Made by a program: the position numbers and the translations under genes
Shown here: in pieces, positions 1 through 46,920 of the stretch
Position numbering within the stretch: the first letter of the stretch is position 1
Layout: the number at the start of each line of letters is the position of its first letter
Virus record (IMG/VR): IMGVR_UViG_3300042691_037845
Span: 1 to 46,920 of that record
From: a virus
Length of the DNA stretch: 46,920 bases
Direction: 5' to 3' (one strand)
The notes under the pieces: generated by a model
The model's input: only the letters and a program-made list of their open reading frames with translations
Told to the model about the DNA's origin: nothing
The model's database searches: none

Positions 1-276
1 GATGTGCCCACCTTCCCAAGCGTTCTCAAGCATCTCAAGCGCCTGTTCCTTAAAGCTCGGCGGCTTGGGTCGGCGGGCGGCGCGGATGTAGCGAGCAAAG
101 TCATAAGCATCCTCACCAGCGTCAATTTCAACCAGCCTTAGGCACGCCTCCAGTTCCTGGTCGGCGCCCCATTGGGCAGCAAGGGTGGCCACTTGAGAAG
201 CGGTGCATTCAGCAGTGGTTGATTGTTGGGTCCACTGCTGCACCAGCTCCGGCGGTGGGGTGATGGGATATGTCAT
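1..276 (-). CDS. Small hypothetical protein, 3' end lies across the window join (partial)
   Basis: Unknown function. The ATG is at 276-274 and the frame is open to base 1 (92 codons). If the window is closed into a circle, the frame continues from 46920 to a TGA at 46893-46891, giving a 101-residue protein whose stop overlaps the ATG of the next gene as ATGA. Its start also overlaps the stop of the upstream gene (273-506) as ATGA, so it belongs to the tightly packed leftward operon. The N-terminus MTYPITPPPELVQQW is followed by an acidic helical middle (ACLRLVEIDAGEDAYDFARY) and a basic RAARRPKP stretch. The QQWTQQ element also occurs in the small protein at 42762-42920, suggesting distant kinship. 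No catalytic motif is visible. Confidence 0.8.
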   Translation of the reverse strand, partial: MTYPITPPPELVQQWTQQSTTAECTASQVATLAAQWGADQELEACLRLVEIDAGEDAYDFARYIRAARRPKPPSFKEQALEMLENAWEGGHI

Positions 277-506
277 TTGGTTGTCTCTAGTTTGTCCACA
301 AGCCGCATCAGATACCACATGGCTTTTTGTGCGTCCTGCTGCGGGTTGTCCTTGTCCCACATGCGCTCCAGGTACTTGAGCACTTGCCACTGGAGCGCCC
401 CAAGCACTGAATCAGGCGCCCGACGCACAGCGTCCTCTAGCACCTCAATCACTTCAAACTGGCGTCCCACGGTGTAGTGGGGCGGATGGTTTACTGGGTC
501 ACTCAT
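273..506 (-). CDS. DUF3310-type small phage protein
   Basis: A 77-residue protein starting MSDPVNHPPHYTVG. The NHPxHYxxG signature is that of the DUF3310 family, small phage proteins sometimes labelled nucleotide-kinase-like but with no proven activity. The middle (ALQWQVLKYLERMWDKD) and the end (QDAQKAMWYLMRLVDKL) also fit the family pattern of W-x-x-x-KYL and a late KA-x-W helix. Another in-frame ATG at 512 would add two residues; I prefer 506 because family members normally begin just before SDPVNHP. The stop overlaps the next start as ATGA, and its own start lies inside the end of the upstream gene. The setting among replication genes is typical for the family. Confidence 0.85.
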   Translation of the reverse strand: MSDPVNHPPHYTVGRQFEVIEVLEDAVRRAPDSVLGALQWQVLKYLERMWDKDNPQQDAQKAMWYLMRLVDKLETTK

Positions 507-762
507 CGTCATAAAGGTCAGAAAGGTCTACAGGTGCCCAGTCGTCCACGTTGTCCGACAGCAAGTCCATGAACTCTGCGTCGGTCGCAGGGATCAGCGC
601 TTCATCGTCCATGTGCCAGGTGCCTCGGCACAAGGCAGGCCCCCACTCGGGCGGGTCGAGATCACTTTGTTTGCGGACAAGTACCGCATCGTCAACCACA
701 GCCTCAACCACAAGTAAGTCGCCATCGAACCGGAGGTCGTTGATTTCAAGAACTTGACTCAT
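499..762 (-). CDS. Acidic hypothetical protein
   Basis: An unrecognised 87-residue, strongly acidic protein. It has a beta-rich first half (VLEINDLRFDGDLLVVEAVVDD) and a second half rich in Asp/Glu, ending VDLSDLYDDE. There is no signal peptide, membrane segment or metal-binding motif. Start and stop both overlap neighbouring genes: ATGA at 759-762, and the stop inside the DUF3310 gene. It is therefore translated as part of the leftward operon. The acidity and small size would suit a protein that binds a host enzyme or mimics DNA, but nothing in the sequence proves this. Confidence 0.75.
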   Translation of the reverse strand: MSQVLEINDLRFDGDLLVVEAVVDDAVLVRKQSDLDPPEWGPALCRGTWHMDDEALIPATDAEFMDLLSDNVDDWAPVDLSDLYDDE

Positions 763-1004
763 TTGCCTGCCTCCTCAAGCACGACACGGCTCGCCGCCTC
801 GATCTGCTCAACGATCCAGTGCTCTAGCTGCTTCAGGCGCTCCAGGTGGAACGCATCGTAGGGAGCGTCAACCGCCCTGTCATGCAGGACGTTGATGTGA
901 TGCTGCGCCAGCCGCTGCGCGTACTGCACAGAGCTGAGCGCGGTGAACAGCGACAAATTGCCGCTGGGTGCCGCAAGGGCGGGTGTGATGGTGGTGGTAG
1001 CCAT
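759..1004 (-). CDS. Small helical hypothetical protein
   Basis: An unrecognised 81-residue protein. An Ala/Thr-rich N-terminus (MATTTITPALAAP) is followed by helices (YAQRLAQHHINVLHDRAVD; LERLKQLEHWIVEQIEAASRVVLEEAG). It is the first gene of a leftward run: upstream there is no coupled gene but a TAGACT/TAGGG box (1021-1045) about 20 nt before the ATG. The stop overlaps the start of the next gene as ATGA. No function can be assigned. Confidence 0.75.
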   Translation of the reverse strand: MATTTITPALAAPSGNLSLFTALSSVQYAQRLAQHHINVLHDRAVDAPYDAFHLERLKQLEHWIVEQIEAASRVVLEEAGK

Positions 1005-1020
1005 GACGGCTGTGTAACTG

Positions 1021-1045
1021 CGGTTACCCTAACAGTCTAGAACCG
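1021..1045 (-). promoter_or_regulatory. TAGACT/TAGGGTAAC box upstream of the 759-1004 gene
   Basis: Read on the minus strand this is TAGACTGTTAGGGTAACC, flanked by CGGTT/AACCG inverted ends. Close relatives lie at 43181-43199, 43912-43930, 46139-46160 and 10215-10226. It lies about 20 nt before the ATG at 1004. The most economical reading is a -10-type promoter (TAGACT) plus a conserved initial transcribed stretch. The partly palindromic form would also suit an operator. Confidence 0.45.
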
Positions 1046-1072
1046 ATGGCTGCCACCAGCCAGTCGCATTAC

Positions 1073-1333
1073 TTAACATTCGCTGAGGCCGAATGCCTCT
1101 GGCTCGTCTGCGGCGATGACGAGGACGTCAACGCCCTGCTCCACGGCCTCCCGAAGGGCTAGCTCGACGACCGAGTAGCCCTCAGGGGTGTTCCAGATGC
1201 AGAACTCCTCAACCCAGCGCGGCCGACCTTGCTTGTACCAGGTCAGCCGCACCAGCGCCAAGGCGTTCTCAACCATCAGCTCACCGGTGGAGAACATCAC
1301 CACGGGTTTGCGGGGCGGAACGGCGCGTGTCAT
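1073..1333 (-). CDS. Hypothetical protein following the primase-helicase
   Basis: An unrecognised 86-residue protein, starting MTRAVPPRKPVVMFSTG. I chose the ATG at 1333-1331 because it overlaps the primase-helicase stop as ATGA; a start four codons further up is possible. It reads as a compact alpha/beta protein: VENALALVRLTWYKQG, then WVEEFCIWNTPEG, an ALREAVEQG helix and the strand VDVLVIAADEP. It lies directly downstream of the primase-helicase and is expected to be co-transcribed and translationally coupled. A helper role in replication is only guilt by association. Confidence 0.75.
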   Translation of the reverse strand: MTRAVPPRKPVVMFSTGELMVENALALVRLTWYKQGRPRWVEEFCIWNTPEGYSVVELALREAVEQGVDVLVIAADEPEAFGLSEC

Positions 1334-3768
1334 CACTCGTCCCAAGTGGAGGAGGCTTCGCGCATGAGGCTAGCCAGCTCCGCTTTGGAGCGATTTTTAG
1401 CCTGTTTCCCTGTATGTGTCACGGAAATTTCGGCCACCCTCGAAGAACCCTGTCCACCACTCGATTTCGAGGGTGGCGCCTCTTTTATAGCGCCACCCTC
1501 AACTTTTTCCTCCAAACGCGGTTCGTCAAAATTATTTGAGGGTGGCGCTATACAAACTGCGCCACCCTCACGATCCAGTGCTGGACTGGGTTTTTCCAGG
1601 GTGGCCATTTTTTCCACCACACCCCCCGTAGGTGAGAGAGAGGTTTTTAGCTTTAAGCGATATTCATAACGAGGGGACCCCTTCCTCTCCTCCACCACTC
1701 TCTCCTCTACAAGCTGGTGCTCCACCAAGCGCTCCAGCCGCTTCTTCAAAGCCTTCACACTCCCTCCAACCGCTGGATCGCTCGCAAGCTGAGTCCGAGG
1801 CACCCAGCGCTCACCGGCGGTGTGGAGCCGCGCCAAGATCCGCGCCTCAAAGCCCGCCGGAGTGTCCTGCTGATCTGGTTCGATGTCCCGCAGCACAAAG
1901 TCCATGTCGTCGGTCTGGCGCAGCAGCATCTGTCGCCCCTTCCGCCCCGCCCTGGACTTCTCCACCGTGATAACCCGGTTCTCCGCCTGGGTCTTGCTAA
2001 AAGCGATCGACCAGGTTTCGTCGGTCGCATCCTTCAAGCTGGAGGTGCCCCTGTACCCGCCGTTCTTGTTGCTGTGGTGCAGCAGCAGAATCGTGCAGGC
2101 CGGGAACGCTGTCCCGTTGTTCAAAGCCAGCCAGTAGACAGGCGAAGCAAACTCCTTCTGGTTCTCGCTGTAGGCGCTGCCCCGCGAGCACCCAGTAATC
2201 GAGTCAATAACCACCAGATTCGGTCGGTGCTTCTCCACCATCCGCTTGAACCGCCCGTACCACTGCAGCTCCCACCCCTGCGACCGCTTCAACCCCTTCA
2301 AATCGTCGAGCGTCAAGTCAGCGTCCTTTAGCGTCCGCTTCAACTGGGCCGCCGACTGGTCCCCGTTCAACCAGAGCACCTTCCCAGGCACCCCACCATT
2401 CACCGGGAACATCTGCCCTCGAACGCTGAACTCCTCCGCTCGCAGCACATGCCGCGCCAGCGTCGCCGCAAAAGCACTTTTCCCGTTCCCGCCCTCACCG
2501 TGCAGCATGATCACAGCCGGCGACGGCAGCAGATCAGGAATCAAGTAGTCCACGTCGGTCGTGTCGGTGTACAGGCTTTCCCCGCTCATGTCGTCTCCGT
2601 TGAGTTGGAACTCAGCATCTGCAATCAGCAGACTCTCAATAGGCCCAGAATCCCGGTAACCGGATTCCAAAGCCAGCAAGTGCATCCTGTGGTTCTGCTC
2701 CGCCGGATTCTCCAGCTCCTGAAGCTCCTTTGCCTTAGCCAGCAGTTCCTTGTAATCCGCATAGCTCATCCGCGTCTTTTGAACCGTCGCAGCCTCAGCT
2801 CGCGCAACCGCATCCCGGCTGGCGTCCGAAAATCGCCGCCTCATCGGATCCTGCTGGTCCGCCATCCAGATCAGCGAGTTAAACCGAATCCCCCCGCCCC
2901 GCTTAAAGCTGCTCCACGCCGGCTCACAGGGATTCCCGTTCTTCCAGTCGTCTGCATACTCAGGATCCTCAGCACTCCACGCACTCCACAACGTCAGCCC
3001 CAGCTCGTTCGGCAGCGCATCGTGGATCGCCATCCCCACCTGCACCCACTGATCCCGGCTGTGCGCCCCCTGGTGCGGAATAACCCTCAAGCAATCCTGA
3101 ACGATCTCGGCAATCTCGTCCTCTGTCCGATCCGTAAAGTCCAGAGCCTTGCGATTCTTCAGCAGACCCTTCGCAACGGGCTCCTTCCGGGTAGCGGCAT
3201 CACGCATCTCCGCTATGAGCCACGCAGGCGCCTCTGGAATGGCTTCTAAGTCCCCTTCAAACCCGTAGTAGCCCTCAGGTGCCGTCCCCTCCTTAGAGCC
3301 CGGATAAGCGCCATACAGGAGCCCCTGCCGATTCCACAAAACTTCATATCCCGGCCCGTCTTCCACCAACGGAAAGCCCTTGACCTCGTTCCAATACTCC
3401 TCCGGCACCCGGAACAAGTATTTGGCAGCGTTCTTCTTCGTACTGGTAACCCGTGGAGCGCCCTCAAGCGAGTCCCCACACTTTCGAAGCAACAGCCCCA
3501 GCTTGTAATCCACGTCCAGAATCACCAGCCCCTTGCTCCGAGGCCCGGTGAACACACCCACCGCCTGGAACAGCTCCGGTTGCCGCTCGATCTGCAGCAG
3601 CACATCCGCCGGCCCCATGATCTGGTGGTGCGCCCGCCCCAGCGGCTCTTTCCCCTTGGCCACATGCCCACTGGGAAGCTGCGACCCCTTCGCATAAATC
3701 GGGGCATACGCATATCCCTGCGGCAAAGCCCGCACAAATGCGAGCAGCTCTTTCGCCTGGTCCGTCAC
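1333..3768 (-). CDS. Primase-helicase fusion (prim-pol domain, PriCT-2-like linker, RecA-like helicase)
   Basis: An 811-residue GTG-start protein predicted to make primers and unwind DNA at the phage fork. Residues 1-190 resemble the bifunctional primase/polymerase fold, with LVILDVDY (81-88) supplying the acidic metal-binding pair. Residues 215-303 match the primase C-terminal 2 pattern (DWKNGNPCEPAW...FNSLIWMA). Residues 405-630 are a RecA-like ATPase with Walker A GEGGNGKSA (424-432), Walker B LVVIDS (518-523) and LLHHSN (562-567). Residues 640-705 look like a winged helix. The last 100 residues are low complexity, with a duplicated GGA...APPS segment encoded by two DNA hairpins. It heads the leftward replication arm that also carries the family A polymerase. 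Confidence 0.92.
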   Translation of the reverse strand: MTDQAKELLAFVRALPQGYAYAPIYAKGSQLPSGHVAKGKEPLGRAHHQIMGPADVLLQIERQPELFQAVGVFTGPRSKGLVILDVDYKLGLLLRKCGDSLEGAPRVTSTKKNAAKYLFRVPEEYWNEVKGFPLVEDGPGYEVLWNRQGLLYGAYPGSKEGTAPEGYYGFEGDLEAIPEAPAWLIAEMRDAATRKEPVAKGLLKNRKALDFTDRTEDEIAEIVQDCLRVIPHQGAHSRDQWVQVGMAIHDALPNELGLTLWSAWSAEDPEYADDWKNGNPCEPAWSSFKRGGGIRFNSLIWMADQQDPMRRRFSDASRDAVARAEAATVQKTRMSYADYKELLAKAKELQELENPAEQNHRMHLLALESGYRDSGPIESLLIADAEFQLNGDDMSGESLYTDTTDVDYLIPDLLPSPAVIMLHGEGGNGKSAFAATLARHVLRAEEFSVRGQMFPVNGGVPGKVLWLNGDQSAAQLKRTLKDADLTLDDLKGLKRSQGWELQWYGRFKRMVEKHRPNLVVIDSITGCSRGSAYSENQKEFASPVYWLALNNGTAFPACTILLLHHSNKNGGYRGTSSLKDATDETWSIAFSKTQAENRVITVEKSRAGRKGRQMLLRQTDDMDFVLRDIEPDQQDTPAGFEARILARLHTAGERWVPRTQLASDPAVGGSVKALKKRLERLVEHQLVEERVVEERKGSPRYEYRLKLKTSLSPTGGVVEKMATLEKPSPALDREGGAVCIAPPSNNFDEPRLEEKVEGGAIKEAPPSKSSGGQGSSRVAEISVTHTGKQAKNRSKAELASLMREASSTWDE
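1469..1569. repeat. Two copies of an 11-bp-arm hairpin inside the primase-helicase 3' end
   Basis: GAGGGTGGCGC at 1469-1479 pairs with GCGCCACCCTC at 1490-1500, and the same arms occur at 1538-1548 and 1559-1569. Both loops are exactly 10 nt but differ in sequence. Arm conservation with variable loops shows a duplicated structural element rather than a simple coding duplication. In protein it encodes the two GGA...APPS stretches near residues 735-765. The flanks also carry the related strings GGCCACCCTCGA (1432-1443) and CAGGGTGGCC. Confidence 0.8.
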
Positions 3769-3771
3769 GCT

Positions 3772-3790
3772 GTTACACTCCTAGTGTGAT
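3772..3790 (-). promoter_or_regulatory. CACTAGGAGTGTAAC box, putative promoter/operator of the primase-helicase
   Basis: On the minus strand the sequence ATCACACTAGGAGTGTAAC ends 3 nt before the GTG start at 3768. It contains the CTAGG core seen before many other starts and an imperfect ACACT/AGTGT palindrome. Its position would give a very short leader or place a repressor site over the start of the leftward arm. Confidence 0.4.
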
Positions 3791-3859
3791 GTTGGTGTTC
3801 CGCCCCGCGACCTTCCCGGCGTGGGGCGTTTTCACAGACTACACACCCCGTCACCCCTC

Positions 3860-3873
3860 TGCTACAATCACAC
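3860..3873 (+). promoter_or_regulatory. Extended -10-like promoter TGCTACAAT for the rightward early genes
   Basis: TGCTACAAT followed by CACAC lies 45 nt before the ATG at 3913, in the divergent gap between the primase-helicase and the ssDNA-binding-like gene. The 12-mer CTACAATCACAC (3862-3873) recurs exactly at 10133-10144, ahead of the large terminase. TACAAT is one base from the sigma-70 consensus. No convincing -35 element lies 17 nt upstream, so the TG extension may matter. Confidence 0.5.
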
Positions 3874-3912
3874 TCGATGGCACTTCAGCCGTCCACTCAC
3901 TGACCCAAAACC

Positions 3913-4494
3913 ATGGCATTCCTGTCCAAAACCGCCTCCGCCTCCGTCAACGCGACCTCCGGCGGCTCCTACCTTTCCCCCTCCAAACTCCAAGACGGCG
4001 GCAGCGTCCGCTTCGCTCTCCTGACTGACGAGCCCCTTGAGTTCTACGAGTCCTGGGGCACCGCTGCCGATGGCTCCTCCAAGCCCTTCCGCTTCGACTT
4101 CGAGCCCACCTACGAGGACGTGATCGCCGAAATGGGCGACTACACCCCCCGCGAAGGCCGCGGCGGCCCCGGCACCGCCGACGTCAAGTTCTGCATCGCC
4201 GTCCCCGTCTTCAACTTTGAAGCTGGTGCGGTCCAAGTCATGTCCATCTCCCAGAAGTCAATCCTGCGCGAGCTGGACGCCATCTCCCAAGAGGAGGATT
4301 ACGCCAACCTGACCGAGTGGGACTTCACCCTCAGCAAGAAAGGCTCCGGCCTCCTCACTGAGTACAAGCTCCGCCCCGCACCCCGCAAAAAAGGCGCCGA
4401 CGCCACCATTGCCGCCGCATGGGAAGAAACCAAAACCGCCGGCTTCGACCTGGCTCGCCTCCTGACCGGCGGCAACCCATTCAAGGCCGAGTGA
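3913..4494 (+). CDS. Putative single-stranded DNA-binding protein
   Basis: A 193-residue protein, first of a rightward early group. The centre (residues 60-170) reads as beta-rich: FRFDFEPTYEDVIAEMGDY, KFCIAVPVFNFEAGAVQV, QKSILRELDAI, WDFTLSKKGSGLLTEYKLRP. The QKS-x-LREL helix followed by a strand and K-x-G-x-GL-x-TEY-x-L-x-P recalls the core of phage ssDNA-binding proteins of the gp32-like group, though the zinc-binding residues are absent. The C-terminus is not strongly acidic. The RecB-like exonuclease three genes downstream makes a recombination/replication role plausible. The family assignment rests on pattern memory, so function is moderately certain. Confidence 0.6.
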   Translation: MAFLSKTASASVNATSGGSYLSPSKLQDGGSVRFALLTDEPLEFYESWGTAADGSSKPFRFDFEPTYEDVIAEMGDYTPREGRGGPGTADVKFCIAVPVFNFEAGAVQVMSISQKSILRELDAISQEEDYANLTEWDFTLSKKGSGLLTEYKLRPAPRKKGADATIAAAWEETKTAGFDLARLLTGGNPFKAE

Positions 4495-4508
4495 CCTAGC
4501 ACAACACC

Positions 4509-4526
4509 GGGGGCCTAACCGCCCCC
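4509..4526 (+). terminator. GC hairpin with CTAACC loop after the ssDNA-binding-like gene
   Basis: GGGGGC (4509-4514), loop CTAACC, GCCCCC (4521-4526), placed 12 nt after the stop at 4494. There is no long T-run, so it may attenuate rather than stop transcription. The loop resembles those of the hairpins at 16302-16323 and 19249-19271. Confidence 0.5.
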
Positions 4527-4548
4527 ATACACACTTCTTAACAACCAC

Positions 4549-4728
4549 ATGAGCCTCACCATCTTTGACAAAGTCCGCCTCGCCAACAGCGCCATCCAAC
4601 GAGCCGAACTCAACTGCCTCGATCACGACCGCTTCATCGGCGAATACGACACCGTCCGCTGCTGGCACCAGCACCGCATCGTCTTCGTCGCCAGCCCCGA
4701 AGGCGCATTCAGCTTCCCAGAGCACTGA
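4549..4728 (+). CDS. Small hypothetical protein (59 aa)
   Basis: An unrecognised 59-residue protein (MSLTIFDKVRLANSAIQRAE...). It uses the same C-ending codons as its neighbours and fits neatly between the genes ending at 4494 and starting at 4732. The first half looks helical; the second half (TVRCWHQHRIVFVASPEGAF) looks like strands. Only three bases separate its TGA from the next ATG, indicating an operon. The small size and lack of a motif prevent assignment. Confidence 0.65.
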   Translation: MSLTIFDKVRLANSAIQRAELNCLDHDRFIGEYDTVRCWHQHRIVFVASPEGAFSFPEH

Positions 4729-4731
4729 ACC

Positions 4732-4983
4732 ATGCCCGTCGTAAAAGTCACATTCACCGAGGACGACATTCAGCTGCTGGATCGTGACGCCCAGCAGCAC
4801 GGCACCTCCCGCGCCGAGCTGATCCGCCAGCGCACCCTCACCCGCCACACCACTGGATCGCCATTCACTACGGCCGAGTACCACCGCGTCGTCGCCAACG
4901 CCCACCAGTTCACCCGCGGCAGCATTGACCGCCTCCAAGTCGAGTCCCTCGTAGCCTTCGTGCTGAATCAGGTGATGGCGTGA
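4732..4983 (+). CDS. Ribbon-helix-helix-type DNA-binding protein
   Basis: An 83-residue protein. The N-terminal 30 residues follow the ribbon-helix-helix plan: a strand (VVKVTFTEDDIQLL), then helix A (LDRDAQQHG), the turn TS, and helix B (RAELIRQRTL), as in CopG/Arc-type regulators. The remaining 50 residues are helical and end in VESLVAFVLNQVMA. It may autoregulate the early rightward group or act at a nearby site. Its stop overlaps the GTG start of the exonuclease gene (GTGA at 4980-4983), so the two are translationally coupled. Confidence 0.7.
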   Translation: MPVVKVTFTEDDIQLLDRDAQQHGTSRAELIRQRTLTRHTTGSPFTTAEYHRVVANAHQFTRGSIDRLQVESLVAFVLNQVMA

Positions 4984-5837
4984 CCCTGGACCGCACCGAT
5001 GCCCTCGCCGCCCTACGCCGCTCCGCCTTGGTGCGCGATGATTCCGGCCCTTCGCGCATCTACCGCGACGCCACCGGCAACATCTACCACTCGGTCACCA
5101 GCATCCTCAGCGCCACCGCCGACAAGTCCGGCCTCGAAGGCTGGGCAAAGCGCCAGAACGCCATCTACGGCCCTGGAGCGGCCGAGCAAGACCGCACCGT
5201 CGCCGCCACCCGAGGCACCCAAGCGCATTCACAGGCGGAATACATCCTCAAATCCGCCAACAAAATCGCCCGCCAAGTCGCCAACAAACGTGGTTCGCTC
5301 CGCACCGACCCCCACGGCCTCCCCCACATCCCCGTGCCCATCTTTCGATGGGCACTTGCACAAGCCATGCCGAGTGTTCCGGCAGTCAGCCTCAGCGCCA
5401 AAGGTTTTGCCCGCAGCCTCACCACCTGGATCGCCAGCAACGTGACCCAGTGCCACGCCTGCGAATTCTCCATTCATCACCCCGCAGGCTTCGCCGGCAC
5501 CGCCGACGGCCTCATCTCGGTCGACAAACACACCCTCGCCGAGTTCGATGCACCATCTGCATTGGCTGGATCGCCATTCATAGCCGATTGGAAGACAAGC
5601 AACACCAAGCGCAGCCCCGAGATGATGGCTGACTACTGTTTACAGGCAGGCGCATACAGTCTCGGGCTTGAATTTTTAACCGGCATCCAGCCCGCTGGCG
5701 CATTCATCGTGGTCGCTCGCCGCATCGGCGAACCCAACGTGACATTCATCAACCGCGACCAACTCGTTCGCGCCCAAGACGGCTACCTGGAACGCTGCAG
5801 AATCTTTTACGAGGCCATTCAAGGGGTAGGACCCTAA
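4980..5837 (+). CDS. RecB/Cas4-like PD-(D/E)XK exonuclease
   Basis: A 285-residue predicted DNA exonuclease for recombination, end processing or host DNA degradation. The expected motifs appear in order: RGTQAH (78-83, motif I), FAGTADGL with Asp176, IADWKTS with Asp203 and Lys205 as the D-x-K catalytic pair, and QAGAY (222-226, the Q-x-x-x-Y motif). The C-terminal strand GAFIVVARR completes the fold. No four-cysteine iron-sulfur set is visible, unlike true Cas4. It uses a GTG start inside the stop of the upstream ribbon-helix-helix gene and ends just before a folded non-coding stretch. Pairing with a ssDNA-binding-like protein suggests a recombination module. Confidence 0.88.
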   Translation: MTLDRTDALAALRRSALVRDDSGPSRIYRDATGNIYHSVTSILSATADKSGLEGWAKRQNAIYGPGAAEQDRTVAATRGTQAHSQAEYILKSANKIARQVANKRGSLRTDPHGLPHIPVPIFRWALAQAMPSVPAVSLSAKGFARSLTTWIASNVTQCHACEFSIHHPAGFAGTADGLISVDKHTLAEFDAPSALAGSPFIADWKTSNTKRSPEMMADYCLQAGAYSLGLEFLTGIQPAGAFIVVARRIGEPNVTFINRDQLVRAQDGYLERCRIFYEAIQGVGP

Positions 5838-5890
5838 AAACCATTCAAGGGCCTTCCAGGGGCTCCTAGGGGCCATTCAAGGCCATTCAT
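5815..5890. repeat. CCATTCAAGG direct repeats
   Basis: CCATTCAAGG occurs at 5815-5824, 5841-5850 and 5873-5882, followed by a partial copy CCATTCAT at 5883-5890. The first copy is inside the last codons of the exonuclease gene, the rest in the non-coding gap. They could be binding sites for a replication or recombination protein, or remnants of a recombination event. Confidence 0.6.
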
Positions 5891-5932
5891 AGCTGCCACC
5901 CCTACCGCTCTGCCCTGGTGCGCCTGCGGGCG

Positions 5933-6024
5933 ATGCAGTTTCTGCATTGGTGCGGCACTGGCGGTGCCAGTGCTAACGCTATTGCGACGCATTCTCAACA
6001 ACCTAGGGCGATGCGGTGAGAATG
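5933..6024. other. Strongly folded non-coding segment (three consecutive perfect hairpins)
   Basis: ATGCAG/CTGCAT (5933-5938 with 5942-5947, loop TTT) is followed by GCACTGGC/GCCAGTGC (5955-5962 with 5966-5973, loop GGT), then CATTCTCA/TGAGAATG (5990-5997 with 6017-6024, 19-nt loop containing CCTAGGG). Together with the terminator at 6063-6083 they fill the 257-nt gap between two convergent genes. No open frame of credible composition lies here. It may be a structured RNA, a replication origin or a recombination site. Confidence 0.5.
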
Positions 6025-6058
6025 GGAACGGGAACCATTCTTAAACCGCAGGCCACAG

Positions 6059-6083
6059 AAAAGGCCAGCCGGTGAGGCTGGCC
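6059..6083 (-). terminator. Intrinsic terminator of the leftward accessory block
   Basis: On the minus strand GGCCAGCC, loop TCACC, GGCTGGCC is followed by TTTT (8-bp perfect stem, 6063-6083, then the T-run at 6059-6062). It lies 11 nt past the stop of the small membrane protein gene at 6095 and faces the end of the exonuclease gene. Confidence 0.85.
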
Positions 6084-6094
6084 AGGGTGGGGGA

Positions 6095-6250
6095 TCAGAT
6101 CAGCTGAAGAATGGCCAAGGCTCCTAGCAGTGCTAGCAGGATTGTCTGGCGCTGTTGCAGGGTTTCGATCTGGCCCTGTTGCTGATCTGTAAGCTCAACG
6201 GCGGCCGTGATGATGTCGGCCTTGCTGGAGCGTTCGGTGATGGTCTGCAT
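6095..6250 (-). CDS. Small single-pass membrane protein
   Basis: A 51-residue protein. An amphipathic helix (KADIITAAVELTDQQQGQIETLQQRQ) leads into a C-terminal hydrophobic segment (TILLALLGALAILQLI), one predicted membrane span at residues 35-51. I chose the ATG at 6250 over an upstream start at 6295 because the box CCTAGGCAAACC (6255-6266, read on the minus strand) lies just before it. An intrinsic terminator follows the stop. Small helical-TM proteins of this kind are common in cyanophages. A holin-like or superinfection role is conceivable but unsupported. Confidence 0.65.
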   Translation of the reverse strand: MQTITERSSKADIITAAVELTDQQQGQIETLQQRQTILLALLGALAILQLI

Positions 6251-6388
6251 GGCTGGTTTGCCTAGGTGCGGTGTTAGGTGAGCCAGTTGGCTCAACCGCT
6301 ATTCTCGCCGCTACAGTGTGAGGCTAGCGTGATTGTCGCAACACTTAACATTCGCAAGCGGCACAAACCGCGGACGCAATATGGCCAT

Positions 6389-6412
6389 AAAAAACCGGCC
6401 GCGTGGGCCGGT
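6389..6412 (-). terminator. Intrinsic terminator after the 6424-6822 gene
   Basis: On the minus strand ACCGGCC, loop CACGC, GGCCGGT (6394-6412) is followed by a run of T (6389-6394). The 7-bp perfect stem and T-run make a textbook rho-independent terminator. It ends the transcript that contains the 6424-6822 and 6819-7523 genes. Confidence 0.88.
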
Positions 6413-6423
6413 GTGGTTCGGAC

Positions 6424-6822
6424 TCAGAACGGGAGATCATCCGGCGGCGCCGTGGTGGGCGGCAGCCGGAAGCGCGTTACAGGCGCCGTGATGGCACGTC
6501 GAAACTGCGCTAGCGCCGCCGCGTGGGCACGGCTGGCGCGAACTGCCATCCCGTGATCCCCTTCCGCCATTGCCTGGCCTGCTAGCAGGTCCAACCGGTG
6601 AAGCGTGAGCATGGCGGCGGTGTCCAGCGCGTGGGGCGTCGCCTCGTCTACCAGTTCGAACGATGCGGCCGCAACGTACCGGCGGGCTTGGCGCAAGCTG
6701 ACACAGTACCGGCTAGCCAGCGTTTGGACCGCAAAGGCGGAACCAACGCCGGCCGCTAGCAGTTCGAGAGCATCCGCCTCTCGTTGCACCCGTTCCGCAT
6801 CTGTGGCGCGGTTCCGTTTCAT
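6424..6822 (-). CDS. Helix-turn-helix protein, small-terminase-like architecture
   Basis: A 132-residue protein. After a basic N-terminus (MKRNRATDAERVQ) comes a helix-turn-helix stretch at residues 28-52 (AVQTLASRYCVSLRQARRYV). A helical region follows with repeated Ala-rich helices and AMAEGDHGMAVRASRAHAA, then a Pro-rich tail. The order of HTH then paired helices parallels the likely small terminase subunit at 9546-9875, and the last helix pair could oligomerise. It could be a transcription regulator, a second TerS-like protein or a divergent paralogue. ATGA coupling to the upstream gene is at 6819-6822, and a terminator follows. Confidence 0.65.
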   Translation of the reverse strand: MKRNRATDAERVQREADALELLAAGVGSAFAVQTLASRYCVSLRQARRYVAAASFELVDEATPHALDTAAMLTLHRLDLLAGQAMAEGDHGMAVRASRAHAAALAQFRRAITAPVTRFRLPPTTAPPDDLPF

Positions 6823-7523
6823 AGGTTCGCGATCACGGTTTCAACTTTGCGGCGGCCATTGCCGTGCGCTCTAAAAACCACGGCAACATTTGACGGCCGG
6901 GTCTGGCAGAGTTGGCAGCGCTGGCACGTCATGCCGTCAAACCGCTGGGCCGGACAAACCACGGCGCGATTCCCGCCGGCGGTTTCCCACGTGGTGCGGG
7001 GATCATCGGCTGGCACGATGAATACGGCGCGCAATCCATCGGCCATGGCCGCGTCCGCTTCCGCTTCCGTGTGACAAGAGGCGTTGATTGTGAAACCGTT
7101 TGCCGTTGCGGCCCGGAACGCTTCCACCGTCCGCGGTGTCCGCTTGTGGTGCGAGAACGTGAAACCACGGCGGCCGCGGTTTGCGTCGACTAAGGCGTTG
7201 AGTGCTGTCCGGCCGGTGAGCGTTCCCGGTTTCCATAGGTCGCCAACCTGGTTATGTCGCCAGAGCTGACCGGCCGGTAGCTTCCGGATCAGCCCCAGAA
7301 AGTCGCCATACGGCACACCGCGGCTCCCATCCGTCACGGCCGCCCAGTGGATCGCAATGGGCCCGCCGTCCCCGTAGCAGCCCATACGCTTCAGCGGGCA
7401 AGAATCCGGACAAGTCTCGCGACTCGAAGTACTAACGGGGATGGGGCCGGTTTTGGCGTTAGAGCTGACAGGCGTTAGGTGGAAGCGCAAGCGGCCGGCG
7501 GTTTGTGGTTTTGTTTGTGCCAT
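6819..7523 (-). CDS. Cysteine-rich phage protein (DUF7227-like)
   Basis: A 234-residue protein starting MAQTKPQTAGRLRFHL at 7523; a longer frame upstream is less likely, as MAQT follows a compact leader. The N-terminal motif KTGPIPVSTSSRETCPDSCP and the set Cys38, Cys42, Cys49 (C-x3-CPL-x5-CY) match a family widespread in phages and mobile elements that I recall as DUF7227. A second set, Cys190, Cys200, Cys203, Cys206 (CQRCQLC), sits near the C-terminus. The two clusters probably bind a metal or an iron-sulfur centre. No activity is established. It overlaps the downstream gene as ATGA. Confidence 0.75.
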   Translation of the reverse strand: MAQTKPQTAGRLRFHLTPVSSNAKTGPIPVSTSSRETCPDSCPLKRMGCYGDGGPIAIHWAAVTDGSRGVPYGDFLGLIRKLPAGQLWRHNQVGDLWKPGTLTGRTALNALVDANRGRRGFTFSHHKRTPRTVEAFRAATANGFTINASCHTEAEADAAMADGLRAVFIVPADDPRTTWETAGGNRAVVCPAQRFDGMTCQRCQLCQTRPSNVAVVFRAHGNGRRKVETVIANL

Positions 7524-7552
7524 GGTTCGGTTTGTGATGGTTCGGGATGGGA

Positions 7553-8227
7553 TCAGATCACGCCAAGAATGCGGGTCCATGCTTCCGGGTGATCCGGCTC
7601 AACGGTTCGGCCGTCCGGCGTTTCCGCAACGGAATCCAACGCCCACGCCTCAACGTCGCCAAACGTGGGAACCGGCCACCATTGGCCGCGCCATAAAATT
7701 TCAGGCCACGAATCCGAACCGGTACGGATACGATCCGCCGGCATGGTTTCGTGGGCCGGGAACGGTTCCGCCGCTTCATCATCCGTTGCGGTTTCGTATC
7801 CCATAGCGGCCCGAACGGCCGCCGTAACTTCCGCCGCCGTACCGGCAGACTCGAGACGTTCTAGCGGTGTGATCTGGCGCGGCCCCACTAGCGGCTTGCC
7901 ATATCCCACGCGGTGGAGATCATCGCGCCATTGATCGCGCCAGCGCCACGCCTTAGCATCGCCGGCCGCCGTAACGCTTGCAAACGCCTGATCCCATAGT
8001 TTGGCCAGGGCGATGACGTCACGTTGCGCCGCGTTAAGTGATGGGCCAGCAAGGTATCCCGTAGCCTTATGGCTCACTGACCAGTAACGGCGCTCTTTGC
8101 TTAGCCCGTCCGGTTCGTTCCGGTTAAGTGGCCGGTGGACCGCTAGGTGTTGACCGTTCCAAACCGTGGGCACGGTTTTGGTTTTGGCGCCGTCCGCTAG
8201 GCGAACGTCGATGGTTTTGTTTGTCAT
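7553..8227 (-). CDS. Hypothetical protein, accessory block
   Basis: An unrecognised 224-residue protein. The N-terminal third (MTNKTIDVRLADGAKTKTVPTVW...LAVHRPL...RRYWSVSHKATGYLAG) looks like a beta barrel or sheet. The middle is helical with several Trp (LWDQAF, WRWRDQWRDDLHRVG). The C-terminal part (WPEILWRGQWWPVPTFGDVEAWALD) is Trp-rich. No metal-binding or nucleotide-binding motif is evident. It lies between the cysteine-rich gene and the 8249-8731 gene in the same direction, with gaps of 20-30 nt rather than overlaps. Confidence 0.75.
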   Translation of the reverse strand: MTNKTIDVRLADGAKTKTVPTVWNGQHLAVHRPLNRNEPDGLSKERRYWSVSHKATGYLAGPSLNAAQRDVIALAKLWDQAFASVTAAGDAKAWRWRDQWRDDLHRVGYGKPLVGPRQITPLERLESAGTAAEVTAAVRAAMGYETATDDEAAEPFPAHETMPADRIRTGSDSWPEILWRGQWWPVPTFGDVEAWALDSVAETPDGRTVEPDHPEAWTRILGVI

Positions 8228-8248
8228 GGCAGGAAAGGGGAGAGGGGA

Positions 8249-8731
8249 TCAGTACTGGGCCGGATCGCAACCGGGAGCGATGAAGGCGCCGCTATCGGGT
8301 CCGTAGCTAATCGGCGCATGCTGCCAGCCCTGGCGCGGCTGGTAGACGTAGACGTGTTCGCAACCGGAGCCATCGGCCCACGCTGCTAGCGCGTCCAGAT
8401 CAGCAAACCGGCGGGGCTTTATATCGGAGTCGCCTCGCTCCCAGTAGTAGAGCGGCTGCGCTTCCCTGTCGACGTTGTGGCGCCAATATCCCTCAGCATC
8501 GGTCAGCACTTCGCCGGCGGCATCGCGCAATACGGAAGCGCTCTCCCAAATGGAGCGGGTGCGAAGAACGGAGATATCACCGGGCCGGATCAGTGCGGCG
8601 GCAGCCTTAGCGCTTCCGTAGTGTCCGGTGAGAATGGGGAGATGATGGGAAGGGTATCCGTCCCAATGGCAGTAGACGGCCCTGAGGCTCCCATTGGGGA
8701 GCTGTAGAGCAATGGCGGATCTCGTGGCCAT
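8249..8731 (-). CDS. Conserved phage protein with CHWDGYPSHH motif
   Basis: A 160-residue protein starting MATRSAIALQLPNGSLRAVYCHWDGYPSHHL. The N-terminal pattern, MATRS-x-I followed by VYCHWDGY, is a recognisable signature of a widespread phage/plasmid protein family of unknown function. The rest includes a helix (SAKAAAALIRPGD), a probable sheet and the C-terminal EHVYVYQPRQGWQHAPI. I chose ATG 8731 rather than the long upstream frame because the family begins at MATRS and because CCTAGAAAC lies right before it. The CHWDG cysteine and histidines suggest metal binding, which is unproven. Confidence 0.8.
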   Translation of the reverse strand: MATRSAIALQLPNGSLRAVYCHWDGYPSHHLPILTGHYGSAKAAAALIRPGDISVLRTRSIWESASVLRDAAGEVLTDAEGYWRHNVDREAQPLYYWERGDSDIKPRRFADLDALAAWADGSGCEHVYVYQPRQGWQHAPISYGPDSGAFIAPGCDPAQY

Positions 8732-8886
8732 AGTTTCTAGGTTGCGGTGTGGTGGTTTGTCGTTATGGTTTGTATGGGGGATAGTGCCATATTCTCCAGT
8801 ACTGGAGCGGATGACACTACCGGCCGCCGGCACTGGAGCGTATGGGATTGGAGCGGCGCCGCGATGCGGCCGGCAAAGCTGCCAGG

Positions 8887-9075
8887 TCATTGGTGCGTTT
8901 CCGATAAGGGCTGGCCATAAATCGCTGCCAAGTCGCCGCGTTCCGAGTCGCAACCCTCGCACAGGGTTTCAAGCTCGGACGGGCTTAGCTGGCGGGTGTC
9001 AATTAGCACGGCACCATCAGCGCGGAAATAGGTTCCCGAGTCGGGATCCATCACAACGAAATAGGAAAGGTCCAT
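8887..9075 (-). CDS. Small acidic hypothetical protein
   Basis: A 62-residue protein (MDLSYFVVMDPDSGTYFRADG...). Two beta segments lead to a helix (SPSELETLCEGCDSERGDLAAIYG). Cysteines at CEGC might bind metal, but there is no second pair. Its ATG overlaps the stop of the upstream gene (TAATG), so it is co-translated with the genes at 9075-9418. Function unknown. Confidence 0.7.
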   Translation of the reverse strand: MDLSYFVVMDPDSGTYFRADGAVLIDTRQLSPSELETLCEGCDSERGDLAAIYGQPLSETHQ

Positions 9076-9221
9076 TAGTAGGCACGGGTGAGGGTGGGCT
9101 GGTGCTGGTGCGTCTGGCAGGATGCGCGGCCACTGGTTCGGCCAGCATCAAAGGCGAACGCCGCGGCGGCGATCACCAGGGCGGAGACGGCTAGGGCACT
9201 GGTGCGGATGGTGCCGATCAT
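9075..9221 (-). CDS. Short secreted or membrane-anchored protein (48 aa)
   Basis: A 48-residue protein with a hydrophobic N-terminal segment (residues 7-25, TSALAVSALVIAAAAFAFD) preceded by one Arg, resembling a signal anchor. A short polar tail is rich in His and Gln (CQTHQHQPTLTRAY). Both ends overlap neighbours: ATGA at 9218-9221 and TAATG at 9073-9077. That coupling is strong evidence it is translated. Possible roles are envelope modification or lysis control. Confidence 0.65.
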   Translation of the reverse strand: MIGTIRTSALAVSALVIAAAAFAFDAGRTSGRASCQTHQHQPTLTRAY

Positions 9222-9418
9222 GCTCCCAGGCCTCCGGGGGCGAGACCGCGGCGATGGCCGTCAAATGCGACGACGCGCAGCACAACGGCATCGGGATCGC
9301 GCCGCAGCATCGCGGCAACACACTCGCGGCCGGACAGACGCGGGGACCACTCGGTCGCCGCCAGCCGGCCGCCATCGATCACCAAATCGGGCCAAGTGTT
9401 AAAGGTTTCAGCAGCCAT
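9218..9418 (-). CDS. Small hypothetical protein, first gene of the 9.4-8.9 kb leftward group
   Basis: A 66-residue protein starting MAAETFNTWPDLVIDGGRLAAT at 9418; a start 16 codons further upstream is possible but would add an Arg/Pro-rich extension. Short strands (PDLVIDGG, AVVLRVVAFDG) flank a helix (GRECVAAMLRRD). The stop overlaps the next start as ATGA. The gene lies divergent from the small terminase gene. Function unknown. Confidence 0.65.
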   Translation of the reverse strand: MAAETFNTWPDLVIDGGRLAATEWSPRLSGRECVAAMLRRDPDAVVLRVVAFDGHRRGLAPGGLGA

Positions 9419-9545
9419 GGTTCGGGTTGGAGCGGAGCCCACGGGTCGGGGTCGTTCTGCTCTCAACTGCCACTGTAGACGCTATGGGGCGATCCGTCTA
9501 CCCTTGCCGGTAACCTAGGTTCACACGGTAGCGGTTGGCTGCAGG

Positions 9546-9875
9546 ATGGCCGCAAAGTACAACTCCCTAGAGATCGCAAGACAAGTCGACGCCGTGCGCG
9601 ACTGGCTCGCTGCTGGGATGCGGCCGCACAAGATCCGCGCCAAGTGTGCGGAGGAATGGGGATTGGCAAGCCGCACCGCTGAAAGTCGGCTGCAGGCTGC
9701 TAGGCAGGAGATGCTTCGGGATATCGCCGGCGTGGATCGCCAAGCTAAAGCGGCCGAACTGCTGGAAGCTGCTGCGGAAATATTGGAGCTTGCCAGAGAA
9801 TCGCGGCAGTTAAGTAACGCCATCGCCGCAATTAGTTTTCAGAGTCGGCTGCTGGGATTGGAACCTAAGGCCTGA
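9546..9875 (+). CDS. Putative terminase small subunit
   Basis: A 109-residue protein starting the late rightward region. Residues 25-52 form a helix-turn-helix (MRPHKIRAKCAEEWGLASRTAESRLQAA). A long helical pair follows (RQEMLRDIAGVDRQAKAAELLEAAAEILELARESRQLSNAIAAISFQSRLLGL), typical of small terminase subunits that bind the packaging site and form rings. Position supports this: it is the last gene before the large terminase, separated by a 371-nt non-coding stretch. A CCTAGG box at 9514-9519 lies 26 nt before the ATG. The assignment is by architecture and context. Confidence 0.75.
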   Translation: MAAKYNSLEIARQVDAVRDWLAAGMRPHKIRAKCAEEWGLASRTAESRLQAARQEMLRDIAGVDRQAKAAELLEAAAEILELARESRQLSNAIAAISFQSRLLGLEPKA

Positions 9876-10132
9876 GCAGCTGGAGCGTATCCGATGCGCT
9901 GAAGTCTCTCAACTATTCCGACCCCCCGTCACCCCCACCAGCTCACCCGGGCCAGCGCATCTGTCTATTGGACAGGTACGCAACGGCAAACCCTAGTGCT
10001 AGCAAGGGGTTTCGTTTGTCCACTTTGTCCACCGTGGCACCCACCACGGATCCCCCCAGCACCTCCCCCCAGCCAAGCGATCGGCGGTGAGGTGCTGATA
10101 CCCGCTGCTCTCTGAACAACCCAAAAATCACA

Positions 10133-10144
10133 CTACAATCACAC
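10133..10144 (+). promoter_or_regulatory. TACAAT promoter-like element, second copy of a 12-mer
   Basis: CTACAATCACAC is identical to 3862-3873. Here it lies 103 nt before the large terminase start, so transcripts would carry a leader of about 95 nt. There is no TG extension and no clear -35 element. Confidence 0.4.
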
Positions 10145-10214
10145 CCTACAAACACACCCACCCCCTCCCCCGTCTCGGGCTGCGCCCTCGACAAAAGCCT
10201 TGCCCCGCCCCCAG

Positions 10215-10226
10215 TAGACTGCTAGG
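10215..10226 (+). promoter_or_regulatory. TAGACTGCTAGG box before the large terminase
   Basis: TAGACTGCTAGG then CAAC lies 20 nt before the ATG at 10247. It matches the minus-strand element at 1021-1045 (TAGACTGTTAGGG). It is interpreted as a phage -10-type promoter. Confidence 0.45.
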
Positions 10227-10246
10227 CAACACCACCCCGCCCCCGC

Positions 10247-11599
10247 ATGTCCCTGCTGGCACGAATCCCCGCAGGCGGCTGCCTAACTCCCCCGACCGGC
10301 ACTGGTACGAACTGCAGTGAGTCTTACGACTCACTACGCGAACGCATCCTCGCCTCGCTCCTCCCCTCCCAACGCGACTTCTGCACCGACACAGACACCA
10401 AAATCCTGGGATTCTGCGCGGGCTTCGGCGCCGGTAAGACCCGCGCCCTCGCCGCAAAAGCCGTTCTCCTGGCAATGGATAACCCTGGAACGGTAATGGC
10501 CGTCTTCGAACCAACGAACATCATGATTCGTGACGTCTGGATGCGCGCCTTTGACGACTTCTTAGAGGAATTCGATATACCCCACAACTTCCGCGTCTCA
10601 CCACAACCCGAATACATCATTCACACCCCCTCCGGCACAACAACGTTGCTCTGTCGAGCAACAGAGACGTTTAACCGTATCCGGGGTCAAACATTATCCG
10701 CCGTCCTGGCGGATGAAATCGACACCTCCCCCCACGACGTCGCCCAAAAAGCCAGCGAAATGATGCTCGCCCGCCTCCGCGGTGGAACGAAACCCCAACT
10801 CGCCGTCGCCAGCACCCCCGAAGGCTTCCGCTGGATGTACTCCACCTTCATCGAAAACCCCGCCCCGGACCGCCGCCTCATCAAAGCCAAAACCACCGAC
10901 AACCCCCACCTCCCGGCGGGATTTGTGGAATCGCTGTACGCGAACTACCCCCCGCAGCTAATCGCCTCGTACATCAACGGCGAATTCACCAACCTCGCCA
11001 ACACCACCGTCTACCCCTACTTCCAGCGCGACCTCCACTGGTGCGACACCACGCCCGACGAGGACGACCGCCTCTTCATCGGCATCGACTTCAACGTCGG
11101 CGCCTGCTTCCTCGAAGTGCTCGTTCGCCGCGGCCCCGAATTCCACTTCATCGCCGAACACACCGCCAAAGACACCCCCGCCCTGGTCCGCCTCATCCAA
11201 ACCACCTACCCCTCCCAGCTGGAACGCGACAACATCGTCGTCATCCCCGACGCCGCCTCCCGCCACCGCTCCACCGCCAACGCCGCCGAATCCGACCTCG
11301 CCCTCCTCAAGCGCGGCGGCTTCTCGGTCAAATCCCAACTCTCCAACCCCGCCATCGAAGACCGCGTCAACGCCATCAACGTCCTGCTCCTCGCCAACCG
11401 CCTCCGCGTCTCCAACAAATGCAAATACCTCATCCGCTCACTTGAAACCCAGGCTTATGACTCGGGCGGCAAACCCGAAAAAGGCCGCGGCGGCATTGAC
11501 GACAAATCCGGCCCCGTAGACGCCGCCGGCTACGCCATCCACGCCCTCGCCGGCCTGCGCCGCTACACCACCGGCGGCTCCAACTACACTGTCTACTAG
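10247..11599 (+). CDS. terL: Terminase large subunit (ATPase-nuclease)
   Basis: A 450-residue DNA-packaging motor that cuts concatemeric DNA and pumps it into the prohead. The ATPase half has Walker A GFGAGKT (59-65) and Walker B AVLADEID (152-159). The nuclease half has the acidic triad in IGIDFNVG (Asp281), VVIPDAASRHR (Asp335) and GPVDAAGYAIH (Asp425), typical of RNase H-like terminase C-terminal domains. Length and order suit the Terminase_6 type. An in-frame TAG just upstream limits the N-terminus, so ATG 10247 is the natural start. It is followed by a tiny basic protein and the portal. Confidence 0.95.
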   Translation: MSLLARIPAGGCLTPPTGTGTNCSESYDSLRERILASLLPSQRDFCTDTDTKILGFCAGFGAGKTRALAAKAVLLAMDNPGTVMAVFEPTNIMIRDVWMRAFDDFLEEFDIPHNFRVSPQPEYIIHTPSGTTTLLCRATETFNRIRGQTLSAVLADEIDTSPHDVAQKASEMMLARLRGGTKPQLAVASTPEGFRWMYSTFIENPAPDRRLIKAKTTDNPHLPAGFVESLYANYPPQLIASYINGEFTNLANTTVYPYFQRDLHWCDTTPDEDDRLFIGIDFNVGACFLEVLVRRGPEFHFIAEHTAKDTPALVRLIQTTYPSQLERDNIVVIPDAASRHRSTANAAESDLALLKRGGFSVKSQLSNPAIEDRVNAINVLLLANRLRVSNKCKYLIRSLETQAYDSGGKPEKGRGGIDDKSGPVDAAGYAIHALAGLRRYTTGGSNYTVY

Positions 11600-11612
11600 C
11601 GGCCCCCGCCCC

Positions 11613-11750
11613 ATGCCCCTCAAGCGCGGCTCCAGCTCCAAAACCATCTCCTCGAACGTCCGCAAACTCATGGACGAGGGCTACAGCCAAAAGCAGGCGG
11701 TGGCAATCGCCCTATCTAAGAGCGGCAAAAAGAAACCAAAACGCAAGTAA
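11613..11750 (+). CDS. Small basic protein between terminase and portal
   Basis: A 45-residue, highly basic protein. The core SSNVRKLMDEGYSQKQAVAIALSKSGK is a compact helix-turn-helix-like unit found as small proteins (DUF6496-like) near packaging genes of many phages. A Lys-rich tail follows. The gene sits 13 nt after the terminase stop and in the same direction. It may bind nucleic acid; the exact role is unknown. Confidence 0.75.
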   Translation: MPLKRGSSSKTISSNVRKLMDEGYSQKQAVAIALSKSGKKKPKRK

Positions 11751-11761
11751 CCACGGGCAAA

Positions 11762-11775
11762 CTAGGATATAAGAG
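11762..11775 (+). promoter_or_regulatory. CTAGGATATAAGAG element before the portal gene
   Basis: The AT-rich CTAGGATATAAGAG lies 15 nt before the portal GTG at 11790 in an otherwise GC-rich area. It combines the recurrent CTAGG core with a TATAAG -10-like hexamer. Confidence 0.45.
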
Positions 11776-11789
11776 TATTCCACTGGCTC

Positions 11790-13376
11790 GTGAGCGACAA
11801 CAGTAGCTACCCGATCGCTGCGGCCACCCCCAACCGCCCCGCCTACACCCTCCCCCTACCCCCCGGTGTCAACGACACCGACCCCTCCAAGCGCACCCAA
11901 CTCGTCCAGTCCATGGAGCCCGCCTGGGACCCCGTGGACGTCTGCGTCGGCGGCACCGCCGAACTCCGCACCCGCTCGCGGGATTTCATCCCACAAGAAC
12001 CCCGCGAAGACGACGCCGCCTACAACCGCCGCATCTTCCACGCCACGCTACCGCCGTTCTTGACGCGACTTGCCTCCCAAGCGGCAGGCGTCATCCTCCG
12101 CAAAGGCATCGACATCCAAGGCGACGACTACTGGCTCGACTGGTCCCAAAACGTCACCGGCGACGGCACCACCCTCAACGAATACGCCCGCCGCCAACTC
12201 ATCACCGCCATCCTCTACGGCCACTCGTCGACTATCGTCGACTTCTCCGCTTCAGCTACCCCGCGCAACCTCGCCGAAGAGCGCGCCCTGGCTCGTAAAC
12301 CGTATCTCGTCCCCATCCACCCCCGCCAAATCCTCGGCTGGCGCACGTCCAACGACAGCTGGTCGAGCGAACTCTCCCAAGTCCGCATCCGCGAAACCGT
12401 CGTCCTACCCGCCGGCCGCTACGGCGAAGAGCTAACCGACCAAATCCGCGTCCTAGAGCCCGGCCGCTACGAACTCTGGCGCCCCAACACCCCCCGCACC
12501 AACCTCCCCACCGGCGTCCAACTCCCCGGCCCCACCGCCTGGGAAATCTACGAAGAAGGCACCACCACGCTGGATCAAATCCCGCTGGTAACCGTCTACA
12601 GCAGCCGCCTCGGCAATCTTCTCAGCAAGCCACCTCTCTTAGAGGTGGCGCAGCTGAACATCGCCTACGCCCAGCGCTTCTGCGACTTCCACCACTCCAT
12701 CCACGTCGGCGCCTCCCCCATCCTCGTCCTCCGCGGCTTCGACCCCGACTCCGACAGCCCCATCGGCCTCTCGGTCAACAGCGCCCTGCTCCTGCCGCCC
12801 GACGGTGGCGCGGAATACGTCGAACCCACCAGCGACGCCTTCGACGCCCAACTCAAGTGCCTCGCCGCCCTTGAAGACCAAATCTCCCGCCTCGGCATCA
12901 ACACGCTCACCCAACAGAACGTCACCAACGCCGCCGCCGAATCCAAGCGCATGGATCGCATCGACAGCGACTCCATCATGGCCGTCATCGCCGGCGACCT
13001 AGAGCGCTCGATCGCCGAAATCTTCGACATCGCCGCCTCCTATGTCGGCATCGAACCCCCCACCATCTCCATCCCCCGCGACTACGAAAACCGCCTCCTC
13101 GACGGCAACCAAATCACGGCCTACCTGCAACTCTTCATGCAGAACGCCATCTCCCAAAAAACCCTCCTCACCATCCTCCAACAGGGCGAAGTCCTCCCCA
13201 CCACCCTCGACCTCGACGCCGAAGTCTCCGCCACCGCCGAAATGCTCGAAGAGCAAATGGCCATGTCCCGCCTCAACGCAGCCGGCCCCGACCTCGCCTT
13301 CCAAAACGCCGGCCAAGGCCAAGATCTCGACAGCCAGACCCTCCCCACCCCCATGCGCTCCGGTAGGGACGAATGA
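11790..13376 (+). CDS. Portal protein (DUF4055 type)
   Basis: A 528-residue protein forming the dodecameric gate at the capsid vertex. The N-terminal half includes ELRTRSRDFIPQEPREDDAAYNRRI and a helix LPPFLTRLASQAAGVILRKG. Then come the wing region (HPRQILGWR, PLVTVYSSR) and the stem-like helices (YAQRFCDFHHSIHVGASPILVLRG, LAALEDQISRLGINTLTQQN). This is the pattern of DUF4055 portal-like proteins. A GTG start follows a CTAGGATATAAG element. It overlaps the next small gene as ATGA. Its place after terminase and before the gpF-like protein is canonical. Confidence 0.88.
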   Translation: MSDNSSYPIAAATPNRPAYTLPLPPGVNDTDPSKRTQLVQSMEPAWDPVDVCVGGTAELRTRSRDFIPQEPREDDAAYNRRIFHATLPPFLTRLASQAAGVILRKGIDIQGDDYWLDWSQNVTGDGTTLNEYARRQLITAILYGHSSTIVDFSASATPRNLAEERALARKPYLVPIHPRQILGWRTSNDSWSSELSQVRIRETVVLPAGRYGEELTDQIRVLEPGRYELWRPNTPRTNLPTGVQLPGPTAWEIYEEGTTTLDQIPLVTVYSSRLGNLLSKPPLLEVAQLNIAYAQRFCDFHHSIHVGASPILVLRGFDPDSDSPIGLSVNSALLLPPDGGAEYVEPTSDAFDAQLKCLAALEDQISRLGINTLTQQNVTNAAAESKRMDRIDSDSIMAVIAGDLERSIAEIFDIAASYVGIEPPTISIPRDYENRLLDGNQITAYLQLFMQNAISQKTLLTILQQGEVLPTTLDLDAEVSATAEMLEEQMAMSRLNAAGPDLAFQNAGQGQDLDSQTLPTPMRSGRDE

Positions 13377-13579
13377 CAAACATCTTCGCCTCGCTCACCG
13401 CCGAAACCCGCTGCCGCACCTGCCGCTGGTGGTTCGCCACCTCGGACCTAAACCGCATCGGCGAAGACCCGATGCCCGGCACCTGCCACCGCTACGCCCC
13501 AGACCACACCGGCTGGCCCGAAACCTCCCCCCTCGAAACCTGCGGCGACTGGACCTTCGACGCGAGCATCAATGACTGA
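13373..13579 (+). CDS. Small four-cysteine protein, probable zinc binder
   Basis: A 68-residue protein whose cysteines at 14, 17, 38 and 57 (CRTCRWW, GTCHRY, ETCGDW) follow the spacing of small treble-clef or zinc-ribbon proteins seen beside phage portal genes. It overlaps the portal gene (ATGA) and the gpF-like gene (ATGACTGA), so it is translated in a coupled chain. It may be a minor head component or a host-interacting factor. Confidence 0.75.
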   Translation: MTNIFASLTAETRCRTCRWWFATSDLNRIGEDPMPGTCHRYAPDHTGWPETSPLETCGDWTFDASIND

Positions 13580-14393
13580 AGACGAATACCTCATCGCCCT
13601 GGCTCGCGCCATCACAAGCCGCGAAGACCTCATCGCCGCCGAGGTCCGCCCCATCCTGCTGGAACTCGCCCTCCGCATCCGCGCCCTCCTCTTCCAGTCG
13701 TTCGGCCAATCCGCCAGCCAACCCCTCCGCGCCCTTCTCTACTCCCAACTCCGCCCCCAAATCCTCGCCCTGCTGCAACAACTATCTGACCGCTACTTCG
13801 CTCAAATCAGCACAACCCTGCCCGAGCTATACCCCATTCTCGCCACCATCCACGCCCGCTTCGCCCGCACCGACGCCGTCCCCACCCCACCGCTCGGCGA
13901 CCTTCTGACTGGAGCGACCGTCCTCAACCGCTCCGCCCGCGACCTCCTCGCCCCCGGCCCCACCGGCATCTCCCCCCTCACCCTCCAACTCGAACGCCTC
14001 CTCGACACCACCATCCAACCCGCCCTCCTGCGCGAAGCCGCAACCAGCAAAATCCTCGCCTCGGTCATCGCCGTCCGCACCAGCAACGGCACCGAAACCG
14101 GCACCCTCACCCCCCTAATCCGCAAAGGCACCGTCCTTAACGCCTGGCTCGACCGCCTCGGCGCCACCACCGCCGCCCTCCTCTGGTCGTTGAATCTACC
14201 GATCCAACAAGAGATATTCCGCGAAGCAGACCCGCCGGAGTTCTACCGCTGGAACGCCATCCTCGACCCCAAAACCTGCCCAATCTGCATCCCGCTGGAC
14301 GGCACCACCGCCCCCACACCCGCAGACTTCCCCGATGGTGCGCCCCCAATACATCCGCGCTGCCGTTGTATAACAGTACCCGTATTCTCTTAG
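13572..14393 (+). CDS. Head morphogenesis protein, phage Mu gpF-like (SPP1 gp7-like)
   Basis: A 273-residue minor capsid protein. The C-terminus carries the signature of the Mu gpF family: ILDPKTCPIC (residues 230-239), a short loop LDGTTAP, and PPIHPRCRC (258-266), i.e. a Cys/His set that probably binds a metal. The N-terminal 200 residues are helical with a long Leu-rich region. Family members help initiate prohead assembly and travel with portal and scaffold genes, as here. Confidence 0.88.
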   Translation: MTEDEYLIALARAITSREDLIAAEVRPILLELALRIRALLFQSFGQSASQPLRALLYSQLRPQILALLQQLSDRYFAQISTTLPELYPILATIHARFARTDAVPTPPLGDLLTGATVLNRSARDLLAPGPTGISPLTLQLERLLDTTIQPALLREAATSKILASVIAVRTSNGTETGTLTPLIRKGTVLNAWLDRLGATTAALLWSLNLPIQQEIFREADPPEFYRWNAILDPKTCPICIPLDGTTAPTPADFPDGAPPIHPRCRCITVPVFS

Positions 14394-14403
14394 GCTGTTA
14401 TTT

Positions 14404-14440
14404 GTGTGCGAAGCACACGGTAAACTAAGAGTGTACCCTC
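14404..14440 (+). promoter_or_regulatory. Hairpin and CTAAGAG element ahead of the scaffold gene
   Basis: GTGTGC, loop GAA, GCACAC (14404-14418) is followed by GGTAAACTAAGAGTGTACCC, which has GGTA/TACC ends and resembles the 3772-3790 box. The scaffold GTG is at 14451. The hairpin may end or protect the upstream transcript and the box may restart transcription. Confidence 0.4.
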
Positions 14441-14450
14441 ACTTACCCGC

Positions 14451-15188
14451 GTGACTGAATCAGTCAACGGGGTTCCTCCCGTGGAGGAACTGAGTGCGTC
14501 CGCGACGCCCTCCCCCGACGCTCAAAGCACCCCCAGCTCCGACGAACTGGCTCGCCTCCGGGCAAAACTAGACCTCGTCACTGAAGACAAACGTCGAGCC
14601 GGCGAGAAAAACGCCGACCTCAACCGCAAACTTCAAGAACTGGAGGAATCCCTTCGAGCGACGCAGGCCCAGCTCAAGTCCGGTCAGACCACCCAACTGG
14701 AGCAATCGGGCGAATACAAAAAGCTGTGGGAAGACGCCAAGGAAACCAATCTCAACCTGGAGCGCCAGCTCCACGAGATGCAACTCACACTTGACGCCGA
14801 GCGCCAAGAGCGAGCCAAGGAAACCTTGAAATCCCGCGCCATCCAAGAGATCACTGCAGCCAAGGCCCTCCGGCCCGACCAACTTCTCGCCCTCATCTCC
14901 ACCGACCTCCGCGAGGTCGATGGCAAACCCGCAGTCATCTCGGGAGGCATCGAAATCCCCCTGGCCGACCACCTGGCCCGCCTCCGCGCCCCGGAGTCCG
15001 GCTGGGACCACCATTTCGCCCCCATCGGCGCAAAAGGTATGGGATCTTCCGCCGCTGCCCCCGTATCCGCCCCCACTGGAACGAACCCGTTCCTCGCCAG
15101 CCCGCCCAATCTGACCGAGATCGCACGTCTTTTCCGCGAAGACCGTGCAGCCCACGACCGCTACAAAGCCGAGGCCTCCCGAGGCTGA
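14451..15188 (+). CDS. Scaffolding protein
   Basis: A 245-residue internal scaffold expected to guide capsid assembly. The sequence is polar at the N-terminus, has a long coiled coil (about residues 32-130: ELARLRAKLDLVTEDKRRAG, then LNLERQLHEMQLTLDAERQE), and ends with a compact helix (NLTEIARLFREDRAAHDRY) that would dock to the capsid protein. Composition and place directly before the major capsid gene are typical. GTG start. No protease gene is evident nearby, so scaffold removal may be by exit rather than cleavage. Confidence 0.85.
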   Translation: MTESVNGVPPVEELSASATPSPDAQSTPSSDELARLRAKLDLVTEDKRRAGEKNADLNRKLQELEESLRATQAQLKSGQTTQLEQSGEYKKLWEDAKETNLNLERQLHEMQLTLDAERQERAKETLKSRAIQEITAAKALRPDQLLALISTDLREVDGKPAVISGGIEIPLADHLARLRAPESGWDHHFAPIGAKGMGSSAAAPVSAPTGTNPFLASPPNLTEIARLFREDRAAHDRYKAEASRG

Positions 15189-15220
15189 GCGGTACGCCCT
15201 CCCCTTACTGATTTTCAGCC

Positions 15221-16273
15221 ATGGCAACCGTTCGTTCCGACGTAATCATCCCCGAGATTTTTACGCCGTACCTCATCGAGGCCACCACGGTCCGCAACAG
15301 CTTCCTGACCTCCGGTGTCGTCACCGCCCTTGACGCCCTGAACGTCAACGAAGGCGGCGACAAGGTCACCATCCCCAACTGGAAGGCCGACCTGTCCGGC
15401 GACGCCGAGCGCCTGACCGACAGCACCAGCCTGACCCCCGGCAAAATCACCGCCGACAAGCAAATCGGCGTGGTCCTGCACCGCGGCCGTGCTTGGGAAT
15501 CCCGCGACCTCGCTCGCCTCGCCGCTGGCTCCGACCCCATGGGCGCCATCGGTGCCAAGGTGGCCGACTACATCGCCAACCAGCAGCAGAAAGACCTGAT
15601 CGCCTCCCTCAAGGGCGTCTTCGGCGCCCTCGGCTCCAGCAACAGCGGCGCTGCCTTCGCAGCCCTGACCGTTGATGCCTCTGGCTCGGGCGAAACCAAC
15701 CTCGGCCCCCGCCAAATCGCCGCCGCCGAAGCCCTCCTCAACGAGGACTCCGACAAGTTGGCCGCCATCGTCATGCACCCCCTCGTGTATGCCGACCTCA
15801 AGGAGCGCAAGGCGATTGACTACGTCACCGCCACCGACGCTCGCGTCACCGCCTCCACCATCGCTGCTGGCTCGCTCGACGCCATGAACGCCTTCGGCGG
15901 TTCCGTGGCTGCTGCGTACACCAACAACACGCAAATCCCCTTCTACATGGGTATGCGCGTGATCCGCAGCAAGGACGTCCCCACCTCCGGCACCGGCTCC
16001 ACCACGAAGTACGCCTGCTACGTTATGGCCGCTGGCGCTGTGGGCACCGGCCAACAAGCCGCCCTGCGCTCTGAAGTGGACCGGGACATCCTGGCCAAGT
16101 CCGACGCCATGTCGGTTGACTGGCACAACGTCTACCACCCCCTGGGCGCCCGCTACATCGGCGCGGTCAACCCGGAGCAGGCAGACCTGGCCACCGCCGC
16201 CAACTGGGAGAAGGTCTTCGAAACCGAGAACCTCGGCATCGTCCGCCTGACCGTCACCTCCAGCTTCGACTGA
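15221..16273 (+). CDS. Major capsid protein (HK97 fold)
   Basis: A 350-residue shell protein. It starts MATVRSDVIIPEIFTPYLIEATTVRNSFLTSG, a start common to capsid proteins with an E-loop-like region (GGDKVTIPNWKADLSG) and the P-domain helix (DPMGAIGAKVADYIANQQQKDLIASLKGVFGAL). The A-domain part (SDKLAAIVMHPLVYADLKERKAIDYV) is the hallmark 'M-P-x-V-x-x-x-L' of HK97-like capsids. Its place between scaffold and decoration genes fits. It is followed by two hairpins that could terminate or attenuate. Confidence 0.93.
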   Translation: MATVRSDVIIPEIFTPYLIEATTVRNSFLTSGVVTALDALNVNEGGDKVTIPNWKADLSGDAERLTDSTSLTPGKITADKQIGVVLHRGRAWESRDLARLAAGSDPMGAIGAKVADYIANQQQKDLIASLKGVFGALGSSNSGAAFAALTVDASGSGETNLGPRQIAAAEALLNEDSDKLAAIVMHPLVYADLKERKAIDYVTATDARVTASTIAAGSLDAMNAFGGSVAAAYTNNTQIPFYMGMRVIRSKDVPTSGTGSTTKYACYVMAAGAVGTGQQAALRSEVDRDILAKSDAMSVDWHNVYHPLGARYIGAVNPEQADLATAANWEKVFETENLGIVRLTVTSSFD

Positions 16274-16278
16274 GTCTC

Positions 16279-16323
16279 GGGCTAACGCCCTCGACATAAC
16301 CGCCCCGCTCTAACCGGCGGGGC
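16279..16323 (+). terminator. Paired hairpins after the major capsid gene
   Basis: GGGC, loop TAAC, GCCC (16279-16290) is followed by GCCCCGC, loop TCTAACCG, GCGGGGC (16302-16323). No T-run follows, only ACCCCCTT, so partial termination or mRNA 3'-end protection is more likely than a full stop. The loops share TAAC with other late-region hairpins. Confidence 0.6.
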
Positions 16324-16349
16324 ACCCCCTTCTCCTCCGGTACCCACCA

Positions 16350-16757
16350 ATGCCCTCCTCTATCTTCGAGCTGACCTCCAGCCCCTCGGTGGTTGGCAGT
16401 CTGCTCTCCAAGAAAGTCATCAAGGCCGCCACCGACGCAGCCACCAGCCTGACCGCCGCCGAGGCCATCAACGGCGTCGTCGTGATGACTCCCTCCACCG
16501 GCCGCGCCGTCACCACCCCCACCGGTGCGGAACTGAAAGTCGCCATCGGCAACGCCCTAGAAGTCGGCAGCAGCTTTGAGCTGACCGTCGTCAACGAGGC
16601 CGCCGCCACCCACGCGATCACCTTCACCGCCGGCGCAACCGGCATCACCCTCGAAGGCGTCGCCGGCATGGCCACCGTGGCCGCTGCCTCCAGCGCCACC
16701 TACGCCTTTATTTGCACCGCCGTCGGCACTCCCGCCTTCACCGTGGTCCGCAAGTAA
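16350..16757 (+). CDS. Probable capsid decoration protein
   Basis: A 135-residue protein rich in Ala, Val, Thr and Gly. Alternating strands (INGVVVMTPSTGRAVTTP, GSSFELTVVNEAAATHAITF, ATYAFICTAVGTPAFTVVRK) indicate a small beta sandwich. The C-terminal 90 residues read like the end of the long tail fibre (29476-33786), which also has a TINAST...[13 protein letters not shown] pattern, so the same fold may be used twice. Gene order right after the capsid gene favours a head decoration or stabilising role. Confidence 0.65.
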   Translation: MPSSIFELTSSPSVVGSLLSKKVIKAATDAATSLTAAEAINGVVVMTPSTGRAVTTPTGAELKVAIGNALEVGSSFELTVVNEAAATHAITFTAGATGITLEGVAGMATVAAASSATYAFICTAVGTPAFTVVRK

Positions 16758-16760
16758 CCC

Positions 16761-16907
16761 TTGGGCCTCTTCGCGTTCCGGCGACTGAGAGAACAGGAGG
16801 CTGCCTCGGCGGCCTCCGTCCCTCCCCCAGAGCCCCCTACCGCCCCACCGGCGGCCCCCACCAAAACCCGTCGCCCCCGCAAGGAAGACCCCAATGGAAC
16901 GGAGTGA
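16761..16907 (+). CDS. Small proline/lysine-rich protein (48 aa, TTG start)
   Basis: MGLFAFRRLREQEAASAASV is followed by a Pro/Ala stretch and KTRRPRKEDPNGTE. TTG at 16761 is the only usable start. The stop lies inside the next gene (14-nt overlap), suggesting coupling. An amphipathic N-terminus plus a basic C-terminus recalls short proteins located after capsid genes in other phages. Role unknown. Confidence 0.6.
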   Translation: MGLFAFRRLREQEAASAASVPPPEPPTAPPAAPTKTRRPRKEDPNGTE

Positions 16908-17127
16908 TTTTCTCGGCGCCGACTACATCAGCGGCACCACCACCTTCACCGGCAAATACGGCGCCATCACCGCCGTCGCCGCCGCCGTCCTTGACACTGG
17001 CACGGTCGCTGCCGACTACACCGGCGACGCCTTGGCCACCATGCCCATCCCGGTCGGCACCACGATCTACGGCATCTTCACCACCATCAAGCTCTCCAGC
17101 GGCAAAGTCATCGCTTACAAAATCTGA
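16894..17127 (+). CDS. Small structural protein, head region
   Basis: A 77-residue protein (MERSDFLGADYISGTTTFTGKYGAI...). Short strands and Ala/Val-rich segments (AVAAAVLDTGTV; MPIPVGTTIYGIFTTIKLSSGKVIAYKI) suggest a compact beta protein, plausibly a minor head or neck component. It overlaps the preceding small gene by 14 nt and shares a TGATG stop/start with the next one. Confidence 0.7.
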   Translation: MERSDFLGADYISGTTTFTGKYGAITAVAAAVLDTGTVAADYTGDALATMPIPVGTTIYGIFTTIKLSSGKVIAYKI

Positions 17128-17267
17128 TGGCCGTAAAAGCTAAGGCCGGAATCAGCGGCACCCGCAACGGATACCGCCCCGGCAAGCCCAAAAAGAGCAA
17201 CCAAGGCCAAGGCCAGCACAGCCGCCCCAACCACGGCCGCAAAAAGCTGCGCGGCCAAGGCCGCTAA
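17127..17267 (+). CDS. Very basic small protein (46 aa)
   Basis: MAVKAKAGISGTRNGYRPGK then a Gln/Gly/Lys-rich run ending HGRKKLRGQGR. Almost no acidic residues are present, so it should bind nucleic acid or an acidic surface. The ATG shares its A with the previous TGA. Comparable Arg/Lys/Gly-rich microproteins with an RGQGR-type end occur in other cyanophages. Function unknown. Confidence 0.65.
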   Translation: MAVKAKAGISGTRNGYRPGKPKKSNQGQGQHSRPNHGRKKLRGQGR

Positions 17268-17274
17268 CCGGAAT

Positions 17275-17286
17275 CCTAGGAGTAAC
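17275..17286 (+). promoter_or_regulatory. CCTAGGAGTAAC box before the neck gene
   Basis: CCTAGGAGTAAC lies 11 nt before the ATG at 17298. The near-identical CCTAGGAGTAAG is at 26118-26129 before another late gene. It is too far from the ATG to be a simple Shine-Dalgarno site. Confidence 0.45.
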
Positions 17287-17297
17287 GCCAGCCGCCA

Positions 17298-17867
17298 ATG
17301 CCCGCCTCTATTACAGCCACCGTTGGCAGCGCCTCGGCGAACTCCTATCTCACCATCGCGGCCGCCGACTCGATCGCCGAAACGATGCTCGGCACTTTGG
17401 CTTGGACCACCGCCACAACCGACCAAAAGACTCGTGCGCTGATCACCGCCACCCGCGGCCTCGACACCCTCGACTGGATCGGCGATCGCACCACAACAAC
17501 CCAAGCGCTGGACTGGCCACGCTCCGACGCCTCGTGCGGCGGCATTGATTACCCCGACGACGAAATCCCAGAGCAGCTCAACTACGCCACCTTTGACCTA
17601 GCCAACGCCCTGCTCGGCACCCCAACGCTGCTGCAATCCCCCGCAGTCAGCTCCACCGAACTCGTCCCCGGCGTCCCCAACAAAGACCTGCGCCGCCTCA
17701 AGCTGGACGTGATGGAACTGGAGTGGCGCACCGACATCTCCGCCGCCTCCGCCTCGATCGTCAGCCCCCTCTCCGCCCTGCCGCACCTCGCCACAATTCT
17801 GGGCTGCCTCACCACCAGCGTGATCCCCGGCGGCATGGGCCGCGTCATTGACCGAGTTCGCAGCTAG
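17298..17867 (+). CDS. Neck / head-tail connector protein (DnaT_2-like family)
   Basis: A 189-residue protein. The N-terminal pattern (ATVGSASANSYLTIAAADSI..LAWTTATTDQKTRALITATRGLDTLDWIG) followed by ALDWPRS...IPEQLNYATFDLANALL matches a family often labelled 'DnaT-like ssDNA-binding' in phages. The members sit in the head-tail connector slot and are more likely neck adaptors. The gene lies after the head proteins and a CCTAGGAGTAAC box. The C-terminal 60 residues (VMELEWRTD...SALPHLATILGCL) are also typical. Confidence 0.82.
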   Translation: MPASITATVGSASANSYLTIAAADSIAETMLGTLAWTTATTDQKTRALITATRGLDTLDWIGDRTTTTQALDWPRSDASCGGIDYPDDEIPEQLNYATFDLANALLGTPTLLQSPAVSSTELVPGVPNKDLRRLKLDVMELEWRTDISAASASIVSPLSALPHLATILGCLTTSVIPGGMGRVIDRVRS

Positions 17868-17901
17868 GACGCACGGCATACTCCGGCGTTAGGCTGTGAG
17901 T

Positions 17902-18444
17902 ATGCCAACTGCCTTCCCACAAGAGAAGCCAAAAAAGAAGCCGGTCCGCGGCTACTTGGCCACCCCGCTGTCCCGCGACGAGCAGCGCCACGTTGATCGC
18001 ATGTACCGCGAACACGGCGGCCTCGTCAACCACATGGGCCGCAAGTTCTGCCGCAAATACCCCGCCCTCCTCAAAGAAGACATCTACAGCTGCATCAACA
18101 TCGCCTTCATCAAAACCTGCCGCGCTTGGAACCCAGAGAAAGGCACCTTCTCCACGATCTTCGCCATCTTTTGCGAGGGCGAGATCCGCCACTTCATCCG
18201 CGACCACAACTGGTCCGTCCGCGCCCCAAGCTCCGTCCGCTCGCTCGGCCTCCGCGCCCAATACATGCTCCGCGGCGGCGCCACCTTTGAAGCCGTCTGC
18301 GCCGAACTCAAAACCGAGTCCGAAGACCTCAAACTCGCCCTCTTCTCCGTCCAGTCGCTCGACCACGAAACCCAAGACTTCAAGTGGCATCTCTGCCCCC
18401 GCCCCACGCCCTGGGACGTCCTTGAAGCCTCAGAGGAAAACTAG
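17902..18444 (+). CDS. Sigma-70-like protein with region 2 and a region-3-like part, no region 4
   Basis: A 180-residue protein. Residues 39-113 follow sigma region 2: GLVNHMGRKFC, then EDIYSCINIAFIKTCRAW, NPEKGTFSTIFAIFCEGEIRHFIRDH, then VRAPSSVR. The FSTIFAIFCEGEIRHFIR stretch corresponds to the -10-recognition helix. Residues 128-158 (TFEAVCAELKTESEDLKLAL..SLDHE) resemble region 3. No region 4 or 1.2 is present. It should bind RNA polymerase and read -10-type promoters. I chose ATG 17902 over GTG 17896 for better spacing to AGG. A sigma gene inside the structural operon is unusual. It could instead be an HTH regulator. Confidence 0.75.
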   Translation: MPTAFPQEKPKKKPVRGYLATPLSRDEQRHVDRMYREHGGLVNHMGRKFCRKYPALLKEDIYSCINIAFIKTCRAWNPEKGTFSTIFAIFCEGEIRHFIRDHNWSVRAPSSVRSLGLRAQYMLRGGATFEAVCAELKTESEDLKLALFSVQSLDHETQDFKWHLCPRPTPWDVLEASEEN

Positions 18445-18450
18445 GTTTAT
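18441..18450 (+). promoter_or_regulatory. CTAGGTTTAT element before the major tail gene
   Basis: CTAGGTTTAT contains the TAG stop of the sigma-like gene and lies 17 nt before the GTG at 18468. It has the CTAGG core of the recurrent upstream box. Confidence 0.35.
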
Positions 18451-18467
18451 ATCCGACAGGTAATCCG

Positions 18468-19229
18468 GTGGCCACTGGTTCTTTCTTCGCGGCGTTGGGC
18501 TATAAGCTCTACGTCAAGCTGGGCACCACGGCCAGCAACATCCCCACGACCTCCGGCGGGATGACCCGGATCCTGTCGCTGGACAACACCGGCATCCAGG
18601 GCACCTCCGAATCCACCTCGGTCGTTGACTACGACTCCGAGCAGGGCTTCCAGTCCAACCTCATCACGAGCCAGAGCTACAGCATCCCCTGCTCGATGAA
18701 CCTTGACGTCACCGACGGTGGCTACGAGATCCTCAAGAAGGCCGCCATCAACGCCGCCTCCGGCTCCCTGCTGGAGTGGTACCGCGAAACCCCCGTCACC
18801 GACGCCTCGGGCGACGACTCTGAAGTCCACGCCGGCCTCGCCCAGATCGGAGATTTCTCTGAGGATATTGTCGCAGGCAACGTGGCGAAGGTCAGTTTTA
18901 CCCTCACCGGCTACGGCGCCTATAAGTTCTACCCACAGGGCAACCCGATCGCCACGCTGACGATCACCACCGCTGGCTCGGGCCTGACCCCCGCCACCTA
19001 CACCGGCGTCTCGCTGATCTCCTCCAGCCCCGCCGCCGGCATCGGCTCCGGCAAGGGCGCCACCGCCACCATCATCGTTGCTGCTGGTGGCACGGTCACC
19101 GCCACCCCGACGATCGTGGCCGGCGGCACCAACTACCGCGTGGGCGACATCCTGACCGTGGCCCTGGGCGACGTCGGCGGCGCCGGCGGCGACGTAGTCC
19201 CCACCTTCACCGTCGCCACCGTAAGCTGA
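18468..19229 (+). CDS. Major tail protein with C-terminal beta domain
   Basis: A 253-residue tail tube protein. Residues 1-157 read as a tube domain: YKLYVKLGTTASNIPTTSGG, a loop with STSVVDYDSEQGFQSN, then strands and LTGYGAYKFYP. Residues 158-253 form a Gly/Thr/Ala-rich extra domain (ATLTITTAGSGLTPATYTGV...GGTNYRVGDILTVALG), a repeat-type beta fold found as decoration on tail and fibre proteins. GTG start; a strong terminator follows. Its position before the tape measure supports the call. Confidence 0.85.
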   Translation: MATGSFFAALGYKLYVKLGTTASNIPTTSGGMTRILSLDNTGIQGTSESTSVVDYDSEQGFQSNLITSQSYSIPCSMNLDVTDGGYEILKKAAINAASGSLLEWYRETPVTDASGDDSEVHAGLAQIGDFSEDIVAGNVAKVSFTLTGYGAYKFYPQGNPIATLTITTAGSGLTPATYTGVSLISSSPAAGIGSGKGATATIIVAAGGTVTATPTIVAGGTNYRVGDILTVALGDVGGAGGDVVPTFTVATVS

Positions 19230-19248
19230 GTCCTGCAAGGGACGTAAC

Positions 19249-19276
19249 AGCCGCCTCTAACCGGGGCGGCTTTTTT
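19249..19276 (+). terminator. Intrinsic terminator after the major tail gene
   Basis: AGCCGCC, loop TCTAACCGG, GGCGGCT followed by TTTTTT (stem 19249-19271, T-run to 19276). The T-run overlaps the end of the convergent gene (19275). It therefore separates the major tail transcript from the inverted neck genes. Confidence 0.9.
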
Positions 19277-19712
19277 ATGCCTTGCCGCCACCGGCCAGCT
19301 CGCGCCAACGCTGCAAAAAGAACGGCTTAAACGGCTTCTGCTGGAGCGCCGCACCAATCCAGTTCCGGGGTTTGGCTACCGCTCCACTCGCCGTCACAAA
19401 CGAATCCTGCTGGACCGCTGCCGCATACGGCGCCGTCCACCGAATCGTCAGCACACTCATCATCCCGTCCCGCACCACCACTGGCTCGGTCTGCGAATTC
19501 AACAGCGTTCCGGTGTCCACAATGTCCCGCTTGCCCTTGGGAACAAACTTTCCGCTGTACAGACCGATGCGCCGATACGTCGGCGACGGCCAGTCCCAGT
19601 TCCGCGCCAGTACCTGAGCCCGCGCCTCATCAGCAATCTGCGGCCCAAACTCCCGCAAAATCTTGTCCGACCTCGCCAGCAGCTCCTCTGCGTTCCAGCT
19701 TTTAATCCGCAT
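19275..19712 (-). CDS. Tail completion / HK97 gp10-like protein, inverted
   Basis: A 145-residue protein. Features recall the HK97-gp10 group of tail completion proteins: an N-terminal helix (WNAEELLARSDKILREFGPQIADEARAQVLA), a middle VDTGTLLNSQTEPVV (the 'D-T-G-x-L-x-x-S' motif), and APYAAAVQQ near the C-terminus. It would cap the tail end that joins the head. The gene is on the minus strand, opposite to all neighbouring structural genes, and overlaps the next inverted gene at its start (TGATG). The orientation implies its own promoter, probably the box at 20115-20130. Confidence 0.78.
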   Translation of the reverse strand: MRIKSWNAEELLARSDKILREFGPQIADEARAQVLARNWDWPSPTYRRIGLYSGKFVPKGKRDIVDTGTLLNSQTEPVVVRDGMMSVLTIRWTAPYAAAVQQDSFVTASGAVAKPRNWIGAALQQKPFKPFFLQRWRELAGGGKA

Positions 19713-20104
19713 CAGCTCTGAACCCTGCTGGCCAGCCGAATCTTGGTCCCCAACGCACTGTTGAGCACCGACCCAATCAGCCCAGTCTCCCCATAGGGCA
19801 ACCGCACCTCCAGCACCTCGCAGTCCTGCGTATCCTGCCCGGCAAAGTCAATAGTGCCTGACGTCCCCACCTTCACCCCGGCATCGAGCGTCCCAGTCGT
19901 CACATACCCCTCAAACAGCGTCGTAATAATGTTCACCCCTGGATAGGTCGTCTCCGCCACGCTCTCCCCCTTGAGGAATGCCCCCACCTGCACGGTGGTC
20001 GTGTTGGCTACGACGTTCCCCGTCTCAGCATCCACCGTTGTCCCAGCCGCTGGCACGGTGAAAGTCACCGTCGCGTTCTGCAATCCCACCAGCGCCGAAG
20101 CCAC
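19712..20104 (-). CDS. Probable head-tail adaptor/stopper, inverted
   Basis: A 130-residue, beta-rich protein with a GTG start (MASALVGLQNATVTFTVPAAG...). Strands such as TTVDAETGNVVANTTTVQVGAFLKG and a C-terminal VLEVRLPYGETGLIGSVLN suit head-closure or adaptor proteins, which often read 'T..G....V...V.V.A.L'. Coupling to the gp10-like gene supports a neck role. Family identity is not certain. It begins the two-gene leftward unit inside the late region. Confidence 0.6.
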   Translation of the reverse strand: MASALVGLQNATVTFTVPAAGTTVDAETGNVVANTTTVQVGAFLKGESVAETTYPGVNIITTLFEGYVTTGTLDAGVKVGTSGTIDFAGQDTQDCEVLEVRLPYGETGLIGSVLNSALGTKIRLASRVQS

Positions 20105-20114
20105 AGCCGTTCCG

Positions 20115-20153
20115 CTTTACCCCTAGTTTCCCGCCCCACTCCGGCAACCTAGG
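20115..20153. promoter_or_regulatory. Divergent CTAGG boxes between inverted neck genes and tape measure
   Basis: On the minus strand GAAACTAGGGGTAAAG (20130-20115) lies 10 nt before the GTG at 20104. On the plus strand CCTAGG (20148-20153) then TCAAAGG lies 21 nt before the GTG at 20175. The two boxes face away from each other, as expected for divergent promoters. Confidence 0.5.
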
Positions 20154-20174
20154 TCAAAGGCACCGCACCAGCCC

Positions 20175-23021
20175 GTGGCAGAGCAACTAGGCGAAGCGGT
20201 ACTAAGTCTAAGCGTAGACCTAGAAGGTTTTAAGAAGCAACTAGATACAGCCCGCTCCATCGCAGAAAAACAAAAACCCGTCACCTTTAAGTTCGACGTA
20301 AGCAACGCTCAACAGCAATTCCGCAAGCTAGAAACATCTGCAAAAACACTTGAAGCACAGTTCAACAAGCTACTTGGCACACCCCTAAATCTTAATGCCA
20401 AAAACCTAGAGAAACTAGGAAGCGACGTCCTTAAAGCCGGGACGTCAATCAATGACTTTACTCGCAGTGTAATCAACGGCGAAAAGCCCCTTGCCAACAG
20501 TGTTGCATCACTGCAGCAGCAAGGCCAAGCGTTCCGGACCCTAGCTGCAAACGTAAAGATAGGCAGCGCCGAATTTCGCAACTTTACCCAAGCAGCTGCC
20601 CAAGCAAACCAAAAGCAACTGTTTGCAGGCTTTGAAGAAATAAAGTCGCTGCAAAGTCTGTTCAAATTAGGCAGCCTTGGTGAACAAAGCAGCTTCAAGG
20701 GTACAGAAGACCTCCTAGCGTTCAGCCGCAGAATTGGCGACACACCTGCTGCAATCAACCTTTACACCCAAGCGCTCCAGCAGGCGCTCAGCGTCACCTC
20801 CGTAACCGACGCGAACTTTGCCAAGCTCACCGCCGAGATTGAGCGACAAGCTTCTGCCCTGGAACGCGCCCAGAGCGCTGCCTCGCGTTACAACCAAATC
20901 TTCGGCGCCCAACCCAAAGCGTTGCCGCCCGGACGCGGTCCCAGCCAGTTCGTCTTCTCCGCAGAAGAAACCGCAGAAGAGCGCCGCGCTCGCGAGCGCC
21001 GCGAACGCCGCGCCGGCAAAATTCAGGACATCCAAAACTATGCCTCCACCGGCGGCCGCGACCCCCTGTCCGGCTTCGGCCGTCTTCTAACCGCTCCCAA
21101 CGACGCCGCAATCCGCGCCGAGCAACAGCTTGCACAAACACGCCTCAGTGTTGTTGACGCCACCACCAAAGCAACCAATGCCGAGGCTCGCCAAGCCGCA
21201 GCAGCGCGAAGGCGCGCAGCGGGCGGCGCAGGCGCCGGCGGAATCATCAGCTCCGCTCTGATCGGCGGTGCATTCCCGCTGCTCTTCGGCCAAGGCGGTG
21301 GTGCGGCAGGCGGCGGCCTTATCGGTGGCCTTCTCGGTGGTGCTGCAGGCGGTGGCGGCGGCTTTGCCGGCAGCTTGGTCGGCACCCTCATCGGCCAAAC
21401 AGCCGACAAATTTGGCGAGCTGGCCAAAGCACTAGACAGCCCCAGCCAAAACCTGCAGACCTTAATTCAGAACTCAAACCTCAGCAGCCGCAGCATTGAG
21501 GAGTTAGCAAAAACTCTCACCGAGCTGGGACGGACTGCCGAAGCCGATGCCTTACTCCGGGCCGATCTAACACGCACCATTGACCCGATTGGCGCCGCCA
21601 AGGTCGCGGCCGCCAACGACTCGTTCGCCCGCAGCCTCGGCGATCTCCAAGAACGCTTGGGCTACCTGCTCGCAGGCCCCGCAACCCAGTTCATCGGCTG
21701 GCTCGACGGCATCATCCAGCGCGTCGTAAACCTGCCGGGGGGAACTCCCACAACCCGCGGCGCTCTAGCGCTACGCGGCCAAGGTGCCGCCTTAGGAAGC
21801 CTAGGCGTTCTATTAGGCGCAACTGGCTTGGCCGCCGCACCCTTCACAGGCGGAGCAAGCCTACCCCTAGCTCTAGCTGGTGCGGGCCTTGCCGGCGTGG
21901 GCGCAACTCAAATCGGAACCGCAAGCTTCCAAGAAGAGCAGATCGGAGAGGCGACCCTACTCCAAAAAGTACAGAACGACATCCTTGCTATCGAAGAGCG
22001 TCGTGCCCGTGTGCAGCGCGACATCGCCACTGCTATTGCGGTAGGCAACACAAGCGGCGCCGCAAATCTTGGACTACAAAACCAACTGCTTGATCTTGAG
22101 ATAAAACGGCAACAAGCCAGGCAGCGTTTCTTTGCCCGCGATCTTAGCGCCGAATCGGCAAAACTATACAAAACTGAGCTGGCCGCACTAGGCGCTATAG
22201 AGAAAGCGTATAAAGAAACCGAAGCGCAGCGTCAGCTTGCATTGAAGGCGACTGCAGCGCTACAGCAAACACAGAACCAGCTTGCTTTAGATTCAATTAA
22301 AAGTCAGATAGCTGCGGCTGAGCAACTAGCAGGCATACGCGGACCTGAACAGCGTCGCGCCTTTAAAGAAGCACAAGGCATCCAGCAACGCATCGCAGAC
22401 GCTAGACGCCGCGAACAGGAACTGGGGGCGCAAATAACGGCAGCGCGGCAAGTCGGCAATGAAACCGAAGCGGTTCGGCTAGTAGGCGAGCAGAACGTCG
22501 CCGCACAACAAACAAAGCTCGCACTCATTGAAGGCTCGGACGCCCTTACTCAAGCCGGCATCAAGCTGCGCGAAGACGCCGACGCAGCATTCCTCAGCCT
22601 GCAACGCCTCCGCACTGGTGCGGGCGGCCTCAACCAATTCCTCAGCCCCCAAGACCGCGTCAACCAAGAGCGCCAGACCTTCGAGACACTGCTCCCCCGC
22701 TTCCGCGTTGCCCAAGAGCAGTTCAAGCAACTGCGCGGCGTCAACTACGCCCCCGAGTTCACCGGCACCACCGCCGGCATCAACCAGTCCATCCTCCAGT
22801 TCATCGAGGCAATCAAAATTGAGCAACAGGCCGTTGATACCTCGGTCGATACGCAACAAGCGCTTAACCTGAACACGGAAAGACTCGCCACAGTCAATGC
22901 CGACCTCGCCGCCAAAGTGGCCGAGCTGAACGCCAAAGAATGGGTTGTGCAGGTCAGCGCAAACGTCCCATACGACGCGCAGTCCCAGTTGGAAATTAAC
23001 CGCGCCTCCAGCATTCCATGA
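20175..23021 (+). CDS. Tape measure protein
   Basis: A 948-residue protein predicted to set tail length and reach the tail tip. It is helical throughout, with hydrophobic, Gly-rich stretches near residues 345-410 (GAGGIISSALIGGAFPLLFG...AGSLVGTLIGQ) and 525-575 that could enter a membrane. Coiled coils flank them, and Gln/Arg-rich helices fill the C-terminal third. At roughly 1.5 Angstrom per residue a tail near 140 nm is expected. GTG start. The first ~600 nt use more A/T-ending codons than the rest, hinting at a mosaic origin. It overlaps the next gene as ATGA. Confidence 0.93.
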   Translation: MAEQLGEAVLSLSVDLEGFKKQLDTARSIAEKQKPVTFKFDVSNAQQQFRKLETSAKTLEAQFNKLLGTPLNLNAKNLEKLGSDVLKAGTSINDFTRSVINGEKPLANSVASLQQQGQAFRTLAANVKIGSAEFRNFTQAAAQANQKQLFAGFEEIKSLQSLFKLGSLGEQSSFKGTEDLLAFSRRIGDTPAAINLYTQALQQALSVTSVTDANFAKLTAEIERQASALERAQSAASRYNQIFGAQPKALPPGRGPSQFVFSAEETAEERRARERRERRAGKIQDIQNYASTGGRDPLSGFGRLLTAPNDAAIRAEQQLAQTRLSVVDATTKATNAEARQAAAARRRAAGGAGAGGIISSALIGGAFPLLFGQGGGAAGGGLIGGLLGGAAGGGGGFAGSLVGTLIGQTADKFGELAKALDSPSQNLQTLIQNSNLSSRSIEELAKTLTELGRTAEADALLRADLTRTIDPIGAAKVAAANDSFARSLGDLQERLGYLLAGPATQFIGWLDGIIQRVVNLPGGTPTTRGALALRGQGAALGSLGVLLGATGLAAAPFTGGASLPLALAGAGLAGVGATQIGTASFQEEQIGEATLLQKVQNDILAIEERRARVQRDIATAIAVGNTSGAANLGLQNQLLDLEIKRQQARQRFFARDLSAESAKLYKTELAALGAIEKAYKETEAQRQLALKATAALQQTQNQLALDSIKSQIAAAEQLAGIRGPEQRRAFKEAQGIQQRIADARRREQELGAQITAARQVGNETEAVRLVGEQNVAAQQTKLALIEGSDALTQAGIKLREDADAAFLSLQRLRTGAGGLNQFLSPQDRVNQERQTFETLLPRFRVAQEQFKQLRGVNYAPEFTGTTAGINQSILQFIEAIKIEQQAVDTSVDTQQALNLNTERLATVNADLAAKVAELNAKEWVVQVSANVPYDAQSQLEINRASSIP

Positions 23022-23815
23022 CCGTCACCCTCGGCTCGTTTACCTGCAACCTCCTGACGGTCCAGCCGTTCGGCTACGAGGGCGAGGCCCGCACCGGCCT
23101 TACTGCTCGCTCGTTCCAGATCAGCGGCCTCGTCACCCCGGCCCAGTGGCAGCTGCTGCTCAGCTCCTACGACGCCTGGCGCAACACCCGCATCACCGAC
23201 CAGGACACCCTCCTATCTGGAACGGTCGGCACCACCATCGCCCTGACCGCCAATGCCAATGGCGTCAGCATCAACAGCCTCGCCTGCTGGTTCACCGAAC
23301 CACCCACCGGCGAGCAAACCGGCGCCTACATCTCCGCCAGCGTCACCCTCGTTGACGCCGCCCAGGCCCTCCAAGTCCTGCTGCGCGAGCAGGAAAAGAA
23401 TCGCCAGAGCACCGAATCCAACCTCCCCAGCTTCGGCAGCTGGTACATCGTCACCGGCACCCCAGACAAGATCGTCCCCTCGCTCGGCGTCGGCGAAACT
23501 GCAGCAGCCACCATCGTGCTGACCGCCGACCCAGTGACCTACCAAGACGGCCCTACGCTGGGCCTCACCACCACCGGAGCCCACGTCATCCAAGGCCCGC
23601 TGACCGCCACCAAAATCCGCCGCATCGAAGGCACCACCAGCAGCGCCAGCTGGGCCGTGATCCAGACGTGGTACGAGGAAGTGGTGGCTGCTATCCCGGC
23701 AGTCAACAGTTGGTTCCCCATTTCGCCGCCCACCGCCACCGCCGAAATCATCATCAGCGGCGGCGCCAAGAGCACCCGGTACACCGTCAGCTTTGACCTG
23801 GCGCTGGTGAAGTAA
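23018..23815 (+). CDS. Distal tail-type protein
   Basis: A 265-residue protein immediately after the tape measure. The N-terminal region (TVTLGSFTCNLLTVQPFGYEGEARTGLTARSFQISGLVTPAQWQLLLSSYDAWRN) and a C-terminal sandwich (TATAEIIISGGAKSTRYTVSFDLALVK) fit a tail-tip protein that contacts the tube and hub. The phrase ISGLVTPAQW resembles ISGLITPAIG in the next protein, so the two may share an N-terminal domain. It overlaps both neighbours (ATGA at 23018; stop/start TAATGG at 23815). Confidence 0.7.
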   Translation: MTVTLGSFTCNLLTVQPFGYEGEARTGLTARSFQISGLVTPAQWQLLLSSYDAWRNTRITDQDTLLSGTVGTTIALTANANGVSINSLACWFTEPPTGEQTGAYISASVTLVDAAQALQVLLREQEKNRQSTESNLPSFGSWYIVTGTPDKIVPSLGVGETAAATIVLTADPVTYQDGPTLGLTTTGAHVIQGPLTATKIRRIEGTTSSASWAVIQTWYEEVVAAIPAVNSWFPISPPTATAEIIISGGAKSTRYTVSFDLALVK

Positions 23816-26103
23816 TGGCCATCGACATTCGCGCCACGGTCACCTGCTCGCTCGGTACCCTGATCAGCGGCAGCATCTCGGACGACTACCTACAAGGCAG
23901 CGGCCTCGTCAAAACTCGCGGCACCTGCGAAATCAGCGGCCTCATCACCCCAGCCATTGGCACGGCGGTGACCTTCAGCTACACCAAAGGCGGTGTAACC
24001 CGCAGCCTGCCCCGCGCCCTGCGCGTCCTCTCCTCGTTCGCCGACCCCTTCCGCCGCACCACCAAGGTCGAACTCGGTTGCAAGCTCACCTATCTAAGCG
24101 ATCTGCAGGAGCCGGTGGTCTGGACGGCCTTTGACGACGACGAGAACAACGACTACGACCCCGCCGATCAGCTCATTGTCACCCTGCCCATCCACGCCAA
24201 CAGCGTGATGGCCAAGTGCTTGACCGAGCTGGGCATCACCGCCAGCACCACCCCACTCACCAACAAGTTCTCGGTCGCCGAGTTTGACTTTGGCGCCGGC
24301 TACGTCCAAGTGCTGAGCGACCTGCTGGTTTCCGAGTCGTACTTCGGCTACCTAGACACCAGCGAGGTGCTCCAGATCGTCAGCCTGGATCAGGACGGCG
24401 GTAGCGGCCCGGTCTACACCGCAGCCGACATCGTGGACTTGGGCCCCATCGGCACCGGCCAACTCCCCGGCGAAGCGGTCACGGTCAGCTACAGCACCCT
24501 TAAGCTCAAGAACCCTGATAGCAGCAACGATTTCAACGACCCATGGGTGTACACCATTACCCGTGGAGCGGAGCAAAGCATCAGGGTCGCTGGATCGCTC
24601 TACAGCTACATTCCTGAAACCATCACCGAAATCGAGTACGAATCCGGCGGTGAACGGCGCATCACCAAGCAAACCGTTACCAAAACCACCATCGCGGCAG
24701 AAGCTGGAGGCAGCTATCTAGAAACCATCTTCAACGAGTTGGGGTATTTCCCAATTCATCCGAGCACGGAGATCACCGAAACCGAGGTCACTACCTACGA
24801 GTACGCCGTAGAAGCAATTAAGGTCAACCTGCCCAACGGCAGCTGGTACTACACCAGCGGCGATGTCAACCGCACTACGACACTCGTGCAAGATAGCCAG
24901 CTCAGAGTTCTGGCCTCGTTCAACCTGCCCTGGGCGCCCGATGGCACGGCATACGCCGCAACCGCAAACACCATTGTCTCGCGCAAGAAGGTTGTTACTG
25001 AAGAGGTGGTGTCTGGCTACACCCGCACCATCACTGATAACTTTGCCATCTTTGGCTACACCCAAGAAGGCCAGCAACTCATTGCCGTTGCAGGCCAAGC
25101 CATAGAAACCGGCGCTGGTCTGACCTCCTACGTCAGCACCCTGCTTAGCACGGGGGCATTGTTGCTGGATTCCACTAATGCAACGGTCAACTACGGCGAC
25201 TCCCGGCTCAACAATCGCCTGCCGCCTGTAGCCGACATCAACAATGCTGCCAATGCCAAAGGCGGCGACCCCAACAACGGCTGGCGCACCGACAGCGTGG
25301 CCGACTTAGAGCTAGCGCTTGGCAGCGCCACAGCGCAGCGCCGCATTGAATTTTCAATGCCCTATGCCCCTGATGACATCTTCTCGGGGCCCAGCGGTGG
25401 ACCGTTCACCGCCACACCGAGCGACGCCCCAGCCAAGGCCAACCGCTATGGCCGCGTTCAAAACCGCCTGCTACTGGGCAACCGCAGTGGCGTGAATTTG
25501 CAGCTGGCCCCAGAGCGCCTGCCTGTCGCCCCGTTCAGCCCGCTGTACCTGCAGGCCGACGGCCTCACAGCGCTTTACCGCGCCAACGGCAACCAGTGGG
25601 CCTTCGACAGCAACGGCATCGTCTGCAGCACCGACGCCCTGTTCTGGGCAGCCGTCGGCGGCACTGGAACGTTCTGGTTCCCCGTCGCCCCAGGCATCAC
25701 CACCCTGCCAGCCGAGCCAGCGATTGTGGATGGCCAGATGAACGCCAACACGGTGGTTCTGCCCTACAACGAAACCGCCGTCTACGAAGGCCGCATCAGC
25801 CTTAGCGCTGTCGTCACCAAGTTTGACTACCCCCTCACGGTGCTCACAGAGGTGCCTACGTTCAAGCTTGACATCGGCTACACGGGCGAGCGCTACCAGC
25901 TGGCTCAAGTTCCTGCCGCAACGCTAAGCATTGCCGCCTTTGCCCCGGTCGTGGCCAGCAGCAACGCAGTCCGCCCCGCCGCCGGAGCACTCAGCATCGT
26001 TGCGCCTGTACCGACCGTGGGTTACCCAGTTGGGAAATACGTTGCTGTACCGGTCAGTACGGTTGCAATAGCAGCTGACGTGCCGACGCTCAGTTCCGTT
26101 TAA
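23815..26103 (+). CDS. Tail tip / baseplate hub-like protein
   Basis: A 762-residue protein. The N-terminal 250 residues have a hub-like arrangement (CEISGLITPAIGTAVTFSY..., KVELGCKLTYLSDLQ, LIVTLPIHANSVMAKCLTELGI), as in gp27-type tail-tip proteins. A long beta-rich middle follows. The last 90 residues contain three degenerate repeats of the form P-A-A-T-L-S-I-A-A-x-A-P-x-V, which also occur in other cyanophage tail proteins and probably form short strands. No peptidase motif is seen. It shares its first base with the previous gene's stop codon. Confidence 0.75.
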   Translation: MAIDIRATVTCSLGTLISGSISDDYLQGSGLVKTRGTCEISGLITPAIGTAVTFSYTKGGVTRSLPRALRVLSSFADPFRRTTKVELGCKLTYLSDLQEPVVWTAFDDDENNDYDPADQLIVTLPIHANSVMAKCLTELGITASTTPLTNKFSVAEFDFGAGYVQVLSDLLVSESYFGYLDTSEVLQIVSLDQDGGSGPVYTAADIVDLGPIGTGQLPGEAVTVSYSTLKLKNPDSSNDFNDPWVYTITRGAEQSIRVAGSLYSYIPETITEIEYESGGERRITKQTVTKTTIAAEAGGSYLETIFNELGYFPIHPSTEITETEVTTYEYAVEAIKVNLPNGSWYYTSGDVNRTTTLVQDSQLRVLASFNLPWAPDGTAYAATANTIVSRKKVVTEEVVSGYTRTITDNFAIFGYTQEGQQLIAVAGQAIETGAGLTSYVSTLLSTGALLLDSTNATVNYGDSRLNNRLPPVADINNAANAKGGDPNNGWRTDSVADLELALGSATAQRRIEFSMPYAPDDIFSGPSGGPFTATPSDAPAKANRYGRVQNRLLLGNRSGVNLQLAPERLPVAPFSPLYLQADGLTALYRANGNQWAFDSNGIVCSTDALFWAAVGGTGTFWFPVAPGITTLPAEPAIVDGQMNANTVVLPYNETAVYEGRISLSAVVTKFDYPLTVLTEVPTFKLDIGYTGERYQLAQVPAATLSIAAFAPVVASSNAVRPAAGALSIVAPVPTVGYPVGKYVAVPVSTVAIAADVPTLSSV

Positions 26104-26117
26104 GCAGGCTTCGGAAA

Positions 26118-26129
26118 CCTAGGAGTAAG
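26118..26129 (+). promoter_or_regulatory. CCTAGGAGTAAG box
   Basis: CCTAGGAGTAAG lies 13 nt before the ATG at 26143. It differs by one base from 17275-17286 and stands in the only sizeable gap between 20175 and 28858. Confidence 0.45.
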
Positions 26130-26142
26130 CACAGCCCTGTCC

Positions 26143-26577
26143 ATGGCCGTTACCGTCTCGATATTCGACCACACGGCCCAGCGGTTTGCCTCGGGCGCCA
26201 ACGCTTCATCCGACGCTTACAAAGTGGCGCTCTACACCGCCGCTACTTACCTAGCCTCTGCCACAACGCTGGCCGGCATCACAAAAACCGAGGTCGCCAG
26301 CGGCAACGGTTACACCACCGCAGGCGCAACTCTTGCCAGTGTTGCAGTTACCACTGTCACTACAAACGACGCCAAGTTTGACGCCAACGATGTGAGCTGG
26401 ACCGTCCCAGCAGGCGGAAGCCTTGCTGCCGCTTACGCCATCCTCTACAACGACACTGACGCCAACGACCCACCAGTCCTCTTTATTGACTTTGGTGAAA
26501 CCATCACTACCACTGACGGCGGTATCTTCCAGATCATCTGGAACGCCAGCGGCATCTTCACCTTCACGGTGACCTGA
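26143..26577 (+). CDS. Tail-associated beta protein
   Basis: A 144-residue protein (MAVTVSIFDHTAQRFASGAN...). Alternating Thr/Ala/Val strands, the phrase VASGNGYTTAGATLASVAVTT and the end GGIFQIIWNASGIFTFTVT resemble small phage tail proteins that occur in pairs downstream of hub genes. It is preceded by a CCTAGGAGTAAG box. Its composition matches the next gene, so both may be subunits of a tail-tip appendage. Confidence 0.65.
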   Translation: MAVTVSIFDHTAQRFASGANASSDAYKVALYTAATYLASATTLAGITKTEVASGNGYTTAGATLASVAVTTVTTNDAKFDANDVSWTVPAGGSLAAAYAILYNDTDANDPPVLFIDFGETITTTDGGIFQIIWNASGIFTFTVT

Positions 26578-26578
26578 T

Positions 26579-26983
26579 ATGGCACTCACCACTACCGTTA
26601 GCCAGAAGGAACTCGCCCGCGTCGCCAACCTGGCCTACGAAGGCGAGACGCTCAAAGTCATGCTCTGCTCGGTCGGCGCCACCGGCTACACCGCCGAGAG
26701 CACCGTGGCCAACTGGCAAAGCGTTGAAAAGAGCGGCAATGGCTACGTCCGCTTCAGCAGCGTGATCGCCACTGGTGCCTACGACGCCACCGACGCCCGC
26801 TACGAGATTCCCGCCATTGACGCCGCCTTCACAGCCACTGGTGCGGGCTATTCCTACGACCGCGTTGTGGTCTACATAGACGGCGCTACCTACATCCACA
26901 GCCTGATTGTCGAAGACCCCAACATCACGCTGGCGGCTGGGCAAACGCAGACCTACCGGATCCAGCTTGTCACCGACGACTAG
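26579..26983 (+). CDS. Tail-associated beta protein, partner of the preceding gene
   Basis: A 134-residue protein, one base after the previous stop. Strands (TLKVMLCSVGATGYTAEST, GNGYVRFSSVIATGAYDATDARYEIPAIDAAFTATGAGYSYDRVVVYI) and the end AAGQTQTYRIQLVTDD resemble phage virion proteins with 'GNGY.R' motifs. The same GNGY phrase is in the preceding protein, suggesting duplication and divergence. Confidence 0.65.
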   Translation: MALTTTVSQKELARVANLAYEGETLKVMLCSVGATGYTAESTVANWQSVEKSGNGYVRFSSVIATGAYDATDARYEIPAIDAAFTATGAGYSYDRVVVYIDGATYIHSLIVEDPNITLAAGQTQTYRIQLVTDD

Positions 26984-26985
26984 CC

Positions 26986-28161
26986 GTGAGCACCCAAATC
27001 AATGTCACCGTTGGGTCGGGCGGCTTACCTGACAAGGCCAAGCAACAGCAACAGGCTGCCCGCCAGGCCCAGCTAGAGAAAGAGCGCCAGCGCCGCATTG
27101 AAGCCGAAGGTGCCGACAAACGCAACGCCCGCCTCGCCGCCGACGGCCGCAATGTCCAAGGTCAGTCTCTGACTGGAACGCCCAACGCAGCACCGCGCCC
27201 GCAGGACGAGCCAGCGGCATTTCGGAGTGCCAACGATGATTACTTGATGCTTCTACCTAGCGGCGGCGTTCAAACAGGCATACCATTCCCGCTATCAACC
27301 TATCTAGATGCTCTAGGTCAGTGGACACCCCGGTGGGGAAATTTAATTAACTCCAATAGTATTGTCTACCAACAACAAGGAGGACCGTCTAACAGCCCAG
27401 CTTTAAGCACGGGGCCGGATCAAACTACTACTAATGATTTGATCGGTGGAACCGCAAACTTTTTTCCCGCTGATTCTAAATCAAAGTTTACGAACGGAAT
27501 ACTTAAAAATTTTACAATTGAGTTCTTTCTGCGTTGGCCCTCGTTTCCTAATACCACTTACAGCTTCGACTCCTTTCAACTGTACTGCTCAAATATACCT
27601 AATTTTGCTGGCCTTAGCGATTTAGAAATTAAAATCCAGCGGGGCGTGGATCCATCCGGCATTGATTTTAGGTATGTGACTATTATTGTCCAAAGTCCGT
27701 ACTACCCGCCTAGCGGCTCGCTTGGGCCCACAGTTTTTACAGGTGCATATAACCTAGACCCGGACCGCGTACCCCTAAACGACCCAGGCAGCGCCGGGTA
27801 CGTTGACGGTGCGCTAAATCCAGTTGTTGACCTGCAGTGGCAGCATTACGCACTTGTATCCAAGCAGGTGCCTGGTGTCGCTCCAGGGTCGTTAAGACAA
27901 AAATTATCTTTTTACATAAACGGCGTTCAATATTCAGGCAGCGTTGGAGCCTCTGGCTCCGACTCTGTGTTCTGGGAGCCCCCAAGTGGAGCTGACAGTT
28001 ATCAGTTAAGTGTAGTAGAAAATGAAAACCGTTTAGACATAGCATTTGGGGGCACTGGAGGTGGAACTTATACCGGCCCTATGAAACTGCATGGCCTTAA
28101 GATGACACCTAAAGCTTTATACGACGGTAACTTTACGCCGCCTGCGCGGATACGACCATGA
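26986..28161 (+). CDS. LamG/concanavalin-like tail adhesin
   Basis: A 391-residue protein with GTG start. Residues 1-80 are a basic coiled stretch (KAKQQQQAARQAQLEKERQRR) that probably anchors it to the tail. Residues 155-385 look like a laminin-G/ConA-like lectin: FTIEFFLRWP, EIKIQRGVD, WQHYALVSKQ, LSFYINGVQYSGSV, LDIAFGGTGG, KLHGLKMTPKALYDG. This fold binds surface sugars. From about base 27240 the DNA is clearly richer in A/T and uses different codons than the N-terminal part, a sign that the adhesin domain was exchanged. It overlaps the next small gene as ATGA. Confidence 0.75.
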   Translation: MSTQINVTVGSGGLPDKAKQQQQAARQAQLEKERQRRIEAEGADKRNARLAADGRNVQGQSLTGTPNAAPRPQDEPAAFRSANDDYLMLLPSGGVQTGIPFPLSTYLDALGQWTPRWGNLINSNSIVYQQQGGPSNSPALSTGPDQTTTNDLIGGTANFFPADSKSKFTNGILKNFTIEFFLRWPSFPNTTYSFDSFQLYCSNIPNFAGLSDLEIKIQRGVDPSGIDFRYVTIIVQSPYYPPSGSLGPTVFTGAYNLDPDRVPLNDPGSAGYVDGALNPVVDLQWQHYALVSKQVPGVAPGSLRQKLSFYINGVQYSGSVGASGSDSVFWEPPSGADSYQLSVVENENRLDIAFGGTGGGTYTGPMKLHGLKMTPKALYDGNFTPPARIRP

Positions 28162-28280
28162 CCGCCCCTGACCCACGCCGCCTGAGCCAGCAGCTCAAGA
28201 TCCAAACAGCAGCCAACCGCTATGCCAAGTTGCTGCAGGACAGTGCGGCTAGAGTGATAGCAAAGATCGTCAACAGCTAA
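28158..28280 (+). CDS. Microprotein (40 aa) before the tail chaperone genes
   Basis: MTAPDPRRLSQQLKIQTAAN then a basic amphipathic helix ending IAKIVNS. The start overlaps the adhesin stop (ATGA) and the stop overlaps the chaperone start (TAATG), so it is translated in series. No function can be assigned. Confidence 0.6.
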   Translation: MTAPDPRRLSQQLKIQTAANRYAKLLQDSAARVIAKIVNS

Positions 28281-28858
28281 TGCTGCCGTTCATCACTCCG
28301 CCCGCAGCACCGACCACCCGCCGCGTCGGCAACGACCGCTGCGGCATCCTGGAGCTAGAGGTGCGGGGCGGCCTCACGGTGGGCGAATCCGCCACAATCG
28401 CCGAACTCCTTGCCGGCGAACAGTCCAGCTTCGTGCGCGGCGCCCAGATCGCCGACGCCATCGCCAAGGAGGAAAACCTCAGCCTCACCGAAGCGTTCCA
28501 GATTATCGAAAGCGCCATAGGCGGTCGGACATTGGAACCCGAAGCCGACGCCATTCGCCTGCGCCACGCCGAGCGCATTGACGAGGTGGGTCGTGTCTTC
28601 GCCCTCGCAGGCCGCCGCGACCGCGAAGCCACCGTCACCGCCCTAATCCGCTCGCGCTGCAACCAGCCCGGCTGGACCCTCGAAGAAACTCAAAACCTCG
28701 ACCAAGCCCTGTTTGACGACATCTGGGCACTGGCTCGGGACGAGCAAGACGCCGAAGACATGCCGTCGGCCCCGCCCACCGAGGAAGAGCTAAAAAAGCA
28801 GCCGCCGGAGCAACCGGCCGCCAAGAAACGCCCTGGGCCGAAATCTTCTGGGAGCTGA
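28280..28858 (+). CDS. Tail assembly chaperone, short (zero-frame) product
   Basis: A 192-residue protein of gpG type: a beta start (RCGILELEVRGGLTVGESATIAELLAGE), a helical core (IADAIAKEENLSLTEAFQII...DEVGRVFALAGRRDREATVTALI), and an acidic, Pro-rich tail (EDMPSAPPTEEELKK). Such proteins coat the tape measure during tail assembly. Codons 171-173 (CTA AAA AAG) contain the slippery heptamer A AAA AAG. Normal decoding ends 19 residues later; slippage yields the longer product. The gene sits after the tail-tip and adhesin genes instead of before the tape measure, which is atypical. Confidence 0.78.
   Translation: MLPFITPPAAPTTRRVGNDRCGILELEVRGGLTVGESATIAELLAGEQSSFVRGAQIADAIAKEENLSLTEAFQIIESAIGGRTLEPEADAIRLRHAERIDEVGRVFALAGRRDREATVTALIRSRCNQPGWTLEETQNLDQALFDDIWALARDEQDAEDMPSAPPTEEELKKQPPEQPAAKKRPGPKSSGS
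28792..28818 (+). promoter_or_regulatory. -1 programmed ribosomal frameshift site
   Basis: A AAA AAG at 28792-28798 is in the proper zero-frame phase (CTA AAA AAG). Five bases later GCCGG, loop AGCAA, CCGGC (28804-28818) forms a GC hairpin, and a purine-rich AGGAAGAG (28782-28789) lies just upstream, like the internal ribosome-binding stimulator of dnaX. The -1 frame is open from here to 29451 and contains no ATG, GTG or TTG before 28918. Confidence 0.85.
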
Positions 28859-29451
28859 GCCACGCCTACCCAGGCACCTTTGAGCGCCGCACTTTCCACG
28901 GCGAACTCCGCACCGTAGTGCTGGCCGCTTGGCGCCATCTCCACAAAATCCGCCGCGATCTCGCCTCACTACAGGAGCTACCTATCGCGGCGCTCCAAGC
29001 CATGACGGCCAACATCAACCGCGACCCCAAGAAGACCAAGCCCTTCACGGCGCTGGACTTCGCCATGTACCGCGAGCGCGAAGCCGACGACAAGGTGCTT
29101 CCCCCACAAGTGGCCGCCACCGTGCTGGCTCTCCGCGCCGAGCGCAAGGACGCCCCAATCCTGCTCGCCGCCTGGGACAAAGTCCTCGCCAGCGCCGACA
29201 GCTCCGCCACGCCTCCGGCGGTAAGAGCGCTGCACTCCGATGACCGCATGGCCTGGATCGTCTGCCCCACTTGGGAAGGCAAGAATATCCGCGCCGGCCT
29301 CATCGCCATCGGCGACGCCCTTTCCGGCCCCATCACCCTGCGCGACGTGGATCGCCCGCTTGCCACCTACACCGTTACACTGCCGAACCGCAACACCTTT
29401 GCCTGGCTTGAAACCAATCTGCTGTTGGTCGCCGGAACATCGGAAAACTAG
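28798..29451 (+). CDS. Tail assembly chaperone, -1 frame extension (gpT-like half of the G-T fusion)
   Basis: Read after slippage this adds 217 residues to residues 1-173 of the upstream protein (390 in total). Real coding starts at once: TPWAEIFWELSHAYPGTFE then RRTFHGELRTVVLAAWRHLH, then a domain ending WLETNLLLVAGTSEN. A separate start at GTG 28918 would cut away the conserved-looking WAEIFWELSHAYPG stretch, so frameshift expression is preferred. In lambda-like phages the extension domain binds the tail tube protein while the G part binds the tape measure. Confidence 0.8.
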   Translation, partial: AAAGATGRQETPWAEIFWELSHAYPGTFERRTFHGELRTVVLAAWRHLHKIRRDLASLQELPIAALQAMTANINRDPKKTKPFTALDFAMYREREADDKVLPPQVAATVLALRAERKDAPILLAAWDKVLASADSSATPPAVRALHSDDRMAWIVCPTWEGKNIRAGLIAIGDALSGPITLRDVDRPLATYTVTLPNRNTFAWLETNLLLVAGTSEN

Positions 29452-29452
29452 G
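29448..29452 (+). promoter_or_regulatory. CTAGG core before the collagen-like fibre gene
   Basis: AAAACTAGG ends at 29452 and contains the stop of the chaperone frame. It lies 23 nt before the GTG at 29476. It is the same arrangement as at 18441-18445. Confidence 0.3.
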
Positions 29453-29475
29453 AAAAGCCCGCTCGTCAGCTCCGC

Positions 29476-32400
29476 GTGAATCTGCTGGAACTACGCACTG
29501 AGCTAGCTTCCCTGCTGTCCGCGTCGCTCGGCACCTACACGCTGCCCAACGGCGACACCACCCCCGCCATCTCCGTCCGCTCCAGCGGCGAAGCTCTACC
29601 CACTGGCACGTCCGTCACCGGTCTAGAGGTGGTGCTGATCCGTGACCCGGATCTAACACCCATCCCGCAGTACACCGACTCCGGCGCGCTTCGCAGCTGG
29701 ACGGTTTTCTTAATTGACTGGAGCGACGCCACCGACCTAGAGCCGATCGGCGCCTACCTCGTCGAGGCATACCCCGGCACCCAGGTCACCACCGTCGCGG
29801 TGCCCAAAGGCACCGGCCCGCAAAACCAAATGCGGGTCACCATCCAGTCGGTCGCCCAACCGCCCGAAGGCTTTCCGGCCTACGACCCAGTCCGCTTCCC
29901 TACCGTCTCGGCCCTCGGCTTCGAGACTGACGCCAACATTGACCCGGCCCAAGGCCAGATCACCTGGGAATCAGACACCAGCACTCTGATCCTCGGCCTG
30001 ACCGACAACGTCGATCTCCATCTCGGCGCCGACCAGATCACCCTCTGCCGCAACAACAGCAACTCGGTCGCCATTCCCAAGGGCACCGGCGTCATGTTCG
30101 CCGGCACCGTCGGCAACAGCGGCCGCCTCAAGGTCGCCCCAATGGTGGCCAACGGCACCTACCCCGGCTACGTCTTCTTCGGCGTCACTGCCGAAATCAT
30201 CCCTGCCGGCGGCGACGGCTTCGTCACCTCCTTCGGCAAAGTCCGCGGCGTCAACACCACCGCCTACACCGAAGGCGACATCCTCTGGTGCGACCCAGCC
30301 ACACCAGGCGGCTTTACCGCCACTGAGCCCACAGCTCCCAACCTCAAACTCCCCGTCGCCGCCGTCGTCCACGACGCCAACAACGGCATCCTGATGGTCC
30401 GCTGGAACGTCGGCTCCCGCCTCCGCGACCTCCACGACGTTGAATCCGCTTCCGCCACTAACGGCCAAGTCCTGGCCTGGAACACAGCCGCCAGCCGCTG
30501 GTCGCCCGTTTCCCCCAGCTCGGGCGCCACTGGCCCAGCCGGCGCAACCGGCGCCACCGGCGTAGCCGGAACGATCGGCGTTGATGGCAGCACCGGCCCC
30601 ACCGGAGCCACCGGCCCCCAAGGCGCCACCGGCGCCGCCGGCACCATCGGAGTTGACGGCAGCACTGGCGCCACCGGCGCCACCGGTGTAGGAACAACCG
30701 GCGCCACAGGCGTTGCCGGCCCCTCCGGCCCATCGGGCGCCACTGGCCCCAGCGGCCCCGAAGGCCCCACTGGAGCGCAAGGCACAGCCGGCGCCGACGG
30801 CGCAACCGGAGCCACAGGCGCCACTGGCCCCATCGGCATCACCGGCGCCACTGGCGCGGGCTCCACTGGTGCCACAGGAATTGCCGGTGCAACCGGAGTT
30901 ACTGGTCCTGTCGGTGCAACAGGTATCGGCATCACCGGAGCCACCGGTATTCAAGGAGCCACTGGACCCTCGGGCCCCACTGGTGCGACCGGTGTCCAAG
31001 GTAGCACCGGTCCAGAAGGCCACACTGGCGCAACGGGCGCCACTGGCGTCATCGGTATTACCGGTGCCACGGGCGCCATTGGCGCTACCGGTGTTGAAGG
31101 CCCTACGGGAGCATCAGGTGTAACTGGCGCCACCGGTCCGCAAGGCGCTACAGGTGTAGGCATAACCGGCGCCACCGGCGTTTCCGGCACAGTTGGTTCT
31201 ACAGGCGCTACAGGAGCAGGCGCCACCGGCGCTACCGGCCCAACCGGTGCTAATGGAGTTGATGGTGCTACAGGTCCCCAAGGAAGCACAGGTGCATCAG
31301 GTGCCACTGGCGCCACCGGAGTCCAAGGCAGCACAGGTCCCATTGGCATCACCGGAGCCACCGGCGCGACCGGCGTCATCGGTGTTAGTGGAGCCACAGG
31401 TCCTGCCGGTGCTACTGGCATCGCAGGCCCCACCGGAGTTACAGGTGCCACCGGTGCGACCGGTGTTCAAGGCGCCACAGGTGTTGGGGTCACCGGCGCC
31501 ACCGGAGTGGCAGGTACTGACGGCGCTACCGGTGCTACCGGTATAGGTATAACCGGAGCCACTGGTGCGTCCGGCGTCAACGGCGCCACCGGCGCAACAG
31601 GAGTTGGCACCACAGGCGCCACCGGCGTAGGAACAACCGGCGCGACGGGAGCCACTGGTGCGGCGGGCATCAGCGCCTCGGGCCGCATCTGGTACTTCCG
31701 CCAGACCAACTCCGACATCAGCGGCTACGAGTCGCTCCAGCCGGACACCCCCGACTCAGATCCGACTGACGATATGACGGCGGTTGTCGTCGACACCAGC
31801 GGTCAAGTTATTATCGAGGAATTTGCTACCGATGCGGGCGATCCAAACCTAAGTGAAATTCCTGCCGGTGAATACGAATGGCGTTTTTGGGCGTATGTTA
31901 GCGACAATATCGGTAGCACGAATCTAAATTTCAAGGTATATAAGCGCAATACCGGTGGCACCGAGACGTTCCTGTTTGAGCTTGATGGACCCGAAATCAA
32001 CGCCACGTCAAGCAACTATTACACGGCACTAATTGTTGCAACGAGCGTAATTCCTCTCGACCCGACTGATCGAATCGTAGTCAAGGTCTACGCCGAGACG
32101 ACCCACACCAGCAACGTCACCGCTCACTTCCTTCACTCGGGCGCCACCCCCAGCAGCATCCGTACTGCCATTACCCAGGGCTACGTCGGCCCCGTCGGCG
32201 CCACCGGAGCTACAGGCGTCGCCGGCCCCACTGGAGCGACAGGCGTTGCCGGCGCTTCCGGTGCCACTGGCCCCGCCGGAGTCACAGGCGCCACCGGCGC
32301 CGCAGGCATTGATGGAGCCACTGGCGCCACGGGTGTCGCAGGCGTAGACGGCGCTACGGGCGCAGTTGGTGTTTCGGGCGCCACCGGAGTCCAAGGTGCC

Positions 32401-33786
32401 ACTGGCGCCACCGGTGTCCAAGGAATTACGGGCCCCACTGGAGCTACAGGCGTCGTTGGCGTTTCTGGTGCAACTGGCATACAGGGAGCTACAGGAGTCC
32501 AAGGCCCCACCGGAGCGACCGGCGTTGTAGGCGTATCCGGCGCCACAGGTGCCACAGGTGTTGAGGGACCTACCGGTGTCATCGGCGTTTCAGGAGCCAC
32601 CGGAGCAACGGGAGTTGTCGGTGTTAGTGGAGCCACTGGTGCGACCGGCGTTGTAGGCGTATCCGGCGCCACGGGTGTTGACGGCCCCACTGGTGCGACC
32701 GGAGTCATCGGCGTCTCTGGCGCCACCGGCGCCATCGGATCTACAGGCCCCACTGGTGCAACTGGCGTTGTCGGTGTTTCCGGCGCCACCGGAGTTCAAG
32801 GCGCCACCGGTGTAGAAGGTCCAACCGGAGCCACTGGCGTTGTCGGTGTTTCTGGGGCTACCGGTGCCACGGGTGTCCAAGGCCCCACTGGCGTCATTGG
32901 CGTCTCAGGTGCAACGGGAGCCACTGGTGTTGTCGGTGTATCTGGCCCCACTGGTGCGACCGGTGTTGTTGGCGTTACAGGCGCCACTGGTGTGATCGGA
33001 GTCTCTGGTGCAACAGGTGCTACGGGTGTCATTGGCGTTAGTGGTGCCACTGGCGCTACCGGAGCTATTGGAGTTTCTGGTGCAACAGGTGTCGTAGGCG
33101 TATCCGGTGCAACCGGCGTCATCGGAGTGAGTGGTGCAACAGGCGCCACAGGGGCTGGTGTTACCGGCGCAACAGGTGTCGAAGGTCCTACAGGTGCAAC
33201 TGGGGTTACCGGGGCGACGGGTGTTGGTGTAACTGGAGCCACGGGTCCGCAAGGTGCCACTGGAGTAGGCGGTGGCGGCGGCGGCTTTACATCAAGCACT
33301 ACCGCACCAACATCTCCAAATGAAGGAGATGAGTGGCTTGATGAGAATACGGGAACTTTATACACTTATTTTATAGATTTAAATAGCACTTCACAGTGGG
33401 TTGAGCTAGGACCTACTCCAATTGGCTTTCCTGGGGTGACCGGGGCGACAGGTGTTGGCGTGACTGGCGCTACAGGCGTTACTGGTCCCGCACTGCTTGG
33501 CATCCCGGCATCGGCGAATACGACGATTGTGGCAAGCGATGCCGGTAAACATATCAATACGGCCGCAGGAGTCACGATTAATGCTAGTACTGCATTCGCT
33601 GTTGGCGATATGTGCGTAATCTACAACAACTCGGCGGCTTCTATAACGATTACAGCCACTGGCGTCACCCTACGCTTTGCTGGAACTGCGTCGACTGGCA
33701 ACCGGACATTGGCGCAGCGAGGCTTGGGTAATATACTATGCGTTGCCAGCAATGACTACGTTATATCTGGCGCTGGTCTGACATGA
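29476..33786 (+). CDS. Collagen-like long tail fibre
   Basis: A 1436-residue protein with GTG start. Residues 1-348 form an N-terminal attachment part with beta-rich segments ([50 protein letters not shown]). Residues 349-731 are Gly-x-Thr/Gly-x-y repeats (GATGATGV-type) expected to form a triple helix. A globular insert (732-905, with [35 protein letters not shown]) follows, then a second collagen-like block (905-1263) with frequent [12 protein letters not shown]. The C-terminus (1264-1436) has a small exposed domain and a beta end. Trimeric host-receptor fibre is the likely role. The long antisense frames here are by-products of the repeats. Confidence 0.88.
30523..33265 (+). repeat. Collagen-like coding repeats in two blocks (30523-31668, 32190-33265)
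   Basis: Nine-base units encode Gly-Ala-Thr and variants. The peptide repeat is regular but third codon positions vary widely (GGC/GGT/GGA with ACC/ACT/ACA/ACG), so long identical DNA stretches are rare. The blocks are separated by an insert (31668-32190) that is richer in A/T. Confidence 0.85.
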
Positions 33787-34673
33787 CGATACAACAAGTT
33801 CCCTTTTTCCAACAACAGCCAGTTGGCCAGGCCGAATTTACGACCGTCGGCACGACAAGTTGGGTTGCACCTGCTGGTGTCTATTTTGTCGACGCTGTTT
33901 GTGTGGGCGGTGGTGGTGGACCTGCCGCCAACACGAGTGGCTCATCAGGTGGGGGCGGTGGAGGCCTTGGCTGGAAGAATAACATCCCGGTTGTTCCAGG
34001 CCAATCTTATACCGTCACTGTAGGAGCAGGCGGCACTAGGGCTACAACTGGTACCGCAGGATCTGGTGGTCAAAGTTTTTTCATTAGTGCTGCGACAGTA
34101 GCAGGGAATGGAGGAAGTGGCGGCGTTTGTGCGGCCAACGCATCGCCCGCTGGTGGAACTTTCGTTGGCGATGGCGGCGGCAATGGCGGGGCAGGCGGTA
34201 ACCGTAACGGAACAACGGCCGGCGCTGGTGGCGGTGGCGGCGCTGGTGGCTATACCGGTGCCGGCGGCGCTGGAGGTGGATTTAACGCTACCCCAAGCCT
34301 TGGGAATGGTGCGGCCGGGACTGGCGGCGGCGCCGGTGGTGGCGGATGCTGCGGCTCAGGTGACTCCGCTGGATCTGGCGCTGGGGTTGGCTTGCTTGGT
34401 CAGACGACTTCTGGCAATGGCGGCGCTGGATCAACCGCAGACGGTGCAGGCGGTTTTAGTGGATCCGGCGGCTCAAATGCTTCCCAACCAAGTGCTACTG
34501 CTCTTGGTAACGTTTACGGTACTGGCACCCCATCAATACCGGGTATTTATGGCGGTGGTGGTTGCGGTGCTGACAACACTACTACTGAACAGGCAAATGG
34601 TGGCGGTGGTGCAGTACGCATTATCTGGGGGCCCAACAGGGCCTTCCCCAGTACTAATACCGGAAACCTGTAA
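33783..34673 (+). CDS. Glycine-rich tail adhesin
   Basis: A 296-residue protein. A short N-terminal region ([19 protein letters not shown]) leads into [27 protein letters not shown], then many Gly-Gly/Gly-Ser runs ([29 protein letters not shown]), ending [18 protein letters not shown]. 'W-x-x-P-x-G...V-x-x-V-C-V-G-G-G-G' is the opening of Gly-rich surface proteins and resembles phage fibre-tip adhesins built from polyglycine-II helices. It overlaps the collagen-like fibre gene (ATGA), so it may be its tip or assembly partner. Confidence 0.75.
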
Positions 34674-34678
34674 CTATC

Positions 34679-35134
34679 ATGGCTATTGATTTTCCCACTT
34701 CGCCCACGCTCAACCAAGAGTACACCTATTTGGGTCGTACTTGGTTATGGAATGGCTCTGGATGGGAGGTGAAGGCTACTCAAGCGGTCTTTACGGATCC
34801 AGTGATTACCGGGACCATTAAGGAAGATGTATTCACGATAACTGATGCAGCAGCATTTGAAGTTGATCCCGGAAACGGAAGTGTGCAACTCATTACGCTT
34901 GGAGCAAGCCGTACTCCAAAAGCAACTAACTTTTTGGCGGGCGAAGCAATAACACTTATGGTTGCCGACGGAACTGCTTTTACCCTTACATGGACTGATG
35001 CTACATGGGGAACCGGCGGTGTCAAATGGGTTGGAGGTACGCCGCCAACACTTGCAACTACCGGTTTTACAGTTATCGAATTTTGGAAAGTCAGCACTCA
35101 GACCTATGGTGCTTATGTCGGAGATGTAGCATGA
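34679..35134 (+). CDS. Tail fibre-associated protein
   Basis: A 151-residue protein starting MAIDFPTSPTLNQEYTYLGRTWLWNGSGWEV, a widespread opening of cyanophage fibre/virion proteins that present a small beta unit. The remainder is beta-rich (VQLITLGASRTPKATNFLAGEAITLMVADGTAFTLTW). It overlaps the next gene as ATGA. DNA here is noticeably less GC-rich than the head genes, as in the whole 34.7-36.2 kb stretch, suggesting exchange of host-range modules. Confidence 0.72.
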   Translation: MAIDFPTSPTLNQEYTYLGRTWLWNGSGWEVKATQAVFTDPVITGTIKEDVFTITDAAAFEVDPGNGSVQLITLGASRTPKATNFLAGEAITLMVADGTAFTLTWTDATWGTGGVKWVGGTPPTLATTGFTVIEFWKVSTQTYGAYVGDVA

Positions 35135-35808
35135 GATGTTCAAATGGGTTGAGGGCTGCGGCTGGCAACCAGGGTATTGAACTGCCCGCTATTGGCGACG
35201 CATTTGAGGGTGGGTATTATGCGGGCTTGATTAGCCATACAGCCAATGGCGTTCCTACACATGCGTTGATCGTGGCCCCAAGAGCAACCGGCGCCACTGG
35301 CCCTGGCTATACGCTGACTACATATAGGGAATTTGGAGGCCCAGGAGCAGCCGGTCCCGCATTGGATAGCCCATATGACGGAATAGCTAATATTAATCAG
35401 ATCAAAGCCGTTGATTTCATCAGTAACTACGGCGCAGCAAACTTCTGTGACACGCTTGTCACCGGAGGCTTCAGCGATTGGTACTTACCGGCACGTTATG
35501 AACTAGATATTGCCTATGAAAATCTTAAGCCTACTACTACTGTCAACCAAACTTCATTCGGCATTAATCCATATTCGGTGCCTGAGCGTACAGTCAACCG
35601 TACTGCTAGTGTACCTGCCAGGACATCTCTGACGGCTTTTCAACTCGGAGGAACACAAGCGTTTGTGGATGTTTTCCACTTTACAAGCACACGAAGTCTT
35701 ATCAATGTAACTGAGACGTATACTGTCAGCTTCCTTGATGGATTTGAAGGGGACGTAGGCAATGCTATCTCCGCCCACGTTCGTGCTTTCCGTAGAGTGG
35801 CTCTTTGA
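35131..35808 (+). CDS. DUF1566/Lcl-like tail fibre domain protein
   Basis: A 225-residue protein starting at ATG 35131, which overlaps the preceding stop; a longer upstream frame has no credible composition. The core GIELPAIGDAFEGGYYAGLISHTANGVPTHALIVAP and the tryptophan motif GGFSDWYLPARYELDIAYENL are typical of the Lcl/DUF1566 C-terminal domain, found in surface adhesins binding glycans. The end SAHVRAFRRVAL also fits. A short GATGPGY segment shows a trace of collagen-like sequence. Confidence 0.75.
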   Translation: MRCSNGLRAAAGNQGIELPAIGDAFEGGYYAGLISHTANGVPTHALIVAPRATGATGPGYTLTTYREFGGPGAAGPALDSPYDGIANINQIKAVDFISNYGAANFCDTLVTGGFSDWYLPARYELDIAYENLKPTTTVNQTSFGINPYSVPERTVNRTASVPARTSLTAFQLGGTQAFVDVFHFTSTRSLINVTETYTVSFLDGFEGDVGNAISAHVRAFRRVAL

Positions 35809-35840
35809 GTCTTTAACTTTACGCTATTCTCGTTGAACCC

Positions 35841-36413
35841 ATGATTTACGTCTACGCCCCAAATCAGACCCTGGTCACCTTTCCCTATTCGATTGGCGAT
35901 CTACAACGCGACAATAGCAATACCAGCTTCCCGCGTAGTCCAACAGAAGAGACACTGGCTGCTTATGATGTTTTTCCTATAATTGAGCAATTGCCCCCTG
36001 ACTACAACCCTGCTATTCAAAATCTTAACCAGACTGACCCTATCCTGGTTAATGGACAGTGGCTGCAAACATGGCAAGTATCTGATGCCACTGTCGAAGA
36101 AATTGCTAGCCGCATCCGCGCCAACGCTGATTACCTCGGTTTTTGGGGCGAACTAATAATGTCCAGTGTTTATACTTCTATCCGGGAACAATCTATGGTA
36201 TCTCTGCCGATGAACACGCTCGCCACCGAGTTCATTGCGCTCATGGGTGATGCCAAGGCAGGCCGCCCTAGCGAGCCCGCGATCCAGGCCAGCATCGACG
36301 CCATCCTGGCCACTGGCACGTTCACCGCCGACCACCTCACCGAACTGCAGGCCGTCCTCGTGGCTGGGCACCTAGATGGCATTTACACGCTGCCGGCGCC
36401 TACAGTGCCTTAG
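35841..36413 (+). CDS. Tail fibre assembly-like / virion protein
   Basis: A 190-residue protein. It begins MIYVYAPNQTLVTFPYSIGDLQRD, followed by NTSFPRSPTEETLAAYDVFPI and a helical half with WLQTWQVSDATVEEIASRIR. This order, 'Y-P-Y-s-i-x-x-L-x-x-d-n-P-x-x-S-F-P', is that of small proteins beside phage fibre genes, often with a fibre-assembly or XkdW-like label. The last 80 residues return to GC-rich, C-ending codons, while the first half is AT-richer: a likely recombination joint near 36200. Confidence 0.65.
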   Translation: MIYVYAPNQTLVTFPYSIGDLQRDNSNTSFPRSPTEETLAAYDVFPIIEQLPPDYNPAIQNLNQTDPILVNGQWLQTWQVSDATVEEIASRIRANADYLGFWGELIMSSVYTSIREQSMVSLPMNTLATEFIALMGDAKAGRPSEPAIQASIDAILATGTFTADHLTELQAVLVAGHLDGIYTLPAPTVP

Positions 36414-36425
36414 CGCTAGCTAAGC

Positions 36426-38036
36426 ATGGCCAAACCCCGCCTGCACCTCGTCGGCATCTTCCACACCCAGCACACACAGGCCTACAGCCACTGTGCGTTC
36501 ACCGGCAAAGCCCTGCGCTTCCCTCGCATGATGCGGATGCAGGGCTACACGGTGATTGAGTACAGCAACGCTGGTTCGGAGTCGGAAGCCGACGAGCATG
36601 TTGTGATGCTCAGCGCCGCTGAGTTTGGGGCGCTCTACAACCGCAGCGAAACAGACTTCCACGGCAACGACGCCACCGTGGGCAGCGCCGGTCACCAACT
36701 CTTTGAACAGCGCCTGATCCCCGCACTGCGCGAGCGCCTGCAACCGCAAGACATCATTTGTCACCCCTTCGGTCACGCGCACCAGCAGCTCATGGCCGAG
36801 TTTCCCGGCCACCAGCACGTCGAAACCGGCATCGGCTACCCCACCTTGATGCCCGACAGCTTCCGCATCTTCGAGTCCTATGCCTGGATGCACTACCACC
36901 AAGGCAAAGAAAACCGCAACGGCAAAAACTACGAGTGGGTCGTCCCCAACTACTACGACCTTGACGACTGGGAACCCAGCTACGAACCAGGGCAGTACCT
37001 CGCCTTCCTCGGGCGCATCACCCCGCTCAAAGGCATTGACACCATCAAGGCGATAGCCGACCACAGCCCGTGGCCCATCGTCCTCCACGGCCAAGGCGAC
37101 CCCACGCCCTGGGCGCATCCGAATATCGAGTACCGAGGCCCCATCGCGGGCAAGGCGCGTTCTGAGTTCCTCCGCAATGCTCGGGCGCTGCTGGCCCCGA
37201 CGGTCTTCACTGAACCGTTCTGCGGCATGGCAGTAGAGGCCATGCTCTGCGGGACCCCGGTGGTGGCGGTGGATTACGGCGCCATGACCGAAACCGTCAT
37301 TGAGGGCATCAGCGGCTTCCGCTGCCACACCCTGCAGGACTGGATCGACGGCATCCTCGCTGTGGGCGATTTGGACCGTCGCACCATTGCCGACATTGCC
37401 CGCAGCAAGTGGTCGCTAGAAGCCTGCGGCAAGCGCTACGACAAGATCTTCCGCCAGCTCAACGACCTGTACCGCGCCGGCTGGTACGAGCTGCGCGAGA
37501 TCAGCTACACCCAAATCGAGCAGGAGGAAGGCCCTTTCGCCAAGCGCCTTGCCGCCTGGATCGCCGATACGCTCCAGCCGCAGACAGCACTGGACATCGG
37601 CTGCGGCCCTGGCATCTATGTAGACGCCATGCGCGAACACGGGATTGACGCTACCGGCATTGACACCGACGAGCGAGTGCAGGGCAAAGAGCACCTGCGC
37701 CAGCAAAGCCTTTTTGAGAACGAGGACACCGCCGAGCTGGTGATCTGCCTAGAGGTAGCTGAGCATATTGCCGAAGACCAGGCCGACGTTGTAGCCGCCA
37801 GCATTGCTGCTGCCGTAGCGCCGGGCAGCACCTTGATCTGGAGCGCTGCCCAACCCGGCCAAGGCGGCGTTGGCCACATCAACTGCCAGCCCAAGGACTA
37901 CTGGGCTGAGCGCCTCACCTCCAACGGCTTGCAGCGCGACGAGGAGATCGAGCAGCACCTCAGGGAGTACGCCGCCAGCGGCTACCACATGGGCTGGTTC
38001 GTCAACAACTGCATGGTCTTCTACCGGGCAAGCTAG
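36426..38036 (+). CDS. Glycosyltransferase-methyltransferase fusion
   Basis: A 536-residue two-domain enzyme. Residues 1-345 are a GT4-type (GT-B fold) glycosyltransferase: FLGRITPLKGIDTI (194-207) binds the nucleotide sugar, and EPFCGMAVEA (263-272) is the E-x7-E donor motif with MLCGTPVVAVDYGAMTE behind it. Residues 375-536 are a class I SAM methyltransferase: ALDIGCGPGIYVDAM (388-402), acidic Asp413, and LVICLEVAEHI (438-448). The domains could add and then methylate a sugar on fibres, on phage DNA, or on host lipopolysaccharide. It lies between fibre and lysis genes, 12 nt after the previous stop, with a GCTAGCTAAGC element just upstream. Confidence 0.85.
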   Translation: MAKPRLHLVGIFHTQHTQAYSHCAFTGKALRFPRMMRMQGYTVIEYSNAGSESEADEHVVMLSAAEFGALYNRSETDFHGNDATVGSAGHQLFEQRLIPALRERLQPQDIICHPFGHAHQQLMAEFPGHQHVETGIGYPTLMPDSFRIFESYAWMHYHQGKENRNGKNYEWVVPNYYDLDDWEPSYEPGQYLAFLGRITPLKGIDTIKAIADHSPWPIVLHGQGDPTPWAHPNIEYRGPIAGKARSEFLRNARALLAPTVFTEPFCGMAVEAMLCGTPVVAVDYGAMTETVIEGISGFRCHTLQDWIDGILAVGDLDRRTIADIARSKWSLEACGKRYDKIFRQLNDLYRAGWYELREISYTQIEQEEGPFAKRLAAWIADTLQPQTALDIGCGPGIYVDAMREHGIDATGIDTDERVQGKEHLRQQSLFENEDTAELVICLEVAEHIAEDQADVVAASIAAAVAPGSTLIWSAAQPGQGGVGHINCQPKDYWAERLTSNGLQRDEEIEQHLREYAASGYHMGWFVNNCMVFYRAS

Positions 38037-38060
38037 GTATGCAGCGGCTTTTCGGTACTG

Positions 38061-38336
38061 GTGATTGAAGTTATTGCCGCTGTAGCCGGCGCCTCCATCT
38101 CGGTCGCCGCCATGGGCGCCATGGGATTCGGCAAACGCAACGACGAGGCTAGGGATGCCGTCATCCGCCTCACCTCCGCCGTGGAGCATATCGCTACCCA
38201 GCTTGAAATCCTGCACACCGACATCAAGGAAGACCGCCGCGAAACCTTCACCCGCCTCAACACCGTTGAGCAGCGCGTCGCCAAAATAGAAGCCAAGGAC
38301 ACCAAATGGGAAGGCCAAGAGCGCCGCAAATTCTGA
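38061..38336 (+). CDS. Membrane-anchored coiled-coil protein, lysis cassette
   Basis: A 91-residue protein with GTG start. One membrane span (residues 3-23, EVIAAVAGASISVAAMGAMGF) precedes a charged coiled coil (VIRLTSAVEHIATQLEILHTDIKEDRR). The arrangement is similar to XhlA-like or other small phage membrane proteins near endolysins. It shares its last base with the next gene's ATG (TGATG). A spanin-like or holin-partner role is possible. A CTAGG core (38033-38037) lies upstream. Confidence 0.68.
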   Translation: MIEVIAAVAGASISVAAMGAMGFGKRNDEARDAVIRLTSAVEHIATQLEILHTDIKEDRRETFTRLNTVEQRVAKIEAKDTKWEGQERRKF

Positions 38337-38536
38337 TGAACGAGCGACGCTTCATCATCCGCTGGATCGTCGCCTTCTACGGCACCGGCATCGCCGTGTT
38401 CTGCACTGATCTGGCCGTGTGCGAAACCCGCAAACCCGGCACCTGCGACAGCTCCCGCGGCCGCCTTGAAGGCGCAGTAACAGCCGCACCAGCAGCATTA
38501 CTCGCGCTGCTCGTCCAAACCCCTCCAGAGCCATGA
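38336..38536 (+). CDS. Putative holin (two hydrophobic segments)
   Basis: A 66-residue protein. The N-terminus MNERRFIIRW carries positive charge. The first hydrophobic segment is IVAFYGTGIAVFCTDLAVC (residues 11-29), the second AVTAAPAALLALLVQT (47-62). Two spans, small size and a position between a coiled-coil membrane protein and the endolysin agree with a class II-type holin. No motif is diagnostic. It overlaps both neighbours by stop/start, so the cassette is translationally coupled. Confidence 0.55.
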   Translation: MNERRFIIRWIVAFYGTGIAVFCTDLAVCETRKPGTCDSSRGRLEGAVTAAPAALLALLVQTPPEP

Positions 38537-38799
38537 AACTCTTCCTCGTCGAACTCGGTCGCATCCTGATGCGCCTCGCCCTCGACCGCGCCGTCCGCAA
38601 AGGTCTCCCCCTCATCTACAGGCGCCTTGACATTGAGTTGCCCGGCCTCCTCATCACTGGAACGCCCCAGCAAGTCCGCAACGAGGTGGCCGGAGCCATC
38701 GCCGCCACCACCCGCAAAATTCCAGATCAATCTCAAATCGAAGCGGTAATCGGGCTTTACAGTCCAGTTGCCGGCGCCATCCGAGCTTTTAAAAAGTGA
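38533..38799 (+). CDS. Small helical protein in the lysis cassette
   Basis: An 88-residue protein (MKLFLVELGRILMRLALDRAVRKG...). The first 30 residues form an amphipathic, basic helix without a clear membrane span. The C-terminal half has helices (TPQQVRNEVAGAIAATTRKI; IEAVIGLYSPVAGAIRAFKK). The start overlaps the holin-like gene (ATGA) and the stop overlaps the endolysin's GTG (GTGA). Function unknown; regulation of lysis is a guess from position. Confidence 0.6.
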   Translation: MKLFLVELGRILMRLALDRAVRKGLPLIYRRLDIELPGLLITGTPQQVRNEVAGAIAATTRKIPDQSQIEAVIGLYSPVAGAIRAFKK

Positions 38800-39962
38800 G
38801 CACCAAGCAACCCATCCGCCTGCTCGATCTGTTCCGCTACTACAAGGGGTTGCCGCACCAAATGGCAGCCCTCTCGGAACTCGAAGCAGCCATGCCCGCC
38901 AGCCTGCTCACCCGCGACAACGCCTGGTTCAAAACCTGGAGCCAATCCGGCAAACAGCCCGACCCCGCCTGGGTCGCCCCAGCCACCAAACTCATCAAGG
39001 ACTGGGAAGGTCTACGCCTTGAAGCCTACAAATGCCCTGCGGGCATACCCACTATTGGGTATGGCGCCACGCGCTTTCCCGGCAAAGGCCCGGTCCGCAC
39101 GGGCGACACCATCACCGCCAGCGAAGCCGAAGCACTCCTGCGCGACGACCTGCTGGATCGTGTCGCCCCCAACGTCTTCGAGCTGATCCCTGCCGCCCAG
39201 AAGTACGGCGCTAACCAGCAGGCCGCCCTCATCTCGTGGGCTTTCAACGTCGGCCTTGGAGCAGTTGAAGACTCAACGCTTCGCAAGCGCCTCGCCGCCG
39301 GTGAATCCGCCCGAGTCGTCATCCCCAAGGAACTGCCCCGCTGGGACAAAGCCAACGGCGCCCCACTGCCCGGCCTGGTGCGCCGCCGCGCCGCCGAAGT
39401 CGCCCTATTCATGGGTAGCGGCGTCGCACCTTCACAGCAAACTGTCCGTTTGCAGGTTCCTTACGAAGCGCAGAACGACAATGCCAGCGGCAGTGGCTAC
39501 CGCGAGTGCTTTAGTTCTAGCGCCGCCATGCTGGCTCGCTTCTACGGAAAAGTCAAAAACGACGACGAATACAACCGCATTCGCGCCAAATATGGCGATA
39601 CGACCGATTCGAATGCCCAAATCAAAGCGCTTAATAGCTTAGGCATCAAAGCTCAGTTCCGCACCACTGGCACAGTTGCCCTACTTGAATCGGAACTAAA
39701 GGCCGGCCGCCCTGTAATGGCTGGGTGGCTCCACCAAGGTCCTGTCAATAAGCCCAGCGGCGGTGGCCACTGGAGCGTCGTCACTGGCTACACCTCTGAA
39801 GCTTTTATCCACAACGACCCGAACGGAGAAGCTGATCTTGTAAACGGTGGTTACGCCAACCACAGCAAAGGTGCAGGTATTACGTACAGTCGCAAAAACT
39901 GGCTGCCGCGCTGGCTGCCTGAAGGTGCAAACTCCGGCTGGTGCATAACAGTAGCAACATAA
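38796..39962 (+). CDS. Two-domain endolysin: T4-type lysozyme plus C39-like peptidase
   Basis: A 388-residue enzyme. Residues 60-208 form a GH24 lysozyme: WEGLRLEAYKCPAGIPTIGYG holds Glu71, Cys80 and Thr86, spaced as the catalytic Glu-Asp-Thr of T4 lysozyme, with Cys in the Asp position, a known variant. Residues 215-388 resemble a C39_2 papain-like peptidase: VPYEAQ with Cys238 (RECFSSSAAML), His325 (GGHWSVVTGYT) and Asp341 (FIHNDPNG). Together they would cut glycan strands and peptide bridges. Residues 1-58 have no clear domain. GTG start coupled to the previous stop. Confidence 0.88.
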   Translation: MSTKQPIRLLDLFRYYKGLPHQMAALSELEAAMPASLLTRDNAWFKTWSQSGKQPDPAWVAPATKLIKDWEGLRLEAYKCPAGIPTIGYGATRFPGKGPVRTGDTITASEAEALLRDDLLDRVAPNVFELIPAAQKYGANQQAALISWAFNVGLGAVEDSTLRKRLAAGESARVVIPKELPRWDKANGAPLPGLVRRRAAEVALFMGSGVAPSQQTVRLQVPYEAQNDNASGSGYRECFSSSAAMLARFYGKVKNDDEYNRIRAKYGDTTDSNAQIKALNSLGIKAQFRTTGTVALLESELKAGRPVMAGWLHQGPVNKPSGGGHWSVVTGYTSEAFIHNDPNGEADLVNGGYANHSKGAGITYSRKNWLPRWLPEGANSGWCITVAT

Positions 39963-39972
39963 AGATTTGTAT

Positions 39973-40464
39973 TTACGTGTGTTTAGTGGTTTTAATTGGC
40001 GTTTCAACTGCTTTAGCAACAGGCCACCCGAGGTAATGTATGCGAGAGTGTAAACGTGCTATGCTAATTCCACAAATTTCATAAAGTTCAGTTAAACAGT
40101 ACAAATTATTTTTGTAGATATATTTTCTGTTTGCATGTCTTTTATTATGACCGTTGTGACTCCATTCTAAATTAGTTAATTTATTATTCGCAGGATTTTT
40201 ATCTATATGGTTAATCATTGTAGCCCACACCGGTACAGGAGACATAAAAGCTTCCATTACCAATCTGTGTACTTTCAATTGCTTTCCTTTTATGCCTACA
40301 GCTGTGTACCCATCTTTAACTATTACAGGTTTAAGAATGTGCTCAGATATCCAACGCCTTCCTTTTCCTTCGCAGCTCCATCGCGCTAAACTTTTTACCC
40401 TGCCCTGATTGGAAACTTCGTAAAAGCCCTCATACCCGCGAGCGGGCTGCCATACTTCTTGCAT
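39973..40464 (-). CDS. HNH homing endonuclease with NUMOD4
   Basis: A 163-residue protein. The NUMOD4 module (EVWQPARGYEGFYEVSNQGR) is followed by an HNH core (KVHRLVMEAFM, then INHIDKNPANNKLTNLEWSHNGHNKRH). Its base composition, strongly AT-rich with AAA/ATT codons, stands out against the GC-rich surroundings and indicates recent arrival. It is convergent with the endolysin gene, 10 nt from its end. I chose ATG 40464; GTG 40476 would add four residues. Such enzymes cut DNA at or near their insertion site in related phages. Confidence 0.9.
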   Translation of the reverse strand: MQEVWQPARGYEGFYEVSNQGRVKSLARWSCEGKGRRWISEHILKPVIVKDGYTAVGIKGKQLKVHRLVMEAFMSPVPVWATMINHIDKNPANNKLTNLEWSHNGHNKRHANRKYIYKNNLYCLTELYEICGISIARLHSRIHYLGWPVAKAVETPIKTTKHT

Positions 40465-40551
40465 CAGCTCAGTCACAATGAGTTGGTCACGCCCCAGGGG
40501 CTGGAACCCGCCGGGGCAACCTAATGTTACTGGATCCCGTTCGGTCTTGGC

Positions 40552-40725
40552 CTATTGGCAGTCCTCGTTCTGCTGCAGCTGTGCTATTGCGTAAGCAGCG
40601 CGAGCCATCTCATAGAAGATGAATGCCTGCCAATCCTGCTCATGCCGCCGAGTCATACCTGCATAGGTGACTTCCCACCACCGTCCTTGCTCATTGGAAA
40701 TAAATTCCAAAGTTGGCTCAGCCAT
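40552..40725 (-). CDS. Small hypothetical protein (57 aa)
   Basis: MAEPTLEFISNEQGRWWEVT is followed by a basic turn (YAGMTRRHEQD) and a helix (AFIFYEMARAAYAIAQLQQ). It is compact, with plausible codon use. The gene is divergent from the rightward gene at 40763, with a CTAGACT box between the starts. No function can be assigned. Confidence 0.6.
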   Translation of the reverse strand: MAEPTLEFISNEQGRWWEVTYAGMTRRHEQDWQAFIFYEMARAAYAIAQLQQNEDCQ

Positions 40726-40727
40726 GA

Positions 40728-40734
40728 CTAGACT
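40728..40734. promoter_or_regulatory. CTAGACT box between divergent starts at 40725 and 40763
   Basis: CTAGACT on the plus strand lies 28 nt before the ATG at 40763. It is the same 7-mer as in the elements at 1021-1045, 43181-43199 and 43912-43930. Confidence 0.35.
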
Positions 40735-40762
40735 CGCAGAATGAAAGGTTTACGAGGTCTGT

Positions 40763-41041
40763 ATGGCACTGGCTGAGTGGCTCATCCCCAAACCCAGCCT
40801 CGCTGCTCAGGCCCAGTACCGGCACACCTGCGACATCCTCCGAAGCGAAGGCCGAGAGAACATAGACCGCGTCATTGACTTGGCCTGCTCGCTCGCCCAA
40901 CAGAACATGCTGCAGCAGACCATCATAAGGCAGGCGACCCAGCACATTGGCGAGCTGGAGCTGATTTCCCTTTTAATGGAAGCCCCGCCCCGGCGCCCCA
41001 CACTCGGCCAGCGCCTGGCTCGCCTGCTGGGTCGTGAATGA
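40763..41041 (+). CDS. Small helical protein, tail-to-tail with the sigma factor gene
   Basis: A 92-residue protein (MALAEWLIPKPSLAAQAQYRHT...). Amphipathic helices (IDRVIDLACSLAQQNMLQQTIIRQATQHIGELELISLLME) and a basic tail (RRPTLGQRLARLLGRE) are visible. It runs rightward between leftward genes and overlaps the last 69 nt of the RpoD-like gene on the opposite strand. An upstream CTAGACT box and coherent helical composition support reality. Function unknown; a link to the sigma factor is speculative. Confidence 0.55.
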   Translation: MALAEWLIPKPSLAAQAQYRHTCDILRSEGRENIDRVIDLACSLAQQNMLQQTIIRQATQHIGELELISLLMEAPPRRPTLGQRLARLLGRE

Positions 41042-41932
41042 ATTGGCCACGGCCATGTAATGCCGCATCTTCCGATGCGCCACCCCCAAAATTTGCCGGA
41101 CCCGCTCCCGGCTAACTCCCATCTCCCGCCCCAGCTCCGAGTACGTCTCCGACACGTCCGTGCCCAGCCCCCAATACCGCTTCACCAACTCCGCCTCCTT
41201 GTCCGTCAAGTGCTGGAACGCCCCATCCAGCATTGACTGCATCTCCATCTGCTCCGCCTGCCGCATCGACTCCGTCCCCGCAGGATCAAGCGGGTCACAG
41301 ATCAAGTCTCCCAGCGAGCTGCCCTCGCCCTCCAGCGCCACCTTGTCGAGTGAGTAGACCTGTTGCCCTCGGTTGATGTACAGCCGCACGTCCTCGACAG
41401 TCACACCGAAGTGCTTAGCCATCTCCTCGGTAGTCGGCATCCTCCCGTGACGCTGCCCCAACTCCTGGATCGCACTGCTCCAGTTGGCCGCCATCTCGGC
41501 AATCTTCCCAGGCAGCCGCACCACCCGCTCCTTGGTCGAGATCGCCCGAGCCATTGACTGCCGGATCCACCAGTACGCATAGGTGCTGAACTTGTACCCC
41601 CGCGTTGGATCGAACTTCAGAACCCCGTGCATCAGGCCAATGTTGCCCTCCTGCACCAGATCCATCAGCTCCATGTGGGTCACCACGCGGTAGTACCGCT
41701 TGGCCACATTGACGACCAGCCGCAGATTCGCCTTAACGAAGTGCTCCACCGCTCGCTCGCCGATGCGAACCTCGCGCCGCTCCTTAGGCGTCAGCTCCCG
41801 CTGCTCCTCCTTCAGCGCCACCATCCGCTGGATCTTCCGTCCCAGGTCGATCTCCTGGTCGCTGCTCAGCAGCGGCGTCCGCCCGATCGCATTGAGATAT
41901 GCCTCGACCGAGTTCGCCTTCGGGTAATGCAC
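40973..41932 (-). CDS. RpoD-like (group 2 type) RNA polymerase sigma factor
   Basis: A 319-residue factor that should redirect host RNA polymerase. Region 1.2 (NSVEAYLNAIGRTPLLSSDQ), region 2 (NLRLVVNVAKRYY, DLVQEGNIGLMHGVLKFDP, GYKFSTYAYWWIRQSMARAI), region 3 (PTTEEMAKHFGVTVEDVRLY) and region 4 (LTDKEAELVKRYWGLG; YSELGREMGVSRERVRQIL, residues 263-281) are all present, close to cyanobacterial group 2 sigma factors. The C-terminal 25 residues after region 4 are unusual. GTG start, because region 1.2 begins right there. The upstream gene overlaps its start by about 150 nt. Confidence 0.95.
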   Translation of the reverse strand: MHYPKANSVEAYLNAIGRTPLLSSDQEIDLGRKIQRMVALKEEQRELTPKERREVRIGERAVEHFVKANLRLVVNVAKRYYRVVTHMELMDLVQEGNIGLMHGVLKFDPTRGYKFSTYAYWWIRQSMARAISTKERVVRLPGKIAEMAANWSSAIQELGQRHGRMPTTEEMAKHFGVTVEDVRLYINRGQQVYSLDKVALEGEGSSLGDLICDPLDPAGTESMRQAEQMEMQSMLDGAFQHLTDKEAELVKRYWGLGTDVSETYSELGREMGVSRERVRQILGVAHRKMRHYMAVANSFTTQQASQALAECGAPGRGFH

Positions 41933-42098
41933 GATTGCTTGTGTGTAGTTGGTTCAAAAATTGCGAGCTGACAGGGTAGGGCATCAAGACCGCCACCGCC
42001 TGGAGCGCAGCCTCCATCCGCTGCCGGTCGTGCATCCCCCGCCCCGCCAAGCGGTAATCCCAGAAGGCGGCCATCGCCACCTCCACTGGATCGCTCAT
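41784..42098 (-). CDS. Hypothetical protein overlapping the sigma factor start
   Basis: A 104-residue frame starting MSDPVEVAMAAFWDYRLAGRGMHDRQRMEAAL. The first 55 residues have helical, protein-like composition. The ATG overlaps the dCTP deaminase stop (ATGA). The last ~50 residues lie in the alternate frame of the sigma gene's 5' end and are Gly/Ala/Arg/Glu-rich (DRADAAAEQRPGDRPGTEDP), as expected for a shadow of region 1.2-2 codons. Either the long overlap is real or a frameshift has lengthened a once shorter protein. Function unknown. Confidence 0.55.
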   Translation of the reverse strand: MSDPVEVAMAAFWDYRLAGRGMHDRQRMEAALQAVAVLMPYPVSSQFLNQLHTSNRALPEGELGRGISQCDRADAAAEQRPGDRPGTEDPADGGAEGGAAGADA

Positions 42099-42613
42099 GC
42101 CGCCACCTTGCACGGCATCACCGTCAAGTCACCGTTGTAGTGCCCCACAACCGCGTAACTCCGGTCCGGCACCTTCGACATCCGGCTAAACACCATCTGC
42201 CCGATCTTCATGCCCGGCCACAGCGGGATCGGGTGGAACTTCCGCAGCGAGTGCAACTCCATCGTCAACCGGCTGTGATTCCACCCTGGATCGCAAAATC
42301 CACAGAGGCTGTGCGAAATGCCCGAGCGACCGCGGCTGCTCTTCAGGATGAACTGCGCCGCCAGATCCTCCGGCAGGTGAAACACCTCCACCGTCTCGGC
42401 CAGCACAAACTCGCCCGGCTTGAGCAGATATGGATGCTCCTTGCAGCGGTCGGCAATGCTGAACCGCTGTAGCTCCAGCTCGTGCGGCGTCTCCACCATC
42501 AGCTGCGAACCAAGCCTGACGTCGAGCGACGCCGGCCCCACCAGCCGTGGGTCAAACGGATCCACCATCCCGGCACGACAGTACGCCGCAATCTCAATGT
42601 CAGAAAGGATCAT
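42095..42613 (-). CDS. dcd: dCTP deaminase-like protein
   Basis: A 172-residue member of the dCTP deaminase/dUTPase family. Seen: PASLDVRLG (28-35), the nucleotide-binding KSSRGRSGIS (91-100), FCDPGWNHSRLTMELH with the catalytic-type Glu119, and PGMKIGQMVFSRM (133-145). The enzyme family makes dUTP from dCTP and thereby feeds thymidylate synthesis, usual for cyanophages. The region between SG and DPGW is slightly divergent (HSLCGF), so activity is likely but not certain. ATGA overlaps join it to both neighbours. Confidence 0.88.
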   Translation of the reverse strand: MILSDIEIAAYCRAGMVDPFDPRLVGPASLDVRLGSQLMVETPHELELQRFSIADRCKEHPYLLKPGEFVLAETVEVFHLPEDLAAQFILKSSRGRSGISHSLCGFCDPGWNHSRLTMELHSLRKFHPIPLWPGMKIGQMVFSRMSKVPDRSYAVVGHYNGDLTVMPCKVAA

Positions 42614-42765
42614 TTGTCCTCGTACTCCTTGAACAGCTCAGCCAGCGCCAGCACATGCGACGCAAAAGCGACATGCGTCTCCACAGTCCTCGAATTAGGT
42701 GGCGCCATCGGGAAGCTGTCCTTCCACCAGTCCAAAAACGCAGCCTTCAGTTGCTCGTCAGTCAC
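42610..42765 (-). CDS. Small helical protein (51 aa)
   Basis: MTDEQLKAAFLDWWKDSFPM is followed by VETHVAFASHVLALAELFKE. I chose GTG 42765 because it overlaps the previous stop (GTGA); a longer ATG start at 42795 would extend across that stop and add a Gly/Ala-rich stretch. The stop overlaps the deaminase ATG. The two-helix pattern 'F-x-x-W-W-K-x-x-F...T-H...F-x-x-x-x-L' is frequent among small phage proteins of unknown role. Confidence 0.65.
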   Translation of the reverse strand: MTDEQLKAAFLDWWKDSFPMAPPNSRTVETHVAFASHVLALAELFKEYEDK

Positions 42766-42920
42766 TGCGCCACCTCGGTTTGCTGCTGGGTCCACTGCTG
42801 GTACAGCCCGGTGTACAGGCTGTAGTCGGGATGCTCTAGCCGGTCCCGCCCTGCGGCGCGATACAGCTCATCAAGAAAGTCTTGCCGAGCCTGCTGCTCG
42901 ACTGGATCGCAATTCCTCAT
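42762..42920 (-). CDS. Small hypothetical protein (52 aa)
   Basis: MRNCDPVEQQARQDFLDELY, then RAAGRDRLEHPDYSLYTGLY and a Gln-rich end QQWTQQQTEVAQ. It starts inside the upstream stop (ATGA at 42917-42920). The phrase 'HP-x-Y-x-L-Y-T-G-L-Y-Q' recurs in small cyanophage proteins; the terminal QQWTQQ is echoed in the gene at 1-276. Function unknown. Confidence 0.65.
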   Translation of the reverse strand: MRNCDPVEQQARQDFLDELYRAAGRDRLEHPDYSLYTGLYQQWTQQQTEVAQ

Positions 42921-43159
42921 CCCGCCACCGATGCGCGTTGAACCTTCCAGCTTGCCGGATAGTCGGGCTCTTGGACGACATAAATCCAAGCCGGCTCCTT
43001 AAAAAAGCCTGAAACCACACGGGCCGCCCCAGCAGCCGCCTCGTGCGTCACCCAAGAGCAGGCATCCTCCCGCTGGTCCGTCAACTTGACCCCTGGCCCG
43101 GTCACGTCATACACCGCAGCGACCCATCGGTCGCCCACCAAAACTGAGTAGCGCGTCAC
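42917..43159 (-). CDS. Hypothetical beta-rich protein
   Basis: An 80-residue protein with a GTG start and a good Shine-Dalgarno (GAGGTG, about 6 nt upstream). Strands: RYSVLVGDRWVAAVYDVTG, then PGVKLTDQREDACSWVTHE, a helix EAAAGAARVVSGFF, and WIYVVQEPDYPASW. It is likely the first gene of the run toward the deaminase, with a TAGACT/TAGGG-type element at 43181-43199 upstream. Function unknown. Confidence 0.65.
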   Translation of the reverse strand: MTRYSVLVGDRWVAAVYDVTGPGVKLTDQREDACSWVTHEAAAGAARVVSGFFKEPAWIYVVQEPDYPASWKVQRASVAG

Positions 43160-43180
43160 CGCCCCACCTCAAACAACGGG

Positions 43181-43199
43181 GCTAGACTAATAGGGAACA
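43181..43199. promoter_or_regulatory. CTAGACTAATAGGGAAC element
   Basis: GCTAGACTAATAGGGAACA lies between the gene ending at 43230 and the GTG at 43159, in the opposite orientation to the copy upstream of 43912-43930's leftward gene. Since the sequence is partly palindromic, an operator or a bidirectional element is possible here. Confidence 0.35.
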
Positions 43200-43229
43200 G
43201 CAAGCGGCTGTGACCGCAGTCGCACAACT

Positions 43230-43544
43230 TCACAGTAGGTACTTGTACTTCTCCAGAACGGCCTTGGCCTTGGCCAGCCTCTGCTGGGCCGTAGGCGGCT
43301 TGCGGTTCTTTTGGCGCCCCTGCACCCTGCGCCGCACCGACTCCGCCCACAGCGCCGTATCCGCCGCCTCTGCGGCCTTGTAATCCGACGCCGGCACCTG
43401 CTGCTCCAGCGCCTGGTACGTGAACTCCCGAATCAGCGCCGTGACCTTCTTGCCCTCGGCCTGGGCCAGCTCCTCAAGCAGCTTGTACCGGTTCAGATCC
43501 AGCAGCACCTGCGCGTAGTATTTGCCGCCTTGGCGTACTGGCAT
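43230..43544 (-). CDS. Ribbon-helix-helix-like DNA-binding protein
   Basis: A 104-residue protein. The N-terminal part (YYAQVLLDLNRYKLLEELAQAEGKKVTALIREFTYQALEQQ) follows the strand-helix-helix plan of CopG/Arc-type regulators. The C-terminal half is basic (VRRRVQGRQKNRKPPTAQQRLAKAKAVLEKY). It would bind DNA as a dimer and may regulate the leftward arm. It is the second such protein after 4732-4983. Confidence 0.72.
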   Translation of the reverse strand: MPVRQGGKYYAQVLLDLNRYKLLEELAQAEGKKVTALIREFTYQALEQQVPASDYKAAEAADTALWAESVRRRVQGRQKNRKPPTAQQRLAKAKAVLEKYKYLL

Positions 43545-43579
43545 AACAGAGTAGATGGATTTACCGCAATTCTACAGTG

Positions 43580-43780
43580 TCATCCAAGACGCCGATTCCG
43601 CGCCGCCATCCGCTGGCGCGAACACCCCTTCCGTATCAACACCGCCCACTCCAGAAAATCACAAGCCCGCTGCAAATCCCCTGTGGTGGAACGGGCTACG
43701 GCCTTACCCAAGCGCACCATAATCTGCTGCCTGCCCGTCATGGGCGTCCCACTGGTCGTCTTTTCTGACTCGGACGACAT
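43580..43780 (-). CDS. Small basic protein
   Basis: A 66-residue protein, Ser/Thr-rich at the N-terminus (MSSESEKTTSGTPMTG) and basic helical afterwards (RQQIMVRLGKAVARSTTGD, then LQRACDFLEWAVLIRKGCSR). It overlaps the 3' end of the upstream gene by 77 nt in another frame. The helical part looks genuine and could bind nucleic acid. No family recognised. Confidence 0.5.
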   Translation of the reverse strand: MSSESEKTTSGTPMTGRQQIMVRLGKAVARSTTGDLQRACDFLEWAVLIRKGCSRQRMAARNRRLG

Positions 43781-43901
43781 CGCAATCCGGGAACAGCTCC
43801 GTCACAGCATAGAGAATGTCAGAGCGCTGGTTCCCTACTAGGGCAATCGTCTCCAACTTGCCGTGGCGATTCCTCAGCGTTGCGGTGTAAACGTCCAGCA
43901 T
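43704..43901 (-). CDS. Small hypothetical protein
   Basis: A 65-residue protein. MLDVYTATLRNRHGKLETIALVGNQRSDILYAVTELFPDCDVVRVRKDDQW reads as a small alpha/beta unit; the last 15 residues overlap the next gene and look unconstrained. It is preceded on the minus strand by CTAGACTAACAGGGAAC (43930-43913). Function unknown. Confidence 0.6.
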   Translation of the reverse strand: MLDVYTATLRNRHGKLETIALVGNQRSDILYAVTELFPDCDVVRVRKDDQWDAHDGQAADYGALG

Positions 43902-43911
43902 GGCTTTCTTT

Positions 43912-43930
43912 GTTCCCTGTTAGTCTAGCC
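43912..43930. promoter_or_regulatory. CTAGACTAACAGGGAAC element between divergent genes
   Basis: On the minus strand GGCTAGACTAACAGGGAAC lies 10 nt before the ATG at 43901. On the plus strand it ends 2 nt before the ATG at 43933. It matches 43181-43199 at 14 of 17 core positions. It could act as a promoter for the leftward gene and an operator for the rightward zinc-ribbon gene. Confidence 0.45.
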
Positions 43931-43932
43931 GC

Positions 43933-44292
43933 ATGAGGTCTTGCCCTGCCTGCGGCTCGCCAGAAGTCGTAACAATCCAAACCTGCCGCCGCGCCAACGG
44001 CAACCGTTGGCGCCGCCACCACTGCAGCGCTTGCGACCACCGCTTCTCCAGCACCGAGCCTGCGGCATTTGCACCACTGGATCGCCCCAGTGTCAAAGGC
44101 CGGGCCTGCTACGAGCAGCGCAGCCTGACCGACCGCCAGGCCGCTCTCATCATGCTCAGCCCCGAATCCAGCGCCGTGCTGGCGGAGCGCTACGGCATCA
44201 CCCGCAGCGCCATCCAGCACATCCGCACCGGAGCGACCTACACCAACGTTTGGCAGGTGCTCCAGCAGTTGCAGCCCGACATCACCCCTTAG
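43933..44292 (+). CDS. NrdR-type zinc ribbon plus helix-turn-helix protein
   Basis: A 119-residue protein. Residues 4-41 follow the NrdR zinc-ribbon plan: CPACGSPEV, then NGNRWRRHHCSACDHRFSSTE, with Cys4, Cys7, Cys31 and Cys34. Residues 66-107 contain an HTH-like unit (DRQAALIMLSPESSAVLAERYGITRSAIQHIR). The ATP-cone of true NrdR is missing, so this is a fusion of a ribbon with another DNA-binding part. It is the only rightward gene between two leftward ones and overlaps the polymerase 3' end by 11 nt. A transcription regulator is likely. Confidence 0.75.
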   Translation: MRSCPACGSPEVVTIQTCRRANGNRWRRHHCSACDHRFSSTEPAAFAPLDRPSVKGRACYEQRSLTDRQAALIMLSPESSAVLAERYGITRSAIQHIRTGATYTNVWQVLQQLQPDITP

Positions 44293-46126
44293 CCTCCATC
44301 CACGTCTTGCCGTGGTGCGCGTCCGCCGAAGCCGGAATGTCCCCCAGCCACAGAGCCTCCGCCTTCTCCATCACCTCCTGCAGCGTGGTGACCCAATGCT
44401 CAACCCGGTCATCGCGCACCAGCAAGATCAGTTCGTCGTGGATCGCTCCAGCGATACGCACTTCCTTCTCTCCGGCGGCATGAACCAGCGGCCACAGCCG
44501 CCCGAGGGTCAGCTTTAGCACCGCTGCGCCAGCGCCCTGGATCACTGTGTTGCAGCGGGTGGTGAGTTTGTTCTGCTCGCCGGGCAGGAAGCGCCGCATG
44601 TTGGACACCCGCATCCGCACCGCCGCATCCTTCCCCGAGTTTTGCGCCTTGGCCGCAGCAGCCTTCTGCCACTCGTTCACCCCGGTGTAAGCCGCATGGA
44701 ACTTGTCCCGAATCTCCGCCGCCTCGTCAAGCGACATCTGAATGCCCATGGCGCCTGCATAGGAGCGCAGCCCCTTGGCGCCCGAGCCATACAGCAGGCC
44801 GAAGTTGGCGCTCTTGCTGATCTGGCGCATCTGCTTGCGGGCGCCGTCCTCGGCCAGATCAAACGCGTCTCCGTAAATCGCCCGAGCGGTAACGGTGTGG
44901 AGGTCTTCTCCCTGCTGGAACGCCTGTTTCATCAGCGCGTCGTTCGCCTCAGCAGCAGCCAGCCGCAGCTCCATTTGCGCGTAGTCCGCCACCACCAGGC
45001 TCCACCCCTCGGGCGAGCGTACGCAATCCCGAAATTCAGGATCCCGCGGGCACTGCTGCAGGTTGGGCGACATGCACGACATGCGACCTGTATCGGCCCC
45101 GAGCTGCAGATAGCTGGCCCGGATAAAACCGTCCACGCCCTGGTGTTTGAGCAGCGACTCCACCATTTGGCGGCGCTTCTCAACGCGCTTCCACCGCAGA
45201 TACTGCACCACGATCTCGTGGTCGGCCGCGTACTCCCGCAGCGCCGCCCGACTGCATGACGGCTTGCCGTCCGCATCCACCGGAGTCTGCCCCAACAGCG
45301 CCGTAAACACCTCTTTGAGCTGGTGCGGCGAGTTGATGTTGAACCCGGCTGGCCGCTTGTCGCCGCCCCGCACCGTGCCAGTGGCCTTCGGCCTGAGGTT
45401 CAGCTCGCCATCGGGATCCCGCGGCAGCTTGTACCCCGCCGGCAGCGCCTCGTCGAGCGCCACCACAAACTCGGCGCCCATCCGCTCGTTGTCCGCCTCA
45501 AGGTCGTCGCGCAACTGCTCCAGCATCTCCTTGTTGAACGGCAGCCCCGTGCGCCAGAGCTGCGCCATCGCGGGTAATGCCTTGCATTCCAAGTCCCATG
45601 CTGGTGCGAGCGCTCCGGTGGCCATGCGCTGCCATAGTGGCTCCCACAGATCCAGCAGCAGCTTGACGTCGTTCGCCGCGTACTCCATCTGCTCCTTGCG
45701 GAGGTCGCCGCTCCAGTCGCTCTTCTGCTCTTCCTTGGACATCTCGACGTTGAGGTAGCGCTTCACCACGAACTGCAGACCGTGGCGCAGGTTCGGCAGC
45801 CCATTCGTCAGCAGGCGACTGCCCAGCATGGAGCAGTAGACCTGCCCCTCGGGATACAGTTCGTGCTCCTGGAGCCAGCCCAGATCAAATACCGCGTTAT
45901 GGGCAAGCCAGCGGCGCTTTCGTGCGAAGAACCGATCCAACTCCAGCCAGCCTTCGGTGTCTAGCTCCCAGCAGTCAATCACCACCGGAAACTCGCCTTC
46001 GGCGCAGAACTGCAAGAGCCGCATCCCACCGTTGACAGGCTGCAGCCCCGTCGTCTCACAGTCGAACGCCACCAAATCGGCATCCTCCAGCAGGCTCAGA
46101 TGCTCGACCCCAAAATTGATCTTCAT
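44282..46126 (-). CDS. DNA polymerase, family A, with 3'-5' exonuclease domain
   Basis: A 614-residue replicative polymerase. The exonuclease has FDCETTG (Asp22, Glu24), LAHNAVFDLGWL (Asn77, Asp81) and YAANDV (Tyr149, Asp153), so proofreading should be active. The polymerase half has TGRMSCMSPNLQQCP (346-360), motif A VVADYAQMELRLA (378-390, Asp381), motif B RQISKSANFGLLYG (434-447, with Arg434, Lys438, Phe442) and motif C GAIHDEL (560-566, Asp564). No 5'-3' exonuclease is present. The upstream TACCCTAATAGGGTAAC element (46139-46160) probably drives it. It belongs to the leftward replication arm with the primase-helicase. Confidence 0.95.
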   Translation of the reverse strand: MKINFGVEHLSLLEDADLVAFDCETTGLQPVNGGMRLLQFCAEGEFPVVIDCWELDTEGWLELDRFFARKRRWLAHNAVFDLGWLQEHELYPEGQVYCSMLGSRLLTNGLPNLRHGLQFVVKRYLNVEMSKEEQKSDWSGDLRKEQMEYAANDVKLLLDLWEPLWQRMATGALAPAWDLECKALPAMAQLWRTGLPFNKEMLEQLRDDLEADNERMGAEFVVALDEALPAGYKLPRDPDGELNLRPKATGTVRGGDKRPAGFNINSPHQLKEVFTALLGQTPVDADGKPSCSRAALREYAADHEIVVQYLRWKRVEKRRQMVESLLKHQGVDGFIRASYLQLGADTGRMSCMSPNLQQCPRDPEFRDCVRSPEGWSLVVADYAQMELRLAAAEANDALMKQAFQQGEDLHTVTARAIYGDAFDLAEDGARKQMRQISKSANFGLLYGSGAKGLRSYAGAMGIQMSLDEAAEIRDKFHAAYTGVNEWQKAAAAKAQNSGKDAAVRMRVSNMRRFLPGEQNKLTTRCNTVIQGAGAAVLKLTLGRLWPLVHAAGEKEVRIAGAIHDELILLVRDDRVEHWVTTLQEVMEKAEALWLGDIPASADAHHGKTWMEAKG

Positions 46127-46138
46127 GCCAAGTAAGGC

Positions 46139-46160
46139 GGTTACCCTATTAGGGTAGCAC
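46139..46160 (-). promoter_or_regulatory. TACCCTAATAGGGTA palindrome before the DNA polymerase gene
   Basis: TACCCTA-T-TAGGGTA (46142-46156) is an almost perfect palindrome inside GGTTACCCTATTAGGGTAGC, 13 nt before the polymerase ATG. It shares TAGGGTAACCGC with the 1021-1045 element read on the minus strand. It is the most symmetrical member of the set, which favours a regulator-binding site. Confidence 0.5.
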
Positions 46161-46161
46161 G

Positions 46162-46392
46162 TCAGGAGGCAAAAGCCTCCAGCGCGGCGGCGATTAGGAG
46201 TAGCCGACGCAGGGCGAAGACAACGCCAGGACTGTCCTCTACATCAGCGTCGCAGTACATGTTTTCAATCTGCTCAGCAGCAGCTCGCAGAGCACCGGCC
46301 AGTACTCCTATGTCCATCTCAAAAGGGTCTGCAGTCCAGCTGCTCTCGTACTCCTTGAGTACAGCGGCAGCGGCGGGGGAGAGGTCAGTCAT
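46162..46392 (-). CDS. Small helical protein, LSPAA family
   Basis: A 76-residue protein starting MTDLSPAAAAVLKEYESSWT. The LSPAA-x-AVL opening and an ALRAAAEQ helix are shared with the protein at 46637-46894, so the two are paralogues. The C-terminal part differs (VVFALRRLLLIAAALEAFAS). The end of the gene forms a GGAGGC/GCCTCC hairpin (46165-46180). ATGA overlap with the next upstream gene. Function unknown, but such genes are common in cyanobacterial phages. Confidence 0.72.
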   Translation of the reverse strand: MTDLSPAAAAVLKEYESSWTADPFEMDIGVLAGALRAAAEQIENMYCDADVEDSPGVVFALRRLLLIAAALEAFAS

Positions 46393-46640
46393 TGGTTCCC
46401 CCAGCGGGCAAGGACGGCGCGGGCAAACCCCATTGCATCAACACGCTCTCCATGCCCAGTGCTAGTTGTGAACGCGTAGTAGAGCAACTTACCTAGCTCC
46501 TCATCCGTCGGCCCCTGCGGCTCGGGCTGGGCCAGGGCGGCGCGGGCGCGTTCCAGCAAGGCGTGATGGACTTCATCCACCGCATAGGTATTGAACGCGG
46601 CGTGAAGCTCAGCGCATAGGGCTTTCCAGTCAGTGGTCAC
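46389..46640 (-). CDS. Small hypothetical protein
   Basis: An 83-residue protein: MTTDWKALCAELHAAFNTYA, then HHALLERARAALAQPEPQGPTDEELGKLLYYAFT, then VDAMGFARAVLARWGNQ. The opening 'M-T-x-D-W-K-A-L-C-A-E-L' and the Pro-rich hinge PEPQGPTDEEL are recurring features of small proteins in cyanophages and related bacteria. ATGA overlaps lie on both sides. Function unknown. Confidence 0.72.
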   Translation of the reverse strand: MTTDWKALCAELHAAFNTYAVDEVHHALLERARAALAQPEPQGPTDEELGKLLYYAFTTSTGHGERVDAMGFARAVLARWGNQ

Positions 46641-46894
46641 CGCGCACCTCCGTCCAGCTCGTCGGCAATTTCTTGGAGCACAGCAAGAGCATCTCTCATG
46701 CCATCGGTGTACATCTGATGAACATAATCAATGTCCTTAACTTGTTTTTCTGGCGAGGCCTGATCCGCAGCAGCGCGAAGGGCGGCGGCAGCAATCCAGC
46801 GGGATTCGTTTAGGCAGTCATCTGGGCCATAAGAGTTGGCGCCATTCGCCGCATCCAGCACCGCCTGCGCGGCGGGGGAGAGAGGTTCAGTCAT
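46637..46894 (-). CDS. Small helical protein, LSPAA family
   Basis: An 85-residue protein: MTEPLSPAAQAVLDAANGAN, then a helix with WIAAAALRAAADQASPEKQ and an acidic end (AVLQEIADELDGGAR). It is a paralogue of 46162-46392 through LSPAA-x-AVL and ALRAAA. Its ATG overlaps the TGA of the frame that begins at 276 and crosses the window join, which supports circular closure. Function unknown. Confidence 0.75.
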   Translation of the reverse strand: MTEPLSPAAQAVLDAANGANSYGPDDCLNESRWIAAAALRAAADQASPEKQVKDIDYVHQMYTDGMRDALAVLQEIADELDGGAR

Positions 46895-46920
46895 CGAGTT
46901 GCTCTAGTGCGCGGCGGATG

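Follow-up and report, generated by a model that had tools for sequence, protein, structure and literature searches.

The virus record analysed here (IMGVR_UViG_3300042691_037845, 46,920 bases; taken as a whole, it is the window referred to below) encodes, between its neck and tail genes, a small protein of the sigma-70 family that has no region 4. The gene for this protein, which we call sigR2, lies on the plus strand at 17902 to 18444, begins with ATG, and specifies 180 amino acids. Taken together, sequence comparison and structure prediction make it very probable that sigR2 is the late sigma factor of a phage family, that it reads an extended −10 element with the consensus GGnAAnCTAGG, and that its own gene is served by a separate promoter giving a leaderless mRNA.

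sigR2 is a conserved sigma-70-family protein without region 4

The original prediction, made from the letters of the window, placed sigma-70 region 2 at about residues 39 to 113, with a region-3-like segment behind it and region 4 missing. Do profile searches recover this arrangement? The Pfam profile Sigma70_r2 aligned to residues 34 to 104 of the window protein with 18.8 bits, which is below its cut-off of 24; the same profile matched 29 of 31 aligned members of the sigR2 family, the best of them with an E value of 3.9e-6. Stronger matches were given by TIGR02980, which describes the SigB/F/G group (E = 1.1e-9, residues 30 to 121), and by PHROG 351 (residues 28 to 156, E = 2e-16), whose annotation is 'RNA polymerase sigma factor'. 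When the family profile was compared with solved structures, Staphylococcus aureus SigB was found, in an alignment spanning region 2 through the region-3 segment. The protein consists of an N-terminal GYLATPL motif, region 2 (residues ∼34 to 104), a region-3-like domain (∼105 to 150), and a conserved tail, H.CPRPTPW..LE (∼163 to 175); among the invariant residues are D60, F83-S84-T85, G93, and N103-W104, as well as some in the tail. A profile search of sigR2 for region 4 gave no match, and the protein stops about 30 residues past the region-3-like domain. It is therefore without the part that full-length sigma-70 factors of groups 1 to 3 use for −35 recognition and flap binding, as had been proposed.

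Structure prediction is consistent with the sequence profiles and bears out region 2 as originally predicted. The AlphaFold2 model of sigR2 has a mean pLDDT of 76, with good values for residues ∼22 to 148, low confidence over residues 150 to 180, and poor values at 154 to 171. Among the PDB matches listed for this model (Foldseek, VIA-align), all are sigma factors. The N-terminal domain of SigE superimposes with a Z score of 10.2 over 77 residues at 2.3 Å, and the sigma2-sigma3 stretches of SigB, SigS, and Sig70 match model residues ∼22 to 150 (23 to 150 in the case of SigB) at larger rmsd, as is expected if the two domains differ in their mutual angle. By region 2 in its sequence and by the sigma2 (plus sigma3) fold of its model, sigR2 is a member of the sigma-70 family, and it is predicted to bind core RNA polymerase.

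The gene is also widespread and kept in place. A single scan of IMG/VR returned 85 stretches with a sigR2 relative, of which 80 loci, at 42 to 100% identity, were retained. The neck gene that closely precedes sigR2 in the window (17298 to 17867, plus strand; PHROG 477, head-tail adaptor Ad1) does so in 88 of 90 loci, and the same tail-protein-like gene (18468 to 19229, plus strand; PHROG 38654) comes next after it, again in 88 of 90. Relative to the window sequence, dN/dS values of the relatives range from 0.03 to 0.56. Judged by its 80 or more relatives, their substitution pattern, and their synteny, sigR2 is a real gene under purifying selection.

Late genes of the window are preceded by an extended box

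A second element of the original prediction was a set of CTAGG boxes lacking a −35 element. The bare pentamer occurs 60 times in the window, with 63 occurrences expected, and this chance frequency rules it out as a signal. What the sequences upstream of structural genes have in common is a longer box, GGnAAnCTAGG, found exactly 8 times against an expectation of 0.15 and situated ∼17 to 24 nt before the starts of late genes. The idea of boxes without a −35 thus survives in an altered form, with the extended consensus in place of CTAGG.

On the plus strand, the box GGTAACCTAGG (9509 to 9519) precedes gene 9546, which has a weak Rz-like lysis match; GGCAAACTAGG (11756 to 11766) precedes the portal gene at 11790; the variant GGTAAACTAAG (14419 to 14429, one mismatch) precedes gene 14451; and GGAATCCTAGG (17270 to 17280, one mismatch) precedes the neck gene at 17298. 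The box GGAAAACTAGG occurs twice on the same strand, at 18435 to 18445 before the tail-like gene at 18468 and at 29442 to 29452 before a collagen-like gene at 29476, a probable tail fibre. Further plus-strand boxes lie before gene 26143 (GGAAACCTAGG, 26113 to 26123) and before gene 38061 (GGCAAGCTAGG, 38027 to 38037), the first in a run leading to the lysozyme gene at 38796. A divergent pair is formed by GGCAACCTAGG (20143 to 20153, plus strand, before gene 20175) and GGGAAACTAGG (20122 to 20132, minus strand, before genes 20104 and 19712). The latter two genes (19275 to 20104) are minus-strand genes with their own box inside the plus-strand structural run, and neither has a Pfam match. Because the genes upstream of the boxes are mutually unrelated, the box is a feature of the DNA and not of a protein.

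The CTAGG before the terminase gene (10222) fits the extended consensus poorly, genes that start at the stop of the preceding gene have no box, and the major capsid gene (15221) has none of its own and probably relies on the promoter before 14451. The box at 18435 to 18445 coincides with the end of the sigR2 reading frame, stop codon included: the final codons GAG GAA AAC TAG (...EEN*) make up the box of the next gene. Such an overlap of promoter and C-terminal codons, with the TAG stop of the upstream gene inside the next gene's box, is also seen in many relatives.

The box occurs together with sigR2 across the phage family

Having defined the box in the window, we counted it in other loci, taking expectations from first-order random sequence. 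The 90 loci with sigR2 contain 183 exact boxes (111 nonredundant sites, since some loci overlap) versus 3.6 expected, and 40 further loci, in which homologous capsid and neck genes occur without sigR2, contain none versus 3.0 expected. With up to one mismatch allowed, the box is found upstream of the portal, 14451-type, and neck genes in 100 of 117 cases with sigR2 versus 0 of 39 without it. When up to two mismatches are allowed, it is present in 156 of the 162 unique sequences that lie upstream of four orthologous genes in the relatives. The same pattern was seen in 30 whole records, with exact boxes in 18 of the 20 that have sigR2 versus 0 of the 10 that do not; the reversed box pattern gave a few stray matches in both groups. 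Four isolated phages with a related portal or terminase have neither sigR2 nor exact boxes.

The spacer between box and start codon in the relatives has a median of 21 nt (interquartile range, 17 to 23). A search for a −35 element upstream of the boxes, from −60 to the box, yielded at most 0.17 bits at every position. One conserved element upstream of late genes with no −35 is the arrangement of a single-element late promoter, and promoter activity of the box is predicted on this ground.

The form of the box follows the clade of the sigma. The sigR2 clades near that of the window have CTAGG almost exclusively and favour A or C at the free position before CT, and the other large clades also have CTCGG, CTAGA, TTAGG, and CTAGT and favour C or T there. 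Exact boxes were found in 42 of 59 versus 24 of 103 sequences by sigma clade (Fisher P = 3e-9, the sequences not being independent); inside the window-like capsids alone, the contrast was not significant (P = 0.11). On the capsid tree, approximately one change is enough to explain which phages have sigR2 and which do not, and phages that lack sigR2 also lack several tail-module genes, so the co-occurrence of box and sigR2 represents nearly a single evolutionary event.

A full-length sigma factor and the probable host

The window encodes a second sigma factor (40973 to 41932, minus strand), a full-length protein with regions 1.2, 2, 3, and 4 of the cyanobacterial RpoD/group-2 type. The window terminase and portal are closest to those of cyanophages such as S-2L, S-H1, KBS-S-2A, and P-HS2, at 32 to 46% identity. 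Taken with the type of the second sigma, these similarities make a cyanobacterial host likely for this uncultured phage family. No near match to the window was found in a DNA search of phage records; a search of phage records for sigR2 homologues gave weak general sigma matches and no cultured relative with sigR2. Among the genomes searched for close sigR2 homologues, a single phage-like contig was found (L163, 56% identity), binned in a Rhodoferax MAG; L163 is probably a misbinned phage contig.

Other genes of the window deserve mention. The product of 6819 to 7580 (minus strand) strongly matches DUF7227 and PHROG 2554; a 536-amino-acid protein encoded in the late region (36426 to 38036, plus strand) has fused glycosyltransferase and methyltransferase domains; and an open reading frame near the lysozyme gene (39973 to 40476, minus strand) resembles NUMOD4/HNH homing endonucleases.

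The sigR2 gene has a putative promoter of a different kind

Is the sigR2 gene itself under the control of the box? No box lies upstream of it. In its place is a putative −10 element, TAGGCT (TAnnnT; 17890 to 17895, plus strand), that ends 6 nt before the sigR2 ATG. With six bases separating this hexamer from the ATG, +1 would coincide with the first base of the start codon, and the sigR2 mRNA would hence be leaderless. A TAnnnT ending 5 to 8 nt (mostly exactly 6) before the start was found in 47 of 51 unique relatives. When applied elsewhere, the same test was positive for 0 of 50 neck, 3 of 55 18468-type, 0 of 16 portal, 1 of 22 14451-type, and 0 of 37 capsid genes. Most likely, the sigR2 gene is transcribed from a sigma70-type promoter of its own into a leaderless mRNA, and with this separate promoter sigR2 would probably be made before the late genes. 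The original prediction of a late sigma encoded between neck and tail genes is right as to location, but the gene is not one of the box genes.

Sequences resembling CCCTRTTAGTCTAGCC also stand before two divergent early genes, at 43159 (minus strand) and 43933 (plus strand). The copy at 43933 likewise has a TAnnnT 6 nt before the ATG and is perhaps another leaderless promoter. An inverted repeat covers the sigR2 start in the window (17875 to 17910; GGCATACT...AGTATGCC) and in the related locus L010 (3690 to 3770), where it could mask the start codon in read-through mRNA. We rejected a hairpin silencing read-through mRNA as a general feature: the z scores are −2.6 for the window and −5.2 for L010, but the hairpin was not strong in four other relatives.

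A model for late transcription and its alternatives

We propose that the sigma2 domain of sigR2 would bind the host core RNA polymerase and that sigma2 and sigma3 together would read GGnAAnCTAGG as an extended −10 element. Laid on the frame TGn-TATAAT, the box would be divided as GGn-AAnCTA-GG and extend from about −15 to −5; in this presumed register, position −14 is a G, position −11 is an A, and the last G's fall on the discriminator. As sigR2 has no sigma4, no −35 would be needed, and none is seen. The regulon would consist of virion and lysis genes, the divergent pair included, with late mRNA leaders predicted to be ∼13 to 20 nt long. At the separate −10-type promoter of the sigR2 gene, transcription would depend on either the host sigma or the full-length sigma of the phage, and the late genes would wait for sigR2. 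Structure prediction, conservation, and the co-occurrence of gene and box support the original prediction of a sigma that has no region 4 and reads boxes to which no −35 belongs. The strictest form of the model we hold more tentatively, with confidence a little short of even: sigR2, made of sigma2 and sigma3 and working without sigma4 or a flap-binding partner, would be all that core polymerase needs for a late holoenzyme acting on a box of the extended −10-only type, within a two-sigma cascade in which the late sigma has a separate leaderless promoter, situated in the structural operon.

One version of the model would keep the boxes as late promoters and give sigR2 a separate sigma4-like or flap-binding partner without which it would be inactive or weak, as with T4 gp55 and gp33 or RsoA and SigO. 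In favour of a partner is the conserved C-terminal tail, to which no role is assigned. However, no −35 is conserved, the phiEco32 sigma gp36 manages with single-element promoters although it lacks region 4 (PMC8948821), and a search of the window for a lone sigma4 (Sigma70_r4) matched only the full-length sigma; a gp33-like protein could escape such a search, since the sequence of gp33 does not resemble that of sigma (PMC2988020). We consider the need for a partner less likely than not. Might the full-length sigma read the box instead, with sigR2 assisting it or modulating RNA polymerase? It is present in all eight records longer than 39 kb that have sigR2, but KBS-S-2A and record G025 have the full-length sigma and neither sigR2 nor boxes, which argues that it is not the box reader. 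From its good region 4 one would also expect recognition of a −35, and no −35 is conserved. This assignment therefore appears improbable; the full-length sigma is possibly an earlier step of the cascade.

The fixed distance to the start codon and the frequent presence of the upstream TAG stop within the box would also suit a signal for translation or processing in the leaders of late mRNAs, linked to sigR2 by shared ancestry only. Such a signal is hard to reconcile with the divergent pair at 20122/20143, which has the box with no same-strand gene end just upstream, with the missing box at genes that start at the preceding stop, with a distance too great for a Shine-Dalgarno sequence, and with the occurrence of the box only where sigR2 occurs and its variation by sigma clade; we give it little chance. 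Finally, the place of sigR2 among virion genes and its missing region 4 could mark a sigma that has degenerated into a relic with no role in transcription, either decaying or put to another use (e.g., as a virion protein). The strongly conserved region-2 core, dN/dS below 1, the conserved promoter of its own, and the co-occurring box make this very improbable.

Comparison with known sigma factors

The small late sigma of T4, gp55 (structure, PMC7892883), acts jointly with gp33, and the two have been called a split sigma (PMC2988020). At 185 amino acids, gp55 (PHROG 234) is nearly the size of sigR2 (180) and is likewise a phage late sigma with sigma2, no sigma4, and a single element near −10. 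It differs in using gp33 and the sliding clamp, of which none was identified in the window, and in its box, and sigR2 keeps a sigma3-like domain. Alignment of the family profiles (hhalign) gave a probability of 0.3% over 11 columns, and sigR2 had no match to PHROG 234. phiEco32 gp36 (PHROG 1740) has no homology to region 4 and reads the single element tAATGTAtA at middle and late promoters (PMC8948821). It thus resembles sigR2 as a region-4-less phage sigma with single-element promoters, but its box is different, and it is the product of a middle gene that lies apart from the structural genes, whereas the sigR2 gene is flanked by a neck gene and a tail gene. BLASTP and hhalign found no meaningful match between the two, and their PHROGs differ. 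We therefore rejected sigR2 as a homologue of either protein, the sequence relation being undetectable. The likeness to gp55 that had been drawn originally applies to the way of working and not to recognisable kinship.

In sequence over regions 2 and 3, sigR2 is closest to the SigB/SigF/SigG-type group 3 sigmas (TIGR02980; S. aureus SigB, 8x6g), which are similar in fold but contain region 4 and depend on a −35. Bacillus subtilis RsoA, which supplies sigma2 to the two-subunit sigma SigO-RsoA (PMC10028694), is like sigR2 a separate protein giving the sigma2 part; RsoA works with a sigma4-bearing partner, and none was found for sigR2 in the window.

In the literature searched, we found no paper on phage sigmas lacking region 4 or on a CTAGG late promoter. 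The kind of system is known, yet that literature describes neither the sigR2 family nor its box, and the placement among neck and tail genes, the region-3-like domain, and the predicted leaderless control are likewise absent from it; all of these would be new parts. With sigR2, an exact predicted box, and natural clade variants at hand, a direct test is possible, and the combination suggests a small orthogonal promoter system. Our data also suggest a way of turning on late genes in those cyanophage relatives that are not T4-like, a switch of which we found no description in the same literature. If the model is true, sigR2 would be a further example of a phage dropping sigma4 for −10-only late transcription, unrelated by sequence to gp55 and gp36 and present in a widespread uncultured group.

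Follow-up and report, generated by a model that had tools for sequence, protein, structure and literature searches.

Sequence evidence for probable programmed −1 frameshifting between tail assembly chaperone genes in an uncultured cyanosiphovirus-like phage

An uncultured cyanosiphovirus-like phage very probably uses a programmed −1 ribosomal frameshift in its tail assembly chaperone genes; from the sequence and its relatives, we infer the slippage, the product ratio and the chaperone function. Frameshifts of this kind are already known (the lambda G/GT class), and what is new here is a well-conserved case in a clade for which the phage collection searched has no close isolate. The window (the whole stretch of 46,920 bases analyzed, from an IMG/VR virus record) carries a structural module of siphovirus type, chiefly on the plus strand, with terminase, portal, minor head, scaffold, major head and adaptor genes, and a tail-tube-like protein at 18468-19229. 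The only unusual elements are a change in gene order and the fusion of a terminator-like domain to a collagen-like protein.

The slip site and its conservation

A preliminary description of this DNA, made from the letters alone, had placed an A AAA AAG heptamer within a 192-aa ORF, followed by a −1 frame open to 29451 that would give a 390-aa fusion. Both the sequence and the coordinates of the heptamer proved correct, and the open frame and fusion length were confirmed (Table 1). The heptamer lies 57 nt 5' of the zero-frame stop, and the −1 frame is open from 28717 to 29451, reading AAAGATGRQETPWAEIFWELSHAYPG... from 28798, such that the fusion comprises 173 + 217 = 390 aa. An in-phase A AAA AAG or G GGA AAG is expected only about 0.004 times in the 48-codon overlap, which, together with conservation in relatives, places the heptamer beyond chance. 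Between the zero-frame stop and GTG 28918, differences show a third-position excess in the −1 frame (46% of differences). As also described earlier, there is no usable start before this GTG: it is the first ATG, GTG or TTG in the −1 frame, at +126 from the slip, and the bases preceding it (ACGGCGAACTCCGCACCGTA) contain no Shine-Dalgarno sequence. Homologues of the short ORF that overlaps the start of the 192-aa ORF occur directly before G in several close relatives.

Table 1. Coordinates of the frameshift pair and associated features in the window
Feature	Position	Strand	Details
Probable tape measure protein	20175..23021	+	948 aa; upstream of the frameshift pair; presumed client
40-aa ORF	28158..28280	+	Stop overlaps start of the 192-aa ORF (TAATG)
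Zero-frame ORF, G-like tail assembly chaperone (role by arrangement)	28280..28858	+	192 aa
Slippery heptamer A AAA AAG	28792..28798	+	In phase; codons CTA AAA AAG at 28790-28798
−1 frame after slip, T-like part of the predicted fusion	28798..29451	+	217 aa
Third cassette member, probable tail-terminator (gpU-like) N-terminal domain	29476..29880	+	AlphaFold2 pLDDT 88
Largely collagen-like rest of the same 1,436-aa ORF (29476-33786)	29881..33786	+	Pfam Collagen E 8e-26

The −1 protein has relatives in IMG/VR and in the cyanophages S-CRES1-3, S-CBS2 and PSS2. Comparison of homologues, which had been put forward as a check on the frameshift, was decisive. The frame switch and a heptamer in the same phase, either A AAA AAG or G GGA AAG, are kept at the junction in 78 of 78 loci in which the match covers it (window included), and no locus (0/78) has lost the heptamer and left the two ORFs separate. 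Five additional loci (L091-L095) matched over short stretches only and were left out of the 78; G GGA AAG was also present in two of them. Among 66 distinct T sequences, G GGA AAG was found in 41 and A AAA AAG in 25, with at least five switches between the two forms on a maximum-likelihood tree of 61 fusions, a tree that includes the slip residues themselves (2 of ~400 columns, whose removal would probably make no difference). The codon before the slip, usually Leu, co-varies with the heptamer, being CTA with AAA AAG and CTG with GGA AAG. For Leu, changing this third base leaves the zero-frame protein unaltered, so that few explanations of the swap other than selection for slipping suggest themselves. 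The two heptamers have thus replaced one another repeatedly without loss of phase, a clean natural experiment that points to selection on slipping.

Alternatively, the pair could represent two separate genes, with translation of the downstream ORF beginning at GTG 28918 on its own, or re-initiating, and the A run being incidental. This start does exist, many close relatives also have a GTG at +126, and in deposited cyanophage records the second gene is given an internal start: in those of S-CRES3, S-CRES1, PSS2 and S-CBS2, T begins ~40-70 codons after the slip and is not joined to G. However, the +126 start is missing in several relatives, where the first start instead falls at +264 to +513, and a conserved IFWEL..FPG block precedes any −1-frame start, most relatives having no start before the conserved T region. 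Many loci have a −1 frame that opens just a few codons 5' of the slip, so there is no room for an earlier start. Considering also the absence of a Shine-Dalgarno sequence at GTG 28918 and the retention of the heptamer at every junction, independent translation of the second ORF is very unlikely. A second ORF that overlaps in the −1 frame and lacks a start of its own, as found here, is characteristic of G/GT-type chaperones. The heptamer is followed immediately by the zero-frame stop in S-CBS2, S-CRES1 and related marine contigs.

Predicted products and their relation to known chaperones

The −1 part resembles Phage_tail_T and is probably a divergent relative, judged by matches across the family. 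Under a loose limit (E up to 0.5), 34 of 38 members of the −1 family matched Phage_tail_T (best E 1.6e-5), while the window member alone scored 14 bits against a curated cut-off of 25.9. The window −1 part also matched phrog_34388, which is of unknown function (E 6e-12), and S-CRES records name the T homologue a tail assembly protein. The zero-frame protein is conserved in all relatives. It had no informative match among families, PDB sequences or PDB folds, and its best viral structure matches were unnamed or uncharacterised proteins; its G-like role is therefore assigned by arrangement and not by homology. The earlier reading, in which frameshifting extends a G-like protein into a T-like one, is strongly supported, the likeness to G being one of arrangement.

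The tail assembly chaperones gpG and gpGT of lambda have been reviewed previously (PMC5009743). The likeness lies in a zero-frame protein accompanied by a rare −1 fusion, which is predicted here, and in a shifty heptamer close to where the first ORF stops. The T part here is putatively related to Phage_tail_T, as in gpGT, but the first protein is without detectable homology. The lambda heptamer, G GGA AAG, is the form present in most relatives here, whereas the window has A AAA AAG; G_GGA_AAG and the A-run heptamer are both highly shift-prone in E. coli (PMC5009743). Based on this arrangement, the majority of ribosomes would complete the 192-aa G-like protein, while a minority, with tRNA-Lys on AAA and AAG, would shift back one base at A AAA AAG into the T frame and yield the 390-aa GT fusion. 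If the lambda model applies, the tape measure protein may be coated by the abundant G-like part, and the T part of the rarer GT may deliver the major tail protein to it, with both G and GT departing before the tail is completed.

Orthologous pairs are present in S-CBS2 (gp015/gp016), in S-CRES1 and S-CRES3 (gp72/gp73, gp79/gp80) and in PSS2, with 25-30% identity in T and the heptamer at the same place as in the window. The predicted G/GT frameshift is thereby extended to an uncultured cyanosiphovirus-like group as well as to S-CBS2, S-CRES1, S-CRES3 and PSS2, whose records leave the genes unjoined. No close isolate of the window clade was found in the phage collection searched, and a DNA-level search of phage records was empty. 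The genome collection scanned for hosts gave one MAG contig only (PBTG01000079.1, or L096; 74,693 bases, from a Myxococcales MAG). This contig is probably phage sequence binned into the MAG, and no host follows from it. It equals viral contig L089 in length and has a frameshift pair of the same kind.

Gene order and the terminator-collagen fusion

In siphoviruses, the chaperones are usually encoded between the major tail protein and the tape measure (PMC3706429). This place is a matter of habit and not of definition, and in the window clade the pair is found elsewhere: the lambda-type order runs major tail protein, chaperones, tape measure, whereas the pair in the window follows the probable tape measure and tail genes. 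Throughout the window clade the pair is likewise downstream, with tape-measure homologues upstream of it in all 23 loci where they were detected (23/23), and the tail gene at 23815 likewise in 40 of 41, that is, in all but the marine-type locus L090. By contrast, the pair comes ahead of the genes for the major tail protein and the tape measure in S-CBS2, S-CRES, PSS2 and related marine contigs, the tape measures being annotated in isolates. The 948-aa protein of the window had no match in phage records, no PHROG and no direct family match, and its identity was for this reason taken from its neighbors: the genes after it are homologous to those after a large tape-measure-like ORF in L090, making it a probable tape measure. 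More genes lie between it and 28161, several of which are tail-like judged by relatives. Within this stretch, an adjacent gene pair at 26143-26983, each member matching phrog_644 (function unknown), is apparently a tandem duplication.

A third gene is located directly 3' of T in nearly all clade members and ~0.4-0.6 kb after T in marine ones. In S-CRES3, S-CRES1 and S-CBS2 (L010, L011 and L013), T and the terminator homologue are separated by an HNH endonuclease gene on the minus strand, which overlaps the 3' end of T. The first 135 aa of the window's third gene are probably a tail terminator with a gpU-like fold, according to the predicted structure. Top Foldseek matches of this domain in the PDB were mostly phage neck, collar and terminator chains, none of them strong by itself, with a best E of 3.3e-3 and none below E 0.001 (lambda gpU, E 0.23, prob 0.60). 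Counting runs of at least 8, the full ORF includes 219 Gly-X-Y triplets. Fusion to collagen is common to the window and three relatives (L016, L020 and L021), while the terminator domain stands alone in most relatives, and in S-CBS2 (gp018), S-CRES1, S-CRES3 and PSS2 the homologue is a separate gene, unlike the fusion in the window. The fusion is a feature of the window clade and separate from the frameshift itself. The terminator-collagen protein could plausibly be a neck fiber.

It is somewhat more likely than not that, across this clade of uncultured cyanophage-like siphoviruses, the chaperone pair, with the terminator traveling alongside, lies in another place than in marine cyanosiphoviruses, following the tail genes and breaking the usual order, and that in some members the terminator became the base of a collagen-like protein that could form neck whiskers. 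With a chaperone-terminator cassette displaced in this way, one could ask whether tail assembly depends on gene order around the tape measure.

The position of the cassette in the window clade, 3' of both the tail genes and the probable tape measure and directly 5' of the terminator-collagen gene, could also suggest that the frameshifted chaperone serves another client, such as the adjoining terminator-collagen protein, and not the tape measure. However, in S-CBS2-type phages the block of G, T and terminator comes ahead of the genes for the major tail protein and the tape measure, and collagen is absent from the terminator protein in most members of the clade. Moreover, no other chaperone candidate turned up beside the probable tape measure of the window, with 19275-20104 being filled by two minus-strand genes. 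Service to a client other than the tape measure is accordingly very unlikely. The two minus-strand genes separate the tail-tube-like gene from the probable tape measure, at the spot where chaperones are usually found, and their order is kept in relatives; one has a weak tail-completion/Neck1 match and the other has no assigned function.

Sequence context of the slip

The preliminary description had also drawn a GC hairpin after the slip and noted a purine-rich stretch before it. The hairpin can be drawn, its main stem running from near 28804, but shuffles of the sequence fold about as stably (z -0.15, -0.92 and +0.66 in three folding windows), and the structure is not conserved. Folding of 47 distinct contexts gave a mean z of -0.45, and an RNAalifold consensus across relatives contained 4 pairs and no covariation. 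Covariation of a hand-drawn CAG-CCG/CGG-CTG stem likewise did not exceed that of shuffles. A stimulatory hairpin is thus unsupported by energy, conservation or covariation. The purine stretch (GAGGAAGAG) ends near the slip and overlaps conserved Glu/Asp codons. In E. coli, dnaX has an A AAA AAG frameshift with a purine-rich stretch upstream. The heptamer of the window is identical to that of dnaX and also has a purine-rich stretch upstream, although dnaX concerns other genes and another product logic, and the window has no supported stem-loop and a purine stretch closer to the slip.

The run of six A in the window raises the alternative that RNA polymerase, and not the ribosome, changes frame by slipping on the homopolymer. 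Six A is a short run for polymerase slippage, and most relatives have G GGA AAG at the same place, without a long homopolymer, making this explanation extremely unlikely compared with ribosomal frameshifting. An assembly error or gene decay as the source of the frame change has a negligible probability: a single contig could carry an indel, but 78 loci, deposited phage genomes among them, switch frame identically at this position, which refutes such an origin.

Two sigma-factor-like genes are encoded in the window, one at 17896-18444, inside the structural module, and the other at 40973-41932. The former also contains an in-phase A AAA AAG, at 17931.
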